From: Armatimonadota bacterium
GTDB lineage: Bacteria; Armatimonadota; Hebobacteria; CAIYQO01
Length of the DNA stretch: 64,000 bases
NCBI GenBank assembly: GCA_029553475.1
Contig: JAKPKV010000173.1
Span: 1-64,000 of the forward strand
Direction: 5' to 3'
Numbering within the stretch: the stretch's first letter is position 1; each line of letters begins with the position of its first letter. Positions 1 to 64,000 of this stretch are shown in pieces. A model generated the notes under the pieces. That model made no database searches. It was given only the letters and a program-made list of their open reading frames with translations, and was not told the origin of the DNA. The translations under genes and the position numbers were made by a program.

Positions 1-1641
1 CTCGGCCAGCGCCGCTTCGCTCTCGGTGGCCGTCTCCTGCGCCGGCGGGTTGATGAGGTGGATGATGAGGCGCGTGTGCGCGGCGTCCAGCCGCTGCTCG
101 CGCACGTAATCTTCCCACAGCACGCCGGGGTTGACGATGACGATGCCGCAGGGATTCCACAGGTTCTTCACGTTCGCGCCCCACAGCAGCTCGGCGTAGC
201 GGGTGGCGAAGGCGTTGTAGGGGTGGTCGGTGCCGTGCGGCACGCCGTTCGGGTGCGCGCCCGCGGCGAAGGTGAAGATGTTCTGATAGCGCCCCACCGG
301 CCCGCTGGAATGCACCATCGGGAAGTAGTGCCCGCCCAGCCGGCGCGCCTGCTCGGCGGATTTGGCGATGGCGTGGGCGTAATCGGCCCACTTGCGGAAG
401 GGGTGCGAGGCGCCGGCGTTCTGCTTGGCGTATTCGTCCATGATGTGCCCGCCGTCGGCGCACAGCTCGATGCTCTCCCGCGGGTTATCCACCAGCCGCC
501 CGGTGAAGTCGCACTCGCCGTAGTTGTAGCCGAAGACGTAGCGCGGATCGAGCGTCCACATCGCCTCCTTCAGCGCGCGCTGGTTGGCCGCCGTCTGCGC
601 GTCCGCCATCTCGGGGGTGAAGTCCACGAACTGATCGCCCACCCGCTGCGTGCCGACGCGGGCGCGAAAATGGCCGTCGAAGCGCACGCCCGCCCAGCCG
701 AACATCTTGGTGGATTCGAAAATCTCGTTGATGCCGTGCGCCACCACCGCCGGGTCGTTCATATTGTAGTGCGCCCAGCCGATGGACTGCCAGGAGGAAT
801 CCTCCAGGTCCCACTTCGCCAGCTCCTCGGTGTCCGGGCCGTAGGCCATCACGCCGCCGAAGCCGTGCACCAGCTCCGGCTTCGCGCGGATGGCGTCGCG
901 CGCGCCGGAGCCGCTGCCGATGGATTTGCCGTAGGTGGTGGGCATGACGCCGATCTGCAGGCCGTAGGCGCACATGCGCCGCAGCCGGTCGAGCTGCTCG
1001 TGATAGCGCGCCTGACCGGAGTACCACTTCTCCTTCGTCGGCGTCATGTCGGCGAAGTCATCGGGCGCCCAGAAGAATTTCTCGAAGGTGTTGGTATAGC
1101 TCGCGCGAAACCGCTCCACCGCCGCGTCAATGCCGGCCAGGTCCTTCACGTGGTCGGCGGTGTAGGCCACCGGGTGCGCGCCGGCGATGCCCACCGCCCA
1201 CACGTTGTCATGGGCGACGAAAAAGTCCTCGGCGGAGGCGATCACCGCGCCGTCCCGCACCACGTCGAAGCGCATGGCGTGACCGTAGGGGGTGATGAGC
1301 GCCGCCTCCCAGGCAAACTCGACCGTCCCGCGGGTGAACGCCGCCACCTCCAGGGGTTTCTCCTGCCTGCCGACGACGGTGTCCAGCCCGTCCACGAGCC
1401 AGGCGCGCACGGTGAGCGTTTGCGCGGCGTCGGTGTTGTTCAGCACCTCCGCCGCCCCCGTCACCGGCTGGCCGAGGAAAGTGAAGAGTTTCCCGGGCCG
1501 GGCGCGCAGCAGATAGATGTCCGTGCCCGCGGTATTCACCATCCGGGCGTCAGGCTTGATCTGCTGGGGCGGCAGCTTATGCTGCGCCACCACCGACAGC
1601 GCCGGCAGGATCAGCAGACAGAGCAGCGGGATCACGCGCAT
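1..1641 (-). CDS. Secreted protein of unknown function, possibly glycoside-hydrolase-like (partial, 3' end off window)
   Basis: The frame is open from an ATG at 1641 to the left window edge (547 codons with no stop), so the C-terminus is missing. A Shine-Dalgarno GGAGG at 1651-1655 lies 9 nt before the ATG. The N-terminus (MRVIPLLCLLILPALSVVAQ) is a signal peptide, so the protein is exported. An N-terminal beta-rich part of about 150 residues is followed by an alpha/beta part with acidic stretches such as VRFDGHF and FGYNYGECDF that look like strand ends of a TIM barrel. I do not recognise a named family; a glycoside-hydrolase fold is an inference from this pattern. No neighbour in the window helps, because trpD upstream is 670 bp away. 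Confidence 0.75.
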   Translation of the reverse strand, partial: MRVIPLLCLLILPALSVVAQHKLPPQQIKPDARMVNTAGTDIYLLRARPGKLFTFLGQPVTGAAEVLNNTDAAQTLTVRAWLVDGLDTVVGRQEKPLEVAAFTRGTVEFAWEAALITPYGHAMRFDVVRDGAVIASAEDFFVAHDNVWAVGIAGAHPVAYTADHVKDLAGIDAAVERFRASYTNTFEKFFWAPDDFADMTPTKEKWYSGQARYHEQLDRLRRMCAYGLQIGVMPTTYGKSIGSGSGARDAIRAKPELVHGFGGVMAYGPDTEELAKWDLEDSSWQSIGWAHYNMNDPAVVAHGINEIFESTKMFGWAGVRFDGHFRARVGTQRVGDQFVDFTPEMADAQTAANQRALKEAMWTLDPRYVFGYNYGECDFTGRLVDNPRESIELCADGGHIMDEYAKQNAGASHPFRKWADYAHAIAKSAEQARRLGGHYFPMVHSSGPVGRYQNIFTFAAGAHPNGVPHGTDHPYNAFATRYAELLWGANVKNLWNPCGIVIVNPGVLWEDYVREQRLDAAHTRLIIHLINPPAQETATESEAALAE

Positions 1642-2311
1642 AGGGACACACCTCCGGGGAATGGATGCAAAGCGTTTAGCTTTTTGACACCGGGCGCGGC
1701 GAAAGGTTGCGGGCGCGGCGGGCGCCGGTGCCGGCGTTATGCTCTGTGACACATACCTCCCGCGTTGCGCGGTATCCGGTTGGTCGGCTCGATCCCGTCA
1801 GTCCGCGCCGGCGGATTTTGTTTCTCCCGCCCCGGATGCGCATCCGGGGAACGGAAGCCTCGCGAGGCGCAACTCACCTCTCCCCCAGCCCCTCCCCTAC
1901 GTGGGGAGGGGGATATGCGGAGTGCAACGCCGCGGCCCCAGGCGCGGTGGCGCGTGTGGGGGAAGAAGCGCCCGGTCAAAAATAGTGACTGTTGCGCATG
2001 ATGCCGCCTCTTCTCACCCTCCAAAATGATCCACTCCCCATCATGCGTGACGGTTACCATTTTTCTGATGACAGTGACCATCACTCTCCCGGATTGCTGC
2101 GCTTTGATACATACATCTCGCTATCGCCAGCCTCCGGTTGGTCTGTTCGATCCACCGCGTCCCTGGAGAGGGCCGCCTGGCCGCGCAGGGGGTACTTCAG
2201 TGCCCGCGTCCCCCACCATAACGACAGGCGCCGATCAACGAGCAGCAATCCGGGGGACGCACACCTGCCAATGAACAGCCCATCAGAGCGGAAACAAGTT
2301 GTCAAAGAGCC
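1642..2311. other. Intergenic region with a G/C-tract hairpin and a degenerate direct repeat
   Basis: I see no credible gene in these 670 bases. They hold a hairpin with 9-bp arms (1889-1897 and 1903-1911, C-rich then G-rich, 5-nt loop), resembling the hairpins at 3617-3633 and 3662-3686. Two related stretches in the same orientation (about 1735-1790 and 2093-2150) share the core TCCGGTTGGTC followed by TCGATCC, with weaker similarity over about 55 bases. The signal peptide gene at 1641 must be read from a promoter here, but I cannot point to a convincing one. Confidence 0.5.
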
Positions 2312-3337
2312 TTACGCCGGCGCCAGCTCCCGCGTCAGCTCGCGCAGCGCCTGCAGCTTTGCCAGCGCGGCGCCGCCGTCAATCGCGACCGCGGCCTGTT
2401 GCAGGCCGTCGGGAATGTCGGCGGCGGCGCCGGCGGCGACGAGGGCGGCGGCGGCGTTGAGGAGGATGATATCGCGTTGCGGGCCGCCCTGCCCGCGCAA
2501 GAGCGCCCAGATGAGTTCGGCGTTCTCCGCCGGGGTTCCGCCCAGCAGGTCCGCGGGATCCGCGTCGGCGAGCCCGACGTCGGCGGGCGTATAGACGCGC
2601 GTGGTCACCGCGCCGTCGCGCAGCTCGCTCACCTGGGTGGCGCCGGCGGTGGACCATTCGTCGAGGCCGAGCAGCCCGTGCACCACGAAGGCGCGCCGGG
2701 CGCCCAGGAGGCCGAGCACCTGTGCCAGCGGCTCGGTGAGGGCGGCGTCGTAGACGCCCACCACCTGGTGCGGGGCGCCCGCGGGGTTCGTCAGCGGGCC
2801 GAGGATGTTGAAGACCGTGCGGATGCCGATTTCGCGGCGCACCGGGGCGGCGTGCTTCATGGCCGGGTGAAAATTCGGCGCGAAGAGGAAGCCGACGCCG
2901 AGGCGATCAATGCAGGTTTCCACCGCGGCGGGCGGAATGGCCAGCGTCACGCCCAATTCCTCCAGCACGTCGGCCGAGCCGGATTTACTGGTGACCGAGC
3001 GGTTGCCGTGCTTGGCGACGCCGACGCCCGCGCCGGCGGCGACGAAGGCGGCGGCGGTGGAGATGTTGAAGGTTTTCAGTGTGTCGCCGCCGGTGCCGCA
3101 GGTATCCACCAGCGGGGCGCGGGTGGGGAGCAGGCGGACGGATTTCTCGCGCATCACCCGGGCGAACCCGGCGATCTCCTCCACCGTTTCCCCCTTCATG
3201 CGCAGCGCGGTGAGCAGCGCCGCCACCTGCGCGGGCGTGGCCTCGCCCTCCATGATGGTGGTCATCGCGGCGGCGGCGGCGTCCGTCGTCAACGCCTCGC
3301 CCCGCACCACCCGCTGCAGTGCCTCGGTCACGCTCAT
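2312..3337 (-). CDS. trpD: Anthranilate phosphoribosyltransferase
   Basis: TrpD transfers the phosphoribosyl group of PRPP to anthranilate, the second step of tryptophan synthesis from chorismate, in the cytoplasm. The protein (341 aa, normal for the family) shows the PRPP/anthranilate-binding signature VDTCGTGGD near residue 80, followed by TFNISTAAAF and KHGNRSVTSKSGSADVLE, all hallmark TrpD motifs. Two ATGs are adjacent (3340 and 3337); GGAGGG at 3344-3349 is better spaced for 3337. No other trp gene lies nearby, so the pathway is not in one operon here. Identification is secure. Confidence 0.97.
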   Translation of the reverse strand: MSVTEALQRVVRGEALTTDAAAAAMTTIMEGEATPAQVAALLTALRMKGETVEEIAGFARVMREKSVRLLPTRAPLVDTCGTGGDTLKTFNISTAAAFVAAGAGVGVAKHGNRSVTSKSGSADVLEELGVTLAIPPAAVETCIDRLGVGFLFAPNFHPAMKHAAPVRREIGIRTVFNILGPLTNPAGAPHQVVGVYDAALTEPLAQVLGLLGARRAFVVHGLLGLDEWSTAGATQVSELRDGAVTTRVYTPADVGLADADPADLLGGTPAENAELIWALLRGQGGPQRDIILLNAAAALVAAGAAADIPDGLQQAAVAIDGGAALAKLQALRELTRELAPA

Positions 3338-3566
3338 CATCGTCCCTCCGGTGCCCTCAGAAGCGGCACGAGCCGTCTCGGCGCGTGCCTGCTGGTGGCT
3401 TCCGGCCTGGCTCGGCGTTGGCCGTCCTCACCCTATCTCTCCCGATAGCGCCTCGGCCGTCCGCCTTGATCCAGGCCGGCATCCCCGCAGCAGCCCCACA
3501 CCGAGACTGCTCATGCCGCTTCTCAGTTTATCGTGCGATAAGGAGCGTGTCCAGCCGTTCCGGGCG

Positions 3567-3743
3567 CGGTATCTGTTCACGTTTCTCGGCGTGCATTGCC
3601 ATCCGCGCGCCCACCTCTCCCCTGAGCGGGGAGGGGAGCACCGGATCTGCACCCCATCACTCCCCCTTCCCGCTCAGGGAAGGGGGGCGGGGGGATAGGT
3701 GGCTTCGATCAGGACACAGACGCAAAAACGTGAACAGATACCG
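3567..3743. repeat. Paired inverted-repeat (REPIN-like) element
   Basis: An 18-nt perfect inverted repeat (CGGTATCTGTTCACGTTT at 3567-3584, its complement at 3726-3743) bounds a 177-bp element. Inside, two GC-rich hairpins face each other: arms around 3617-3633 and 3662-3686, each built on a C-tract, a TGAGC/GCTCA loop and a G-tract. Both inner units are preceded or followed by the same CCACCT motif in opposite orientation. The element fills most of the gap between trpD and the downstream GT2 gene. It has no coding capacity, as expected of a non-autonomous element. Confidence 0.75.
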
Positions 3744-3756
3744 GACGCGGGCCTGC

Positions 3757-5163
3757 TCACCGGCGGAAGTAGCGCGCGGTGACGGTGGGCGTCTGCTGAT
3801 CCAGGCGCGCGGGCGGTAGCGGGGTCTCGGGGGGCAGCGCGGGCAGGGAGTCCTCGTCCAACGGCAGCTCCGGCAGGCTGGTGACGGCGGGGGTGCCGCA
3901 GCGCGGGATGATGTCGGTATCGAACCGCACCGTCTTATACCAGGTGCGCTGCTCGCGCACGATGACATCCAGCCACAGCGAGCGCAGCACGGCGATGAGC
4001 CAGGCGTGGCAGTAGCTGAAATACATCAGCGCGGCGAGGAGCGTGTTGCCGAGGGAGGTTTCCCGATCATACGCGAGGACCAGCGTCACTTCGCAGAGGT
4101 AGAGCGCCAGCACCAGCCACCAGTAGTTGCTGACCACCGCGAGGAGGCCGGTCAGGTGCAGGCCGGAGAGCGAGAGGATGGCCACCACCTGCGAGCCGAG
4201 GACGGCGATCATGAAGATATACGGGACGAAGAGGGTGAAGAGCGCCTCGCAGAGCAGCCCTTTATACGGGGACGCTTTGAAGCCGCGGAGCAGCTTGACG
4301 ATGGCGTAGTTGTTGCCGCGCGCCCAGCGGGTGCGCTGTTTGATCCACACCGCCGGCGTCTCCGGCTCCTGCTCCCAGGTGATGGAGTAGCGCACGAAGG
4401 CGATGTGATACCCATGCTGGTACAGGCGCACGCTGAGTTCGGTATCTTCGGTGAGCGCCTCTTCGTCCCAGCCGCCCACGGCGTCCAGTGCGCTGCGGCG
4501 GATGACGTAGTTCGTGCCGGTGAGGGCGGCCACGCGCAGGAAGGCCCAGCGGCCGGATTGCACGGTGCCCTGGAAGAACAGGCCCTCGATATTGATCATG
4601 CGGGTGAGCAGGTTGGCATGCTTGTTGCCGGTGCGGAAACGGCCCACCGCGGCGCCCAGCCCGGGCTCGCGCAGCATGTGCGCCACCAGGTAGGCGACGG
4701 CGTCCGGCTCCGGGCGGTTGTCGGCGTCGAAGACGGCGACGAATTCCGTCTCCACCCTCCGCATGGCGGCATTCAGCGCGGCGGCTTTGCCGCGCCCGCC
4801 GCCTTCGGCGCGGGTGCGGTGCAGCACGCGCACGCGCGGCTCCGCCGCGGCCAGACGGTCGAGGATGGCCGGCGTCGCGTCGGTGGAGGCGTCGTCAATG
4901 ACCAGGATGTGCAGGCGGTCCTGCGGATAGCGCAGCGCCAACAGGCAGCAGATCGTCCGCTCGATCACCTTCTCCTCATTGTGCGCGGGCACGAGGATGG
5001 TGACGGGCGGCAGGGCGGTGCGCTCATCGAAGAGCTCCCGGCGTTCGCGCCGCGAGCGGAGATAGAGAATCAACCCCCCAATCGTGATACTCACCTGGTA
5101 CAGCGCAAAGAACCAGATGAGCATGATGGAGACAAAGGAAGCGACATGCAGCAGTAGTTGCAT
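3757..5163 (-). CDS. Membrane processive-type GT2 glycosyltransferase (BcsA/PgaC-like)
   Basis: A 468-aa integral membrane glycosyltransferase likely to polymerise a sugar nucleotide at the inner membrane. An N-terminal membrane segment (about residues 1-35) precedes a GT-A catalytic domain beginning LPPVTILVPAHNEE, with VIDDAS, the metal-binding DAD (VAVFDADNR), ALTEDTELS and the QRTRW form of the QxxRW motif that marks processive beta-glycan synthases. At least three hydrophobic segments follow (about residues 305-410). A proline-rich cytoplasmic tail ends the protein. The nearest relatives by motif are poly-GlcNAc or cellulose synthase-like enzymes; the product is not predictable. No PgaB/PgaD or BcsB partner is beside it. 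A possible promoter lies at 5314-5342. Confidence 0.9.
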   Translation of the reverse strand: MQLLLHVASFVSIMLIWFFALYQVSITIGGLILYLRSRRERRELFDERTALPPVTILVPAHNEEKVIERTICCLLALRYPQDRLHILVIDDASTDATPAILDRLAAAEPRVRVLHRTRAEGGGRGKAAALNAAMRRVETEFVAVFDADNRPEPDAVAYLVAHMLREPGLGAAVGRFRTGNKHANLLTRMINIEGLFFQGTVQSGRWAFLRVAALTGTNYVIRRSALDAVGGWDEEALTEDTELSVRLYQHGYHIAFVRYSITWEQEPETPAVWIKQRTRWARGNNYAIVKLLRGFKASPYKGLLCEALFTLFVPYIFMIAVLGSQVVAILSLSGLHLTGLLAVVSNYWWLVLALYLCEVTLVLAYDRETSLGNTLLAALMYFSYCHAWLIAVLRSLWLDVIVREQRTWYKTVRFDTDIIPRCGTPAVTSLPELPLDEDSLPALPPETPLPPARLDQQTPTVTARYFRR

Positions 5164-5313
5164 AGTGTACCGAACTCTACCGGCCGCCGTCCAAAGCTCG
5201 AAGCCGGCCCCTTTCAGAATCCTTTCCTGTGCACGTCACGCGCCGCGCCGGCTGGCGCCGCGGGGACGCTAAAACGAAATATTCGGGGTCTCCCCCGGCA
5301 ATTCCTTCCCTCC

Positions 5314-5342
5314 ATCAAACCAATTATTCGGACGTTTGTCAA
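5314..5342 (-). promoter_or_regulatory. Candidate sigma70-type promoter for the GT2 gene
   Basis: On the minus strand a perfect -35 TTGACA (5342-5337) is separated by 17 nt from TTTGAT (5319-5314, 4/6 match to TATAAT). It would give a leader of about 145 nt for the gene starting at 5163. It stands back to back with the thiC promoter at 5372. The call rests on sequence only. Confidence 0.4.
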
Positions 5343-5371
5343 ACGCGCCGTTCACAGCTCCGGTGCCGGAG

Positions 5372-5400
5372 TTGACAGACCGCCGTCAGGAGCGTAGACT
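5372..5400 (+). promoter_or_regulatory. Promoter of the riboswitch-thiC transcript
   Basis: Perfect -35 TTGACA at 5372-5377, a 17-nt spacer and TAGACT (4/6) at 5395-5400. The predicted start near 5407 falls a few bases before the first strand of riboswitch helix P1 (5411), the position expected for a riboswitch leader. Position and spacing make this more convincing than the -10 alone. Confidence 0.7.
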
Positions 5401-5410
5401 CGCTACGGAA

Positions 5411-5504
5411 GCACGAGGGGAGCCCCCGCGGCTGAGAGTTATGGGCGTGTCGGTCCATAAGACCCTCCGAACCTGATCCGGATCATGCCGGCGAAGGGAC
5501 GTGC
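5411..5504 (+). promoter_or_regulatory. TPP (THI-box) riboswitch upstream of thiC
   Basis: The aptamer shows all conserved parts of the TPP riboswitch: P1 strands GCACG (5411-5415) and CGTGC (5500-5504), GGGGAGCC after P1, the CTGAGA element (5432-5437), and the pyrophosphate-sensor side ACCTGATCCGGATCATGCC from 5471 followed by GCGAAGGGA. Binding of thiamine pyrophosphate normally lowers expression of the downstream thiamine gene, here thiC. The expression platform lies in the 172 nt to the ATG at 5677 and has been invaded by a hairpin repeat, so the switching mechanism is unclear. A long in-frame ORF that begins at 5485 starts inside the aptamer and is not the real start. Confidence 0.95.
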
Positions 5505-5544
5505 GCGCCCGCTCCTCGCGACTTCCCACCGTGGCTCGACATGT

Positions 5545-5609
5545 CCTGGGACCGCCGGTGTCTCACCGGCATGTCTGTACTGTGCCGGTGAGACACCGGC
5601 GATCCCAGG
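5545..5609. repeat. Hairpin repeat between TPP riboswitch and thiC
   Basis: Inverted arms of 26 nt with one mismatch (5546-5571 and 5583-5608) and an 11-nt loop. Each arm contains the core CGCCGGTGTCTCACCGGCA, itself a small palindrome. A second, half copy of the same family lies at 16381-16429, so this is a dispersed REP-type repeat rather than part of the aptamer. It lies in the transcribed leader of thiC and should fold strongly in RNA. Confidence 0.8.
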
Positions 5610-5676
5610 GCCGGCGTTCAGGGTACGGGTTCGCCGCGCCGTCGAGGCCAACATCGCGAAAGGAGCGCACCGCCAC

Positions 5677-6999
5677 ATGTCACTACGCGCCGCGTGGGTG
5701 CGGGGCCGGTCCGGCGTCGTCACCCAACTGCAGTATGCCCGGCAGGGCATCATCACCGGGGAGATGGCGTTCGTCGCCGAACGCGAAGGACTCGCCCCCG
5801 AACTCATCCGCGATGAGCTGGCCGCCGGACGGCTGGTCATCCCCGCCAACATCAACCATCCGGAGCTGCATCCCGCCGCCATCGGCCAGGCCGTCACCTG
5901 CAAGATCAACGCGAATATCGGCACCTCCGCGCTCTCCAGCGGCATGGACGAGGAGCTGGAGAAGCTGCGCATCTGCCTGCGCTACGGCGCCGACGCGGTG
6001 ATGGACCTGTCCACCGGCGGCGAGATCATCGCCATCCGCGAGGCGATCGTGCGCCATGCCCCCATCCCCGTCGGCACGGTGCCGATCTATGAGGCGATGG
6101 ACGGCGTTGACGACGTGATCGCCCTCACCGCCGACGATTTGCTCGCCGTCATCGAAGGGCAGGCGAAGCAGGGCGTGGATTTCATGACGATCCACTGCGG
6201 CGTGCTGCGCGAGTTCCTGCCGCTCGTCGCGCCGCGGCTGACGAAGATCGTCTCGCGCGGCGGGGCGCTGATGGCGCAGTGGATGCGCCATCACGACCGG
6301 CAGAATCCGCTCTACGACCGCTTTGACGATATCCTCGAGATCTGCCGCCGCTACGACGTCACCCTGTCGCTGGGCGACGGCCTGCGGCCCGGCTGCCTGC
6401 ACGACGCCAGCGATGCCGCGCAGTTCGCCGAGCTGAAGGTGCTCGGTGAGCTGACGCGGCGCGCCTGGGCGCGGGACGTGCAAGTGATGATCGAAGGCCC
6501 CGGCCACGTGCCGATGGACCAGATTCGGCAGAACGTCGCGCTGCAGCAGGAGTTCTGCCACGGGGCGCCGTTCTACGTGCTGGGCCCGCTGGTCACCGAC
6601 ATCGCCCCCGGGTACGACCACATCACCGCCGCCATCGGCGGGGCGCTGGCCGCGCTGTACGGCGTGGCGATGATCTGCTACGTCACGCCGAAGGAGCACC
6701 TGGGCCTGCCGAACGCGGAGGACGTGCGCCAGGGGATCATCGCCACGCGCATCGCCGCCCACGCCGCCGACCTTGCCCGCGGCAAGTCGCGCGAGCGGGA
6801 TGACGCCATGGCCCGGGCGCGCTACGCCTTTGACTGGGAAGCGCAGTTCGCGCTCGCCCTCGACCCCGACCGCGCCCGCGCCTATCGCGCGGAGACACTG
6901 GGGCTCGATTGCCGCACGGAATACTGCTCCATGTGCGGCCCGAAATTCTGCTCCATGCGGCTGTCGAAGGCGCTGGAGGGCGACGGGGTGACGGGGTGA
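5677..6999 (+). CDS. thiC: Phosphomethylpyrimidine synthase ThiC
   Basis: Radical-SAM enzyme that rearranges aminoimidazole ribotide into 4-amino-5-hydroxymethyl-2-methylpyrimidine phosphate for thiamine. The start chosen is the ATG at 5677, with AAAGGAG at 5659-5665; the ORF is open further up but that part covers the riboswitch and a repeat. From there the protein is 440 aa, the usual length of the short ThiC form. It has [15 protein letters not shown] near the N-terminus, [35 protein letters not shown], and the C-terminal CSMCGPKFC, the CX2CX4C ligand set of its [4Fe-4S] cluster. It is monocistronic here; the next gene converges on it. Confidence 0.98.
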
Positions 7000-7173
7000 A
7001 GAGGTGAAAAGGTGAAGAGGTGAAAAGGTGACGGGGTGACACAGGCCCGAAGGGCCGGAAGATGCTAGCCGCGGGTGAAGCGACAGCGGAACCCGTGGGA
7101 CAGGCCGTAATATCCGTCGGAGCCCTGAAAGGGCGGCAGCGGAGTGAAGCACGCCAATCTCGAGCGCGGATGC
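7000..7173. repeat. Convergent intergenic region with tandem 8-mers and small hairpins
   Basis: Just after the thiC stop, about 6988-7039 is a run of GGTGAAAA / GGTGAAGA / GGTGACGG units of 8 nt. It is followed by hairpins GGCCC-gaa-GGGCC (about 7046-7058) and GCCCT-gaa-AGGGC (7122-7134), the latter of the common intergenic type. The region separates two genes that converge (thiC and the PHP gene). None of the hairpins has a T-tract, so I do not call an intrinsic terminator. Confidence 0.5.
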
Positions 7174-7968
7174 CTACAGCGGCACCGCAGACCGCTCCCG
7201 CCCGGCGAACCGCACGGTCGCGGTATACCCCGCCGCCTGCGCGAGGTCGCGGGCGCGCGCAAAATGGCTCGCCACCTGCGCGGGCGCGTGGGCGTCGGCG
7301 CTGATGACCAGCGGGATGCCGCGCCGGCGGGCGGCGCGCAGCAGCGCGAGCGACGGGTATTGTTCGCCGATGGGCTTGTCCCAGCCCGCGGTGTTCAGCT
7401 CGATGGCGGGCCCGCAGTCGGCGATGGCGTCCAGCAGGTCGGCGATGAGGCCGCTGAAATCGGCACGCGGCAGGAAGCCGAATTTCTTCGGCAGGTCCAG
7501 GTGACCGATGATATCGAAGGCGCGGGTTTCCACCGCCCGGCGCAGGTACGTCCAGTAGCGCCGCCACACCTCGTCGCGCTCGTCTTCATTCAGCGCTTCC
7601 CACGGCGCGGGCGCGGCGTCAAGCGGAAACCCGTCGGCGAAGTGCACCGAGCCGATGCGGTAGTCGAAGCGCTGCGCGGCCAGCGCCGCCAGCGTCTCCG
7701 CCTCCGTCTCCGGGAAATAATCCACTTCGATGCCCACGCGCACCGTCAGGTCATCCGTGGCCGCGGCGGCCTCCCACAGCGCGCGGACATACGCGCCGAG
7801 GAAATCGGGCGGCATCGCCCAGGAGACCGGCTCCCCGCCGGGCAGCAGCGCGTAGTGGTCGGACAGGCCGAATTCATCCAGCCTCGCCGCGCGCGCGCCA
7901 TCCAGCATCGCCGCCAGGGAGGCCGCGCCATCGCTCCAGGCCGTGTGGTTGTGGTAACTCACCCGCAT
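7174..7968 (-). CDS. PHP-domain phosphatase, histidinol-phosphatase (HisK/HisJ) type
   Basis: A 264-aa protein of the polymerase-and-histidinol-phosphatase superfamily, a metal-dependent phosphoesterase acting in the cytoplasm. The metal-binding series is visible: HNH at residues 6-8 with D13 (MRVSYHNHTAWSDGA), SDHYAL, GIEVDYF, GSVHF, IGHLD, and DAHAP near the C-terminus. Length and overall order match HisK-type histidinol-phosphatase of histidine synthesis, but PHP proteins are used for several phosphoesters and no his gene is adjacent. The ATG at 7968 is chosen because the conserved PHP N-terminus starts there; the open frame upstream is a shadow of the next gene. It lies 37 nt after the gene at 8006-9373 in the same direction. 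Confidence 0.85.
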   Translation of the reverse strand: MRVSYHNHTAWSDGAASLAAMLDGARAARLDEFGLSDHYALLPGGEPVSWAMPPDFLGAYVRALWEAAAATDDLTVRVGIEVDYFPETEAETLAALAAQRFDYRIGSVHFADGFPLDAAPAPWEALNEDERDEVWRRYWTYLRRAVETRAFDIIGHLDLPKKFGFLPRADFSGLIADLLDAIADCGPAIELNTAGWDKPIGEQYPSLALLRAARRRGIPLVISADAHAPAQVASHFARARDLAQAAGYTATVRFAGRERSAVPL

Positions 7969-8005
7969 AGAGCGCACCTTCGACGCCGGAGCGGGTATCC
8001 CCTGC

Positions 8006-9373
8006 CTACGCCGGCACCTCGATGCCCCGCCGCAGCACGTCGGTGGCGACGTCGCCGTACGAGCGCTCGTTGATGGACAGGCCGTAGCGGCTGGCGCGGC
8101 CATCCACCACCAGGCGCAGCGGGCGCGTGCGCGGCTCAGGCAGGCGCAGGTCAATGCGGCGGTCGCCGAAGGTGGGCAGCACCAGGCCGAAATCGGTGAG
8201 CGCCAGCACCTCTTCGTAATCCGGCAGCACGCACAGGTCGCCGAAGCGCGGGTAGAGAGCGGCATACACGCGCGACGCCTGTGCGGCGGGCAGCGCGGCC
8301 AGCGCGGCGCGGCCGCGGTGCGCATACTCGGTAATGCCGCTCAGGCGAAAGGCTTCCAACAGCAGGATGGGCATCCACGGCGCGACGGTCGCCCACGCCG
8401 GCCCCGCGCCCACCGCGCCCGGGGATGGGGCGCCCGGCATGGGGCGCAGGCACTGGTGCAGGCACAGGCGGTCCAGCCAGACCAGCGCGTCGTCCAGCAC
8501 CGCCCAGTCGCCCTCCGCCGCCAGCGACAGGCCGCGCAGCACGCCGGCGGCGATCTCCGCCGGCGTGCCTTCACGCAGAAAGGGCTGCCAGTCGCGCGCC
8601 GGTCCGCGGGCGGGCAGGGGGGGCAGGTCACCCGCCGCGGGCGCAAAGGCGGCCGGCGGAGCCGGCAGATCGGCGCGCGCGAGCAGCCGCGTGAGCTGCT
8701 GAAATCCGCGACCGATCAGCGCCCGCGCATCGAGCACCAGCAGGCTGGACAGGCAGCGCGCCGACGAGCCCGGCGCCAGCGTCAGCGCCTGCTCCATCCC
8801 GCCGCCATCATCGGCAAGGTGGCGCAGCTGGCCGTCCGCATGGGGGTCCGGATCGGGCAGCAGCGCGGCGAAGCAGTGCGTGTCCTGCGCGAAGGCGGCC
8901 GGAGACGTGGCCAGCGCCGCGCCGGTGATGGCCTCGGTCGGCCAGCGCAGCGTCGCTTCGGCCAGGCCGCCCGTGAGAAACCACCGCTGCGCCAGCGCGC
9001 CGCCGGGCGGCGCCGGGCCGGTCAACTCGATCCACTGCCGGCACCAAGCATGGTCGGCGCCGAGGAGCAGCGTCATCTCCAGCTCGGCGTCACCCAGCCG
9101 TCCCTGCAGCGTCACGCCCCGGGTGGCGCCCGCCTCAAGCACCGGCGCGAAGGCGTAGACCGCCGCGCCCTGCTCCGCGCCGCCGGCATCGCGCAGCAGC
9201 AGGTCCACCGCCGGCGCGCTCGCCAGCAGGGGGATCCAGTGCCCGTGGGCGTCCCGCGCGTCCAGCATCAGCGTTTGCGCCCCGGTTTCCCGGGTGATGC
9301 GCAGGCGCAGCAGGCCGTTGTCGCAGATTTCGCATTCCTGATGACCGCGACGTTCGCAGGTGGAAGCCGTCAT
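8006..9373 (-). CDS. Hypothetical protein
   Basis: A 455-aa protein I cannot assign. It has no signal peptide or membrane segment. The first 270 residues look beta-rich (alternating patterns such as ELEMTLLLGADHAWCRQWIELTG) and the rest is helical with a Trp/Leu-rich stretch; a carbohydrate-active or epimerase-like architecture is conceivable but not shown by any motif. The N-terminus contains four cysteines or histidines (CERRGHQECEIC), which might bind a metal. It precedes the PHP gene by 37 nt and is probably co-transcribed with it. The start at 9373 is the first ATG after a promoter-size gap. Confidence 0.7.
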   Translation of the reverse strand: MTASTCERRGHQECEICDNGLLRLRITRETGAQTLMLDARDAHGHWIPLLASAPAVDLLLRDAGGAEQGAAVYAFAPVLEAGATRGVTLQGRLGDAELEMTLLLGADHAWCRQWIELTGPAPPGGALAQRWFLTGGLAEATLRWPTEAITGAALATSPAAFAQDTHCFAALLPDPDPHADGQLRHLADDGGGMEQALTLAPGSSARCLSSLLVLDARALIGRGFQQLTRLLARADLPAPPAAFAPAAGDLPPLPARGPARDWQPFLREGTPAEIAAGVLRGLSLAAEGDWAVLDDALVWLDRLCLHQCLRPMPGAPSPGAVGAGPAWATVAPWMPILLLEAFRLSGITEYAHRGRAALAALPAAQASRVYAALYPRFGDLCVLPDYEEVLALTDFGLVLPTFGDRRIDLRLPEPRTRPLRLVVDGRASRYGLSINERSYGDVATDVLRRGIEVPA

Positions 9374-9520
9374 GATGTCCCCAACCTCTCCGCCGCTGGC
9401 AGGGCGACCGCGGCGTCACACCACGGATATTCCACAGTACCCGGCCTTTTCCCCATACCCCGCGCGATTTCACCGCTGGCCTTGCTCGATGGCGATGACG
9501 GGGAGCGCGGGGCCGGCAGG

Positions 9521-9548
9521 TGGCAAGCGCGGGAAAACGCGGTATAAT
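9521..9548 (+). promoter_or_regulatory. Promoter for the secreted protein gene at 9576
   Basis: A perfect TATAAT at 9543-9548 with a weak -35 (TGGCAA, 9521-9526) 16 nt upstream. The predicted start near 9555 leaves a leader of about 20 nt before the ATG at 9576, which has GGAGG at 9565-9569. Confidence 0.6.
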
Positions 9549-9575
9549 ACGGGCAGACCGCCACGGAGGTTGCCC

Positions 9576-10418
9576 ATGGGCATGAGAGTGTCGTCGCTCG
9601 TCATCTGCAGTATCGTGCTGACCGCCGCCGTCGCCTGGGGGAAGGATACCGCTGATCCCGCCGCGCTGATGGCCCGCTCCGACGCACAATACTACTACCC
9701 CACGCAGGTCGGGCTGCACGACCTGGCGGTGGATCTCGTCATTGACGAGCTGCAAAACTCGCCGGTGGGAAAACTGGCGACGATCAGCTACTACTATGTG
9801 AACGAAGATCGCCAGCGCTTCGCGGTGGCGGGCCTGGACGACCAGTATGCCAAGTTCCGCGACGATCTGCTGGGGTTAGTGGACCCTTTATCGAATTACC
9901 TGGTGCCCCGTGCGTCCACGAACGCCTTTCATGGCCTTGACCTGCGCGTGGACCGGGTGAGCCGGCAGCTTGCCGGCCGCCCCGACACCACGTATTTCCT
10001 GCTGGTGGGCACCGCGAGCGACGCCGAGGCGATGGTGAAGGAATATCGCGTGCTGCTGGATGCCGCCGGCCTGGCCTGCCAGGTGGAGAGCGTGCTGAAG
10101 GACGGGTCCCGGCTGATGGCGCGCATTGATAACACGCGGGTCGGCGAGAAGTGGTGCATTCACCGCGTCACCACGCGCATGCTCGTCAATAACGCGCCCC
10201 AGTGGCGCATTGAAGCCGTGGAATACGCGCAGATAGACGGCTTTACCATGCCCGCCACGATCACCATCCGCCAGCGCAATGCCCTCAACCAGCCGGTGAA
10301 AGGCGCGCAGGACTGGACGATTCGCCTCACCAATTACCGCATCAACCAGGGGGTGGCGGCGGCCACGATTCCCCCGCCGCCGGCGCCTCCCGCGCCGCCG
10401 GCGGATGCGCCGACGTAA
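9576..10418 (+). CDS. Secreted protein, possibly LolA/MucB-like fold
   Basis: A 280-aa protein with a signal peptide (MGMRVSSLVICSIVLTAAVAWG, cleavage near residue 22). The C-terminal half has the alternating beta pattern seen in lipoprotein-carrier-like proteins (YRVLLDAAGLACQVESV, WRIEAVEYAQIDGFTMPATI), with a basic amphipathic TIRQRNALNQPVKG stretch, so a half-barrel lipid-binding fold is a reasonable guess. It ends in a proline/alanine tail. Start at 9576 is supported by GGAGG 6 nt upstream and a TATAAT promoter; the frame extends further upstream but without an initiation signal. No functional partner is adjacent, so the role is unknown. Confidence 0.75.
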   Translation: MGMRVSSLVICSIVLTAAVAWGKDTADPAALMARSDAQYYYPTQVGLHDLAVDLVIDELQNSPVGKLATISYYYVNEDRQRFAVAGLDDQYAKFRDDLLGLVDPLSNYLVPRASTNAFHGLDLRVDRVSRQLAGRPDTTYFLLVGTASDAEAMVKEYRVLLDAAGLACQVESVLKDGSRLMARIDNTRVGEKWCIHRVTTRMLVNNAPQWRIEAVEYAQIDGFTMPATITIRQRNALNQPVKGAQDWTIRLTNYRINQGVAAATIPPPPAPPAPPADAPT

Positions 10419-10480
10419 TGAACGCCTCCGCGAGGGGGCCATCCGCGCCGGGTGATCGCCTGCCCCCTCGTCCTCGTGTG

Positions 10481-10761
10481 CGTCCTCGTAGTCGTAGTCG
10501 AAATCGTCCTCGAAATCGGCTACGGGCGGACAGGATGTCCGCGCTCCGACTCGTACTCGTGCTCGAATACGGGCTTCGCTTCTTCACCGCGTGTCGGATC
10601 GCCACGTCCCGGACTGCCCGACGCGCGGTCCCACCGCGCTCGGCTTCAGCATAGCCGTTTCGAGTACGAGTCGTGCCCCGTCGGAGCGCCCATCGGAGCG
10701 CGGACATCCTGTCCGCCCGTAGCCGATTTCGAGGACGATTTCGACTACGACTACGAGGACG
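10481..10761. repeat. Large inverted-repeat element with 69-bp perfect arms
   Basis: Positions 10481-10549 and 10693-10761 are perfect reverse complements over 69 nt, separated by 143 nt. The inner end of each arm carries a small palindrome, CGGACAGGATGTCCG-type, after CGGCTACGGG. The outer parts are built from short units such as CGTAGT and CGAAAT and CGTCCT. Degenerate continuations of the symmetry (ACTCGTACTCG motifs) lie inside at about 10550-10570 and 10660-10672. It sits alone in the 584-nt gap 10419-11002 with no coding sequence. It looks like a non-autonomous mobile repeat (MITE or REPIN). Confidence 0.85.
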
Positions 10762-11002
10762 ACTACGAGTACGAGCACGACTACGTAAGGATACGCGAAC
10801 CCTATCGTGACGCATATGCCCCGTCCACGCCGGCCGCGCCCCCCGCATGTTCGCGCAGGAGGGGCATGCCAGCGCTGCCATACCGGGCACAGGCGGGCGT
10901 TTTTTCGACAGAAATACGGTATCCGCGCGGATTGGTTGCAACGAACTGCGGCGGGCGGTGTCAGTAGGCATGGAGCAACGGTCCGTTGCGGAAAGTACGA
11001 AG

Positions 11003-12199
11003 ATGCGGTGCCCGTTCAGTGACGAGTTGCAGAGCGATGAGGTCAACGCCGAGGATCCCCGGATCGCGGCGCATCTTGCCGCGTGCCCGACGTGCCGCGA
11101 GGAGCAGGCGCTGCGCGCGCTGCTGGCGGCGCTGCCGGCCATCGAACCCCCCGCCGATCTCGCCGCGCGGGCGGCGGCGCTGCCGGCGACGGCCGCGCCC
11201 CTCACCTGCGAGGAAACCCTCGAGCGGCTGGAAACCTACCGCGAAGGCGAGTTGACCCTGGCGCAGACGTTCCTGGTAGAGGAGCACCTGCTGTGGTGCG
11301 CGGCGTGCGCGGCGGAGCTGGAGCGAGCCGATCAGGTGCGCGTGCTGCTCGCCGAGCTGCCCGAGCTCTCCGCGCCCGCCGCCATCGCCGTGCGTATCGC
11401 CGCCGCGCGCGTCCCCTGGTGGCAGCACCTGCTGCCGCGGGCGCCGGCCTGGGGCCTTGGCTTCGCCGCCGCCGCGCTGCTGGTGGTCGCGCTGGCGACC
11501 GGCCTGCTGCGCCAGCCGAATACGGACGTCGCGCGCCCGGCGCCGGCGCCGCTGCCGGTAGTGGACGCTCTCCCGGAGACGAACCCCGCCGTGAGCGACG
11601 CCCGCCCGGCGGCGCGGCCGGTCGCGCCGAATCCGGTCACGGCCCCGGCGACGCGGCCCGTCGCGAAGACGCCGCCGGCGCCCGTGATCAAGAATCCACC
11701 CGCTGCCGCCTCCGCGGCTGACGCCCCGGCGGCACATGCGCTCGCTCCGGATCTCGCCCCGGCGGCGGCCCCGCGCGTCCGCCCGACGGTGCTGGTGCGC
11801 ACGCTGCCGCCGGCCGTCGCGGCCCGCCGCGTCTACGACACGCCGCGCCCCGATCCCGCCCCGCGGGCGCCGGAAGCGGCGCCGGACTACACCGCCTCGG
11901 CGCGCGACGACATGCTGCGCGTGGCGCGGGAAGAAGAGCTGGCGGCGATTGAAGAATCCCTCTCCAGCGCGCCGGGCGAGATGATCGCCGCCGTGGCGCG
12001 CCGCCGGCCGGAGGTGGCGCCCACGGCGGCCGTCGCCGCGGCCGCCGCCGCCGACAGCAGCGCCGCGCGCGCGGAAGAGCTGCGCAAAGCCATTATCGAA
12101 GACCTGCGCCGGCGAAACGCGCCGGCCAACCCCAAACCGATTGTCATCCGCAACACCGAGCGCGACGCGCGCGCCGGCGTCCTGGTGACGATCCACTGA
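11003..12199 (+). CDS. Anti-sigma-factor-like membrane protein with two zinc-finger domains
   Basis: A 398-aa single-pass membrane protein. It has two successive anti-sigma zinc-finger modules: C3, H24, C28, C31 and C69, H95, C99, C102 (HLAACPTC and HLLWCAAC are the HX3CX2C cores). A membrane helix follows at about residues 148-168. The rest is a long Ala/Pro-rich periplasmic part with a charged helical C-terminus. The start at 11003 is chosen because it places C3, the first ligand, in the normal position and GGAAAG lies just upstream; an ATG at 10970 is also in frame. Such proteins normally hold an ECF sigma factor at the membrane, but no sigma gene is adjacent. The next gene, 60 nt downstream, encodes a beta-barrel. 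Confidence 0.8.
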   Translation: MRCPFSDELQSDEVNAEDPRIAAHLAACPTCREEQALRALLAALPAIEPPADLAARAAALPATAAPLTCEETLERLETYREGELTLAQTFLVEEHLLWCAACAAELERADQVRVLLAELPELSAPAAIAVRIAAARVPWWQHLLPRAPAWGLGFAAAALLVVALATGLLRQPNTDVARPAPAPLPVVDALPETNPAVSDARPAARPVAPNPVTAPATRPVAKTPPAPVIKNPPAAASAADAPAAHALAPDLAPAAAPRVRPTVLVRTLPPAVAARRVYDTPRPDPAPRAPEAAPDYTASARDDMLRVAREEELAAIEESLSSAPGEMIAAVARRRPEVAPTAAVAAAAAADSSAARAEELRKAIIEDLRRRNAPANPKPIVIRNTERDARAGVLVTIH

Positions 12200-12259
12200 T
12201 TGGCCGCCGACCGGCGGCGATGCCCTGCTGCTGACCCCCGCGGGCAGCACCACGGGTGA

Positions 12260-14842
12260 GTGAAGACAGCGATGACGCTGGATGGGAGACAACCAAAGAG
12301 CGTGACGAGGGCCGCGACGCCGGGGATGCGGGCACTGATGAGCTGCCTGCTGCTCCTGCTCGCGGCCGCGCTCGTGCGGGCCGTCCAGCCTGTCGGCCCG
12401 GCGGACGCCGGCGCGCCCGCGCCCGTGCGCTCGGCGATCACCCCGTTGTACCTGGAACACGCGGCCGGCCCGCACACGCTGACGCCCGAAGACGGCTGGC
12501 AGGTGGGCGGCGTGAACACGCATGTCGCGGTGGGCGGCGCCTTGAGCCTGTCGGGCGGCTATTATTACAGCCGCGCGCTGGCGGCGCGGCAACTGCTCGA
12601 TCCGCGCGAACCCGCCGCCTCGGCGTTCGATCCGCGCGCGCGCGCCGGCGAGGTGCCGCTTTTGCGCCTGTTCGACGCCGGTCCCAGTCATGGGGATGCC
12701 ACCGCCGATCAACTGACCTTCCAACGCCTGAACTACACGAAAGGCGGGCTGAAGTTCAGCGGCAGCTACCTAGACGTCGGCACAGAGTTCAAGGGGCTGG
12801 ACCCCCTGAAGCAGCAGTTGGCCGGCAGCGATCCGGCGGCGGCGAAGGCGCTGGCGCCGGGGATGAGCCAGCGCGATTACACGATGAGCTATACCGGCGC
12901 GCACGGGATGCGCTTCTCCTCGACATACGCGCGCGTGGCGCATACGGAGATCGGGCACCCGGCGGACGGCCTCATCCGCACCACGGCGACCCACGGCATC
13001 GGGCTGGCGCTCGGCCAGCGCCACAAGCTGGACTACACCGTCTCGTCGCTGACCGAGGCGTGGGATCCCGAAAAGCAGAGCGCGGATAGAGTGGATAGAG
13101 ACGTTGATACGCAGGCGCTGCGCCTGTCCGGAGGCCTGGGGCGGAAGTCGGAATTCGCCATCGGGCAGATGCTCACCAGCACCACCGCCGGCGGCGCGCG
13201 GACGGACGTGACCCAGCGCGACGTGGCGATGAAGTGGAACGAGTGGAAATCGCTGGCGTTCAGTGCGGGCTACACCACGCAAGAGACCGAGCAGGCGCAT
13301 GAGCGGGCCGATACGCTGGCGCTGGATTTCGCCGCCCCGCTCTCCGCCGCCTGCAAATTGACCGGCAAGCTCGCGCGGACGGAGGTGGAACAGCAGGGGG
13401 CCGGCCAGACGCAGGAACAAAACCTGCTCGACCTGCGGTTGACGAGCCGGCTCACGCCGCGCCTGCAGCTCACCAGCCACTATAAAGATACCGAGGCGCT
13501 GGACGCCAGCACGGAGAAGCTGCGCGATTACCAACTGGCCTACGCGTTGACCGAGCGCTGGAAAGCCACCTGTCGCCTGAGCACGCTGGACCGCTCGACG
13601 ACGGGCGAGTCGGCGATGGTGGAATACGGCGTCATCGGCCAGGTGGGCGCGAAGGCGCGGCCGCGGCAGTTGACCCTGCATCACCGCGACGAGAGGCTGC
13701 CGGGCGACGCGACGCAGGGCCGCACCGTGCTGGCCTACGCGCAGCCGCTGGGAAAGGCGAAGTCGCCGATCGTGCTGCAGGTGAAGGCGGGCGACTACGC
13801 CTACACCACGCAAGGCGACCGCAAAGAGAAGGTGCTGCTTTCGGCGCAAATCCTCGCTGCCAAACCGACCCCGCGGTCCACCTTCGCCATCGGCTATTAC
13901 GACGGCCCGGTGGTGGGCGCCGACGCCATCAGCTATCGCGCGTGGGGACGCAAGCTGCCGGCGAAGCAGGACGCCGCCTGGCAGACGGCGGACATGGCCG
14001 ACTATGACGAGCTGGGCGGCGAGCTGACGCACGCGCTCACTGATCACACGAAGGTGATGGCCCGCCGCTACGCCGGGAATATCGCGGGCGTCGGCGATCA
14101 GGAGACGACCGAGTACGGCGCCGAGCAGCGCTTCGGCGCACTGACGCTCACCGGCGGCCAGCGCGAGACGGAGCTGCCCGACCAGGCGGAGACCCAGGAA
14201 GAAAGCTGGTGGCGCGCCGCGCTGCCGCTGGCGCAGCAACTCCCGGACTGGGCGACGGGGTCGCTGCGCGTGACGCTGTTTAGCGACGGCGCCTCCTGGG
14301 GGGGGAACGCGGCCCCCGCGTGGGCGGCGAAACCGACCCCCGGCCTGGAAGTGGGCCGGCGCAACGTGCTGATCGGCGACCAGCGCGTGGACGGCGAGGA
14401 CGCCCGCTACGCGACGATGCTCGGCCGACGGTTCTTCCTGCACGGCAGCTACGAGCGCAACCCGAACAAGCCGAACACCGCGGCCGAAGTGGAGGCCGTG
14501 CGCCGCGGGCTGTGCCACCTGGCCGTTGCCGCCTCCCCGACGATGACGCTGTTTGCGCGCTACCTTGACGAAGGGACGCTGGACGGCGCCACCGCCACGC
14601 GTACCCGCAGTCTGGGCGTCATCGGCGCCTTCTCGGCGCAGGAGCGCCTGCAACTGCAGATGGACCTGGTGCGGCAGACGGCGGAGGCCTCCCCCCGCAC
14701 CGGCGTCGCCTACACGCTGGAATACGCGCGCGCGATGGATGCCGACAACAGCCTGTCGCTGAAAGCCCGTCTCACCGCGAAAGCTTTCTGCCAGCCGGAC
14801 GACGGCCTCCGCCTGGAGTGCAGCTATCGGAAAGCCTTTTAG
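12260..14842 (+). CDS. Large putative outer-membrane beta-barrel protein
   Basis: An 860-aa exported protein. A hydrophobic signal sequence occupies residues 23-41 (MRALMSCLLLLLAAALVRA), so initiation at the ATG at 12326 is a good alternative. From about residue 85 to the end the sequence is a long series of short amphipathic strands (for example LKFSGSYLDVG, KLDYTVSSLTEAW, LQLTSHYKDTEA) separated by polar turns, and the last residues LECSYRKAF end in Phe with Tyr at -5, the signature of outer-membrane beta-barrels recognised by BamA. A rough strand count suggests a large barrel. I do not recognise a substrate or named family. It follows the anti-sigma-like gene by 60 nt and is probably co-transcribed, suggesting an envelope role. 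Confidence 0.75.
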   Translation: MKTAMTLDGRQPKSVTRAATPGMRALMSCLLLLLAAALVRAVQPVGPADAGAPAPVRSAITPLYLEHAAGPHTLTPEDGWQVGGVNTHVAVGGALSLSGGYYYSRALAARQLLDPREPAASAFDPRARAGEVPLLRLFDAGPSHGDATADQLTFQRLNYTKGGLKFSGSYLDVGTEFKGLDPLKQQLAGSDPAAAKALAPGMSQRDYTMSYTGAHGMRFSSTYARVAHTEIGHPADGLIRTTATHGIGLALGQRHKLDYTVSSLTEAWDPEKQSADRVDRDVDTQALRLSGGLGRKSEFAIGQMLTSTTAGGARTDVTQRDVAMKWNEWKSLAFSAGYTTQETEQAHERADTLALDFAAPLSAACKLTGKLARTEVEQQGAGQTQEQNLLDLRLTSRLTPRLQLTSHYKDTEALDASTEKLRDYQLAYALTERWKATCRLSTLDRSTTGESAMVEYGVIGQVGAKARPRQLTLHHRDERLPGDATQGRTVLAYAQPLGKAKSPIVLQVKAGDYAYTTQGDRKEKVLLSAQILAAKPTPRSTFAIGYYDGPVVGADAISYRAWGRKLPAKQDAAWQTADMADYDELGGELTHALTDHTKVMARRYAGNIAGVGDQETTEYGAEQRFGALTLTGGQRETELPDQAETQEESWWRAALPLAQQLPDWATGSLRVTLFSDGASWGGNAAPAWAAKPTPGLEVGRRNVLIGDQRVDGEDARYATMLGRRFFLHGSYERNPNKPNTAAEVEAVRRGLCHLAVAASPTMTLFARYLDEGTLDGATATRTRSLGVIGAFSAQERLQLQMDLVRQTAEASPRTGVAYTLEYARAMDADNSLSLKARLTAKAFCQPDDGLRLECSYRKAF

Positions 14843-14967
14843 GCCGCGCTTGGCCGTCAGGCTTCGCCCCGGGCGATACCCCGCCGCTGTTCGCGACCAT
14901 CCGGCGGTCCCATCACGGGTTTTCGCCCTGACCAATGGCGTGTACAATGACACCAGGAGGATCCGGC

Positions 14968-15237
14968 ATGTCACCTGATTTCAAAGAATGCGAAGCGCTG
15001 GCGATGCATCTATCCGCGCACGAACGCGCCACCCTGGCCGCACGGTTGCTGGCCAGCCTTGATGAGCGTGACGATACCGAGAGCGAGCGCCTATGGGTGG
15101 ATGAAGCTGAACGCCGGTATCAGGAATACAAGCAGGGCCGGATATCAGCACGTCCGGCGAATGAGGCGCTCCACAACGCCCGGACGCGCCTCCGAGGAAA
15201 ACGACGGTTTTCCTCGAACCCGCCGAGTATGAAATGA
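14968..15237 (+). CDS. Addiction-module antitoxin (Unstab_antitox family)
   Basis: An 89-aa antitoxin. The sequence MHLSAHERATLAARLLASLDE, then a W-x3-E-x2-R-Y-x2-Y run and KQGRISARPANEAL, matches the PF09720 family that pairs with ParE/RelE toxins. Start at 14968 is set by AGGAGG at 14955-14960. A TACAAT at 14943-14948 could be the -10 of the operon, though no good -35 is present. The family normally ends just after the RTRLR found near residue 73; here 16 further residues follow that overlap the toxin's conserved first strand in another frame. It overlaps the toxin ORF by 4 nt (ATGA at 15234). Confidence 0.85.
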   Translation: MSPDFKECEALAMHLSAHERATLAARLLASLDERDDTESERLWVDEAERRYQEYKQGRISARPANEALHNARTRLRGKRRFSSNPPSMK

Positions 15238-15488
15238 TTGATGCCGCGCGGTATTACGAGCAGCAGGTTGCCGGTCTTGGTACGGTATTTTTAGATAAGC
15301 TTGAAGCAGCCATATTCGATATCGCGAAGCATCCCTACCGCTGGCCAATTCTTCGCGCGGGCATACGCCGTCGCCTGATACACCGATTTCCTTACGGCCT
15401 GTACTATCGTATCGAAAAAAATACTGTGGTCATTGTGGCCGTTGCGCATCTTCATCGTCGGCCAATGTATTGGATCAATCGCGTTTGA
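15234..15488 (+). CDS. ParE/RelE-family toxin, N-terminus possibly truncated
   Basis: An 84-aa toxin as read from the ATG at 15234. It has the ParE/RelE pattern: ARYYEQQVAGLG, FLDKLEAAI, RRRLIHRFPYGLYYRI, VVIVAVAHLHRRPMYW. These toxins either cleave mRNA on the ribosome or poison gyrase; which cannot be told. The conserved first beta strand (VFLEPAEYE) is encoded in the same frame just upstream (15207-15233), but no ATG, GTG or TTG precedes it before an in-frame stop at 15162. So the toxin either initiates internally without strand one, uses a rare codon, or has lost its start by an indel. The antitoxin gene precedes it in one operon. Confidence 0.8.
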   Translation: MIDAARYYEQQVAGLGTVFLDKLEAAIFDIAKHPYRWPILRAGIRRRLIHRFPYGLYYRIEKNTVVIVAVAHLHRRPMYWINRV

Positions 15489-15521
15489 CTCAAGTCGCTT
15501 TGCGAAAGGGCCTGCCAGCAT

Positions 15522-16379
15522 ATGATCTCCATCGTCATTCCCAGCCTGAACAAGCTCGCGTATACGCGCCGCTGCCTGGACAGCCTGCTGCTGACGGCGG
15601 GCGTCGCGTTCGAGTTCGTCATCGTGGATAATGGCTCGGCGGACGGGACGGCGGAGTATCTGCTGGACTTTCGCCGGCGGACGGCGGCGGCGGGCATTCC
15701 CACCACCGTGCTCTTCAACGACCGCAACGTGGGGGCGTGCACGGCGCGCAACCAGGCCATCGGCCTCTGCCGCGGGGCGGAGATCGCCTTCCTCGATAAC
15801 GACATCGTGCTGCGCGACCGCCGCTGGCTGCAGGTGCTGCGCGACACGCTCTGCAGCGACGACCGCATCGCGCTGGTCACCCCGAAGCTCCTCTTCCCCT
15901 TCCCGCCGTATAATATCGAGCACGTGGGCATCGCCATCTCGCCCAACGGCCGCGTCGGCTACCCCGGCCGCAACGCGCCGCACGACGATCCGGCGTACAC
16001 TACCCGCCGCGAGCTGCAGGGCGCGGCCAGCGCGTGCATCCTGGTGAAGCGGGGCGTGCTCGACGAGGTGGGCGGCTTCGACGACGTCTACAACCCGGTG
16101 CAGTTCGAAGACCTCGATCTGGAATACCGCATGAAGGCCCGCGGCTACACCCTCGTCTACGAGCCGGCGGTGGAGATGTACCATTTTGAAAACGTCACCA
16201 CCGACAACACCCCCGGCCTCAACTTCAAATACCAGACGGTGAAGAACCTGCTCGAATTCACGCGCCGCTACCAATCCGTCTTCGCCCACGAAGGCGGCCC
16301 CGCCGATGACCAACTCGTCTGGGAAGACCTGCCCCGCCGCCGCATCGAGGAGATCGGGGAGTTGGAAGTACGGGAATAA
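15522..16379 (+). CDS. GT2 family glycosyltransferase
   Basis: A 285-aa cytoplasmic, rhamnosyltransferase-like GT-A enzyme that adds a sugar from a nucleotide donor. The N-terminus MISIVIPSLNKLAYTRRCLDSLL, VIVDNGSADGT, NVGACTARNQAI, and AFLDNDIVL (the DXD-equivalent) are typical; EDLDLEYRMKARGY near residue 205 supplies the catalytic base region. It lacks membrane segments, unlike the GT2 at 3757. It follows the toxin by 33 nt but is unrelated to it. The acceptor is unknown. Confidence 0.92.
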   Translation: MISIVIPSLNKLAYTRRCLDSLLLTAGVAFEFVIVDNGSADGTAEYLLDFRRRTAAAGIPTTVLFNDRNVGACTARNQAIGLCRGAEIAFLDNDIVLRDRRWLQVLRDTLCSDDRIALVTPKLLFPFPPYNIEHVGIAISPNGRVGYPGRNAPHDDPAYTTRRELQGAASACILVKRGVLDEVGGFDDVYNPVQFEDLDLEYRMKARGYTLVYEPAVEMYHFENVTTDNTPGLNFKYQTVKNLLEFTRRYQSVFAHEGGPADDQLVWEDLPRRRIEEIGELEVRE

Positions 16380-16380
16380 T

Positions 16381-16429
16381 CCGGGAGCGCCGGTGTCCTC
16401 ACCGGCATATCTACAATGATGAGCCGGTC
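16381..16429. repeat. Partial copy of the CGCCGGTGTC-TCACCGGCAT hairpin family
   Basis: The stretch CGCCGGTGTCCTCACCGGCA at 16388-16407, followed by a degenerate ATATCTACAATGATGAGCCGGT, matches the left arm, loop and part of the right arm of the repeat at 5545-5609. It lies directly after the GT2 stop and could form a hairpin. No T-tract follows. Confidence 0.6.
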
Positions 16430-16513
16430 AAGCTACTGTGAAGAAGGAGTCCTCGCCTTACTCGCGAATAAAAACCACAACAAAACACACACAAACGCAC
16501 AAAGGAGCACGTG

Positions 16514-17761
16514 ATGGCAGAGCGCAAGATCCGCGTGGGCGTGGTGGGGGTGGGGCGGGGGCAGAGTTTTGCCTCCGGGGCGACGGACGTGACCGGCATG
16601 GAGCTGGTGGCACTGTGCGACACCTGGGAGGAGCGCCTGCTGGAGGTGGGGAAGCGCTACGGCGTGGCCACCTATACCGATTACGACACCTTCCTCGCGC
16701 ACGATATGGACGCCGTGGTGCTGGCGAATTTCTTCCACGAGCACGCGCCCTTCGCCATCAAGGCGCTGGACGCCGGCAAGCACGTGATGAGCGAGACGGC
16801 CAGCAACGCCACGCTGGCGGAGGGGGTGGCGCTGTGCCGCGCGGTGGAGCGCACCGGCCTCACCTACATGCTGGCGGAGAATTACCCCTACACGCAGTTC
16901 AATATGGAGATGCGGCGGGTCTACCGCACCGGCGAGATCGGCGAGGTAACCTACGCCGAGGGGGAATACAACCACCCGATGGCCCCGCGCGACCGCGCCG
17001 CCATCTCGCCCGGCGCCAACCACTGGCGCAACTGGCTGCCCTCCACCTATTACTGCACCCACGCCCTCGCCCCGCTGATGTATATCACCGACACCATGCC
17101 GGTGAAGGTGAACGGCCTCTCCATCGCCTGCCGCGAAGTGGATGCCGAGGTGGCCCGCCGCGCCGACCCCGGCTCAGTGATTCTCTGCCGCATGGACAAC
17201 GGCGCCGTCTTCCGCATCTTCGGGCTGGTGCTGCCCGGCCACAGCAACTGGTATCGCGTCCACGGCGTGCACGGCGCGATGGAGACCACCCGCGGCCCCG
17301 GCTATTTCGGCTCCGGGCAGGTGCGCGTGTGGCATGACGAGTGGGATCGCCCCGAAGGCGTGCCGCTGGAGCGCGTCTACACCCCGGACTGGCCGGAGCA
17401 CGGCGACCTCGCCAGCCGCGCCGGCCACGGCGGCGGCGATTTCTGGACGAATTTTGCCTTCGCCACCGCCATCCGCGACGGCGTCCCGCCGTTCCTCGAC
17501 GTCTACCGCGGCGTGGCGATGTCCAGCGTGGGCATCCTCGCCTGGAAGAGCGCGCTGGAGGACGGCGCCCCCTTCGCCATGCCCGATTTCCGCGACGATG
17601 CGGCACGCTCCGCGTATGAACACGACCACTGGTCCCCCTGGCCACAGCACGCCGGCCCCGGCCAGCCCCCGCCCAGCATCCTCGGTTTCATAGAGCCGAC
17701 GGCGGAGGGCATGGCGGCGGCGCGGAAGGTGTGGGCGGAGATCGGGTATACGGGGGAGTAG
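16514..17761 (+). CDS. Gfo/Idh/MocA-family oxidoreductase lacking the EKP motif
   Basis: A 415-aa NAD(P)-dependent sugar/polyol oxidoreductase-like protein. The Rossmann start IRVGVVGVGRGQ, ALCDTWEERL, and VLANFFHEHA fit the family. The usual catalytic EKP after GKHV is replaced by SETASN, so the lysine is missing; a known subgroup has SEVPA-type sequences here, and these may have another chemistry or none. The C-terminal alpha/beta domain carries LAENYPYT and GEVTYAEGEY. AAAGGAG at 16501-16507 favours the ATG at 16514 over a GTG at 16511. The 5' leader is unusually A/C-rich. It stands alone, so its substrate cannot be inferred. Confidence 0.88.
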   Translation: MAERKIRVGVVGVGRGQSFASGATDVTGMELVALCDTWEERLLEVGKRYGVATYTDYDTFLAHDMDAVVLANFFHEHAPFAIKALDAGKHVMSETASNATLAEGVALCRAVERTGLTYMLAENYPYTQFNMEMRRVYRTGEIGEVTYAEGEYNHPMAPRDRAAISPGANHWRNWLPSTYYCTHALAPLMYITDTMPVKVNGLSIACREVDAEVARRADPGSVILCRMDNGAVFRIFGLVLPGHSNWYRVHGVHGAMETTRGPGYFGSGQVRVWHDEWDRPEGVPLERVYTPDWPEHGDLASRAGHGGGDFWTNFAFATAIRDGVPPFLDVYRGVAMSSVGILAWKSALEDGAPFAMPDFRDDAARSAYEHDHWSPWPQHAGPGQPPPSILGFIEPTAEGMAAARKVWAEIGYTGE

Positions 17762-17894
17762 CGACCAGGCGGGCGCGCGGGCGACGTGTTGGCGTCCGCG
17801 CCCGGTAGCGGCGCGTGGTTTCGATCCTCTACACCGGGCATATATGGCGAGACCACGCGCCGCGGAGGGCGCGGACTACAGGCAAATACAACCG

Positions 17895-18878
17895 CTACCG
17901 CGCGCCGGCAACCAGCGCCGCGCATGCCGCGTCCAGCGCGTCGCTGTGCTCGCGGATGACCTGTTCGGCCTTACGGCGGATGGCCGCCAGGTTGCGCGGG
18001 CTGGCGTTGTCCAGCATGGCGTCCACGTCATCCAGGGGGAACTGGATGCGGTAGTAGTGTCGGTCGCCGCCGGGCGTGAAGTGGGCGAGGCACTGGCGAA
18101 TCTGGTAATCAATGGTGTCGTTATAGCCATCCGGCACCAGCGTGAGCAGCTGCTCCGCCCATTGCAGCACCCCCCAGCGCGTGACGCGCTCATAGCGGAT
18201 GGGCTGCGCCACCATGCCGGTGCCCAAGGACAGCAGCACGGCCGGCTCCCCCGCGCGTCCGGTACTCAGCAGCTCGGCAAAAGCGCACATCGCCTGATTG
18301 GCGATGAAGGCGCCGGCATCGGTGAGCACCCGTGCCCGCGTGCCGTCGCGACTGACGATGCGCAGCGGCGGCGCGAACATGGGGGCGGAGCTCGCCACCT
18401 GCACCAGCTCGCGCAGCCGGAAATCCCGCGCCGGGTCGCGGCGCGCCGCGGACGATTTGAAAAAATAGACCCGGCGCGCCTCCAGATCATAGCCGGGAAT
18501 GAGCAGGTCGGTGAGGGACTCACTCAGCCAGCGCTCGCCGAAAGTATCCGCCAGGAAGCGCGTCAATCGCCGGCCCGAGTAGCGCGGCGCCACCAGCCCG
18601 TTCAGCGAGCGCACCCGCTGCGGCGAGGGGGCGCGAAAGATCTCCGCGCCGACGTCCTCAAAGAGGCTCACCACATCCGCGGCGGAAAAGCGCGGGCGGC
18701 CGGCCGCCCCCGGCGCCGCCAGGCCGGCGGCCGCCAGCGCCCCGGTGGAGCTGCCGGCGATGAGGTGAAAAAGCACGCTGGCGGGCCGCGCCGCGCGCCG
18801 CTCGACTTCGGCGAGTATCATCGCCGGAATCATGCCGCGAATGCCCCCGCCATCAATCGTTAAGACGTGCACCGCCAT
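17895..18878 (-). CDS. Patatin-like phospholipase
   Basis: A 327-aa Ser/Asp-dyad lipid acyl hydrolase. It starts MAVHVLTIDGGGIRGMIPA, with the oxyanion hole GGGIRG at residues 10-15, the nucleophile elbow GSSTG (Ser44) and the catalytic Asp187 in LTDAGAF, where the usual DGG/DGA is DAG. The N-terminal placement of GGGIRG indicates no signal peptide, so it acts in the cytoplasm or at the inner membrane face. The start at 18878 is fixed by this conserved N-terminus; the longer upstream frame is not supported. Bacterial patatins of this form occur both as housekeeping lipases and in CBASS-like defence loci, but no nucleotide cyclase is near, so a defence role is not supported. Confidence 0.9.
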   Translation of the reverse strand: MAVHVLTIDGGGIRGMIPAMILAEVERRAARPASVLFHLIAGSSTGALAAAGLAAPGAAGRPRFSAADVVSLFEDVGAEIFRAPSPQRVRSLNGLVAPRYSGRRLTRFLADTFGERWLSESLTDLLIPGYDLEARRVYFFKSSAARRDPARDFRLRELVQVASSAPMFAPPLRIVSRDGTRARVLTDAGAFIANQAMCAFAELLSTGRAGEPAVLLSLGTGMVAQPIRYERVTRWGVLQWAEQLLTLVPDGYNDTIDYQIRQCLAHFTPGGDRHYYRIQFPLDDVDAMLDNASPRNLAAIRRKAEQVIREHSDALDAACAALVAGAR

Positions 18879-19011
18879 GGTCCGCACGGTCAGTATGCCC
18901 CGCATGGCGCGGCGTCCGTGTCGCGGCGCCGCGACGCATGGCCGGATTTCATCGCACCTCGCGGCGTTGTCGCCCGCCGCGGGTGGAACGTTAAGCGGGG
19001 AGGTCTCACGG

Positions 19012-19668
19012 ATGGCGACACTACTGCATATCCTGGCGCACCCGCATCCGGAGACATCGCTGACGGCGCGCATCTCCAGCGCATTCCTCGACGCGTACCG
19101 CGCCGCCCATCCCGGCGATACCGTGCGGGACATCAGTCTCTTCCGCGCGCCGGTGAGCTATCTGGGCGCCGCGCATCTCGCCGCCATGCGCAAGCACGAG
19201 CATCCGGACACCATGACAGCGGAAGAAGCCGATGCCTGGCGGGAGATTACAGACCATCTGGAGCCGTTCTGCGCCGCCGACAACTACCTGGTGACCGCGC
19301 CGATGTGGAACCTGGGGGTGCCCGCCGTGCTGAAGGCCTACATTGACCAGATTCTGCAGCCCAGCTACACCTTCCGCTATACCGGGCCGGGCATGGCGGA
19401 GGGCCTGTGCGCCGGGAAGCGCATGGTCATCATCAGCTCGCGCGGCGGCGTCTACAGCCTGCCGGTGATGCGCGAGCTGGAGATGTGCGTCCGCTACCTG
19501 CGCGCCATCTTCGGCTTCATCGGCATCGAGGTGGTGGCCGAGCTCGTCGCCGAGGGGCTCGCCATCGTCGGCCCGCGCCAGCAGGAGGAGATTCTCGCCC
19601 CGCTGTTGGAGCGCGCCCGCGATCTGGGGCGGACGTTCGATGGGCGGGAGCACCGCCAGGCGGCGTGA
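19012..19668 (+). CDS. azoR: FMN-dependent NADH-azoreductase (NADH:quinone reductase)
   Basis: A 218-aa flavodoxin-fold enzyme that transfers two electrons from NADH via FMN to quinones or azo compounds. The FMN-phosphate loop HPHPETSLTARIS, the APMWNLGVPAVLKAYIDQI stretch around residue 100, FRYTGPGMAEGL, and the ISSRGGVYS isoalloxazine loop are all AzoR hallmarks. Start at 19012 follows GGGGAGG (18997-19003) by 8 nt. It diverges from the patatin gene across 133 nt. Monocistronic; a quinone-detoxification role is the usual one. Confidence 0.92.
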   Translation: MATLLHILAHPHPETSLTARISSAFLDAYRAAHPGDTVRDISLFRAPVSYLGAAHLAAMRKHEHPDTMTAEEADAWREITDHLEPFCAADNYLVTAPMWNLGVPAVLKAYIDQILQPSYTFRYTGPGMAEGLCAGKRMVIISSRGGVYSLPVMRELEMCVRYLRAIFGFIGIEVVAELVAEGLAIVGPRQQEEILAPLLERARDLGRTFDGREHRQAA

Positions 19669-19691
19669 GGGGATCACGCGGTACTTCCACG

Positions 19692-19844
19692 GGGACTGAC
19701 CCCGCATGGCCGGGTCCGTGTCCGATAGTAAACGCAAGGCAAGCGAGGCGGGGAGCACTCCGCTCCGCCATGCGGAGTCTGTCCCTCGCGTCTCTCCGGG
19801 GCTGGTGGAGGCGCGTGCAGACCCGGCCATGCGGAGTCAGTCCC
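19692..19844. repeat. REPIN/MITE-like element, family 1, copy A
   Basis: Terminal inverted repeats GGGACTGACCCCGCATGGCC (from 19692) and its complement ending GTCAGTCCC at 19844 match over 22 nt with one mismatch. An inner right-type unit (GCCATGCGGAGTCTGTCCC, about 19767-19785) is present. The element lies between the converging azoR and lon genes. Copies B (23044-23281) and C (37440-37596) share the same ends. Confidence 0.85.
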
Positions 19845-19879
19845 GGCGGGAGCGGAACCACTCCATCACTGATTATTGA

Positions 19880-22402
<2,523 letters not shown>

Positions 22403-22472
22403 GGCTCCTCATTTCTCGTACACCTACCGCCCGGCGGGCCGGGCGACGGCATCGGCGATGTCGTGCCGCGAT

Positions 22473-22943
22473 TCATTCGATCGCGTCGTGCTTCTCTTCT
22501 ACGGTAATCATGATCCGCCGCGGTTTCGGCAGCGGAATTTTCGGCAGCACCACGTGCAGGAAGCCGTCCTGATACCACGCCTCCGCCGCCTCGGCGTCCA
22601 CCGGCACGTCCAGCGGCACGTCCAGCTCGAACTCCCCGAAGGCGATCTCCATCTGCTGGTAGTTGCATTTCGGCGGCGCGCAGGGTTCCGGGCGCTGTCC
22701 GTGCAGCACCAGCCGGTTGTCCTCGATGCGCAGGTCCAGGGCGTCCCGACTGATGCCGGCGATCTCCACCAGCACGCGAATGCTGTCCCCCGCGTCGTAG
22801 ACGTTGCTCGGCGGCGACCAGCGCTCGCGGTAGATGACGAACGCCGGCCCGCGCGCCCGGCTGTAGTGCTCGAAGAAGCGGTCAAAATCTTCCTGGATCT
22901 TCTCAAACGAATCCCAGAAACGCTTTCGACTGGTACTCATCAT
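22473..22943 (-). CDS. Small heat-shock protein (Hsp20 / alpha-crystallin)
   Basis: A 156-aa ATP-independent holdase chaperone. The alpha-crystallin domain spans about residues 45-140: PPSNVYDAGDSIRVLVEIAG, DALDLRIEDNRLVLHGQR, FGEFELDVPLDVPVD, and AEAWYQDGFLHVVLPK, followed by an IPLPK-type tail. GGGAG at 22949-22953 suits the ATG at 22943; a GTG at 22949 is in frame. Being upstream of lon in the same direction suggests a coupled hold-or-degrade response. I see no CIRCE (HrcA) box; control appears to be through a normal sigma70-type promoter. Confidence 0.95.
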   Translation of the reverse strand: MMSTSRKRFWDSFEKIQEDFDRFFEHYSRARGPAFVIYRERWSPPSNVYDAGDSIRVLVEIAGISRDALDLRIEDNRLVLHGQRPEPCAPPKCNYQQMEIAFGEFELDVPLDVPVDAEAAEAWYQDGFLHVVLPKIPLPKPRRIMITVEEKHDAIE

Positions 22944-22984
22944 GTGCACTCCCGCCGTCCGAACTCGGGTGGACGGCAGAGAGT

Positions 22985-23013
22985 ATTATAGAGGAAAGCG
23001 ACGGCTTTGTCAG
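22985..23013 (-). promoter_or_regulatory. Strong sigma70-type promoter of hsp20-lon
   Basis: On the minus strand CTGACA (23013-23008, 5/6), a 17-nt spacer and a perfect TATAAT (22990-22985). The transcript would start near 22978, about 35 nt before the hsp20 start. The promoter lies directly beside repeat copy B. Confidence 0.8.
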
Positions 23014-23043
23014 GGGGAGGAATGCACCATGTGCGAGCAGATG

Positions 23044-23281
23044 CTCCCACTGGGACTGACTTCGCATGGCCAAATCTGCACACGTTCCCGAAAGAATCGC
23101 ACACGCCCCGCCATCGGTGCCGCTCCGCCATGCGGGGTCTGTCCCTTGCGTCTCTCTTTCGCTCGAGAGCGGAGTGGAAGGGACAGACTCCGCCTGGCGG
23201 AACGGAGTGGTCTCTGCCTCGCTGGCCTTTCTTTTACTCTCGGACGCGGACTCGGCCATGCGGAGTCAGTCCCAGTGGGAG
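23044..23281. repeat. REPIN/MITE-like element, family 1, copy B
   Basis: The best-preserved copy. Terminal arms of 28 nt (23044-23071 and 23254-23281) are inverted with one mismatch; the core is GGGACTGACTTCGCATGGCC. Inside are two further units in mirror order: a right-type GCCATGCGGGGTCTGTCCCT at 23127-23146 and a left-type AGGGACAGACTCCGCCTGGCGG at 23179-23200. The block TCTGCACACGTTCCCGAAAG and following bases near 23075-23107 recur in copy C. The element fills the gap between the DUF1015 stop and the hsp20 promoter. Confidence 0.88.
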
Positions 23282-23322
23282 GGCAGCATGCTCTCGGCGC
23301 TGTGTACCATTTGCCCCGGTGC

Positions 23323-24606
23323 TTACCCTACTTCGACGTCCGGCCGCAGGCTCAGCATGGTCAAGCCGGTGGGAACTTTGGGATAGAAGTAGGTGGATTT
23401 CTGCGGCAGACGGATGCCGGCGCCGGCGAGGGTGAAGACGTCCGCCACCGGGGTGGGATTGAGGAAGATGGCGGCGTCCACCTCGCCGCGGTCCACGCGC
23501 GCCACGGCGTCCGCGGGATGTACGGTGTAGCGGATATTCGCCTCCACCGACGCCTGCCCGTCGGGGTCGAGGGCAAACAGCGGGTCGGTGAGGCGCTCCT
23601 GCAGCGCCTGCACGTCCAGCACGGGCAGGCCGTTGCGATAGCCGCGCGGGCTGGTGAGCAGCGTATAGCGGCCCTCGGTATACCAGAGGAAGGCGTGCTG
23701 ATCGCGGTAGGTGGCGAGAAGCGCGGGCACCTGGTCGGGATGCGCCACCGCCACCTGCTCCATGCTGAAGGCGAGGCCGGCCACCCGGCAGAACGCCGCC
23801 GTCATCTCGGGGGTGAGGAGCAGCAGGCGGTGGGTGGGCAGCACCAGCAGGCCGGGGTCGTGCAAATCCACCAGCAGCAGCATCGCGTAATGGAAGCCGG
23901 CGGTCTCCGGGGCGTCGGGATACCGCGCGCACAGCTCGTCGCGCATGGCCAGCAGCGTCTCGTAGCGGTGGTGGCCGTCGGCGATGAGGAGTTGGCGCGT
24001 GGACAGCGCTGCGCTGATGGCGGCGTTGAGGCCGGGATCGCTGCTGCGCCAGAGGGTCTCATCGAAGCCGTGGCCCTGCGCGGCCGCCACCGGCGCGCCG
24101 GCGCGCGCGCGCGCCAGCAGCGCCGGCAGCTCGGTGTGCGCGCCGTCGAAGAGGCCGAACACCGGGCTGAAGCTGGCCTGGCAGGCCCGCATGAGCTGCA
24201 GGCGGTCCGCTTTCGGGCCTGTCAGCGTGCGCTCGTGGGGGAGAATCTCCCCCGCCTCGAACGGCCGCAGGCGCACGGCGGCGAAGAAGCCGCTGCGCGC
24301 GCGCGCCTCGCCGCTCCAGGTATAGCGCTGGGTATGCGGGTAGAACGCCGGCGCGTCTTCCAGCGCCAGCGTGCCGTCCGCCAGCCAGGCGTCCAGCGTC
24401 GCGTTCGCGCGGGTGTAGCGGTTGTCGGCGGGGGTATCGGCGGAACTGGTCGTGCCGTATTCGAGCCGGATGACGTTCTGCGGGTCACGGTCGTACAGCG
24501 CCGCCTGCTCCGCGGCGTTGATGACATCGTACGGCGGCGCCAGCAGCGGCGCGAGGTCGGATGATGCGGCATACCGTAGTGCGCGGAAGGGGCGGACAGT
24601 GGCCAT
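23323..24606 (-). CDS. DUF1015 family protein
   Basis: A 427-aa protein of the widely conserved, uncharacterised DUF1015 family, often found near SerA/SerC in other bacteria. It starts MATVRPFRALRYAAS, contains APPYDVI near residue 25, a YGTT segment, LTGPKADRLQLM near residue 140, and the family hallmark ADGHHRYET around residue 210. The His-His-Arg cluster suggests a metal or phosphate-handling active site, but no activity is known. Start at 24606 follows AAGGAG and excludes an upstream extension that overlaps the next gene. A possible promoter lies at 24631-24660. Cytoplasmic. Confidence 0.92.
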   Translation of the reverse strand: MATVRPFRALRYAASSDLAPLLAPPYDVINAAEQAALYDRDPQNVIRLEYGTTSSADTPADNRYTRANATLDAWLADGTLALEDAPAFYPHTQRYTWSGEARARSGFFAAVRLRPFEAGEILPHERTLTGPKADRLQLMRACQASFSPVFGLFDGAHTELPALLARARAGAPVAAAQGHGFDETLWRSSDPGLNAAISAALSTRQLLIADGHHRYETLLAMRDELCARYPDAPETAGFHYAMLLLVDLHDPGLLVLPTHRLLLLTPEMTAAFCRVAGLAFSMEQVAVAHPDQVPALLATYRDQHAFLWYTEGRYTLLTSPRGYRNGLPVLDVQALQERLTDPLFALDPDGQASVEANIRYTVHPADAVARVDRGEVDAAIFLNPTPVADVFTLAGAGIRLPQKSTYFYPKVPTGLTMLSLRPDVEVG

Positions 24607-24630
24607 GAACGTCTCCTTATCTCGCGCTAC

Positions 24631-24660
24631 AGCATACCGGGAAACCGCCCGCGCTGGCAA
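24631..24660 (-). promoter_or_regulatory. Candidate promoter for the DUF1015 gene
   Basis: TTGCCA (24660-24655, 5/6) and TATGCT (24636-24631, 4/6) with an 18-nt spacer on the minus strand, giving a leader of about 20 nt. Confidence 0.45.
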
Positions 24661-24671
24661 GGCGGGAGACG

Positions 24672-24893
24672 CTAAAACCGCCGCTGCACCAGTATCGCGT
24701 AGACGAGGTAGCCCGCGTAGGTCGCGAGCGCGGCGATGATGATGAGCAGCAGCGCGATGACCCAGGCGGGCGTTTTCTTCTCCACCGGCGGCGTGTCGAG
24801 GATCTCCCGGCACTCCGGGCAGACGAGAATCGCCTCCGGATACAACGCTCCGCAGCGCGGGCACCGATTCGGCGTGATGAGCGGGTCGGGCAT
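24672..24893 (-). CDS. Small zinc-ribbon membrane protein
   Basis: A 73-aa protein with a zinc ribbon (C11, C14, C25, C28: CPRCG then CPEC) and one transmembrane helix at about residues 43-67. The topology would leave the ribbon in the cytoplasm. Function unknown; such proteins are common small membrane accessories. It starts 30 nt after the M48 protease stop and is likely in the same transcript. Confidence 0.8.
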   Translation of the reverse strand: MPDPLITPNRCPRCGALYPEAILVCPECREILDTPPVEKKTPAWVIALLLIIIAALATYAGYLVYAILVQRRF

Positions 24894-24923
24894 GGCGATG
24901 CTTCCTGGCGAGACGTGCCGCGC

Positions 24924-26402
24924 TTACGGCACCATCACGAACTGGTCGTTGCGCTTGAAGGTGTGCGTGCCCCAGAGCACGCGGCCGGTGACGGTCTTGC
25001 CGTCGTAGGCGGTCACGCGCACTTCGGCGACCGGCTCCACGACATTCTTGCTTTTTCGCACCACGAAGAGGGCGTCGTTGACGCGCAGATTCGGATTTTT
25101 GAACTTGAAGCTGACGGGGACGCTGTGGTCCACCGGGCCGTCGGCGCGCACTACCTCGGCGAAGACGCGGGCGGCGCGGCGCAGGGCGGCGGCTTCCAGC
25201 GTGCCCTCCAGGTTGGCGTGCTTTCCGTCCTCCAGCTTGCCCAGCGCGGCGGGATCGTTCAGCTCATCCTGCGCGCGCCAGGGACCGCGCGTCTTGCGCT
25301 GGGCGATGCCCGCGCAGACGCCGCCCATGCCGGTCACCGCGTCCATCCACACCAGCGAGGCTTCCACTGCGGTGCCCTGGGCCTCCGCCAGGCTGGCGGC
25401 GCCGCCGGCCGGCACTTCGGTCAGCGCCACCGACACCGTGTAGCGCGGCTGCGCGGGCGGCAGCACCACCGCCACGTCGTTCAGCGTGGCCTTCTCATCC
25501 TTCTTCGCGTTGTCGTCCGCGGGCAGGCGCACGTCTGCCGGCATCGGCGGCATCGGGTAGTCGGCGTCCGGCAGCACCACCGCGCGCCCGCCGGTGGTAT
25601 GCACCAGCATGATGGACAGGAAGGGGTGCAGCCAGGCGCGGGCGTGCAACGCGCTGGGGTCCAGCGCCAGCGTCACCCCGCGGGGATCGGCCAGCGCGGG
25701 CGCCGGCTTTTCTTTCAACTGATCCCCCAGCTTCATCAGGCGGTCTTTGCGGCTCTGGGAGTCTGGGTGCGAGGCGAACCAGCCGAGGATGGGCGTCTTC
25801 GCGTCGCCGCGCCCGTATTTGTCAATGAGGCGCTGCATGGCGTCGGCCGCTTTCAGCGGGTCGTAGCCGATCTGCGACATCAGGCGCACCCCGCCCTCGT
25901 CGGCGCGGTGTTCGTCCTTGCGGCTGTAGTGGCCGTAAGTCAACCCGCCGGCGATGTCGGCGCCGGTGCGGATATCCCCCGCGTCGCCGCCCAGCGCCGC
26001 CACAATAATCGCCCCCAGCAGCGCCCCGCCGGTCGCCTTGGATATCTGATTGCGCGCGTGCCCTTCCTTGATGTGCGTCAGCTCGTGGCCGAGCACGAAG
26101 GCCAGCTCGTCATCGGTCACCAGCGTCGCCATCATGCTGGTGAGGTAGATGCGCCCGTCTGGGAAGGCCATCGCATTGAGCTCGCGGTTGTTGAAGATCT
26201 GAAAACTCGCCTGCGGCAGGCCCGCCGCCAGCGCCAGCCGGTGGCCGATCACCTGCACGCGCAGCGTCGCCTTAAAGTCGGGATAGAGGCCGAATTTCTG
26301 CTGCAGCTCCTGCGCGTAATCGCCCGCGTGGGCCAATCCCGCCACCGCCAGCAGCGTCGCCAGCAGCAGCACACCGCGCATGCGCATCATCGCACTGATC
26401 AT
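24924..26402 (-). CDS. Secreted M48-family zinc metalloprotease with a long C-terminal extension
   Basis: A 492-aa exported protease. A signal peptide (MMRMRGVLLLATLLAVAGLAHA, to about residue 26) is followed by an M48/BepA-like domain: the zinc motif HELTH at residues 106-110 within FVLGHELTHIKEGH, and the third-ligand helix in YSRKDEHRADEGGVRLM. The peptidase part ends near residue 220 with WFASHPDSQSRKDRLMKL. About 250 further residues have no recognised domain: a helical stretch, then a beta-rich C-terminus (VVRKSKNVVEPVAEVRVTAY). BepA-like proteases act in the periplasm on outer-membrane assembly, but here the TPR domain of BepA is absent. The ATG at 26402 has GGGAGG (26409-26414) at ideal spacing. 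Confidence 0.9.
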   Translation of the reverse strand: MISAMMRMRGVLLLATLLAVAGLAHAGDYAQELQQKFGLYPDFKATLRVQVIGHRLALAAGLPQASFQIFNNRELNAMAFPDGRIYLTSMMATLVTDDELAFVLGHELTHIKEGHARNQISKATGGALLGAIIVAALGGDAGDIRTGADIAGGLTYGHYSRKDEHRADEGGVRLMSQIGYDPLKAADAMQRLIDKYGRGDAKTPILGWFASHPDSQSRKDRLMKLGDQLKEKPAPALADPRGVTLALDPSALHARAWLHPFLSIMLVHTTGGRAVVLPDADYPMPPMPADVRLPADDNAKKDEKATLNDVAVVLPPAQPRYTVSVALTEVPAGGAASLAEAQGTAVEASLVWMDAVTGMGGVCAGIAQRKTRGPWRAQDELNDPAALGKLEDGKHANLEGTLEAAALRRAARVFAEVVRADGPVDHSVPVSFKFKNPNLRVNDALFVVRKSKNVVEPVAEVRVTAYDGKTVTGRVLWGTHTFKRNDQFVMVP

Positions 26403-26486
26403 CACCTGCCTCCCGTCACACGCGTCTGCCTCACGCGCAAGGGTCATCTGGCGACGGAGCATTCCCCCGCGATTCCCCCTGCGCTA

Positions 26487-26975
26487 TTACGGGATATCCT
26501 CCACCGTAATCATGCCGTCCGGGCCGCTGCCGCGCAGCGCCGCCAGGTCCACCCCGCGCTCGCGGGCCAGCCGGCGGGCGGCGGGGGTGGCGCGCACCGG
26601 GCCGCCGGGGGCCGCCGGCGCGGCGGGGGCCGGCGCGGCGGCGGTGGCCTCGTGCAGGGCGGCCAGGCTGGCCTCCCGCTCGGCGGCCAGCCGGCGATTC
26701 TCCGCCGCCAGCTCCGCTAAGTTCTCTACCCGTTCTCCGGCGGAACCGATCACGCACAGCGTGGAATTGACGGGCACCACGCTTTTTTCCGCCGGCAGCC
26801 GCGCCAAGAGGACGCCGGCGGCCGGGCTCGCGAACTCGTAGGCCACCTTGTCGGTGATCAGCTCCGCCAGCGGCTGCCCCGCCGCCACGCCGTCGCCCTC
26901 GGCGACCAGCCAGCGGCCGAGGGTGGCCTCTTCCATCTCAGGATACAACGGGTCCAACGTCACGCTCTGCGCCAT
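26487..26975 (-). CDS. Stand-alone lipoyl domain plus E3-binding domain protein (no acyltransferase)
   Basis: A 162-aa protein built like the front half of a 2-oxoacid dehydrogenase E2. Residues 1-80 are a lipoyl/biotinyl domain with the modified Lys43 in ITDKVAYEF; residues 82-112 are a predicted charged helix or coiled coil; an Ala/Pro linker follows; residues 128-162 are a peripheral-subunit-binding domain (ATPAARRLARERGVDL, GSGPDGMITVEDI). The frame stops there, so the catalytic domain is absent. It might carry acyl or methylamine-type groups in trans, or scaffold E3. No E1, E3 or lipoate gene is adjacent. The ATG at 26975 is chosen from the domain start; it diverges from the giant gene at 27170. 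Confidence 0.85.
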   Translation of the reverse strand: MAQSVTLDPLYPEMEEATLGRWLVAEGDGVAAGQPLAELITDKVAYEFASPAAGVLLARLPAEKSVVPVNSTLCVIGSAGERVENLAELAAENRRLAAEREASLAALHEATAAAPAPAAPAAPGGPVRATPAARRLARERGVDLAALRGSGPDGMITVEDIP

Positions 26976-27169
26976 GCGCGCCCATCCCTTCCGATTTCTC
27001 GCCGCGTGTGCCGGGTTTTCCACGCGCCGCCGCAATTAATTCCACCTCAGCCGGCCGCGTCCCTGTTTTCTCAGACGCGAAAAGATGGGGAAAGGTTGCG
27101 CGAGGATTTCCCGCCGCCGGTGTCAAATTAGCTATGGTGATCGCGGAATACTTGCGAGGGGGGTATGTG

Positions 27170-30100
27170 ATGACACACGCACGCGTACTGATGCTTTGTC
27201 TGTCGGTGCTGCTGGCGGCGCTGCTGCCGGCGCAGGAGCCGGTGACATTGACGTTCGACCGGCCGGAGGCCGCCGGCATCAGCGGATTCCGCGCGATGTG
27301 GGACACGCCGGTGGTCTGCGGCCCCGATGGCCTCACCAGGATCGTGGATAAGGGCCAGTTCGGCAAGGCGCCGTCGGCATACTGGTCGCCCGCGCAGCGC
27401 AAGGACGGCGAGCCGGGCGCCTACGTCTTCGACGCCATCCACCGCGGCCTGCTGGTGCGTTTCCCCGGCGCGGCGGCGGCGATCGCCGCCCAGCTTGGCA
27501 AGGGCTATGCCGTCAGCAAAGTCGAGCTGATCCTCCCCTTCAAGGACACCGAGTTCTGGCCGGACGGGTATGCCGACCCGTCCGGCATGTCCTTCATGGG
27601 CGACCGCTGGGTGAAGAATCCGCCGCAATGGCACGCGCTGGTCTGGGCGCTGCGCAAGCCCTGGGTGGCCGACCCCGAGCTCGGCCCCACCTTCAACGCC
27701 TACCTCAACGGCGCCGGCTACTGGGCGAAATTCGGCGCGCAGGACGAAAAGGCGGACCGTTTTCCGCAGCGCTTCGGCCCGGCGGAAGTGTCGCACAAGA
27801 ACGTCGAGGGCCGGGTGGACGTCACCGCCATGCTGACGAGCGCCGATTTCGCCCCCACCCTCGCGGCGCGCCTGCGCCAGCTGGAGTACAGCGGCTTTTT
27901 GGTGCGCAAGTGGGAGACCTACGACACCCGCTACAAGGACGGGTGGAACGGCTACGAATATGGCCCGGCCATCGGCGGGCGCGGCATCCTCATCCACGCG
28001 CCGAAGCTCGCGGTCACCTTCACCCCGGCGAAGGCGGAGAAACTGGACGCGAAAGCCCTGGCGTTCGACACCCGCGCCTACGCCGCCGGGCTGCGCGCGA
28101 AGGGCGGCGACGGCAAGCCGACGGCGGTGCTGCCCTCCCCCGAGGAGATCACGCGGCTGGCGGCGAAATACGGCCTGGCGCGCCCCGCGACGATGCCGGA
28201 CTGGCAGTGGCAGCGCGTGCAGGAGCTGGCCGCCGCCGACCCGAAGCATCCGGCCTTCCAGTATCCCACGGCCCCGGACGCCTACCATAAATGGCTGGAT
28301 GGGATCCTCAGCCAGCCCTACCGCAACTTCATCGGCCACCTCACCCCTTTCAGCGCCATCGAGGCGCTGCAATACGGCGAAAGCTGGCCGGCGCCGGTGC
28401 GCGAGCACATGGTGCGCTACTGGGACGCCTGGCTGATGCCCGGCCGCCCCGCCAGCGAGCTGGTGCACCCGCAGGGCATTCACGGCGACGATAACCAGAA
28501 ATACCTGGCGCGCACCGGCGACTGGCGCGGCAACACCAGCTTCTACCGCGCCGGCTACACCCGCGAGATGTCCACCATGAACTTCAACCACGTGGCGGTG
28601 ACGGGCGCGCTGCTGGGCGGGCGGCTCACCGGCATCACGGAAGCCATCGCTGACGGCCGCTTCGGTCTGGAAAACCTGCCGCTGCGCCTGTGGAGCTGGT
28701 ACGACGGCTCCACCCAGGAATCCATTGACCACTACTATCTCACCCTCACCATGCTGGCGCAGAAGGAGTTCGCCAACTGGGGGCCGGACGTCATTGACCG
28801 CATGATGGGCCGCAGCATGCTCACCAAGACGGTGGACGAGCTGACCGGCGCCTATCACCCCGGCCTGCGCCGCTTCATCGCCACCAGCGGGCGCACCGGC
28901 ATCGGCTACGTGCTGGCGATTCAGGACGGCACCAAGCACATCGTGCACACCCTCTCGCACAGCGGCGCTCTCACCGACCTCGGCAAGGCGACGACGGTGG
29001 GCGGCATGCCGGTGCTCGGCCACGACGGCCCGCCGGCGATGATCGCCGCGCAGGCGCTGGTCTCGCCCTTCGGCGATGACTGGACCGCCTACATGGTGGA
29101 TGAGAAGCCGCTGCCCTTCTACATCACCAACAGTTATAAACAGTGGGGCGGCTACGCCGCCACGCCGCTGCAGCGCCGCGCCTACATGGGCGTCAATTAC
29201 GGCGTGGCCAGCCAGGACGTGGTGCGCAACGAGACGGTGCCCTTCATGGCGCAGTGGCGGCGCGAGGCGAAGCAGGTGACCACCGCCGGCGAGCTGGGCA
29301 CGCTCATCGGCCGCTACGGCATCAATAAGACGAACCTGCTGGACAGCCTCTATCACGGCACCACGCAGTCCAACGCCAACGGCAGCGTGCATACCTACGG
29401 CAGCTACACCTACGCCATGCAGCACCAGAACAAGCTGCTCGTCTTCACCAGCCCGAACAAGGGGCTGAAGGCGGACGAATACCCCGGCACCTTCCCGGCG
29501 GAGGTGAAGAGCCTGCAGACCACGCTGGGGCTGATGAATTTCCAGGACAAGCCGACGTGGGAGATCCGCGTGGACGGCCAGCCGGTGACGGCCTACCCGG
29601 TGCGCGTGCGCGCCGGCCAGCAGATCGCCATCCGCGACGGGGTGACCTACCTCGGCATCACCCCGCTGCCCTCCACCGACCTGGGGCGCGCGGAGGAAGT
29701 GCTCATCACCAATGAGACCGGCCCGGAGGTGCTGATGCAGGGCGGCGGCAAGGCGAAGCCGGCGCTGCTCATCGAGCAGTATAACTTCAAGTCGGACGCC
29801 CCGATGCCGAAGGCACGGCAGGATTCCGACGAGGTGGCGCTGGCCTACGGCGGCTTCGCCATCGAGCTGGGCGACGAGAAGGAATACGGCTCCTTCGACC
29901 GCTTCCTCGCCCACCTGCGCGCCGCGAAGCTGGACGCGCAATGGGACGCGAACGCGAAGGTGCTGGGCGTCACCTGGCGCACCGGCGACGACACCATCGA
30001 GTGCGGCTTCAAGCCGGAGTACCAAGGCGGGCGGACGGACGCCTGCTTCCCCTACCGCCGCGTGAACGGCGCCTACGCCTACCTGCCGCCGGGGGTGGAG

Positions 30101-31126
30101 CGCGACAGCACCCTCACCGCCATGAGCCGCCTGGGGCGCATCGAGAAAAACGGCGCCGTCCTCACCAATGAGCCGGGCCGCATGGGCTACCTGCAGACGG
30201 AGCCGAACACCGGCACCTACGCCGGCCACAACCCGCTGCCGGATGCCACGCTCTGGTCGCTGGAAGCGCCCGGCGGGGTGAAGGTGGGCGCCGACGGGCG
30301 CCTGGGGCTGGCGCGGGTGGTGGTGCGCCCGCGGGAGAATCGGCTCTGGGTGGACTACGCGGCGAAGGCCGAGCAGAACAGCACAGACATGGCTACCGCG
30401 CTGGTGGTCTTCGGCCTGAAAGGGCAGCCGGGGGTGACGCGCAACGGCTTCCGCGTCACCGACGCCGTGCCCATGACGGTGGACGGCACGCCGGCCTGGG
30501 TGATCCCGCTGACGGAGGGGATGCCGAAGGCGGCGCTGCACCAGGTGCCCGCGCGCTACGCCCGCGCCCAGCAGGTCTTCACCATGACGGACCGGCCGGA
30601 TACCACCGCCCACATGATCCAGGACTGGCTGCTCGTCGGCCCCTTCGACAACGCGAAGGGGGCGGGCTTCGCGACCGCCTTCGGCCCGGAGCAGGACCAG
30701 ACGAAAGCGGCCTATCCCGGGCTGGGCGGGAAAGAGGTGGCGTGGGCGCGCGCGATCCGGCCGGGGCAGCCGGCGCTGGGCAAGGGCGCCGTCAACCTGC
30801 GCGGCCGCTTCGCCGGCGTGAATGACGACGCGACCGCCTACGCGCTGACGAAGATCACCGCGGACCGCGACCGCACCGTCACCCTCTTCACCGGCAGCGA
30901 CGACACCATCACCGCCTGGGTGAACGGGGAGCAGGTGCTGGCGAAGAACGTCTACCGCGGCGCCGCCCCCGATCAGGACCGCGCCGACATCCAGCTCAAG
31001 AAGGGCGAGAACGCGCTGCTGCTGAAGATCTGCCAGGGCACCGGCGGCTGGGAATTCTACGCCCGGCTGGGCGACGAATTCGGCCTGCCCGTCACCGACG
31101 GCATCACCTACGGCTTCGGACCGTAG
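27170..31126 (+). CDS. Giant secreted protein of unknown function with C-terminal jelly-roll-like domain
   Basis: A 1318-aa exported protein with a signal peptide (residues 1-20, MTHARVLMLCLSVLLAALLP). A beta-rich N-terminal part (to about residue 270) contains FRAMWDTP and GLLVRFPGAA. A helical middle part follows with TMNFNHVAVTGALLGG and LWSWYDGSTQESIDHYY, which has the look of an alpha/alpha catalytic core in a polysaccharide lyase or hydrolase, though I cannot name one. A second beta-rich part holds YLPPGVERDSTLTAM and LVVFGLKGQPG. The last 190 residues form an extra domain (DWLLVGPFDNAK, TAWVNGEQVL, LKKGENALLLKI) typical of carbohydrate-binding jelly rolls. A GAGGGGGGT ribosome site precedes the ATG. 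It is a paralogue of the next gene. Confidence 0.85.
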   Translation: MTHARVLMLCLSVLLAALLPAQEPVTLTFDRPEAAGISGFRAMWDTPVVCGPDGLTRIVDKGQFGKAPSAYWSPAQRKDGEPGAYVFDAIHRGLLVRFPGAAAAIAAQLGKGYAVSKVELILPFKDTEFWPDGYADPSGMSFMGDRWVKNPPQWHALVWALRKPWVADPELGPTFNAYLNGAGYWAKFGAQDEKADRFPQRFGPAEVSHKNVEGRVDVTAMLTSADFAPTLAARLRQLEYSGFLVRKWETYDTRYKDGWNGYEYGPAIGGRGILIHAPKLAVTFTPAKAEKLDAKALAFDTRAYAAGLRAKGGDGKPTAVLPSPEEITRLAAKYGLARPATMPDWQWQRVQELAAADPKHPAFQYPTAPDAYHKWLDGILSQPYRNFIGHLTPFSAIEALQYGESWPAPVREHMVRYWDAWLMPGRPASELVHPQGIHGDDNQKYLARTGDWRGNTSFYRAGYTREMSTMNFNHVAVTGALLGGRLTGITEAIADGRFGLENLPLRLWSWYDGSTQESIDHYYLTLTMLAQKEFANWGPDVIDRMMGRSMLTKTVDELTGAYHPGLRRFIATSGRTGIGYVLAIQDGTKHIVHTLSHSGALTDLGKATTVGGMPVLGHDGPPAMIAAQALVSPFGDDWTAYMVDEKPLPFYITNSYKQWGGYAATPLQRRAYMGVNYGVASQDVVRNETVPFMAQWRREAKQVTTAGELGTLIGRYGINKTNLLDSLYHGTTQSNANGSVHTYGSYTYAMQHQNKLLVFTSPNKGLKADEYPGTFPAEVKSLQTTLGLMNFQDKPTWEIRVDGQPVTAYPVRVRAGQQIAIRDGVTYLGITPLPSTDLGRAEEVLITNETGPEVLMQGGGKAKPALLIEQYNFKSDAPMPKARQDSDEVALAYGGFAIELGDEKEYGSFDRFLAHLRAAKLDAQWDANAKVLGVTWRTGDDTIECGFKPEYQGGRTDACFPYRRVNGAYAYLPPGVERDSTLTAMSRLGRIEKNGAVLTNEPGRMGYLQTEPNTGTYAGHNPLPDATLWSLEAPGGVKVGADGRLGLARVVVRPRENRLWVDYAAKAEQNSTDMATALVVFGLKGQPGVTRNGFRVTDAVPMTVDGTPAWVIPLTEGMPKAALHQVPARYARAQQVFTMTDRPDTTAHMIQDWLLVGPFDNAKGAGFATAFGPEQDQTKAAYPGLGGKEVAWARAIRPGQPALGKGAVNLRGRFAGVNDDATAYALTKITADRDRTVTLFTGSDDTITAWVNGEQVLAKNVYRGAAPDQDRADIQLKKGENALLLKICQGTGGWEFYARLGDEFGLPVTDGITYGFGP

Positions 31127-31180
31127 GCACGAGCCGTACCACGGCATGGACGGTCGCGCGTGCAGCCGTCGGAGGGTATG

Positions 31181-34100
31181 ATGCGACACCTGCGCTCGTG
31201 TGCACTACTGCTGCTGCCGCTGCTGGCGCTGTACGGCGCGGAGCCCGTCGTCCTCACGCTGCCGGCGGTGGAGACGGCCGGCATCAATGGTTTTCGCGCG
31301 CACTGGGACCGCCCGCAGCCGGACGCGCTGGTCTTTGACGCCGTGCATCGCGGCCTGCTCGTGCGCTTCCCCGGCGCCGCCGAGCAGATTGCCGCGCAGT
31401 TGGCGAAAGGCTATCGCCTCGAAAAAGCGGAGCTCATCCTGCCGTTCAAAGACACCGAATTGCTCATCGGCAACGCTGGCTACCACCAGCGGCTCAGTTT
31501 CGGCGCGCATGAGCTCTACCAGCGGTTGCTCCCCCAGTGGCATGCCGTCGGCTGGGCGCTGCGCAAACCATGGACGGCGCACAAGGAGAGCGGACCGACG
31601 TATAACGCCTACCTCAATAGCGCCGGCTACTGGGCCACCTACGGCGCGCAGGATCCGCACACGGACCGTTTTCCCCGGCAGTTCGGACCGGTAGAGGTGT
31701 CGGCGGGCGCCGCGCCGCCACCGCGCGCGATACCTGACCCGAATGATCCTGAAAATAAGGGGGTCATGGATGCCGCGCGCCCGAAACGCGAGCCGGTGCA
31801 TGGCCGCATGGATATCACCGCCACCCTGACGGAGCCTCTCTACGGCGCCACGCCGGGCGCGCGCCTGCGGCGGCTGGAAGAATGCGGCTTCCTGCTGCGC
31901 AAGTGGGAGGTGTATGACTGGCGGTTCCGCGAGTCCGGTCAGGGCGCGTATGAGTGGGCGGTGGCCACCGGCGGGCGCGGCATCATCATCAACCCCCCGC
32001 AGCTGGAAGTCACGTTCGTCCCCGCTAGGCCGGAGACGGTCACGCTGCCCCCGTCCACCGACCTGGCGGCCCTCGCGAAGACGCTGGCCGACACCGGCGC
32101 CGGCGGCGCCCCCACCGCGGTAGTGCCCGATGCCGACGGCCTGCGTGCCATCCTCGAGGGGCTGACCCAGCGCCAGCCCGCCTGGATGCCGGACTGGCAG
32201 TGGGCGCGGGTGCGGGAGCTGCAGGCGCACGGCGGCTTCGGGGTGCCCGATACCCCGGAGGCGTACGGGCGATGGCTTGACGAGATGCTGGCCGACCCCC
32301 CGCGCTACTGGAACGGCTGGGACGTGCCCGACCGTCTGCTGCTCTGGTATATGTATGGCGATGCCATGCCTGAGCCGGTGCGCCAGCACTGGCGCAGCTA
32401 CTGGGACGCCTGGCTGCTGCCCGACCGCAAGACCAGCGAGTTCGTGCATCCGCAGGCCGTCGAACTCTGGTACAAAGGCCGTAATAAGTATTATGAAGAT
32501 ACCGGCGACTGGCGCGGCAATGCCAGTTTCTATCGCGATGGCTATTGCTATGCCATGTCTACGATGAACTTCAATCATACCGCGGCGATGGGCGCGCTGC
32601 TCGGCGGGAACATCATCGGCGCGGAATACGCCATGGCGGACGGACGCCACGGGCTGGAACATTTCCCCCTGCGCCTGTGGGCCTGGTATGACGGCTCCAC
32701 CCAGGAGTCTATTGACCACTACTATTTCGCGATCACGGTCAGCGACCAGAAGGTCTTCGCCGACTTCGGCCCCACCCATTTTGACCGCATGCTGGGTCGC
32801 AGCATGCTGGCGAAATCCATGGAGGAGCTGACCACCGCCTACCACCCCGGCCTGCGCCGCTTCCTCAGCACCTCCAGCCGCACCACCCTCGGCCACGTCT
32901 TCCTCACCCAGGAAGGTTTGCAGCACGTGATGCACACCCTCTCGCGCCAGGGCGCGCTGCACGATGCCGACCGCGGCACCGTGCAGGGCATGGAGGTCTT
33001 CGGGCATAACGTGCCGCCCGCGCGCGTGGCCCAGCAAACGATGACCGGGCCGTGGGCGCCGGAATGGGTCTCCCATATCGTGGACGACAAGCCGCTGCCT
33101 TTCCAGATGACCGCGGCCTACAAGCAGTGGGGGGCATATGCGAAAAATCCGCTGTGGAAGCGCACCTACCTGGGCCGCCATTACGGCATCGGCACCCAGG
33201 ACATCTGCGGCAGCCCCACGCCGGTGATGGCCTACTGGCGCCGTCAGGATACTCCGGTGGAGCGCCTGGAGGACTGCGTCACGCTGCTGGCACGGCCGGG
33301 CATCAACACCACCAACCTCATCACCACCGACGGCGGCGGGCTGGATCCGCAGGGCGGCCTCGGGACGCTGCACCACCGGAATACCGTGCTGATGGTCACC
33401 AGTCCGTACCGGCAAAACAGCCATGAGAAGATCACCAGCCTGCAGACGACGCTCGGGCTCTTCAATTTTCAGCCGACACCGACCTGGGAGATCTATCTCG
33501 ACGGCGCGCGGGTGACGCAATTCCCCGCCGCCGCGCAGCACAGTCAGCGCATCATCATCCGGGATGGGGTGAGCTACCTGGCCGTCATCCCCATCCCCGC
33601 GACCGACCTGGGTCGCATTGACGAGGTGCGCCTGACCACCGACAATCCGAAGGCGAAGCTGGACGTGAAGCACGACGCCGCGGTCGCGCCCGCGCTGCTG
33701 ATCGAATCCTTCAACCTTCGCCGGCCGCCGGTGACGAACGAGAAACCCGGCGACGACCCGGAAGAAGGGATGATGGGCGACATTGCCCCGCTGCCCGAGG
33801 GATATTATGAGATCAAGGAGCGGGTGGAGAAGTTCTGGGCCGGGCACGACCAGGCATACGGCGGCTTCGCGCTGGAGTTCGGCGATGTGAGCGAGTTTCC
33901 GACCCTGGCCGACTTCCAGCGGCATATCGCGGCGGCGAAGCTGGATGTCCGCTTCGAGAAGACGACGAATGTGGTGACGGTGACCTACGCCAGCGGCGGC
34001 GACACGCTGGTCGCCGGCTTTGACACCGTGCGCCACCAGTTCACGACACGGACCGTCAACGGCGCCTGGCCCTACTTGCCGGAGGGATTGGAGCGCGACA

Positions 34101-34567
34101 GCACCCTCACCCAGCAGGGCCGCACCGGCCGGCTGGAGAAAAACGGCGCCGTGCTCACCCATGAGCCGGGCCGCGTGGCCTACCTGCAGACGGAGCCCAT
34201 CACCGGCACCTACGCCGGCTTCAATCCGCTGCCGGACGCGCAGCGCTGGGCGCTGGAGGCGCCGGGCGGCGTGACAGTCAGCGCCGACGGCCGGCTGGGG
34301 TTGGCGCGCGTCATGCTGCGGCCGAAGGCGAACAGGGTCTGGGTGGATTACGCGGCCAAAGACGATCAGCACGGCGCCGAGATGGCCACCGCGCTGGTGG
34401 TGTTCGGGCTGCAAGGACAGCCGACGATTGAGCGCAACGGCGCCCGCGTGGCCGATGCCGTCGCGATGACGGTGGACGGCAAGCCGGCGTGGGTGATTCC
34501 GCTGCGCGAGGGGATGACGCAGGAGGCGCTGGCCGCCGTGCCCGCGCGTTACCGCCGTGCCCAGTAG
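31181..34567 (+). CDS. Giant secreted protein, paralogue of the preceding gene without its C-terminal domain
   Basis: A 1128-aa exported protein with a signal peptide (residues 1-17). It is similar to the preceding protein along almost its full length; the best-conserved part is STMNFNH, LRLWAWYDGSTQESIDHYY, GRSMLAKS and TAYHPGLRRF. Relative to the first it lacks about 30 residues near the N-terminus, has a 20-residue insertion near residue 185, and ends in VPARYRRAQ where the first reads VPARYARAQQVF and continues for 190 residues. ATGs at 31178 and 31181 compete; GGAGGG at 31171-31176 suits 31181. It starts 54 nt after the first gene, so the pair is probably one operon. The last 19 nt overlap the convergent URO-D gene. 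Confidence 0.85.
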   Translation: MRHLRSCALLLLPLLALYGAEPVVLTLPAVETAGINGFRAHWDRPQPDALVFDAVHRGLLVRFPGAAEQIAAQLAKGYRLEKAELILPFKDTELLIGNAGYHQRLSFGAHELYQRLLPQWHAVGWALRKPWTAHKESGPTYNAYLNSAGYWATYGAQDPHTDRFPRQFGPVEVSAGAAPPPRAIPDPNDPENKGVMDAARPKREPVHGRMDITATLTEPLYGATPGARLRRLEECGFLLRKWEVYDWRFRESGQGAYEWAVATGGRGIIINPPQLEVTFVPARPETVTLPPSTDLAALAKTLADTGAGGAPTAVVPDADGLRAILEGLTQRQPAWMPDWQWARVRELQAHGGFGVPDTPEAYGRWLDEMLADPPRYWNGWDVPDRLLLWYMYGDAMPEPVRQHWRSYWDAWLLPDRKTSEFVHPQAVELWYKGRNKYYEDTGDWRGNASFYRDGYCYAMSTMNFNHTAAMGALLGGNIIGAEYAMADGRHGLEHFPLRLWAWYDGSTQESIDHYYFAITVSDQKVFADFGPTHFDRMLGRSMLAKSMEELTTAYHPGLRRFLSTSSRTTLGHVFLTQEGLQHVMHTLSRQGALHDADRGTVQGMEVFGHNVPPARVAQQTMTGPWAPEWVSHIVDDKPLPFQMTAAYKQWGAYAKNPLWKRTYLGRHYGIGTQDICGSPTPVMAYWRRQDTPVERLEDCVTLLARPGINTTNLITTDGGGLDPQGGLGTLHHRNTVLMVTSPYRQNSHEKITSLQTTLGLFNFQPTPTWEIYLDGARVTQFPAAAQHSQRIIIRDGVSYLAVIPIPATDLGRIDEVRLTTDNPKAKLDVKHDAAVAPALLIESFNLRRPPVTNEKPGDDPEEGMMGDIAPLPEGYYEIKERVEKFWAGHDQAYGGFALEFGDVSEFPTLADFQRHIAAAKLDVRFEKTTNVVTVTYASGGDTLVAGFDTVRHQFTTRTVNGAWPYLPEGLERDSTLTQQGRTGRLEKNGAVLTHEPGRVAYLQTEPITGTYAGFNPLPDAQRWALEAPGGVTVSADGRLGLARVMLRPKANRVWVDYAAKDDQHGAEMATALVVFGLQGQPTIERNGARVADAVAMTVDGKPAWVIPLREGMTQEALAAVPARYRRAQ

Positions 34568-35676
34568 TCGTCCAGCCGCCGGTGCAGCGCCGTGATGCGT
34601 GCGGTATCCGCTGTCTTCCAGTACATGCCGGTGTAGGCAAACAGCAGGCGGGGATTCGTGTTCGCGCGGTCGAGATCGCGGCGGACGATCGCCTCGGCGG
34701 CGTCGAAATCCTCCGGCAGCTCCTGGCCGATGGCGAGGATGATGGGGCGGTCGCCGATCTCCGCCAGCGCGTCGTCCACGCTGATGGCCCCCGCCGCCGT
34801 CTTCTCGATGAAGCCCGCCTCCTGATACACCACGTTCGGCAGGTTGCGCATGGTGGCGTAGAAGACATGCGGGCCGCTGCAGGGGTGGATGGCGACCTGC
34901 CCGAACCGCTCCGCGATGCGGCGGTCGTGCGGCAGCACGTGCTCCAGATACATCGCCGGCGACAGCATATTCACCGAGCACTCGGCGATGCGGGCGCTGA
35001 CGCCGGGGAAGCGCGGGAAGCGCTCCGGGCCGATCCAGCGCTCCAACTGCTCGCGCACGGCGATGAAGAAGTCGGTGATGATGGTCATCAGCGCGGCGAA
35101 TTGCTCCGGCTCTTCATACGGGGCGAGGAAGGCGTCCGCGCCGAGGATCATGTGGGCGATGTTGAACGGCCCCTGCATGTCGGGGAGATTGATCTCGATC
35201 CACTCCGGGGTGAGCGCCTTCGCCGCCTCGATCGTCGCCCGCATCTCCGGGATGATGCCGCTCGTCTCCGGGTCGGGCATGCCCTCCGCCAGCACCGCCG
35301 CCAGCGGGCGGCTGCCCTTCGGCGTGTAGCCCAGTCCCGCGTCCAGCGCGATGCCGAAGGAGGCGGGCAGCGTGCCGGTGCCCTTGCCCAGGTTCAGCCG
35401 CGGGCGGATGGGGTTGTGCATCGGCAGCCCCCCGGTCATGCCGCGAATGGCGTCGAGCAGGCTGGCGTCCGCCGGTTTGGGCGCCGTCGGCTCCGTGCGC
35501 TCCATCACCTCGCCGGCGCCGATGTCCGGCCCGCGTCCCAGGTAGATGACCGGGTATGGGCGCGGCTCTCCACGCAGCACGTACGCCTCCGCGAGATCCA
35601 TCCGCCGCTCCGGATGGGCCGCCAGCGTCTCCGCCAGCTCCGCCACCGCGCGGGCGATGTCGTCGGTCATGCTCAT
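34549..35676 (-). CDS. Uroporphyrinogen decarboxylase (URO-D)-superfamily protein
   Basis: A 375-aa TIM-barrel protein of the URO-D/MtaA superfamily. It is not the classical HemE: it lacks the N-terminal RQAGR-type substrate loop, and resembles the abundant URO-D paralogues of unknown substrate in Armatimonadota, Planctomycetota and anaerobes, some of which are methyltransferases. Visible features include WIEINLPDMQGPFNIAHMIL and IHPCSGPHVF, the latter in the place of the zinc-binding HXC of methyltransferases. The start at 35676 follows GGGGGAG at a fair distance; 35679 and 35670 are also possible. Its stop lies inside the end of the convergent giant gene. Confidence 0.82.
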   Translation of the reverse strand: MSMTDDIARAVAELAETLAAHPERRMDLAEAYVLRGEPRPYPVIYLGRGPDIGAGEVMERTEPTAPKPADASLLDAIRGMTGGLPMHNPIRPRLNLGKGTGTLPASFGIALDAGLGYTPKGSRPLAAVLAEGMPDPETSGIIPEMRATIEAAKALTPEWIEINLPDMQGPFNIAHMILGADAFLAPYEEPEQFAALMTIITDFFIAVREQLERWIGPERFPRFPGVSARIAECSVNMLSPAMYLEHVLPHDRRIAERFGQVAIHPCSGPHVFYATMRNLPNVVYQEAGFIEKTAAGAISVDDALAEIGDRPIILAIGQELPEDFDAAEAIVRRDLDRANTNPRLLFAYTGMYWKTADTARITALHRRLDDYWARR

Positions 35677-35791
35677 CATGCTCCCCCTGCCGGGGGAGGA
35701 TTCGCGCCCGGCGGACGGGTCTCCTGCTCGCGGAGAAAAGCGGGAGCGCAATCTGGTGCATCGCCCGGCTGACGCCGCCCCCGCCGCCGGC

Positions 35792-36064
35792 TCACCCCGC
35801 CGCGTTCATGATGGCGTACAGGATGCCGAAGGCGGTCAGGCCGCCCAGCGCGACGCCCACCAGGCTGGTCACCAGCGCCGCGAGGCCGATGAGGGTGTAG
35901 CGCTGGCGCAGGCTCACGCCCGCGAGCACCGCGCCCACGATGCCGAGCAGCAGGCCGATGAACGGCACCCAGAAGAAGACGACGCTGGCGATGCCCAGCA
36001 CCAGCGCCGCGATGCGCTGCCCGTCCGCGGGGCGCGCCGCGTATTCCGGCTGTGACGTGGCCAT
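35792..36064 (-). CDS. Small membrane protein, DUF4190-like
   Basis: A 90-aa protein with two or three hydrophobic helices (ALVLGIASVVFFWVPFIGLL, then IGLAALVTSLVGVALGGLTA), matching the DUF4190 pattern of small membrane proteins. Function unknown. The ATG at 36064 begins MATSQPEYAARPADG; the frame is open further up without a start signal. It lies between the aminotransferase and the URO-D gene, all on the minus strand, and may be transcribed with them. Confidence 0.75.
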   Translation of the reverse strand: MATSQPEYAARPADGQRIAALVLGIASVVFFWVPFIGLLLGIVGAVLAGVSLRQRYTLIGLAALVTSLVGVALGGLTAFGILYAIMNAAG

Positions 36065-36147
36065 GATACTCCTCCCGCGCGGCCGGATGCCGCGCAGGGG
36101 AAGCATTCCCCGCGCCGGCGCGCGTCATCGGCGCGGATGTGCGCTTC

Positions 36148-37326
36148 TCACGCCGCTTTCGGCAATCGCGCGCGCGCCGGCAGCGCCACCTCCAGCACGG
36201 CGTCAATGACGCGCTCCACGTCGTCGTCGCGCAGGCGCGGGTGCAGCGGCAGGCTGAGCAGGCGCGTGAAGGCGTCGTAGGCGATGGGAAAATCCTCCGG
36301 CGCGTAGCCGTATTTGTCCCGGTAATACGGGTGCAGGTGGATGGGGATGAAATGCACCGAGGCGCCGATGTTGCGCGCCGCCAGCCCGGCGAGGAGGTCG
36401 TCGCGGGTGACGTCCGTCGCCTCCGGGCGCAGCCGCGGCACGTAGAGGTGCCAGGCATGCTCCACGTGCGGGCGCTCGACGGGAAGCTGGAACGCGTCGT
36501 AGACGCCGAAGGCCGCCTGATAGCGCGCCACCACCGCGCGGCGCCGCCGCTGGAACTCCGCCAGCCGGCGCAGCTGCCACAGGCCGAGGGCGGCCTGCAC
36601 GTCGGTCATGTTGTATTTGAAGCCGGGGTAGACGATCTCGTAGCGCCAGCTCCCGCCTTGATCGTAGCGCTTCCAGGCGTCGCGGCTCATGCCGTGCAGA
36701 CTGATCATCCGCGCGCGGTCGAGGAAATCCGGGTCGCCGGTGAGCATCCCCCCCTCGGCGGTGGTCATGTTCTTCGTGGCGTAGAAGCTGAAAGCGGCCG
36801 GATTATCGCCGCTGCCGATGTAGCGCCCCCGGTAGCGCGCGGGGATGGCGTGGGCGGCGTCCTCGATGAGCGCGAGGCCGTGCCGGTCGGCGGTGGCGCG
36901 CAGCGCGTCCAGTTCGGCGGGGTGGCCGGCGTAATGGACGGCGATGAGGGCGCGGGTGCGCGGCGTCACCGCCGCCTCCACGCGGGCGGGATCCATATTC
37001 AGCGTGTCCGGCTCCACGTCCGCCAGCACCGGCCGCGCCCCCACCTGCTCGATGACGTTCACCGTGGCGGCGAACGTCATCGGGGTGGTGATCACCTCGT
37101 CGCCGGGGCCGATGCCCAGCGTCGCCAGCGCGGTGTGCAGCCCGGCGGTGCAGGAATTCAGCGCCAGCGCCCCCGGCGCGTTTAGATAATCGGCGAACTC
37201 GCGCTCGAACTGCTTCGTCTTCGGCCCGGTGGTAATCCAGTCCGTCCGCAGCGTCGCCGCCACCTCGGCGATCTCGTCCTCGCCGATACACGGCGGCGAA
37301 AAGGGCAAAAACTCCCCCGTGGGCAT
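36148..37326 (-). CDS. DegT/DnrJ/EryC1/StrS-family sugar aminotransferase
   Basis: A 392-aa PLP enzyme that aminates a keto-sugar nucleotide. The PLP lysine is K185 in FYATKNMTTAEGG; EDAAHA (residues 155-160) provides the PLP-nitrogen Asp, and ITTGPKTKQFE is the common N-terminal motif. AGGAGG (37335-37340) is 8 nt before the ATG at 37326; the frame upstream covers repeat copy C. It is about 4 kb from the polysaccharide locus, which has its own DegT at 40255, so it may serve a second amino sugar such as perosamine- or bacillosamine-type. Cytoplasmic. Confidence 0.93.
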   Translation of the reverse strand: MPTGEFLPFSPPCIGEDEIAEVAATLRTDWITTGPKTKQFEREFADYLNAPGALALNSCTAGLHTALATLGIGPGDEVITTPMTFAATVNVIEQVGARPVLADVEPDTLNMDPARVEAAVTPRTRALIAVHYAGHPAELDALRATADRHGLALIEDAAHAIPARYRGRYIGSGDNPAAFSFYATKNMTTAEGGMLTGDPDFLDRARMISLHGMSRDAWKRYDQGGSWRYEIVYPGFKYNMTDVQAALGLWQLRRLAEFQRRRRAVVARYQAAFGVYDAFQLPVERPHVEHAWHLYVPRLRPEATDVTRDDLLAGLAARNIGASVHFIPIHLHPYYRDKYGYAPEDFPIAYDAFTRLLSLPLHPRLRDDDVERVIDAVLEVALPARARLPKAA

Positions 37327-37439
37327 GCGCGTCTCCTCCTGTGCGTCCCGACGATACAGCGGCAACCCGGCCCGCGCGTCGCCGAAGTTCGGACAATCTC
37401 GCGGGGATGGCGCGGGGGATGCACAGGGGCGGTACCACG

Positions 37440-37596
37440 GGGACTGACTCCGCATGGCCAGGTCTGCACACGTTCCCGAAAGAATCGCACACGCCACGTC
37501 ATCGGTGCCGTTCTGCCAGGCGGAGCGGAGTGCTCCCCGCCTCGCTTGCCTTGCTTTTACTATCGTGCGCGGACTCGGCCATGCGGGGTCAGTCCC
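37440..37596. repeat. REPIN/MITE-like element, family 1, copy C
   Basis: Terminal arms GGGACTGACTCCGCATGGCC (37440-37459) and GGCCATGCGGGGTCAGTCCC (37577-37596) are inverted with one mismatch. The interior shares with copy B the block beginning TCTGCACACGTTCCCGAAAG and ends in the common GCGGACTC before the right arm. Inside is a degenerate inner unit (TGCCAGGCGGAGCGG). It separates the divergent aminotransferase and hemerythrin genes. Confidence 0.85.
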
Positions 37597-37683
37597 TCCG
37601 GTCCTTCCACGCCCACCTACCGAAAGCTCATCGAGAATTACTGCTCCGCGATCGCCCACGGTTCGAAATACGACGGAGTAGTA

Positions 37684-37727
37684 ATATGATATTCATCATA
37701 TCCATCCTCGCCGCCCCCGGCTATACT
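37684..37727 (+). promoter_or_regulatory. FNR/CRP-type operator and -10 of a class II promoter upstream of the hemerythrin gene
   Basis: ATATGAT (37684-37690) and ATCATAT (37695-37701) form a 7-4-7 inverted repeat with the core ATGAT-N4-ATCAT, close to the FNR/DNR consensus TTGAT-N4-ATCAA. A -10 TATACT lies at 37722-37727. With a start near 37734 the operator is centred at -41.5, the place where an activator replaces the -35, and indeed no -35 is present. An oxygen- or NO-sensing CRP-family activator is inferred. Confidence 0.6.
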
Positions 37728-37757
37728 GGAGAGACACGATCAAAGGGGTGAACGACG

Positions 37758-38576
37758 ATGGAAACCTGCGCGACACGCGACTTGAATGCCCGTATGGGGC
37801 AGAACATCAAGGACCTGCTGGACGAATTTCCCGTCATGGGTGATATTCTGAAGAGCTACGGCATCGGCTGCGTCACCTGCGCGGTGGGCACCTGCGCGCT
37901 GAAGGATATTTTGGAGTACCATGCGCTGCCCGACGCGCAAGCCCGCACGCTGATGGCCCGCCTGGCGGCGGCGATGGGATTGGGGCTCGCGCCGACGGAG
38001 GAGCCCGCGGGCCCGGAGCCGGCGGCGCCCCGGGCCATCACCTACTCCGCGCCCATGCAGTGCCTGGTGGACGAGCACGCGCTGATCAAGCGCTGGCTGG
38101 CGGCCATCCCGGCTTTTGCGCGCGGCCTCGACCTCGAATCGGAAGCCGACCGCCGGCGCGCCCTCGGCGGCGTCGCGTTCATTCGCGCCTATGCCGACCG
38201 TTTCCATCACGCGAAGGAGGAGGATATCCTCTTCACGCGCTTTGCCGGGGGACACGAGATTATCCGCGTGATGCTGGACGACCACGCCACCGGCCGCCGG
38301 CACGTGCAGGGCATGCAGGACGCCGTCGCCGCGCGCGCCCGCGAAGCGCTGGCCGCGCACCTGCTCGGCTATCGCGACCTGCTCACCGAGCATATCCGCA
38401 AGGAAGACGAGATCCTCTACCCCTGGATGGACCGCCAGCTGACGCCCGCGGAGGTGGATGACCTGGCGGAAGCCTTCCGGCAGGCCGACCGCCGCGCCGC
38501 CCCCGGCCTGGCCGACCGCTTCGCGCAATTTATCGAGGGCATCGAGCCGTCGCCGGCCGCGCGTCATCCGGCATGA
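37758..38576 (+). CDS. Hemerythrin-domain protein with N-terminal DUF1858/ScdA-like domain (RIC-like)
   Basis: A 272-aa cytoplasmic protein. Residues 1-75 resemble the DUF1858/ScdA-N domain (IKDLLDEFPVMGDILKSYGIGC) with C38, C41 and C46 as a possible metal or redox site. Residues 98-250 are a hemerythrin HHE domain for a di-iron centre: VDEHALI (H107), FHHAKEEDIL, MLDDHATGRRH, and LTEHIRKEDEILYPW. Proteins with this layout (YtfE/ScdA type) repair iron-sulfur centres after nitrosative or oxidative damage. The FNR-type operator upstream fits that role. An AAAGGGG site precedes the ATG. Confidence 0.9.
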   Translation: METCATRDLNARMGQNIKDLLDEFPVMGDILKSYGIGCVTCAVGTCALKDILEYHALPDAQARTLMARLAAAMGLGLAPTEEPAGPEPAAPRAITYSAPMQCLVDEHALIKRWLAAIPAFARGLDLESEADRRRALGGVAFIRAYADRFHHAKEEDILFTRFAGGHEIIRVMLDDHATGRRHVQGMQDAVAARAREALAAHLLGYRDLLTEHIRKEDEILYPWMDRQLTPAEVDDLAEAFRQADRRAAPGLADRFAQFIEGIEPSPAARHPA

Positions 38577-38669
38577 CCGGGTGGGGGAGGGGAACACGGG
38601 CGCAGGCGCCCTCCAGCTACTGCCGGCCAGGCGCCTGTCCACGGTATTGTCCCTCGATGTGGGACGTAA

Positions 38670-39941
38670 TTATATCCCGTAGTATGCCGGCGGGGATTCA
38701 GAGCTCCAACCGGACACTTTACCGTCTTCTCCGAGCGCGCGCACCCGGTAGTAGTAGGTGACGTCCGGCTCGATGGTCGTGTCAATCCACGAAGTGGCGT
38801 GGTAATTGATGTCCCCGGTCGAGTTGAAGACGGATGTCCAGGTCGCTTCACCATCACGACGGCGCTGCAGCTCCATCCCGATGACGCCGTCCCACCCCGA
38901 TTCCGGCCCTGACCATTCGACGTAGAATGAATACGGAGCATTGGCAAAGACATTGATATAGGCCGGCGCTGAGATCGCCGACTCCACGGTGATCGTGGCG
39001 GTCGCCGATTTGCCCGGGTTGGCGATGCTCACCGCTTTCACATGATAGGTGCCGGGAGTCTCGGGGGCGGTGTAGACGCCTTGCTGGGTCACCGATCCGC
39101 CGCCGGCTTCCACCACCGACCAGACCACCGCGGTATTTTGCGCGTTGGCGACCGTCGCGGAGAAGCTGGCGGTGCCGTTCGGTTCCACCGTGGCGTTCGC
39201 CGGGGTGATGGCGACCGTCACGGCGGGGTTGTTGATGTTCACAGCGATCGCGCCGGTGGGCTGGACGACGGTGAGCGTCAGGCTCCCGCTTTTGCCGGAT
39301 TCCCGCTCCATCGCGGTAATCGTCACCGTGCCTTCCGCCTTGCCGGTCACCAGGCCGGCGTCGTCCACGCTGGCAATGGTCGGGTTGCTGGACGTCCAAT
39401 GGAAGCCGCTCGCGGCATTGACGAGTACCATGGCGTTTGCGGCGTTTTGCGCTGTCGCGATCAGGGCGTTGGTCTCGCCAATCAAGACGGTCGCGTCGCC
39501 GGCTTCCGGCGTGACGCTCACGCTCGCGATAGACGACTGCATCGTGACGCTCAACGTCGTCGTCTGGTTGTAGTACACCGTGCCGCTGACCTGGCCGACG
39601 GCCAATGCCGTGCCCGCCGCGTTCGCGAACGGATAGGCGGTGGCGGTGAGCGTGACATCCCCGACCGGGATATCCTCGAACGTCACCGTTGACGTGCCGC
39701 CCGCTTCCGGGCGTTCCGCGGTTCGCGTCAGCGTGCCTGCTACCGCATGATTCAGCGCCAGCTGGATGCTTTCCGTCAACACCGGAACCAGGCGCGAACG
39801 TTCGGGCCAGGTGATGGCGATGGCGAGCCGCCCGGTGTCGCCGCGGGGCGCGGGCGTCACCCCGCCCCCGCCGCAACCGGCCAGGAGCAAGGAAAGCGCG
39901 CCCAGCAACAACAGCACGAATACGTGACACTGTCTTTGCAT
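38670..39941 (-). CDS. Ig-like / fibronectin type III lipoprotein
   Basis: A 423-aa lipoprotein. The signal peptide ends in a clear lipobox LLLAGC (Cys about residue 23) followed by GGGG, so it is lipid-anchored. The body contains a domain with VTFEDIPVGDVTLTATAYP, a Big_2-type bacterial Ig domain (TIASVDDAGLVTGKAEGTVTITA), a second Ig-like unit (TVEPNGTASFSATVANAQNTAVVWSV), and a C-terminal FN3 domain (YYYRVRALGEDGKVSGWS). It is probably a surface adhesion or binding protein; no enzyme motif is visible. The ATG at 39941 has AAGGAG (39948-39953) 6 nt upstream. The promoter region is AT-rich and distinct from the surroundings. Confidence 0.9.
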   Translation of the reverse strand: MQRQCHVFVLLLLGALSLLLAGCGGGGVTPAPRGDTGRLAIAITWPERSRLVPVLTESIQLALNHAVAGTLTRTAERPEAGGTSTVTFEDIPVGDVTLTATAYPFANAAGTALAVGQVSGTVYYNQTTTLSVTMQSSIASVSVTPEAGDATVLIGETNALIATAQNAANAMVLVNAASGFHWTSSNPTIASVDDAGLVTGKAEGTVTITAMERESGKSGSLTLTVVQPTGAIAVNINNPAVTVAITPANATVEPNGTASFSATVANAQNTAVVWSVVEAGGGSVTQQGVYTAPETPGTYHVKAVSIANPGKSATATITVESAISAPAYINVFANAPYSFYVEWSGPESGWDGVIGMELQRRRDGEATWTSVFNSTGDINYHATSWIDTTIEPDVTYYYRVRALGEDGKVSGWSSESPPAYYGI

Positions 39942-39997
39942 CAGGATCTCCTTTACGTGATCGTTTCCGCTCCAGGGAACCACTTGATTGTACACTT

Positions 39998-40026
39998 AAC
40001 TTATCAGAAGAATAAAGATATGTCAA
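39998..40026 (-). promoter_or_regulatory. Candidate promoter of the Ig-like lipoprotein gene
   Basis: Perfect -35 TTGACA at 40026-40021 on the minus strand. At 17 nt comes TAAGTT (40003-39998), a weak -10; a better TACAAT is at 39992-39987 but 28 nt from TTGACA. The local AT-richness (39981-40026) in a GC-rich context supports a regulatory region. Confidence 0.45.
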
Positions 40027-40086
40027 CGGTGCGGCACGCTGCGGAAGTATGGTGATGGGACGCACGGGTCGTGGCGTCGTCCAAGA

Positions 40087-40132
40087 CCACCCACCCGCGC
40101 CCCGATGCATGCATCGGGGCGCGGGTGGGTGG
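40087..40132. repeat. 46-bp perfect palindrome
   Basis: Left arm 40087-40109 and right arm 40110-40132 are perfect 23-nt reverse complements with no spacer, running CCACCCACCCGCGC to GATGCATGCATC and back. It sits 122 nt past the stop of the DegT gene at 40255 on the minus strand and upstream of the lipoprotein promoter. RNA would form a very strong hairpin; no T-tract follows on either strand, so an intrinsic terminator is possible but atypical. I see no gene in the rest of the gap 39942-40254. Confidence 0.85.
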
Positions 40133-40254
40133 AGTGGGCGAATGTGCGCCGCGTACGCGTAGGTGTACGGGGTTGTCACGTCGGCGTGTGCGTATCAGCG
40201 CACCCGTCCGTCGCGCGCGACCGTTTGCAGGGCAAGCGACAGCGTGACGACCCG

Positions 40255-41400
40255 CTACGCGTAGGCCATGCAGCAGGATTCCACGATGTCGCAGATTTCG
40301 TCCACGGTGTCGAGGGTCATGTGCGAATACATCGGGAGGGCGAGGGCGGTGTCGGCGATGCGCGCGGCGACGGGCAGGCGCGCGGCGCAGCCGGGCTCCA
40401 CGTCGCGGAAGAGCGTCTGGTTATGCAGCGCGGGGTAGAAGTAGCGCTTCGTCTGCACGCCTTCGTCCTTCAGTTTCCGGTACAGTTCGTCGCGGGTGAT
40501 GGGGGCGCGGTCGGGATCGAGCAGGATGACGATGTAGTTGCGCGACGAGGTGCGGTCGGCGGGAATCTGCTGGGTGCTGAGGCCGGGCATCTCGCCCAGC
40601 CGCGCCAGGTAGCGCTCCATGATGGCGGTGCGGTTGGCGATCCAGGTATCCAGCCGGGCGAAGGACCAGCGGGCGACGGCCGCGTTGATCTCGGACATGC
40701 GGGCGGAGAGGCCCAACCACCGCATATCCTCGCCGTCCTCAGCCTTACCGTAGTCGCGCATGTAGCGCAGCTGGTAGGCCAGCTCGTCGTCATTGGTGGT
40801 AATCAGGCCGCCTTCCAGCGCGGTCACCACCTTGGTGGGGCTCATGCTGAAGGCTTCGCCGGCGCCGAAGGTGCCCACCGCGCGGCCCTTGTAGGTGCTG
40901 CCGATGCCCTGCGCGCTGTCGAAGAGCAGCGGCAGGCCGTGACGGTCGGCGAGCGCCTGGTAGGCATCAAGGTCGCCCGCCACGCCGAAGATATTCACCG
41001 GGTAGATGGCGACAGTCTTTTCGGTGATGAGCGCGTCCGCCGCCGCCGCGTCCATGGTGAAGGTATCGGGATCGCTGTCGCAAAAGACCGGCGTCAGCCC
41101 GTGCCAGAGCAGCGCCTGCGCGGTGGCCGCGAAAGTGAAGGTGGGGGTGATCACCTCGCCGCCGGCGGGCAGGTTCAGCGCGCGCAGCAGCAGCAGCAGG
41201 GCGTTGGTGCCGCAGGAGACGCCGATGACGTGGCGCACGCCCAGCCGCGCGCCCACTTCCTCTTCAAGCGCCGCCACCTGCGGGCCGACGGTGACGCGGC
41301 CGGAGGCAAAAACCGACACGATGACGTCGTGCAGCTCCGCGGGGTCGGGAAGGGTGGGGGCGAACACGGGAAAATGAACCGGTGCAACGGCGACAGCCAT
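40255..41400 (-). CDS. DegT/DnrJ/EryC1/StrS-family aminotransferase (polysaccharide locus)
   Basis: A 381-aa PLP-dependent sugar aminotransferase. K190 in FSMSPTKVVTALEGG binds PLP; LLFDSAQGIGS holds the Asp that contacts its ring; SCGTNALLLLL near residue 62 is the phosphate-binding helix; VTVGPQVAALEEEV is the N-terminal family motif. It would aminate a keto sugar nucleotide (for example at C3 or C4) for the surface polymer. It is the last gene of the locus, 111 nt after the ATP-grasp gene, followed by the 46-bp palindrome. Cytoplasmic. Confidence 0.93.
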   Translation of the reverse strand: MAVAVAPVHFPVFAPTLPDPAELHDVIVSVFASGRVTVGPQVAALEEEVGARLGVRHVIGVSCGTNALLLLLRALNLPAGGEVITPTFTFAATAQALLWHGLTPVFCDSDPDTFTMDAAAADALITEKTVAIYPVNIFGVAGDLDAYQALADRHGLPLLFDSAQGIGSTYKGRAVGTFGAGEAFSMSPTKVVTALEGGLITTNDDELAYQLRYMRDYGKAEDGEDMRWLGLSARMSEINAAVARWSFARLDTWIANRTAIMERYLARLGEMPGLSTQQIPADRTSSRNYIVILLDPDRAPITRDELYRKLKDEGVQTKRYFYPALHNQTLFRDVEPGCAARLPVAARIADTALALPMYSHMTLDTVDEICDIVESCCMAYA

Positions 41401-41511
41401 GGGACGTGCTCCAGAGTTAGGTAAGTGTTACGATAGAATGATAACAGGAATGGGCATATTTGCCTATGGAGGGCGATTGGGGGGCGAGGGCGCGCTTCCC
41501 AACCGCGTGCC

Positions 41512-42540
41512 TCACCATCCCAATTCGACGTGCGTCCGCGCCACCAGCCGGTCGCATTTCGCGGCGATGATGCCAGATGTCACGCGCAGCCAGGCGGGAT
41601 CGGGCGTCTCGCCGGCGTGCCAAGCCAGCAGCGCCGCGGGCAGGTTGGCGCCGGCGATATGCGAGAAGGGATAGCCCCCGCCGAAGCGCGCGTTCATCTC
41701 CAGTACCACCGGGCCGTCCGGGGTGAGGAACACGTCGCAGTCTAGGTTGCCCACATGGCGCAGGTGGGCGGCGATGCGCGCGCCGAGGACGCGCAGCGCC
41801 GGCGCGTCCACCGTCTCCGCCTTGTCCGTCTCCCCGGCGCGCATCGCCAGCTTCTGCTTCACGAAGGTAGTCACGTGGTTGCCGTCCAGGTCGTTGACGA
41901 TATCCAGCCCGTATTCCTGCCCCGGCAGGCGCTCCTGGATGAGCACGTTGCGCGCCGGGTCGGCGGCGCTCACGTCGGCGATGATGGTGCGCGACAGCCG
42001 CAGCGACACCAGCGCGTGCGCCAGCTCCAGCTCGCGCGCGTCTTGCGGGAACTCCAACCCGATGGAGCCGGTGCCCCAGCGCGGCTTCACCACCAGCGGG
42101 TAGCTGAGCTCGCCGGCGGCCAGCGCGGCCCGCGCCTCCGCCAGCGTCAGGTACGTCTTCGGCGCGGCCAGCCCGATCTCCGCCAGCGTCCGCGCGGTGC
42201 GGTACTTGTCGAAGCAGGTGTCAATGACCCACGGCTCGGAGACGACGGGCAGGATGCCCAGCGCCCGCAGGCGCGCCTTCTCGCGGGCGAGGTACGGCAG
42301 CTCCAGGTCGTTCAGCGAGATGAGCAGGCGTGCGTCATGCTCCACCGCCAGCGCGGTGATCACGTCAAAATACGTCGGATCATCCACCCGCGGCACCACG
42401 AAGGCGCGGTCCGCCTCCATCATCGCCGGCGCGGTGGGCGAGGCGTCGGCGGCGAACACCTGCCCGCGCCCAGCAAGCGCCTCGCGGAAGAACTGCAAGA
42501 GATAATTGCGCCGCCCAGCGCAGGTGAAGAGGATGTTCAT
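41512..42540 (-). CDS. ATP-grasp ligase, CarB-like
   Basis: A 342-aa ATP-grasp enzyme that would form an amide or peptide-like bond through an acyl phosphate. The N-terminus MNILFTCAGRRNYLL is typical of ATP-grasp proteins found in polysaccharide loci. LVVKPRWGTGSIGL is the ATP lysine loop; VLIQERLPGQEY and VVLEMNARFGGGYP are the adenine/Mg2+ motifs. Likely roles are adding an amino acid to a sugar carboxylate (fitting the dehydrogenase product in this locus) or to an amino sugar. Next to GNAT and DegT genes. Substrate not determinable. Confidence 0.88.
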   Translation of the reverse strand: MNILFTCAGRRNYLLQFFREALAGRGQVFAADASPTAPAMMEADRAFVVPRVDDPTYFDVITALAVEHDARLLISLNDLELPYLAREKARLRALGILPVVSEPWVIDTCFDKYRTARTLAEIGLAAPKTYLTLAEARAALAAGELSYPLVVKPRWGTGSIGLEFPQDARELELAHALVSLRLSRTIIADVSAADPARNVLIQERLPGQEYGLDIVNDLDGNHVTTFVKQKLAMRAGETDKAETVDAPALRVLGARIAAHLRHVGNLDCDVFLTPDGPVVLEMNARFGGGYPFSHIAGANLPAALLAWHAGETPDPAWLRVTSGIIAAKCDRLVARTHVELGW

Positions 42541-42552
42541 CGCGTGAGGTCC

Positions 42553-43090
42553 CTATTTCGCTTCCGCCGCCCGCCGCGCTGCCCACTCGCCGCGCAGCAC
42601 GCTCTGCTGCGTCAGATCCTGGTAGGCGCCCACGCAGTAGTAGTGCTGGCGCAGCACCCCCTCGGTGACGAAGCCGTTGCGCGCGTACACCTTGCGGCCG
42701 CGCTCGTTGGCGGGCAGGGTGAAAAGATAGATCTTGTTCAGGTTCAGCTCGACGAAGCCGTATTCCAGCACGAGCTGGATGATCTCGTCGGCCAGCCGGC
42801 GGCCCCAGTACTTTTTCTCCCCGATGGTGATGTAGAGCTGCGCGCGCCGATGCGTGATGCTGATCTCGATGAGCCCGGTCATGCCGATGACGGCGCCCGT
42901 CTCCTTCTCCACGATGGAGAAGTTCACCTTCGTGTCGTCCATCAGCGTCTTCTGGAACCAGGCGCGCGTCTTCGCCAGCGACAGTGGGTAGTCGAACATC
43001 AGCATCGGGCGGATTTCCGGGTCATTCACCCACTTCACGCGCAACGGCAGGTCCTGCTCCTCCAGCGGGCGCAGATACACGCGGGACGAT

Positions 43091-43098
<8 letters not shown>
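42553..43098 (-). CDS. GNAT family N-acetyltransferase (RimJ/RimL, PseH-like)
   Basis: A 181-aa acetyl-CoA-dependent N-acetyltransferase. It begins MLESSRVYLRPLEEQDLP, has MTGLIEISITHRRAQLYITIGEKKYWGRRLADE (beta-strand 4 and the CoA loop, here with KKYWGRR in place of QGKG) and GFVELNLNKIYLFTLPANERGRKVYARNGF, a classic GNAT end. Beside a DegT aminotransferase it may acetylate the newly made amino sugar, as PseH does. It overlaps the end of the sugar transferase by 8 nt. Confidence 0.9.
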
Positions 43099-43828
<730 letters not shown>

Positions 43829-43832
43829 CGTG

Positions 43833-44834
43833 TCAGAAACCGGCGTGCACGTCCACCTGGTTGATGAGCGGCTCGCCCGCCGCCAGGCGGTTCAGATTGG
43901 TAATCACGTCCTGCAGGTGCGGCAGCATCCCGTCGGCGAAGCCGGCGCGGTGCGGCGAGAGCACTAGGTTGTCCAGCTCATGGAAGGGGAAACGCGCCGA
44001 GGGCAGCGTCCGCGGCTCGCCGGACTTCGGATACTGGTACCAGGTGTCAATGGCCGCGCCGGCGATGCGGCGCGCGCTCAGCGCGGCATACAGCGCCGCT
44101 TCGTCCACCACCTCGCCGCGCGACGTGTTGATGAGGTAGGCGCCCGGCTTCATCGCCGCGAAAACGTCGGCGTTCACCAGCCCGCGGGTAGCGGGGGTCA
44201 ACGGCAGGGTGACGAAGAGCAGGTCGCTCGCCGTTGCCACCTCCAGCAGGCCTCCCGGCGGGTAGACCGCGGCCAGCGGCGCCGGGGGCGCCTCGCCGGC
44301 GCGGGCGTCGGTGGCGATGAAGCGCATGTTGAACCCGGAGAGGAGCTGCGCGATCTGCCGGGCGATGGCGCCAAAACCCAGGAAGCCGGCGGTGCAGCCG
44401 CTCACCAGCGTCGGCGGCACGTGCGACTCCGGCTCGCCGCGCGTCGGGCGCATCCAGTTCCCCTGGCGCAGGCGGGCGTCGTGCAGCGGCACCTTCTTCG
44501 CGATGGCGAGCATCAGGCTCACCGCCATCTCCGCCACCGGCACGGCGTTGCTGTGCGAGTTGCACACCGTCACCGGGAAGTCGCGGAGCAGCGCGAAATC
44601 CAGCCGGTCCACCCCCGTCCACGGCACCTGGATGAGCCGCAGGCGCGCCCCCCGCTCCAGCAGCGACCGGGTGAGCGTATCGCCGAGCAGCGCGTCCACA
44701 TCACCCACCGCCGCCAGCAGCGCCTCGGGCGTGAACGCCGGCGGCGTCACCAGCTCCACGTCAGGCCGCAGCCCGGCCCACAGGTAGGCGAGATCGTCGT
44801 CAAAAAATGCGCGCGTTAACAAGACACGAATCAT
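43833..44834 (-). CDS. D-isomer-specific 2-hydroxyacid dehydrogenase
   Basis: A 333-aa NAD-dependent dehydrogenase. The Rossmann loop GFLGFGAIARQIAQLL is near residue 150; LINTSRGEVVDEAAL carries the substrate Arg and LSPHRAG the catalytic His near the end. It could reduce a 2-keto acid to make a lactyl- or hydroxyacyl-type decoration for the polymer, or act in general metabolism. The ATG at 44834 begins MIRVLLTRAFFDDD. It is 165 nt after the aminotransferase gene and 4 nt before the sugar transferase, so it belongs with the latter. Confidence 0.92.
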   Translation of the reverse strand: MIRVLLTRAFFDDDLAYLWAGLRPDVELVTPPAFTPEALLAAVGDVDALLGDTLTRSLLERGARLRLIQVPWTGVDRLDFALLRDFPVTVCNSHSNAVPVAEMAVSLMLAIAKKVPLHDARLRQGNWMRPTRGEPESHVPPTLVSGCTAGFLGFGAIARQIAQLLSGFNMRFIATDARAGEAPPAPLAAVYPPGGLLEVATASDLLFVTLPLTPATRGLVNADVFAAMKPGAYLINTSRGEVVDEAALYAALSARRIAGAAIDTWYQYPKSGEPRTLPSARFPFHELDNLVLSPHRAGFADGMLPHLQDVITNLNRLAAGEPLINQVDVHAGF

Positions 44835-44999
44835 ACAACCTGCACTTTCGAAAAACAGTTTCACCACCAGGCGGGCATGCACCCGCTCGTTGCTCGTGCG
44901 CCACGCGGCGGAGCGGCGCCGCTCAGGCCGTAGCCATCGTTACCCTGTAGACTCCTCCGCGCGCTCTGCGCACTTCGCGGTGCAATCCCCTCTTCCTCT

Positions 45000-46169
45000 T
45001 TACGCTGCCGCGTGCCGCGCCATAAATCCCCCGATGCGCCGCAGCCCTTCCGCCAGCTCTCCCGTCGCGGCGGCCAGCGAGATGCGCACCCAGGCGTCGA
45101 AATCCTCCCCGAAGGAGATGCCGGGGATCACCGCCACGCCGGTGTCCTCCAGCAGCGCGGTGGCGCAGGCGTCCGAGCCCAATCCCGTCGCGCCGATGTG
45201 CAGGAAGCCGAAGAAGCCGCCCTCCACCGGCGCCGAGCGCACCGTCGGGGTGGCGGCGACGAAGTCGCGATACAGCGCGGCGCGCGCGCGCAGATCGCCG
45301 ATGAACTGCCGCAGGCGGTCCTGCGGTCCGGCCAATGCGGCGACGGCGGCTTTTTGAATGAAGGCCGCGGTATTCGTGTTGAGCTGCTGGTGCACCTTCA
45401 GCATCACCGCGGTGAGCGCCGGCGCGGCGTGCGTGTAGCCGATGCGCCAGCCGGTCATCGCGTACGACTTGCTGAAGCCGTTGACGGTGATCACCCGTTC
45501 GGCGATCTCCGGGAAGGCCGCCGGCGAAATGTGCGCCAGGTCGGCGATGGCCAGCCGCTCGTAGATTTCGTCGGAGAGCAGATAGCAGTCGCGCTCGGCC
45601 ACCACCGCGCGCAGGAAGGCGGCGTCATCCGCGTCCAGCATCTTGCCGCTGGGGTTATTCGGGTAGTTGATGACGATGAGCCGGGTGCGCGGCGACAGCG
45701 CCGCGAGGATGCGCGCGCGGTCCAGCCGGAAGGTATCGGCCAGCAGCGGCACAGTGTGCATGACGCACCCCGGCTCCGCCAGCTTGAGGATAGGCACGTT
45801 GCTCACGTAGCACGGGGTGAGGTTGATCACCTCGTCGCCGGGCCGCAGCACGGCGGCGCAGGCGAGGAAGAGGGCGTTCTTCGCCCCCGGCACGATGAGC
45901 ACCTCGTCCGCCTTGGCGGGGATGCCGTTGTCCTGCCGCAGCTTCTGCGCCACCAGCTCCCGCAATTCGGGCAGCCCCGACGCCGCGCTGTAGCGGGTCA
46001 TCCCCGCCCGCAGCGCCTCCGCGGCGGCCGCTTTGATATGGTCGGGGGTGTCGTAATCCGGCTCCCCCAGTCCCAGCGAGATGATGTCGCGCCCCTGCGT
46101 CTTCAATTTCTGCGCTGTTAAGCTGAACTGCAGCGTCGGCGACTGCTGCACGACGGCGTCAATGATCAC
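45000..46169 (-). CDS. Class I/II PLP aminotransferase (aspartate aminotransferase type)
   Basis: A 389-aa fold-type I aminotransferase. K234 in NGFSKSYAMTGWRIGY binds PLP; NYPNNPSG and SDEIYERL are the class hallmarks. It uses a GTG start at 46169 with GGAGG (46177-46181) 7 nt upstream, because no ATG precedes the conserved IIDAVVQQSPTLQ. It resembles the broad AspC/alanine-type group. In this locus it could supply amino acid for the ATP-grasp ligase, but a housekeeping role is possible. Gaps of 94 and 165 nt on either side are larger than elsewhere in the locus. Confidence 0.93.
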   Translation of the reverse strand: MIIDAVVQQSPTLQFSLTAQKLKTQGRDIISLGLGEPDYDTPDHIKAAAAEALRAGMTRYSAASGLPELRELVAQKLRQDNGIPAKADEVLIVPGAKNALFLACAAVLRPGDEVINLTPCYVSNVPILKLAEPGCVMHTVPLLADTFRLDRARILAALSPRTRLIVINYPNNPSGKMLDADDAAFLRAVVAERDCYLLSDEIYERLAIADLAHISPAAFPEIAERVITVNGFSKSYAMTGWRIGYTHAAPALTAVMLKVHQQLNTNTAAFIQKAAVAALAGPQDRLRQFIGDLRARAALYRDFVAATPTVRSAPVEGGFFGFLHIGATGLGSDACATALLEDTGVAVIPGISFGEDFDAWVRISLAAATGELAEGLRRIGGFMARHAAA

Positions 46170-46263
46170 GAGGCTACCTCCGCGGCGCGCCGGCCGCGAT
46201 GCCGTTCCAGAATGCGTTCGTAGGCATTGTAGACGTTTCGGGCTCGCATGACAACCGGAAGAG

Positions 46264-47460
46264 CTACCGCATATCGGGCACGCATGCCGTGATCCCCCGA
46301 GCTGCCAGCAGCGCCCGGTACTCCCCATAGATCGCTTCCCAGATCGCCTGCGGGCGGAAATCGCGCCGCACGCGGGCATAGCCGGCCAGGCCGTGCGCCT
46401 GCCGCAGCGCCGGGTCGGCGAGATAGCGGCCCAGCGCCTCCGCGAGCGCCTCGGCATCATACGGCGGCACCAGCAGGCCGGTGTCGCCCTCGGCGACCGC
46501 ATCAACGCAGCCAGGGATGCGCGTCGCCACCACCGGCAGACGCATGGCCGCCGCTTCCAGCGGCACGTTGGGGAAGCCTTCGCGATAGGTGGGCAGGCAG
46601 AGGATATCCATCGCCATAAGATATCCCGGCACATCGGTCACTTCGCCGATGAGATGCACCCGCGGATCGTCCTGCAGCATCGCCAGCACCGCCGGCGGCA
46701 GCGGATCCTGGGGCTCGATACGGCCGCAGATCAACAGGCGCAGCGCCGGAAACTGTTCGCGCAGCGTCGTCCACGCGCCCGCCAGCTCGATGAGGCCTTT
46801 GTCGCGCACCACGCGCCCGACGAAGCCGATCGCCGTGGCATCGAGCGGAATGCCATGGCGCTCGCGTAGCGTCGCGCGCGTGGCGGGGTCCAGTGCGTCA
46901 GGGTTGAAGCGCCCCTCGGCATCCACGCCGTTGCCGCTGCCGCCGTGGAAGGTGACGATCTGCTCCGCCGGGCAAAGTCCGGCGTCAATGGCGTACTGGC
47001 GTATGGAGTGGCTGACGCAGATGACGCGGTGGGCAAGACGGCAGGAGACCCGTTCCGTCAGCGAGAGCAGCGTGCGTTTCCAGCCGGTGGCGGTCATCAT
47101 TGGCAGGCCGCGCATGTGGTAGATGCGCACGGGCACGCCGGCCAGCCGCGCGGCGATCATGCCGAGCAGGCCGCCCTTCGGCGTATGCGCGTGGACGATC
47201 GTCGGCTTGATGCGCTTGAGCAGGGCGACGAGCCGGCGCAGCGCCATCAGGTCGGCGAGCGGGGTGATGCTGCGCGGCATCGGCACCGCGTGTACCGGCA
47301 CCCCTTCACGCTCGGCAAACTGCGCCAGGCGCTCCCCCGGCGAGGAGATGGCCTCGATGGCCAGCCCCCGCGCCTTCATGAAGCCGATTTGCCCGCGCAG
47401 GAAGCCCAGCGAGCCAGGGACGGTGGTGATATGCACGAGAGTGATCGGTGTGTCGGTCAT
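46264..47460 (-). CDS. GT4 family glycosyltransferase
   Basis: A 398-aa GT-B retaining glycosyltransferase. The N-terminus ITLVHITTVPGSLGFLRGQ and VHAHTPKGGLLGMIAARL match the PelF/TuaC-like group; the donor domain has GFVGRVVRDKGL and PTYREGFPNVPLEAAAM (the EX7E motif). Start at 47460 overlaps the previous stop in ATGA; the apparent long frame up to 48924 is a shadow. Cytoplasmic face of the membrane. Confidence 0.93.
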   Translation of the reverse strand: MTDTPITLVHITTVPGSLGFLRGQIGFMKARGLAIEAISSPGERLAQFAEREGVPVHAVPMPRSITPLADLMALRRLVALLKRIKPTIVHAHTPKGGLLGMIAARLAGVPVRIYHMRGLPMMTATGWKRTLLSLTERVSCRLAHRVICVSHSIRQYAIDAGLCPAEQIVTFHGGSGNGVDAEGRFNPDALDPATRATLRERHGIPLDATAIGFVGRVVRDKGLIELAGAWTTLREQFPALRLLICGRIEPQDPLPPAVLAMLQDDPRVHLIGEVTDVPGYLMAMDILCLPTYREGFPNVPLEAAAMRLPVVATRIPGCVDAVAEGDTGLLVPPYDAEALAEALGRYLADPALRQAHGLAGYARVRRDFRPQAIWEAIYGEYRALLAARGITACVPDMR

Positions 47461-48587
47461 ACGGTCTGCTGGACGCCATCGCGGGGTATCGCCCCGCAAA
47501 TGACCTGCTCCCACTGTGAAATAACTTGCTCCACGCGATAATGGTCGTAGATGTGTTGATACCCCGCCTGGCCCATCGCCATACGCGTCTCCGCCGGCAG
47601 GTGCATCAGGCGCTGCATGGCGGCGGCCAGCGCGTCGGCATCGCGCGGGGGCACGATGAAGCCGCTGCCCCCCTCCAGCACGAGTTCGCGCACCCCGCCC
47701 ACCTCGGTGGTGACGACGGGCCGGGCGGCCGCCAGCGCTTCCATCACCGCGTTCGGCATCCCTTCCCAGGCGGAAGAGAGCACCAGCGCGTCCGCCGCGT
47801 TGAGCAGCGCCGGAATGTCGCGGCGCAGCCCCAGGAAGCGCACGCGCTCCGCCACGCCCAGCTCGGCGGCGCGCCCGGCCAGTTCGGCGTGCAGCGCGCC
47901 CTGCCCGGCGACGGCGACGAGCAAGGGCGGCGCATCCGGTGCCAGGCGGCCGACGGCCTCCAGCAAGGTGTGATAATCCTTCGCCGGCTGCAGGCGGCCG
48001 ACGGCGACCCAGAGAAAGGTCTCCGGCGCAAGCCCCAGTTCGGCGCGCCGCGCCGCCCGCACCTCCGGTGCCACCTGAAAACGCTCGATATCGAGCCCAT
48101 TCGGAATGACGGCCGCCCGCGCGGCCGACACCACGCCGGCGCGCACCAGCTTCTCCGCCACGATGCGCGAGTTCGTCGCCGTCACCGTGCTCCAGCCATC
48201 GGTGAGCCGCAGCGCCAGCCGGCGCCCCCGCCCGATGGACTCGGTGCGGATTGACGTGATCACCGCCGGGATGCCCGCCAGCTTGCCGAGGAGGCGCCCG
48301 AGGATATTCGCCGGCAGGTTGAAGCTGACCAGCGCATCCGGCCGCAGCCGCTTGAGCAGGCCGATGGCCGCCGGGAACGCCCGCAGGCTGGCCGGGCGCG
48401 CGCGCAGATTGAGGGTATACACCGGGATCTCCCGCGCGCCGAGTTCCTCGGTGAACGCCTGCGGCGGCAGTATGCAGAGGACGGACACCGTCCACCCGCG
48501 CGCTTGCAGGCCCATCGCCAGGCGCACGAGCTGGGTTTCCGCGCCGCCGAAGGCGAGGCCGGTCGTCAGAATGGCGACATGTCGCAC
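47457..48587 (-). CDS. GT4 family glycosyltransferase
   Basis: A 376-aa GT-B enzyme. GLAFGGAETQLVRLAMGL near the N-terminus, WVAVGRLQPAKDYHTLLEAV and SSAWEGMPNAVMEALAAARPVV are standard GT4 motifs. It shares its stop with the next start (ATGA at 47457), so the two are likely translated together. Donor and acceptor unknown. Confidence 0.94.
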   Translation of the reverse strand: MRHVAILTTGLAFGGAETQLVRLAMGLQARGWTVSVLCILPPQAFTEELGAREIPVYTLNLRARPASLRAFPAAIGLLKRLRPDALVSFNLPANILGRLLGKLAGIPAVITSIRTESIGRGRRLALRLTDGWSTVTATNSRIVAEKLVRAGVVSAARAAVIPNGLDIERFQVAPEVRAARRAELGLAPETFLWVAVGRLQPAKDYHTLLEAVGRLAPDAPPLLVAVAGQGALHAELAGRAAELGVAERVRFLGLRRDIPALLNAADALVLSSAWEGMPNAVMEALAAARPVVTTEVGGVRELVLEGGSGFIVPPRDADALAAAMQRLMHLPAETRMAMGQAGYQHIYDHYRVEQVISQWEQVICGAIPRDGVQQTV

Positions 48588-48614
48588 GGTGGTGCCTCCT
48601 CCCTGCCCTGCGGC

Positions 48615-49760
48615 TCAGTGCGCGCGCGCACGGCCGGCGGCCAACAGGCGCCGTGCCGCGCGCAGCATCTGCTTGCCGCCCCGGAACCAGGCATCGCCCT
48701 GGTAGGCGGAAATGCTGATCTTCGCGAGCCAATACGCCGCGAGCGACGCTGGCAGCGCCTGCGGATAGTCGTGGGTGAAACTCAGCCGGCGCAGGCCGAC
48801 GAGCGGCGGCAGCGGGGCCGCGCTGAGTGCGGGCACGTTCATGCCGCTGCGATCGCGGCTGGCGCGCATATAATACCGGTAGCCTGCCTCCTCCGCCTGC
48901 GCCAGCACCAGGGGATTGTAGCATCCGCCCGGGAAGCAGACGGTGTCGATCGTGGTGCCGAGCGTGGACGCGAGGACCGCGCGCGATCCCGCAAGCTGCT
49001 CGCGCACGCGGCCTTCGTACGCCTCCTGGCTCTCATAATCGCCGGCCGGCATGTCGCGCAGTGCCTCCAGCGGCCGCGAGTGCGCACGCTGGGCATTCTC
49101 AAGGCAGCGCGCCACAAATGCGGGATCCGGGATGAACTGGCGCCCAGCCAGGCACCGATCATAGGTGAAAATCGGATACCCGGTGGGGATGCGCGAGGCA
49201 AAGCGGCGGACATCGCCGTGCCATTCCCGGGCGCACGGCGGGTGCAGCATCCAGCAGAGCCAGTGATACTGGTCAAATTTATCGGGGGTGTAGAGGTCGA
49301 CGATCGTATCGTCGGTGAAGATGAAATCGTGCGTCATGGTGTGCGACTGCACATCGAAGACCCCGCTCTGCTGCAGCGCGCGCAGTTCCGCGACGTTCAG
49401 ATACCCCCAGGCGTTGGGCACATCGGCCAGCGTGCGCGCCGGCCCGGCGCCGGCATAGCCGGGATTGGCGAAGATCGTCGCCTTCATCCCGAACTCCTGC
49501 AGGATGGGCAGTGCGATCAGCGCATTGTCGAGAAAGCCGTCGTCAAAGGTCAGCAGCACGAGCTTCTCGCGGCCCAGCGCCCCCGCCGCGATGAGGGCCG
49601 GCAGTTCGGAGAAGAAGATCGTCCGGTAGCCATCCCGCTGAAAGAAGCGGAGGAAGGCGCGAAACTGCCGGGAGGAGAACGTCAGGAATCCCAGCGGATG
49701 CTCCTGCGGGGCATCGTTGACAGTATGCAGCATCACGATCGGGAGGTCGTAGCGGGCCAT
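48615..49760 (-). CDS. Polysaccharide deacetylase (NodB/CE4 family)
   Basis: A 381-aa metal-dependent deacetylase. TFDDG (LVLLTFDDGFLDN) with two Asp residues, the SHTMTH motif (HX3H), and PGGCYN, which aligns with the RPPY-like motif of CE4, are visible. There is no signal peptide, so it may act in the cytoplasm or be exported by another route. It could remove acetyl groups from an amino sugar in the repeat unit. It has about 200 residues after SHTMTH, more than a minimal NodB domain. Confidence 0.9.
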   Translation of the reverse strand: MARYDLPIVMLHTVNDAPQEHPLGFLTFSSRQFRAFLRFFQRDGYRTIFFSELPALIAAGALGREKLVLLTFDDGFLDNALIALPILQEFGMKATIFANPGYAGAGPARTLADVPNAWGYLNVAELRALQQSGVFDVQSHTMTHDFIFTDDTIVDLYTPDKFDQYHWLCWMLHPPCAREWHGDVRRFASRIPTGYPIFTYDRCLAGRQFIPDPAFVARCLENAQRAHSRPLEALRDMPAGDYESQEAYEGRVREQLAGSRAVLASTLGTTIDTVCFPGGCYNPLVLAQAEEAGYRYYMRASRDRSGMNVPALSAAPLPPLVGLRRLSFTHDYPQALPASLAAYWLAKISISAYQGDAWFRGGKQMLRAARRLLAAGRARAH

Positions 49761-49771
49761 GATGATGTCCT

Positions 49772-51061
49772 TTACGGCGTGCGGCGCATGATGAACTTCC
49801 GCTTGCCCATCGCGGTTTCTTCCAGCGCGGTGCAGAGCTGTACGGTCAATGCCACCTCATCGCCGAACTCCTCGTGCAGGTGCGCGTGCAGATGCGGCTC
49901 CTGCGCGGCGTCATAGGTGGCATCGGGGATGATGCGCATCTCAATGCGCCGGTCGTCGAGTTGCACGATCTGGAACGCCTGAATCCCCGGGACGGACCGG
50001 CTCAGCAGCGTCCAGAATTGCCCGGGGATGAGCCGGCCGGACGGGGTCGTCAGCAGGTCATGCACGCGGCCGGCCAGTTCGATGATGCATTGCCCCGGGC
50101 GGCCGAGATGCGTGCGCGCGTCGCCCACCGCGCCGCAATCACCGATGCGATAGCGGATGAAAGGCGTGGCGTAGTTATCGAGATCGGTGATGAGCAGTTC
50201 ACCGTGGGCGTCCGTCTCGACCAGGAAGCGCGTGGGCGGGATGTACAGCGCGCCGTGCGTGGCGTCTTCGTGGGCGATCTGGCTGAATTCCCGCGAGCCG
50301 TACCGATTGAACAGACGCGTCTGGAAATAGCGCTCGATGACCTCGCGTTGGGTCTCCAGCAGTTGCTCGCCGCTGGTGATGACGGCCGCGGGGGTCTGCG
50401 GGGCCACCCCGTGCCGCAGCCCGGCTTGCGCGAGCAGGGTCAGGTAGCAGGGATACCCCACCAGGATGCGGGGGCGGGCGGCCGCGAGCTGCCGCAGGTA
50501 GTCCAGCGCGCGCGCCTCGTCAAGGCCGTAGCCGTTGAGCAGGCGCGTGTTGGTGACGAACCGGACGGCACCTTCCAGCAGGCGCTGCTTCCGCGACGTG
50601 GATGGGGACAGACCCCAGATGCTGATCGTCGCGTCGCGCCAGGCGTCCACGCCGGCCAGCGAAAAGCCGAAGCGCGTGGCCGCATGGCGGGCGATGCGCG
50701 CGCGCTGGTCGCCCCAGAAGACCGTATTGACACCGCTGGACCCGCTGGTGCTGATCTGTTGCACGGCCAGCGGGCTGGCGCCGATGGCGTCCAGGTGCGC
50801 GCGCAGGAACTCTTTGGTCACCGGCGGAAGCTGGGCCAGGTCGGCGAGATCGCGCAGGTCGGTGCTCGCGACCCCCGCCTCCGCCAGGTGCGCGCGGTAG
50901 TAGGGCATCTCGGCGAAGTGGGCCACCAGCGCGCGCAGCTTGGCCAGTTGGAGTGCGCGCACGGCCTCATCGGACTGCCCGGCCACCTGCTGCAGGGTGC
51001 GATAGTAGCGCACCTCGCGCGCTTTCACCAGCGACATGATCATGGTGCGGATGGAACTCAT
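49772..51061 (-). CDS. PaaK/CapK-like adenylate-forming enzyme
   Basis: A 429-aa member of the phenylacetate-CoA ligase-like group found in capsule loci (CapK). The phosphate loop ISTSGSSGVNTVFWG, the A5-type motif NRYGSREF and RYRIGDCG are seen. Such proteins activate a carboxylic acid as adenylate and probably pass it on as an acyl decoration of the polymer, although a true product is known for few. The start at 51061 overlaps the polymerase stop (ATGA); the longer frame upstream is not real. Confidence 0.9.
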   Translation of the reverse strand: MSSIRTMIMSLVKAREVRYYRTLQQVAGQSDEAVRALQLAKLRALVAHFAEMPYYRAHLAEAGVASTDLRDLADLAQLPPVTKEFLRAHLDAIGASPLAVQQISTSGSSGVNTVFWGDQRARIARHAATRFGFSLAGVDAWRDATISIWGLSPSTSRKQRLLEGAVRFVTNTRLLNGYGLDEARALDYLRQLAAARPRILVGYPCYLTLLAQAGLRHGVAPQTPAAVITSGEQLLETQREVIERYFQTRLFNRYGSREFSQIAHEDATHGALYIPPTRFLVETDAHGELLITDLDNYATPFIRYRIGDCGAVGDARTHLGRPGQCIIELAGRVHDLLTTPSGRLIPGQFWTLLSRSVPGIQAFQIVQLDDRRIEMRIIPDATYDAAQEPHLHAHLHEEFGDEVALTVQLCTALEETAMGKRKFIMRRTP

Positions 51062-52530
51062 GCAAGCACTCTCCTGGCAGGGGGAGCAATGGCGCCGAAC
51101 GGCTGGGTGTATTGCCAAAGCAGCAGCCCGATGCAGGCCCAGAACGGCATGAGCACATGGGGCAACAGCATAGGCGAGGAGGTGAACGAACTGCCGAGCA
51201 GGCCGCCGGTCCACCCGATCAGCATGAGGGGGATGACCTGCTCGGTGGCTGCCGTACACCGGCGCAGCGTGACCCGCGCGAGTGTCCCCACGTGCCAGAG
51301 CATGACGAGAAAAAGCACGGTATAGAGCGGCGTGCCCATGACGGCGCTGAAGACGAGGTAGCCATCAATGGGGCTCTCCAGCGCGTAGCTGGGCGGCACC
51401 AGCGTGCCCAGCGGATAGCGCGCCTCGGCGGCCTGCCAGGCGTCGGTCCACAGGTGTACTCGGCCGGACATACTGCTGTCCTGGGCGATATCCTGGGTTG
51501 AGAGCAGGTGGCTGAAGCGCGCGAACCGCTGCTGGAGCGCGACGGGCGCGAACGGCCAGAGCATGGCGAGGGCCAGGCCAATCGCCACCGCCGACACGAC
51601 CACCTGCCGGAGGATGCGGTGCGATTTCGGCAGGGAGAACAGGACCAGCAGGACGCCGACGGCGACCCCGACGAGGCCGGAGCGGGAGCCGGACAGCAGC
51701 AGCAGGATGAGCGCGAACGTCGCGCAGAGCAGACTGGCCAGCGAACGGCCGGCGGCCAGAAAGCGGGCGAGAAAGAAAAAGACGAGCATCACCGTCAGGT
51801 GGCCGAACACGTTGGGGTTGAGCATCAGCCCGGTGGAGCGCGTCGGCGTGAACCAGTTCGCCTTGCCGGCTCCGACAATCAGATTGTCAAAATAGAGCCA
51901 TTGGGCTGGCAGCATCCCCAGCCGGGCGCCCATCTGGACGACGGCGTAGGCGCCGTGGATGAGCAGCACCGCGGTCAGCAGCCAGGTGAGCGCGGTGCGC
52001 AGGCGCTGCTCCCCGTAGCGTGCCGCGAGGTCATACGCGATGAACGCGAAACTGACCCACTCCAGCAGGCGCAGGCCGGGGATCGCGAAGGACAGCGGAT
52101 GCAGGTAGAGCGCCACCCCGAGTATCGGCAACAGGAACGACAGCAGGGTATACGGCAGCAGGGGCGTGATGACGGCAAACGGCACGCGGGGCACGCGTGT
52201 GGGCGCGGTGATGCCCGCGCGCAGCAGCCAACTGCCGAAAAACACGGCCCAGAGCAGGTCCACAATCGCCAAGCCGCCATCATCGCCGGAGAGCATGAGC
52301 CGATAATACAGGAGGAGGGCCGTGCCCAGCAGGATGAGAAACGCGGGGAGCGGGTGCGCGTAACTCAGATACACCCAGCAGAGCCCCGCCAGCGCCGCGG
52401 GCAGCAGCAGGTGCAGCGGCGCGGGCAGCAGGAAGAACGCCGCGAGGGCGATGGCCGCGCCCCCCCCCAGGACGACACCGGATGCGTAGTGCGCGCGCGG
52501 CGCGATGCGATATGCCGGCGCAGGGCTCAT
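51058..52530 (-). CDS. O-antigen ligase/polymerase-like membrane protein (Wzy/WaaL family)
   Basis: A 490-aa polytopic membrane protein with about twelve hydrophobic segments. TGLMLNPNVFGHLTVMLVFFF, then LLLLSGSRSGLVGVAVG and a long periplasmic loop (about residues 335-385) with SMSGRVHLWTDAWQAAEARYPLG follow the Wzy_C/O-antigen ligase pattern. It polymerises repeat units in the periplasm or ligates them. ATGA overlaps on both sides couple it to the ligase and the GT4 gene. The ATG at 52530 begins MSPAPAYRIAPRA. Confidence 0.92.
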   Translation of the reverse strand: MSPAPAYRIAPRAHYASGVVLGGGAAIALAAFFLLPAPLHLLLPAALAGLCWVYLSYAHPLPAFLILLGTALLLYYRLMLSGDDGGLAIVDLLWAVFFGSWLLRAGITAPTRVPRVPFAVITPLLPYTLLSFLLPILGVALYLHPLSFAIPGLRLLEWVSFAFIAYDLAARYGEQRLRTALTWLLTAVLLIHGAYAVVQMGARLGMLPAQWLYFDNLIVGAGKANWFTPTRSTGLMLNPNVFGHLTVMLVFFFLARFLAAGRSLASLLCATFALILLLLSGSRSGLVGVAVGVLLVLFSLPKSHRILRQVVVSAVAIGLALAMLWPFAPVALQQRFARFSHLLSTQDIAQDSSMSGRVHLWTDAWQAAEARYPLGTLVPPSYALESPIDGYLVFSAVMGTPLYTVLFLVMLWHVGTLARVTLRRCTAATEQVIPLMLIGWTGGLLGSSFTSSPMLLPHVLMPFWACIGLLLWQYTQPFGAIAPPARRVLA

Positions 52531-53672
52531 CGCGCGGCCTCCGGCACTGCCGTCTCCGCGGGAAAGAGCACGGCGCGATACTGGCGGGCGACGGTCTCTG
52601 CCGTATAGGTCGCCGCCGGGAAGTCGGGGGCGGTTTTCTCCGGCTGGCGCAGTTCGGCCAGCATTGCCTGCGCCAGGCGGTCGGGATCGCCCACCGGGCA
52701 CAGGACGCCGTACGCGCCATCGCGCAGGATCTCCCGGGGGCCGCTCGGACAGTCGGTGGCGATCACCGGGGTGCCCAGCGCCAGCGCTTCCACCAGCACA
52801 TTGCCAAAGCCTTCCCAGGCCGAGGACAGCACGAGCAGGCGGGCGCGCGCGAGGGCGGCATACGGATTCTCGGCATAACCGGGCAGCTGCACCACGGCCT
52901 CCAGGCCGAGTTCGCGCACCTGGGCTTCCAGCGCGGCGCGCTCGCGGCCTTCCCCCAGGATGAGCAGGCGGCTGTCATGCTGTGGCTGCACCAGCGCGAA
53001 GGCGCGCAGCAGCGTCGCGTAGTCTTTCGCCTTCACCAGGCGGCCCACACTCGCGATCACCGGCGGCTGCCCCGGCGCGAACCAGGGGTGGTCCACCGGC
53101 TGTGCGGCGCGCGCGTAAAAGTCCGGCCCGATCACCGGGTTGTAGATCGTCTGCACATGCGCGGGGGAGAGGCCGAGATAGCTGACCAGGTCGCGCGCCG
53201 CCCCCTGCGAGACGGCGACCACCGCGTCGGCCAATGGGTACAGCCAGCGCATCAGCCGGGGCACGACGGTGCGCAGGAGGCGGTGCTTTTTCCGCGGGTA
53301 CGACTGCGAGTACGTTGTGTGCACGCTGAGCACCAGCCGCGTTGGGCTGCCGGCGAGCCGGTGGGCCGCCACGCTCGCGAGATTGGCCAGCGCCAGCGCC
53401 GCAAGGAACGCGGCGGGCCGTTCCCGCCGGAGATACCGCGCCAGCGGCGGAATGGCGGCGAGGAGATTGCGGGCGCCCAATTCGACAACGGTCGCTTCGC
53501 GGGGCAGTAATGCCGCAAAGGCGCCGCGCTTGCGCAGGAGGATCATCTCCACCGGGATGCCCTCGGCCAGCAAGCCATGCGCGATGTTGAGCATCACGCG
53601 TTCCGCCCCACCACAGCGCAGGGAGGGGATGAATAACGCCGCTTTCCGGGTTGTTGCAGTACGACGAGACAT
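52527..53672 (-). CDS. GT4 family glycosyltransferase
   Basis: A 381-aa GT-B enzyme. ALFIPSLRCGGAERVMLNIAHGL is the usual GT4 start; IASVGRLVKAKDYATLLRAF and SSAWEGFGNVLVEALALGTPVIA hold the donor-binding site. It follows a 150-nt gap with AT-rich bases (about 53740-53765), so a promoter for the downstream half of the locus may lie there. It overlaps the polymerase by 4 nt. Confidence 0.94.
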   Translation of the reverse strand: MSRRTATTRKAALFIPSLRCGGAERVMLNIAHGLLAEGIPVEMILLRKRGAFAALLPREATVVELGARNLLAAIPPLARYLRRERPAAFLAALALANLASVAAHRLAGSPTRLVLSVHTTYSQSYPRKKHRLLRTVVPRLMRWLYPLADAVVAVSQGAARDLVSYLGLSPAHVQTIYNPVIGPDFYARAAQPVDHPWFAPGQPPVIASVGRLVKAKDYATLLRAFALVQPQHDSRLLILGEGRERAALEAQVRELGLEAVVQLPGYAENPYAALARARLLVLSSAWEGFGNVLVEALALGTPVIATDCPSGPREILRDGAYGVLCPVGDPDRLAQAMLAELRQPEKTAPDFPAATYTAETVARQYRAVLFPAETAVPEAAR

Positions 53673-53822
53673 CGTAGCCTTTCAGGAGGCGCGCGTGCGC
53701 CCGGGGAGCCAGGCAGCAAGAGCATCAAGCCGAGTATGGCGATAGGCATATTCTAACATATCATCTCTATGCGCGGCAATGCGTCGCCGTGGCCTGGACA
53801 GCGCCGTCCGCCCCCACCGCCA

Positions 53823-55151
53823 TCAGCCGCGCCGCAGCCGCCGCAGCAGGCGATAGCCGGGGAGCGCGGTGGGAAACCGATACAACTGGCGACCGAGCCA
53901 CTCCAGGAGACGCGGATGGCGCCGCAGCCAGGCGAGCCGGCCGGGGTGGCGCCACCACATGGCCAGCAGATACTTGAGCAGGCCGGGCGTCTGTCCGGGG
54001 ATTTTCGCCCGGCACATAACCGCTGGCGCGTAGTCGAACTCGGGCGCGGGGAGCCCTTTGCGCTGGTGCCAGGCGATGCGCTCCAGGCCGGCCCGCAGCT
54101 TGGAGCGGGTGATGCCGGTCACCACGGTGGCGCGTTTTTCGGCGTCGGTCATCGCCGTGTAGGTCAGCACGCCCGCGTCCCGCGCCGCTGCCAGCACCTG
54201 CTGTCCGTGCGCGGTGCGGGCGATGACGACGGTCTCGTCCGTGCCGCCGGCGTGAATATCCCCCAGGGTCAGATCCGAGAGCCAGTTCCCTCCGTCGGGA
54301 CACAGGAAGCAGCGCTGCGGGGTGAAGAACGGCACCGCGATATCGAGCCAGGGGTAGAGCGGCTTCTCGCGCACCTCGCCCTCCGGCGTGACAAAGCGGG
54401 CACAGCCCGGATACGGCCCGCAGCGCCACCCCACGAAGGTCGCAGCGTCCGGGTAGCGCACGTTGATCGTGGAGCCGATCGCCGTCAGGGAATCCGTGGT
54501 TTGCACGTGGCCGCAAAACAGGCCGATGGCCAGCACCAGGTACTCGCGCAGCCGGGGCAGCAGCGTGGTGGCGCGATACCAGCCGGCCAGCTGGCACGGC
54601 GTAGCGGTGAGGGCGATGCGCCGCGGACGCTCGCGCAGCGCGGGCAGCACCGTCTGCAGCAGCGGCACCGGCGCGTACTTGCTGCCCACGGCGGCCGTCA
54701 CCACCGCGGGATCGTCGGTGAAGCGCACCACCGGCTGCCCGGCTTCGAGCGTCACCACCACCACCTCATCCACCAGCCCGGCGGCGAGACAGTAGCAGAG
54801 CAGGGCGGTCGCGATGCCGCCGGAGGCGGCCGCCGCGCGAATCTCCGCGTCACACGCGTAGCCGCGCCAGATGCCGTGCACCGGCCCCCAGGTCGGATCG
54901 GCGTCGGCCGGCGCGCCGCGCGCGGCCGTCCACGCCGTCACCGGATACCCTTGCCCCGGACAGGACGGCAGGCAGCGGCCGCAGTGCGTGCACAGGGACG
55001 CGTCCACGACGGGCAGGCTGTCGCAACTGGCGATGGTGATGGCCCCGTGCGGGCAGATGCCGGCGCACGCGCCGCAGCGGGTGCAGAGCCCGGGGGCGAT
55101 CACCGTGGCGTGGAGTTGTGTGAAATCACCGCGCTCAAAAGCCTCGGTCAT
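53823..55151 (-). CDS. Coenzyme F420 hydrogenase/dehydrogenase beta-subunit family protein with two [4Fe-4S] sites
   Basis: A 442-aa cytoplasmic flavin/iron-sulfur protein. The N-terminal ferredoxin domain has two CX2CX2CX3CP sets (CTRCGACAGICP and CTHCGRCLPSCP). The FrhB/FdhB-like domains follow with ASGGIATALLCY, TATPCQLAGW, GLFCGH and LTLGDIHAGG. In polysaccharide loci such proteins occur beside pyruvyl transferases or reductive sugar steps; no F420 is required and the reaction is unknown. The start at 55151 begins MTEAFERGD. Next to the Wzx gene. Confidence 0.9.
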   Translation of the reverse strand: MTEAFERGDFTQLHATVIAPGLCTRCGACAGICPHGAITIASCDSLPVVDASLCTHCGRCLPSCPGQGYPVTAWTAARGAPADADPTWGPVHGIWRGYACDAEIRAAAASGGIATALLCYCLAAGLVDEVVVVTLEAGQPVVRFTDDPAVVTAAVGSKYAPVPLLQTVLPALRERPRRIALTATPCQLAGWYRATTLLPRLREYLVLAIGLFCGHVQTTDSLTAIGSTINVRYPDAATFVGWRCGPYPGCARFVTPEGEVREKPLYPWLDIAVPFFTPQRCFLCPDGGNWLSDLTLGDIHAGGTDETVVIARTAHGQQVLAAARDAGVLTYTAMTDAEKRATVVTGITRSKLRAGLERIAWHQRKGLPAPEFDYAPAVMCRAKIPGQTPGLLKYLLAMWWRHPGRLAWLRRHPRLLEWLGRQLYRFPTALPGYRLLRRLRRG

Positions 55152-55215
55152 GGTGGTGTCTCCTTTGCCGTGTGAACCCCGGCCTCGCGGCGTGATGCTC
55201 GCGCCGGGCACCCGG

Positions 55216-56730
55216 CTATTCCTCACCCGCGGGGACCGCGACAGGCCGGTTTGCCGTGCGCTTGAGCACCAGCGACAGCAACTGCCGGAATTCCGCGAGA
55301 CTAAGTTTCCCGAAAAACCAGAACGCAATCAGCGCAAGGCCCGCGAGGCCGGCGGAATGCGCCAGCGGCGATGGGCCGAGCAGGATGCGGATGCCCACTA
55401 AGACAATGGTGACCCCGACCGCCGCCCAGTAGATGGGGGGAATGCCAAACCCGCGGCGGACAAACAGGGTGATGAAGGTGAGCGTGCTGATCTGCGCGAG
55501 AATCGCTCCTCCGATCTTGCTGCCGACGATGCCATAGATGCCGAACGGGGCGATGAGCAAGAAGGTGCCGACCAATTGGATGGTGATCTGAAGGGAACTG
55601 ATGCTCAACCGGTAGGCATTCTTCTCCAGGCTCGTCAGAATCGCCCAGTTCGGTGTCGCCAGACAGCGGATCACCGAGCTCGCGGAGAACAGACAGAGCA
55701 GGGCAGAGTAATCAGCGTACCCGGGGCCGAAGAGCGCGAGAATATGGTGCGAGAAGGCCACCATGAAGATCGCGAGGATGGTGAAGAGGATGGTGAACAG
55801 GCGCTGCAGGTTCGCATACATGGACAGCAGCGCGTGATGCTCGCCGCTCGCCAGCAACGTTGAAAAAATCGGTACCAGTGAGGGGCTGATGATCTCCGGG
55901 GCGAAGGTGACGATGTGCTGCAGGCTCAGCACCGCCTGATACGCGCCGAGACCGGCTAGATCGGCGATCTTTAAGACGAAGATGCGGTCGACTTGGCCAT
56001 AGACAAACGTGAAAATTGTGGCGAGCTGCGTGGTGAGCATGAACGACCAGAACCCCGGCGGGAGATGCCAGCCCGGCGTCAGGGAGAAGCGCCCCTCACG
56101 GCGGATATTGCGCAGGCAGAAGATGCTGCCGAGGATATAGGCCAGGCTGAAAGCGCCGACGAGAATCTCCAGCGTGTGGGTGCGGAGGAAGTCGCGGGCG
56201 AACACGAAGCAGACCAGCACCACCGGCAGCGGCACCAGAAACTGGGCCATGCGCGCGACGGCCGCGCCCTTCAGGTCAATGAGCCCGGAGGTCACTCCTT
56301 GCAACACTTCATAATGAATCAGCAGGAGCGCAAAGAGCGTCAGCGCCAGCGCCAGCGGCAGGGTCATCTCGCGCTCGAAGAGCAGGCGGCTGACGGCTGG
56401 AAAGCAGAGGGCGGCCGCCAGGCAGAGGAGGAACGCCGTCAGCAGCATCACGAGATAGGTGCTGATGAATTTGCCGCGCTCGGTGGCATCCAGGAGCTTC
56501 GCCGTGAAATGCCGAATGACGGTCGTGCCTCCGAGGAAGACGAACGTCATGATGATGCTGACCCAGATCTGCGTCAGCGCGTAGACGCCCAGCGTCTCTT
56601 TCCCGGTGCGCGCGAGCAGGAACGTCGTCAGGTAAATCGCCGGCACGCTGATGACATTCGTGCTGAAGAGCCACTTGTAGCCGCTGAGACTGCGTTGCTT
56701 GACTTCGGCGGTGGTAAGCGTCTGTGTCAT
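55216..56730 (-). CDS. Wzx-type polysaccharide flippase (MOP superfamily)
   Basis: A 504-aa membrane protein with about fourteen predicted helices. SGYKWLFSTNVISVPAIYLTTFLLAR, the MATE-like YQAVLSLQHIVTFAPEIISPSLVPIFSTLLA and ILALFGPGYADYSALLCLFS are typical of Wzx/PST exporters. It moves the undecaprenyl-linked repeat unit across the inner membrane. The start at 56730 overlaps the previous stop (ATGA). Confidence 0.93.
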   Translation of the reverse strand: MTQTLTTAEVKQRSLSGYKWLFSTNVISVPAIYLTTFLLARTGKETLGVYALTQIWVSIIMTFVFLGGTTVIRHFTAKLLDATERGKFISTYLVMLLTAFLLCLAAALCFPAVSRLLFEREMTLPLALALTLFALLLIHYEVLQGVTSGLIDLKGAAVARMAQFLVPLPVVLVCFVFARDFLRTHTLEILVGAFSLAYILGSIFCLRNIRREGRFSLTPGWHLPPGFWSFMLTTQLATIFTFVYGQVDRIFVLKIADLAGLGAYQAVLSLQHIVTFAPEIISPSLVPIFSTLLASGEHHALLSMYANLQRLFTILFTILAIFMVAFSHHILALFGPGYADYSALLCLFSASSVIRCLATPNWAILTSLEKNAYRLSISSLQITIQLVGTFLLIAPFGIYGIVGSKIGGAILAQISTLTFITLFVRRGFGIPPIYWAAVGVTIVLVGIRILLGPSPLAHSAGLAGLALIAFWFFGKLSLAEFRQLLSLVLKRTANRPVAVPAGEE

Positions 56731-58136
56731 GCCTGAGTCCCGCCTCGCCCGCGCCGGAGCACCCGCCGTGCGACCTGCGAGAGCGCGTAGCGCGGATAGC
56801 AGGCGAGCGCGGCCCGGCGCGCCCGCTTGCGCATCCAGTAGCACCCCGCGCTGGGGAAAGGAGCCCAGGAGGCGATGAGCACGCTGGCGGGCGTTTCCAC
56901 GTAGAGAAAGCGCGAGGTGGCGACGCGCACCGGCTGCACGGACGGCACGCTGGCGACCGCCCGCGGCTCGGGAACGCGCCGGGTAAGATATTCGAACAGC
57001 TGGGCGTTCCAGTTGACGCCGGCGACGACGTCTTCCCACACAACGCCCTGTCCGCCTCGCCCCCCCGTGCGATTCTTGCCGATGAAGCTGGGGAAGGCGC
57101 CGTTCGCGTACTGCTGCGCGAGGAGTGCCGTCAGGGTGTCGTCAGCGAGGGCGTCGGGCCCGGCCAGCTCCGCCGCCTCCAGCAGGCCGAGCAGCGTCAT
57201 GCCGGCGCCGGCCACGAACTGCGGATACGGCTGGATCGCGCCCCCGCGCGTGGTGTGATAAAAGAGCCGGGTCTCCGGATCGCGCATCCGCAGCAGGAAC
57301 GCCGCCGTGTCGCGGATGACGGTCGCGGCCTCCGGGTCGCCCGTGTCGCGGTAGAGGGCCACCAGGCCGCGCAACGCCAGGCCGGCGTAAAGGGTGACGC
57401 AGTTCTCCGGCTGCTGCTGGGTGGGGGTGAACTGGTACGGCAGGCCGCCCGGCGGCATGGGCTGGCCGCCTGCCGGCGCCGGCAGGCGGGCAAAGACGTC
57501 GCGGGTGTGGCGGCATTTCGCCAGCAGCCAGTCGCCGATGCGCCGCGCACGGGCGCGGTAGGCGGCGGTGCCGGTGCGATCGGCGAGGGCCAGCAGGCAC
57601 TCGAGGGCCATCGTGTTGAAGTTGAGGACGAAGCGATGCTCGTGAGGGCTGATGAAGTCCGTCTCGCTGAAGCGGAAGGCCCCCTCGTCCTCCACCCAGA
57701 GCCGGGGCAGCCAGTAGCGTTCCACGTTTTCCTGCGCGACCTGGCGGTAGTGCCGCTGGCGCGCGGCGTCCACCAGGTCGGACGCCGCCAGCAGCGCGCA
57801 ATTGGCGAGGGCACAGTGCACCAGCGAGCAGAACCGGTCGTCCTCATGTCCGGCAAAGCGGAACTGCCCGCTGGCGGGCTCGAACCGGCTCGCCTGCACA
57901 TCCGCGGCCTGCCGCATCGCCTCCAGCCACCGCGCCTCGCCGCTGGCGCGCGCGAGATTGGCATAGCCGCGGATGATCGCCGCCTGGGTCCAGGCCGTAT
58001 CGTGGATGGCAGACATCCGCTTTGTCTCGACGCGGTGGATCACGTACCCGTGGTACGCCCCCGCGCCGGTGCGCCAGGTATCGAGCCAGCCGATGAGGCG
58101 GCCCAGTGCGGATGTCAGGGTGTCGCGGGTGCTCAT
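56727..58136 (-). CDS. Alpha/alpha-toroid protein in polysaccharide locus
   Basis: A 469-aa protein with no signal peptide. Repeated helical hairpins (ALANCALLAASDLVDAARQ, FNTMALECLLALADRTG, LYAGLALRGLVALYRDTG, GAGMTLLGLLEAAEL) indicate an alpha6/alpha6 barrel as in GH88/GH105, epimerase-like and lyase proteins. The fold can host a hydrolase, epimerase or lyase, and I do not see a clear catalytic set. It overlaps both neighbours by 4 nt. A role in trimming or editing a lipid-linked oligosaccharide is an inference. Confidence 0.8.
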   Translation of the reverse strand: MSTRDTLTSALGRLIGWLDTWRTGAGAYHGYVIHRVETKRMSAIHDTAWTQAAIIRGYANLARASGEARWLEAMRQAADVQASRFEPASGQFRFAGHEDDRFCSLVHCALANCALLAASDLVDAARQRHYRQVAQENVERYWLPRLWVEDEGAFRFSETDFISPHEHRFVLNFNTMALECLLALADRTGTAAYRARARRIGDWLLAKCRHTRDVFARLPAPAGGQPMPPGGLPYQFTPTQQQPENCVTLYAGLALRGLVALYRDTGDPEAATVIRDTAAFLLRMRDPETRLFYHTTRGGAIQPYPQFVAGAGMTLLGLLEAAELAGPDALADDTLTALLAQQYANGAFPSFIGKNRTGGRGGQGVVWEDVVAGVNWNAQLFEYLTRRVPEPRAVASVPSVQPVRVATSRFLYVETPASVLIASWAPFPSAGCYWMRKRARRAALACYPRYALSQVARRVLRRGRGGTQA

Positions 58137-59140
58137 ACTGCGTGCCTGTCCCGGTATGCCGACGCCACCGCCGTCACCACCTCCATCACCGTCGCCGCCT
58201 CCTCCCCGCCGACGGCCGGCGTCCCGCCCTCGGTGAGGCAGGCCGCAAATGCCAGGAATTGCGCCACGTCGCCGCGCGGGCCGGTCACCGGCAACTTCTG
58301 GCAGCGGCGCGCATCGCGGCCCCACAGCGTGCGGAAGTCATCGGTCCACAGCATGCCCCCGGTACACGTCACGCAGAAGTGACTGCGGGCCGGCGCGGTG
58401 AAGCTGCTTGCGATGACGCCCAGCACGTCGCCGGGGAAGGCGAGGGTGGCATGCCCCCATTCCGGACCCTCCGCGGTGTACGGGATATTCCGCCGCCAGG
58501 TATCCACCACTGCCGGCGCGCCGAAGAGCGCGACCATCGCGTCGATCATGTGCAGGCCAAGCTGCTCCATCGAGCCCCCCGGGCAGGCGGCCGGATCGGC
58601 TCGCCACCCCTGCGGCGGGCGGCGCAGGGTGCGGATGCCATAGACTGAGAGCGGGACGCCCCACTGGCCGGACGCCAATTGCGCCGCCAGCGCGCACAGG
58701 GCCGGCTCACGGCGGACCTGGTGCCCCACCTGCAGGATCACCCCCTGCACGCGGCAGAGCGCGGCCAGCTCGCGGCACAGGGCAGGGGTGGAGGCCAGCG
58801 GCTTCTCCACGAACACGTGCTTGCCGGCGCGCGCCGCCTGCTCGACCATCTCCGCGTGCAGCGGATTGGGCACCGTCAGCACGACGGCCTGCACGCGCGC
58901 GTCCGCGAGGACCGCGGCGTAACTGGCGTAGGCCTGCACGCCGTAGCGCGCCGCAAACTGCGCGGCGGCGGGAGCGGAAATATCATAGGCGCCATGCAGC
59001 CGAAACCGGCGGCTACGCAGCAGGGCGCGCGCATTGGCAGCGCCCCAGCCCCCAATCCCTACCAGGGCCACGCCCGGACCGTCATGGTCGGCCTTGAGCA
59101 GACAGCGGCGTTCCAGCGCGGCGGCCAGTTTACCGAGCAT
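58133..59140 (-). CDS. Gfo/Idh/MocA-family sugar oxidoreductase
   Basis: A 335-aa NAD-dependent enzyme. The Rossmann loop VALVGIGGWGAANARALL, the canonical KHVFVEKPLAS with the catalytic Lys, and GGSMEQLGLHMIDAMVALFGAP with the conserved His are seen. With a UDP-sugar 6-dehydrogenase and a DegT aminotransferase in the same locus it may oxidise C3 of a uronic-acid nucleotide, as WbpB/WlbA do. The ATG at 59140 begins MLGKLAAAL and overlaps the epimerase stop by 11 nt. Confidence 0.9.
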   Translation of the reverse strand: MLGKLAAALERRCLLKADHDGPGVALVGIGGWGAANARALLRSRRFRLHGAYDISAPAAAQFAARYGVQAYASYAAVLADARVQAVVLTVPNPLHAEMVEQAARAGKHVFVEKPLASTPALCRELAALCRVQGVILQVGHQVRREPALCALAAQLASGQWGVPLSVYGIRTLRRPPQGWRADPAACPGGSMEQLGLHMIDAMVALFGAPAVVDTWRRNIPYTAEGPEWGHATLAFPGDVLGVIASSFTAPARSHFCVTCTGGMLWTDDFRTLWGRDARRCQKLPVTGPRGDVAQFLAFAACLTEGGTPAVGGEEAATVMEVVTAVASAYRDRHAV

Positions 59141-60080
59141 GCGCGACCTCCTGTTCGGCCGCGGCGGCGCGCGTCCATCCTTCGACATACCCGCAGGCGG
59201 GCTGCCACCCGGTCGCCTGCCGCAGCGCCGTCGTGCTGTAGGTGTTCTGCCGGCAGTGGTGGGCGAGTTCGGCCGCCAGCAGCGCCGGGTCGGGCCAGCG
59301 CCGCTGGCGCAGTCGTCGCAGCGCCCACAGCACGCGGTAGCCGGCGGGGCCGATGCGCCGGGGCAGCGCGGGGATCAACCCCAGCGCGAGCTTGAGCGCC
59401 AGCAACTCATCCAGACGCGGCTGCTCCGCATCGACCACCTGAAACGTGCCGGCGAGCGTAGGATGGTCACCCATTCGCCAAAGGGCGTCGCACACGCTGT
59501 CCAGGTGAACGAGCGGCACGCGCTGCGCCGGGTCCACCAGCAGGCCGCGCTGGCGCGGCCGGGATTGCGGCGCGCGCCCGCCATAGATGAGCCCGGGGCG
59601 CAGGATGAGCAGGCGCAGCGGCAGGCCGGCCGCCTGTCGGACCAGGGCCTGCTCGGCCGCCAGCTTGCTGCGGCCGTACAGTTCGCCGGGCAGAAGCTGC
59701 GGGGGGGTCTGTTCATCCAGCACGGCGGGGGCGGGACGGTTCGCGTACCCCAGCGCGGCGATGCTGCTGATCTGCACGAAGACCGCGGCGCGCGCGGCCG
59801 CCTGGGCGAACAGTTCGATGGTCCAACTGACATTCACGCGCTCGAACGCCTCCCAGGCCGTCCCATGCGTCAGCGCCGCGCAGTGGACGACGATATCGCC
59901 CCCGGCAATCTGCGCCGGCAGCGCGGCATAGTCCATGACCGGGATGCCGTGGGCGGCGAGGGTGGGGGCCGTGCGCTGCGCGCGCATGATGCCGAACACC
60001 GCCTCGCCGCGCGCGGCGAGCGCCAGGCAGAACGCGGTGCCCAGATATCCGTTGCAGCCGGTGATGAGCCAGCGTCTCAT
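59130..60080 (-). CDS. NAD-dependent epimerase/dehydratase (extended SDR)
   Basis: A 316-aa SDR enzyme acting on a nucleotide sugar or lipid-linked sugar. The NAD loop is ITGCNGYLGTAFCLAL; the active site has QISSIAALGY and YGRSKLAAE (YX3K). VVHCAALTH is the second NAD motif. It resembles WcaG-type and 3-beta-HSD-type reductases. The start at 60080 is an ATGA overlap with the GT4 gene. Confidence 0.92.
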   Translation of the reverse strand: MRRWLITGCNGYLGTAFCLALAARGEAVFGIMRAQRTAPTLAAHGIPVMDYAALPAQIAGGDIVVHCAALTHGTAWEAFERVNVSWTIELFAQAAARAAVFVQISSIAALGYANRPAPAVLDEQTPPQLLPGELYGRSKLAAEQALVRQAAGLPLRLLILRPGLIYGGRAPQSRPRQRGLLVDPAQRVPLVHLDSVCDALWRMGDHPTLAGTFQVVDAEQPRLDELLALKLALGLIPALPRRIGPAGYRVLWALRRLRQRRWPDPALLAAELAHHCRQNTYSTTALRQATGWQPACGYVEGWTRAAAAEQEVAHAR

Positions 60081-61309
60081 GGCACCACCTTTGCAGCACT
60101 GGCGGCGGTGACCGCCAGCAGTGTCTCGACGAATGCCCGCCATGAGAAGCGCGCGCGCACATCCGCGACGGCGCGGGCCGCCATCGCCGCGTAGTCGCCG
60201 GCCGCCATGGCCATGAGGGTGTCGATCGCGCCAGCCAGCGCCTCCGGGGTCACCGTGTCGACCACCAGTCCCGTCTCGCCGTGGCGGACAATTTCCTGGG
60301 TGGCGGTGAGCACGCGCCGGTCGTCGGCCGCAAACCCGATGACCGGCGTGCCGCAGGCCAGCGACTCCAGGTAGACCTGCCCGAATGACTCATGCGTGGT
60401 GGGCAGCACGGTGGCGCGAGCCATCGCGTAAAAGCCGGGCAACACTTCGTGCTGCCGGCCGACAAAGCGCACCCGTTTCTGCATCCCCAGCGCGGTGGCC
60501 TGGCGCGTCAGCCGCGCGCGCTCCTTGCCATCGCCAACGAGGACCAGTCGGGTGTCCGGGGTCAGCCGCAGCGCCTGCAGCAGCAGGGGCACGTTTTTCG
60601 CGACGGATAGGCGTCCCACATACAGCACCCAGGGCTCGTCCGCGGTGAGGCCGTACTGCGCGGTGATCTGCGGCGCCAGCGCCTGCCCGTGCGCGGGGGA
60701 AAAGATGTCGCTGTCCACGCCCGGGGGGATGACGCGCACGCGCTCGGCGACCGCTCCGAAGGCCCGGCGCAGTTGCCGCTGCATCAGCGCGCTGAAGACG
60801 ATCGGCGTGCAGTGCCGCAGCACGGCACGCTCCATCGCCGCTTCCGCGTGGAGCATGAACAGCCCGGTGAGCCACAGGAACGCCCGACGCAGCGGGGGGT
60901 TGCCCGTGGTATTGAAGTAGAGCCCGTGGCAGTTCATGTGGACGACGGTCGGCAGGATGGCGGCGACGGGTCCGGGAAAACTGCTCTGCGCGATGCCGAG
61001 CGCCATGGAAGCCGAGCGCGCCCACACCGCATCGGCCGGAAAGCGCGCCCGCACCTGGGCGATGCCCTGGCGGGCCGCCAGAATGCGCAACTGCTGGCCC
61101 CGCGGCCCCCAGCGGGCGCGCTGCAGCGGCGTGCGGAGGATGGGAATCCCCTGGTACGCCGTCTCGGCAGGGTCAGCGGGGCTGGTCTGCAGGCAGAAGA
61201 TCGCCACCTCGTGCCCGAGCCGCTGCAGCTCGTGGCCGAGGTAGAGCAGCGAGTTTTCCACGCCGCCGATATGTGGATATGCGGTTGTGTTCGCCAATAA
61301 AATGCGCAT
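60077..61309 (-). CDS. GT4 family glycosyltransferase
   Basis: A 410-aa GT-B glycosyltransferase. MRILLANTTAYPHIGGVENSLLYLG is a typical GT4 start with the glycine-rich loop; PWVLYVGRLSVAKNVPLLLQAL and TTHESFGQVYLESLACGTPVIGF form the donor site. It has no good ribosome-binding site and may be coupled to the dehydrogenase 36 nt upstream. Confidence 0.94.
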   Translation of the reverse strand: MRILLANTTAYPHIGGVENSLLYLGHELQRLGHEVAIFCLQTSPADPAETAYQGIPILRTPLQRARWGPRGQQLRILAARQGIAQVRARFPADAVWARSASMALGIAQSSFPGPVAAILPTVVHMNCHGLYFNTTGNPPLRRAFLWLTGLFMLHAEAAMERAVLRHCTPIVFSALMQRQLRRAFGAVAERVRVIPPGVDSDIFSPAHGQALAPQITAQYGLTADEPWVLYVGRLSVAKNVPLLLQALRLTPDTRLVLVGDGKERARLTRQATALGMQKRVRFVGRQHEVLPGFYAMARATVLPTTHESFGQVYLESLACGTPVIGFAADDRRVLTATQEIVRHGETGLVVDTVTPEALAGAIDTLMAMAAGDYAAMAARAVADVRARFSWRAFVETLLAVTAASAAKVVP

Positions 61310-61345
61310 CGGTCTGCCTGTGGTCTCACGCCGCGGCGCGGGGCG

Positions 61346-62644
61346 CTACAGGCTCCAGTACTGGAGCCGCGCCGGCACCGCCGCCGGGTCGAGCATCGCC
61401 TTCACATCCACCAGCACGCCGCGCCCGTTCAGCATGCGCCCCAGCGCCGCCGGCGTCAGCGTGTCCTGATACACCTGGTGCGGCACGGCGAGGATGAGGC
61501 CGTCGAGATCGTGCAGATCGTCCAGCCCGCACAGCGTGATGCCGTAGGCGTGCTGGGCTTCCGCCGGGTCGGCCAGCGGGTCGTGCACCAGCGGCTCGAT
61601 GCCGTACTGCCGCAGCTCCTCCACGATGTCGGGGATGCGGCTGTTGCGGATGTCCGGCACGTTCTCTTTGAACGTCAGGCCGAGGATGGCGACGCGGGCG
61701 CGCTTCACCGGCACGTCGTCGCGCACCAGCAGCTTCACCAGCTTGGCGGCGATGAAGCCGCCCATGCCGTCGTTGATGCGCCGCCCGGCGAGGATCACCT
61801 GCGGGTGATAGCCCAACTGCTCGGCCAGCGTGGTAAGGTAGTACGGGTCCACGCCGATGCAGTGCCCGCCCACCAGCCCGGGGGTGAAGGGCAGAAAATT
61901 CCACTTCGTGCGCGCGGCGGCCAGCACGTCGCGGGTGGCGATGCCCAGCCGGTCGAAGATGCACGCCAACTCGTTCATCAGCGCGATGTTCAGGTCGCGC
62001 TGGGTGTTTTCGATGACTTTGGCCGCCTCCGCCACCTTGATAGAGGGGGCGCGGTGCACGCCGGCGGTGATGATGGCGCCATAGGCGGCGGCCACCCGCT
62101 CCAGCGTGGCGGCGTCCTCGCCGGAGACCACTTTCGTAATGGCGGTGAGCGCGTGCTGCTTGTCGCCGGGGTTGATGCGCTCCGGCGAATAGCCCAGCGT
62201 GAAGTCCACCCCCTGCCGCAGGCCGGAGGCGCGGGCGATGATCGGCCCGCAGATCTCCTCGGTGACGCCGGGGTAGACGGTAGACTCGAACACCACCACA
62301 GCGCCCGGGCGGATCACCCGCCCCACCGTCTCGGCGGCGCGCACCAGCGGGGTGAGGTCCGGGCGCTTGGCGGCATCCACCGGGGTGGGCACCGCCACCA
62401 CGAAGAAGGTGGCGTCGCGCAGGTCATCGGGGTTCGCGGTCCAGGTGATGGCGCTGGCGCCCAGCTCTTCGGGGCCGCACTCCCCCGTCTGATCCTCCCC
62501 CCGCGCCAGCGCCGCGACGCGCGCGGGGTTGATGTCAAAGCCGATGGTGCCGGGGAACGTGGCCGCGAAGGCGACCGCGACGGGCAAGCCGACGTACCCG
62601 AGGCCGATGACGGCAATGCGTTCCGTGTGTTGAGGTTGCATCAT
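61346..62644 (-). CDS. Nucleotide-sugar 6-dehydrogenase (TviB/WbpO/WecC group)
   Basis: A 432-aa UDP-sugar dehydrogenase that oxidises C6 of a UDP-N-acetylhexosamine (or similar) to a uronic acid in two NAD steps. IAVIGLGYVGLPVAVAFA is the NAD loop; GYSPERINPGDKQH is characteristic of the TviB/WbpO branch (UDP-GlcNAc or UDP-GalNAc); GGHCIGVDPYYLT contains the catalytic Cys. ILGLTFKENVPDIRNSR is the C-terminal family motif. It gives the polymer its acidic sugar. Start at 62644 or 62641. Confidence 0.95.
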   Translation of the reverse strand: MMQPQHTERIAVIGLGYVGLPVAVAFAATFPGTIGFDINPARVAALARGEDQTGECGPEELGASAITWTANPDDLRDATFFVVAVPTPVDAAKRPDLTPLVRAAETVGRVIRPGAVVVFESTVYPGVTEEICGPIIARASGLRQGVDFTLGYSPERINPGDKQHALTAITKVVSGEDAATLERVAAAYGAIITAGVHRAPSIKVAEAAKVIENTQRDLNIALMNELACIFDRLGIATRDVLAAARTKWNFLPFTPGLVGGHCIGVDPYYLTTLAEQLGYHPQVILAGRRINDGMGGFIAAKLVKLLVRDDVPVKRARVAILGLTFKENVPDIRNSRIPDIVEELRQYGIEPLVHDPLADPAEAQHAYGITLCGLDDLHDLDGLILAVPHQVYQDTLTPAALGRMLNGRGVLVDVKAMLDPAAVPARLQYWSL

Positions 62645-62776
62645 GGTCGGTGTTCTTTCCTGTGACGAGAATCGATGTGATCGCTGTGGCCGTTCGTGCC
62701 GGCGGCCTGCACCCGCGTACCGGGCAAGCAGCCGCCTCGCGTGCTCTCGCGTGTGCCGCGGCCGCGGGGCTCGCGG

Positions 62777-64000
62777 TCACGGCACGGGGTCGGCCGGTTT
62801 GTCCTCCGCTTCAGGCGATGTGGGCATACCCAGCGCCTGCTGCCATTTGTAATACGGCACCGCCGCGACGGCCAGCGCGCCCAGCAGCGCCAGCACCAGT
62901 GCGGTGAACAGGAGCCGCCGCGGTTGCGGCACGTCCGGCACGCGCGCGGGTTCGACGACGACGAAAGCCGGGCCGCGGTCCTGTGCGGCGATCTGCGCGC
63001 GCTCCAGCTCCGCGCGCAGCAGCTTCACCCGCGCCACCTGGGTCTCCACTTCCAGGGTCAACTGCATGTACGTGCTTTTCATGCGCGGATAGCGGGCGAT
63101 TTGCGTGCTCACCGCCGCCAGCGCTTCGGTCAAACGTGCCAGCCGCGCGTTTTTCAGCGCGGCCTCGATGATCACCGCACTCACCGCCGGCGCGGAGCCG
63201 CTGTCCACCAGGGTGAGTTGGCGCGCGATTTCCGCGGAAAGCTGCCGCTTGGCCTCCTGCAGGTTCAGCGTGGCCTCGGTGTGTTCCGGACTCTCCGGCG
63301 TAAACTTTTCACTCAGCAGCGCCAGTTCCGACTCCAACTGTTCTACCCGCTGATAGCGCGCATTCAACGTGCTGCCCACGCCGGGGTCCACGCACGCTTT
63401 GATCAGGCGCTGGGCGTTCGCCGCCAACAGCGAGGCCTGCCGGGAGACCAGCGTGGATTCGATGCGCGTCCGCTCGACATCATCCTGGAGCGTCGTATAC
63501 TGCCGGGCCAGCGCGGACTGCTGATCCGTCAGCGACACCACGCCGTGCTGGCGCTCAAACTGCTGCAGCTGTTGCTGCGCCGCTGCCAGGCTCGTATTCG
63601 CGTCGGTCAACTGCTGCGTCAGGAAGCCAACGGACCGCTCGGCGGGGTCGATCCCCAGCGCTTTGGTGCGCTGCTCCAACTCGCGCACCAGCGCCACGGT
63701 GACCGCGTGCGCGACCGCCGGCGAGACATCCGTGAAGGTGATGCGGAGTTCACCGGAATCGCCGTCTTTCATCGTCAGCGCCTTCTGGAGCGCTTTGCGA
63801 ACGCTGGGGCGTTTGGTGGCCTGCCAGGCCGCGCTGCGCTCGCACTCCCACGCGACGGCATCCTGCACCGGCCAACTGCGCAGCAGGAGCATCGCCGTCT
63901 TCGGGGTGGCGCCGGGACGCGGCACCGTCAGCATGCCGCCCAGGAGCGACACGCTGCTCGGCGACTCGCCGCCGCCCCCCAGCCCTCCCAGGCGCAGCCT
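62777..64000 (-). CDS. Wzz/GumC-type chain-length determinant protein (partial, 5' end off window)
   Basis: The frame is open from the right window edge to a stop at 62777 (407 residues present). Features are the periplasmic ELRITFTDVSPAVAHAVTVALVRELEQR segment, long coiled coils (about 63100-63650 encode NTSLAAAQQQLQQFERQHG and ARYQRVEQLESELALL), and one C-terminal membrane helix (RLLFTALVLALLGALAVAAV) preceded by the VVEPARVPDVPQPRR proline-rich motif. The first membrane helix must lie beyond the window. It sets polymer length and is normally the first gene of such loci. No kinase domain follows the last helix. Confidence 0.93.
   Translation of the reverse strand, partial: RLRLGGLGGGGESPSSVSLLGGMLTVPRPGATPKTAMLLLRSWPVQDAVAWECERSAAWQATKRPSVRKALQKALTMKDGDSGELRITFTDVSPAVAHAVTVALVRELEQRTKALGIDPAERSVGFLTQQLTDANTSLAAAQQQLQQFERQHGVVSLTDQQSALARQYTTLQDDVERTRIESTLVSRQASLLAANAQRLIKACVDPGVGSTLNARYQRVEQLESELALLSEKFTPESPEHTEATLNLQEAKRQLSAEIARQLTLVDSGSAPAVSAVIIEAALKNARLARLTEALAAVSTQIARYPRMKSTYMQLTLEVETQVARVKLLRAELERAQIAAQDRGPAFVVVEPARVPDVPQPRRLLFTALVLALLGALAVAAVPYYKWQQALGMPTSPEAEDKPADPVP

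Follow-up and report, generated by a model that had tools for sequence, protein, structure and literature searches.

What are the two giant secreted proteins encoded side by side in this stretch of an Armatimonadota contig, and why does one carry a C-terminal domain that its neighbor lacks? Within the window (the whole 64,000-nucleotide stretch that was analyzed), P1 (positions 27170 to 31126, plus strand) is an open frame for a long form of 1318 aa, and the family profile match spans its entire body. P2 (31181 to 34567, plus strand) is an open frame for a short form of 1128 aa, with an alternative ATG one codon upstream, at 31178. Read by eye, both N termini are hydrophobic and resemble signal peptides. 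The 54-bp gap between the genes (31127 to 31180, plus strand) contains a ribosome-binding-like GGAGGG at 31171 to 31176, which suggests that P1 and P2 are cotranscribed. P1 and P2 are 54% identical over 1067 aligned residues, and their alignment runs to VPARYARAQ in P1 and VPARYRRAQ in P2. The first-pass annotation had described two neighboring secreted paralogues that are alike up to VPARYxRAQ, where the first runs on and the second halts. Frames and alignment bear this out, and the border codons read as it claimed: GCC CAG CAG GTC in P1 and GCC CAG TAG TCG in P2. The overlap that it reported between the end of P2 and a convergent URO-D family gene (34549 to 35679, minus strand; the longer frame starts at 35751) is also there and amounts to 19 bp (34549 to 34567), with the P2 TAG at 34565 to 34567. 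Divergent beside P1 lies a gene (26490 to 26975, minus strand) for a 162-aa protein with lipoyl and E3-binding domains and without an acyltransferase domain.

The P1 and P2 frames are not chance products, since a sequence search found about nine further family members in the same 5.27-Mb genome and more across several phyla. G001, a genome of the same genus, has a corresponding set, and only 10 of the 291 genomes in the phylum gave a match to the family, with further relatives in Planctomycetota, Verrucomicrobiota, and Lentisphaerota; most of the genomes compared are metagenome assemblies. One genome, G292, has about 10 members of its own, and the family has expanded to about 10 copies per genome. 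Neither P1 and P2 nor the other members gave a convincing match in Pfam, and searches of the members against NCBIfam and PDB sequences gave no convincing and no credible match, respectively; lone sub-threshold hits to DUF5703, CARDB, and cystathionine beta-synthase were treated as chance. A check for plasmid origin gave no match, and there was no viral relative below 1e-3 (ODV-E66 was a weak match only), and we found no description in the literature of the family or of Armatimonadota lyases. Distant relatives of about 700 aa are frequent in the phylum of G292 (hhalign probability of 100 over 540 columns). These proteins form a large group (L120, L128-L137, L104, and L152, frames of about 620 to 960 aa) that has an SEFNSxTY motif and no Pfam or NCBIfam model. 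At five family loci, the neighbors are CAZyme-like (GH123, GH39, GH42, RHGA/pectate-lyase-like, and GH2); no CAZyme gene adjoins the P1/P2 locus. Neighboring pairs of family members occur in other genomes too (L034, L035, and L037), and giant proteins without a Pfam match lie beside family members at L064:9587-13189 (1201 aa) and L065:11490-14888 (1133 aa).

The predicted structure gave a first indication of function. An AlphaFold2 model of P2, built with 37 family rows as input, had a pLDDT of 87.3 and a pTM of 0.88. In the model, an N-terminal beta-rich domain (about residues 20 to 285; 31238 to 32035, plus strand) is followed by a helical, (alpha/alpha)-toroid-like domain (about residues 295 to 640; 32063 to 33100, plus strand) that contains LWAWYDGSTQESIDHYY and then by two beta regions, modeled as beta-sandwich domains (about residues 641 to 850 and 890 to 1110; 33101 to 34510, plus strand). 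The top match of P2 in a Foldseek search of the PDB was the PL8 chondroitin AC lyase 1cb8 (E value, 2.8e-5; probability, 1.00), followed among the lyases by other PL8 enzymes and by PL17, PL33, and PL12. Toroid-type polysaccharide lyases accounted for five of the six matches below 1e-3 and for almost every one of the top 30. The (alpha/alpha)-toroid plus antiparallel beta-sandwich fold of PL8 is thus recognizable in P2, with TM-scores of 0.22/0.33 against 1cb8. Global TM-scores were low (0.22 to 0.25) and rmsd values were large, which indicates similarity of fold class rather than close kinship and a domain packing that differs from that of the lyases. At the sequence level, none of 37 members matched the Lyase_8 Pfam models at an E value of 0.01, and hhalign against PF08124 (PL8) relatives gave a probability of 0.2%. 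The Hepar_II_III Pfam model gave no match, and hhalign against Hepar relatives gave 0.8%; PL8 compared with Hepar itself gives just 8%. The hhalign comparison with PL8 and Hepar relatives was uninformative. A weak Hepar-type alignment pairs the Asn region and a DG..E..Y loop.

Column counts within the family point to a candidate active-site stretch in P2 (32567 to 32881, plus strand). Within it, Asn463, Glu509, Tyr515, His555, and Arg567 show no variation in any of the 36 rows covering these positions. Asn463 and Tyr515 are 52 residues apart. In toroid lyases, the carboxylate-neutralizing Asn lies 53 to 63 residues before the catalytic Tyr (PMC12088678), a range computed for PL8, 12, 15, 17, 23, 35, and 39 from the residues in table 4 of that paper. 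From the PL8-type Asn/His/Tyr/Arg set, Asn463, Tyr515, and Arg567 are invariant and similarly spaced; the placement of His differs. The heparinase- and alginate-lyase-like families (PL12, 15, 17, 21, 35, and 39) combine Asn and Tyr in the toroid with a His in the beta domain; here the Asn and Tyr are invariant, and the column counts show no invariant His after residue 585 and none in the beta domain. The distant relatives of about 700 aa retain the Asn, Glu, and Tyr and lack the DGS loop. From the model, the fold matches, and these residues, the family is lyase-like in fold and probably in mechanism and is not a member of any of the polysaccharide lyase families tested. The earlier proposal of an enzyme from a family without a name stands as far as the Pfam, NCBIfam, and PDB sequence searches go, and the fold now suggests a polysaccharide lyase. 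We infer that the likeliest activity would be beta-elimination that depolymerizes an acidic (uronate-containing) polysaccharide, in which Asn463 would neutralize the carboxylate, Tyr515 would act as base/acid, and His555 and Arg567 would assist.

A possible but unlikely alternative is that the toroid plus beta-sandwich fold serves a glycoside hydrolase or other carbohydrate-active enzyme, with His555, Glu509, or Asp512 as the catalytic residue. The remaining match of the six below 1e-3 is in fact a GH127 enzyme (7exu), Glu509 and His555 are invariant, and the neighbors at the family loci are mostly hydrolases. However, lyases make up the other five matches and the greater part of the top 30, and the spacing of the invariant Asn, Tyr, and Arg is like that of polysaccharide lyases.

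The segment found only in P1 (30572 to 31123, plus strand) was delimited by module alignment, AlphaFold2, and Foldseek and consists of a linker and about 170 residues, 190 extra residues in all. The first-pass annotation had called it jelly-roll-like, and the model agrees: it is beta-rich (pLDDT, 82.5), and Foldseek places it closest to PA14-type lectins, CBM35, and GH2 sugar-binding domains, with 54 PDB matches at an E value of ≤0.001, mostly to sugar-binding domains. The same C-module terminates GH66-like proteins and one GH2 protein and is found on TIGR03790 proteins and on one serine-hydrolase-like protein, which marks it as a mobile accessory module. Three of the carriers (L210:707-3577, L211:1335-4235, and L216:1465-4563) resemble GH66/endo-dextranases by weak matches. 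Judging from the modeled fold, the module presumably binds a glycan and, if present, would hold the enzyme on it.

Long and short forms are both widespread in the family. Counting the 43 rows whose end is known, the long form occurs in 17, the short form in 23, and a duplicated last beta domain instead of the C-module in 3; well-supported branches force at least seven changes of the long state. Form does not differ between orthologues of the window genome and G001, whether long (L060/L068, L062/L074, and L065/L075), short (L061/L073 and L064/L072), or duplicated (L063/L071), so each form is fixed; the question raised in the first-pass annotation, whether both the long and the short form are fixed in related genomes, is thereby answered. 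The form with the doubled last beta domain, a third architecture, occurs at L063:5799-9740, L071:87-4085, and L105:1003-4920. The 3′ ends of the family are evolutionarily labile.

The bodies and tails of the pair have different relatives. For residues up to 980, a clade of P1 and P2 was rejected (AU p = 1.1e-4), as was one of P1, P2, and L079 (p = 1.6e-5), p-values that are somewhat optimistic because the groups were defined with the trees already in view. In this region, P1 falls in a clade (support, 100/98) drawn from other genomes and excluding P2, which comprises the short forms L078, L083, and L037, the long form L034, and duplicated forms; P2 groups with long-form proteins and, its orthologue aside, is nearest to the long form L079. 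At residue 987, the identity between P1 and P2 jumps from 35 to 57% to 68 to 80%. The last 148 body residues of P1 (about residues 987 to 1134; 30128 to 30571, plus strand) group with P2 and L079 (74 and 71% identity, respectively, versus 57 to 64% to L078 and L083). For this tail, placement of P1 with its own body clade was rejected (AU p of about 0.0035 to 0.017, again somewhat optimistic). The P1 module most resembles the L079 module (64%; support of 97/93 in one tree and 84/78 in another), and grouping it with L034 instead was not firmly rejected by the module phylogeny alone (AU p = 0.064). The L079 module (G290:C104) is split over two frames, 5510-5977 and 5788-9426, by a possible frameshift or assembly error; it was read across this one-frame shift (sequencing error or real lesion), and the pieces were joined only for the module tree. 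From these sequence comparisons, P1 is probably a mosaic with an exchanged tail, having probably acquired that tail and, less firmly, its C-module from the P2/L079 lineage, a direction of transfer that we infer.

It is quite unlikely that the similarity of the tails reflects stronger constraint rather than exchange, with the P1 module inherited vertically and lost from L078 and L083. The tail is somewhat more conserved against L083 as well (64% versus 54 to 64% in other segments), and the module tree alone is just moderately supported. Against this, it is the order of relatives that shifts and not just the rate: P2 and L079 pass L083 and L078 in the tail only, and there the AU tests reject P1 with its body clade.

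Why, then, does P2 stop at the domain border? The convergent gene was identified as URO-D by PF01208 (E value, 6.5e-6) and has orthologues in G001, G002, and G043; its stop codon, TAA, lies at 34549 to 34551 on the minus strand. The P2 TAG is the antisense of the URO-D codons GAC TAC TGG (D-Y-W), and the C-terminal RLDDYW is common to the orthologues in G001 and G002. The stop being antisense to conserved URO-D codons, P2 was probably ended by juxtaposition and not by a point mutation, and the likeness of CAG CAG to CAG TAG does not imply a nonsense change. G001 also has the RAQ-stop-URO-D junction, which is therefore older than the split of the two species. The P2 frame thus enters the convergent URO-D gene and meets a stop immediately, and we propose that P2 lost or lacks the C-module for this reason. 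Stop codon read-through in P2 was rejected, as nothing downstream of the TAG is module-like. The earlier description of P2 as cut by a stop codon thus holds for the TAG at the border but not for a CAG-to-TAG nonsense change.

The first-pass annotation had explained the pair as a duplication in which one copy lost its domain. The paralogy and the presence of the module on P1 only are confirmed; a local duplication is not. A single local duplication, after which a nonsense change or truncation stripped the module from P2, is improbable: the genes are adjacent and similar end to end, CAG faces TAG at the border, and L079, the nearest relative of P2, carries the module, but the sisterhood of P1 and P2 is rejected up to residue 980, the TAG belongs to antisense URO-D sequence that orthologues conserve, and no remnant of the module follows P2. 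The duplication step is largely refuted, and loss of the module within the P2 lineage itself is likely; loss by one copy is too simple an account, as the P1 tail and, less firmly, its module belong with the P2/L079 lineage.

Comparison with the sister species gave dN/dS values of 0.14 for P1 and 0.10 for P2 (over most of its length), so neither gene is a recent wreck, and both the long and the short form are under purifying selection. That P2 is decaying and P1 is the sole functional gene is very improbable: P2 has no module and directly adjoins another gene, but its dN/dS is low, every candidate catalytic residue is intact, and the family has many full-length short forms. In G001, contig C34 is P1-like up to about codon 1092 and P2-like beyond it, joining a P1 body to a P2 3′ end and URO-D (L069), and contig C453 carries the missing piece, with the P1 module end and most of P2 (L031/L009). 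This may be a tail exchange in a living population or an assembly collapse or chimera. Independent truncation of the G001 P1 orthologue was rejected as evidence, C34 being a recombinant or assembly chimera with the rest on C453.

Taken as a whole, the reading that we favor, at a probability of roughly 55%, is a lyase-fold family, so far undescribed, whose PA14/CBM35-like C-module is interchangeable and in which P1 is a recombinant with a P2-lineage tail. The architecture would comprise a signal peptide, an N-terminal beta domain, an (alpha/alpha)-toroid, beta-sandwich domains, and an optional C-module, and the last ~148 body residues of P1, probably with its C-module, would come from the P2 lineage. 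Tentatively, at slightly short of even odds, this may be a new polysaccharide lyase family with about 10 members in single genomes and representatives in several phyla. Shuffling of 3′ ends between its neighboring genes would then trade the glycan-binding module, remove it, or put a duplicated beta domain in its place. If the activity is as proposed, a family of acidic-polysaccharide enzymes, of which genomes from poorly cultured phyla carry several copies each, has been wholly missed by automatic annotation. The pair would also be a concrete case of modules that move between adjacent paralogues via tail exchange rather than whole-gene duplication.

Among known systems, the closest resemblance is to PL8 (1cb8 and 2wda; also the ABC lyases), which shares the toroid followed by a beta-sandwich and a similar order and spacing of Asn, Tyr, and Arg. 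Unlike PL8, the family has an extra N-terminal beta domain and no PL8-type His-x8-Tyr pair after DGS, and it shows no detectable sequence similarity and a low global TM-score. The heparinase-like and alginate lyases of PL12/15/17/35/39 are of the same fold class, with Asn and Tyr 53 to 57 residues apart, and the DG..E....Y loop resembles that of Hepar_II_III relatives in a weak alignment; these enzymes have a beta-domain His, whereas the family has no invariant one, and PF07940 and all other models miss the family. As for the optional C-module, the one on P1 is missed by Pfam and its glycan ligand is putative, but it is like the PA14, CBM35, and GH2 jelly rolls in its fold and in its place at the end of secreted enzymes.
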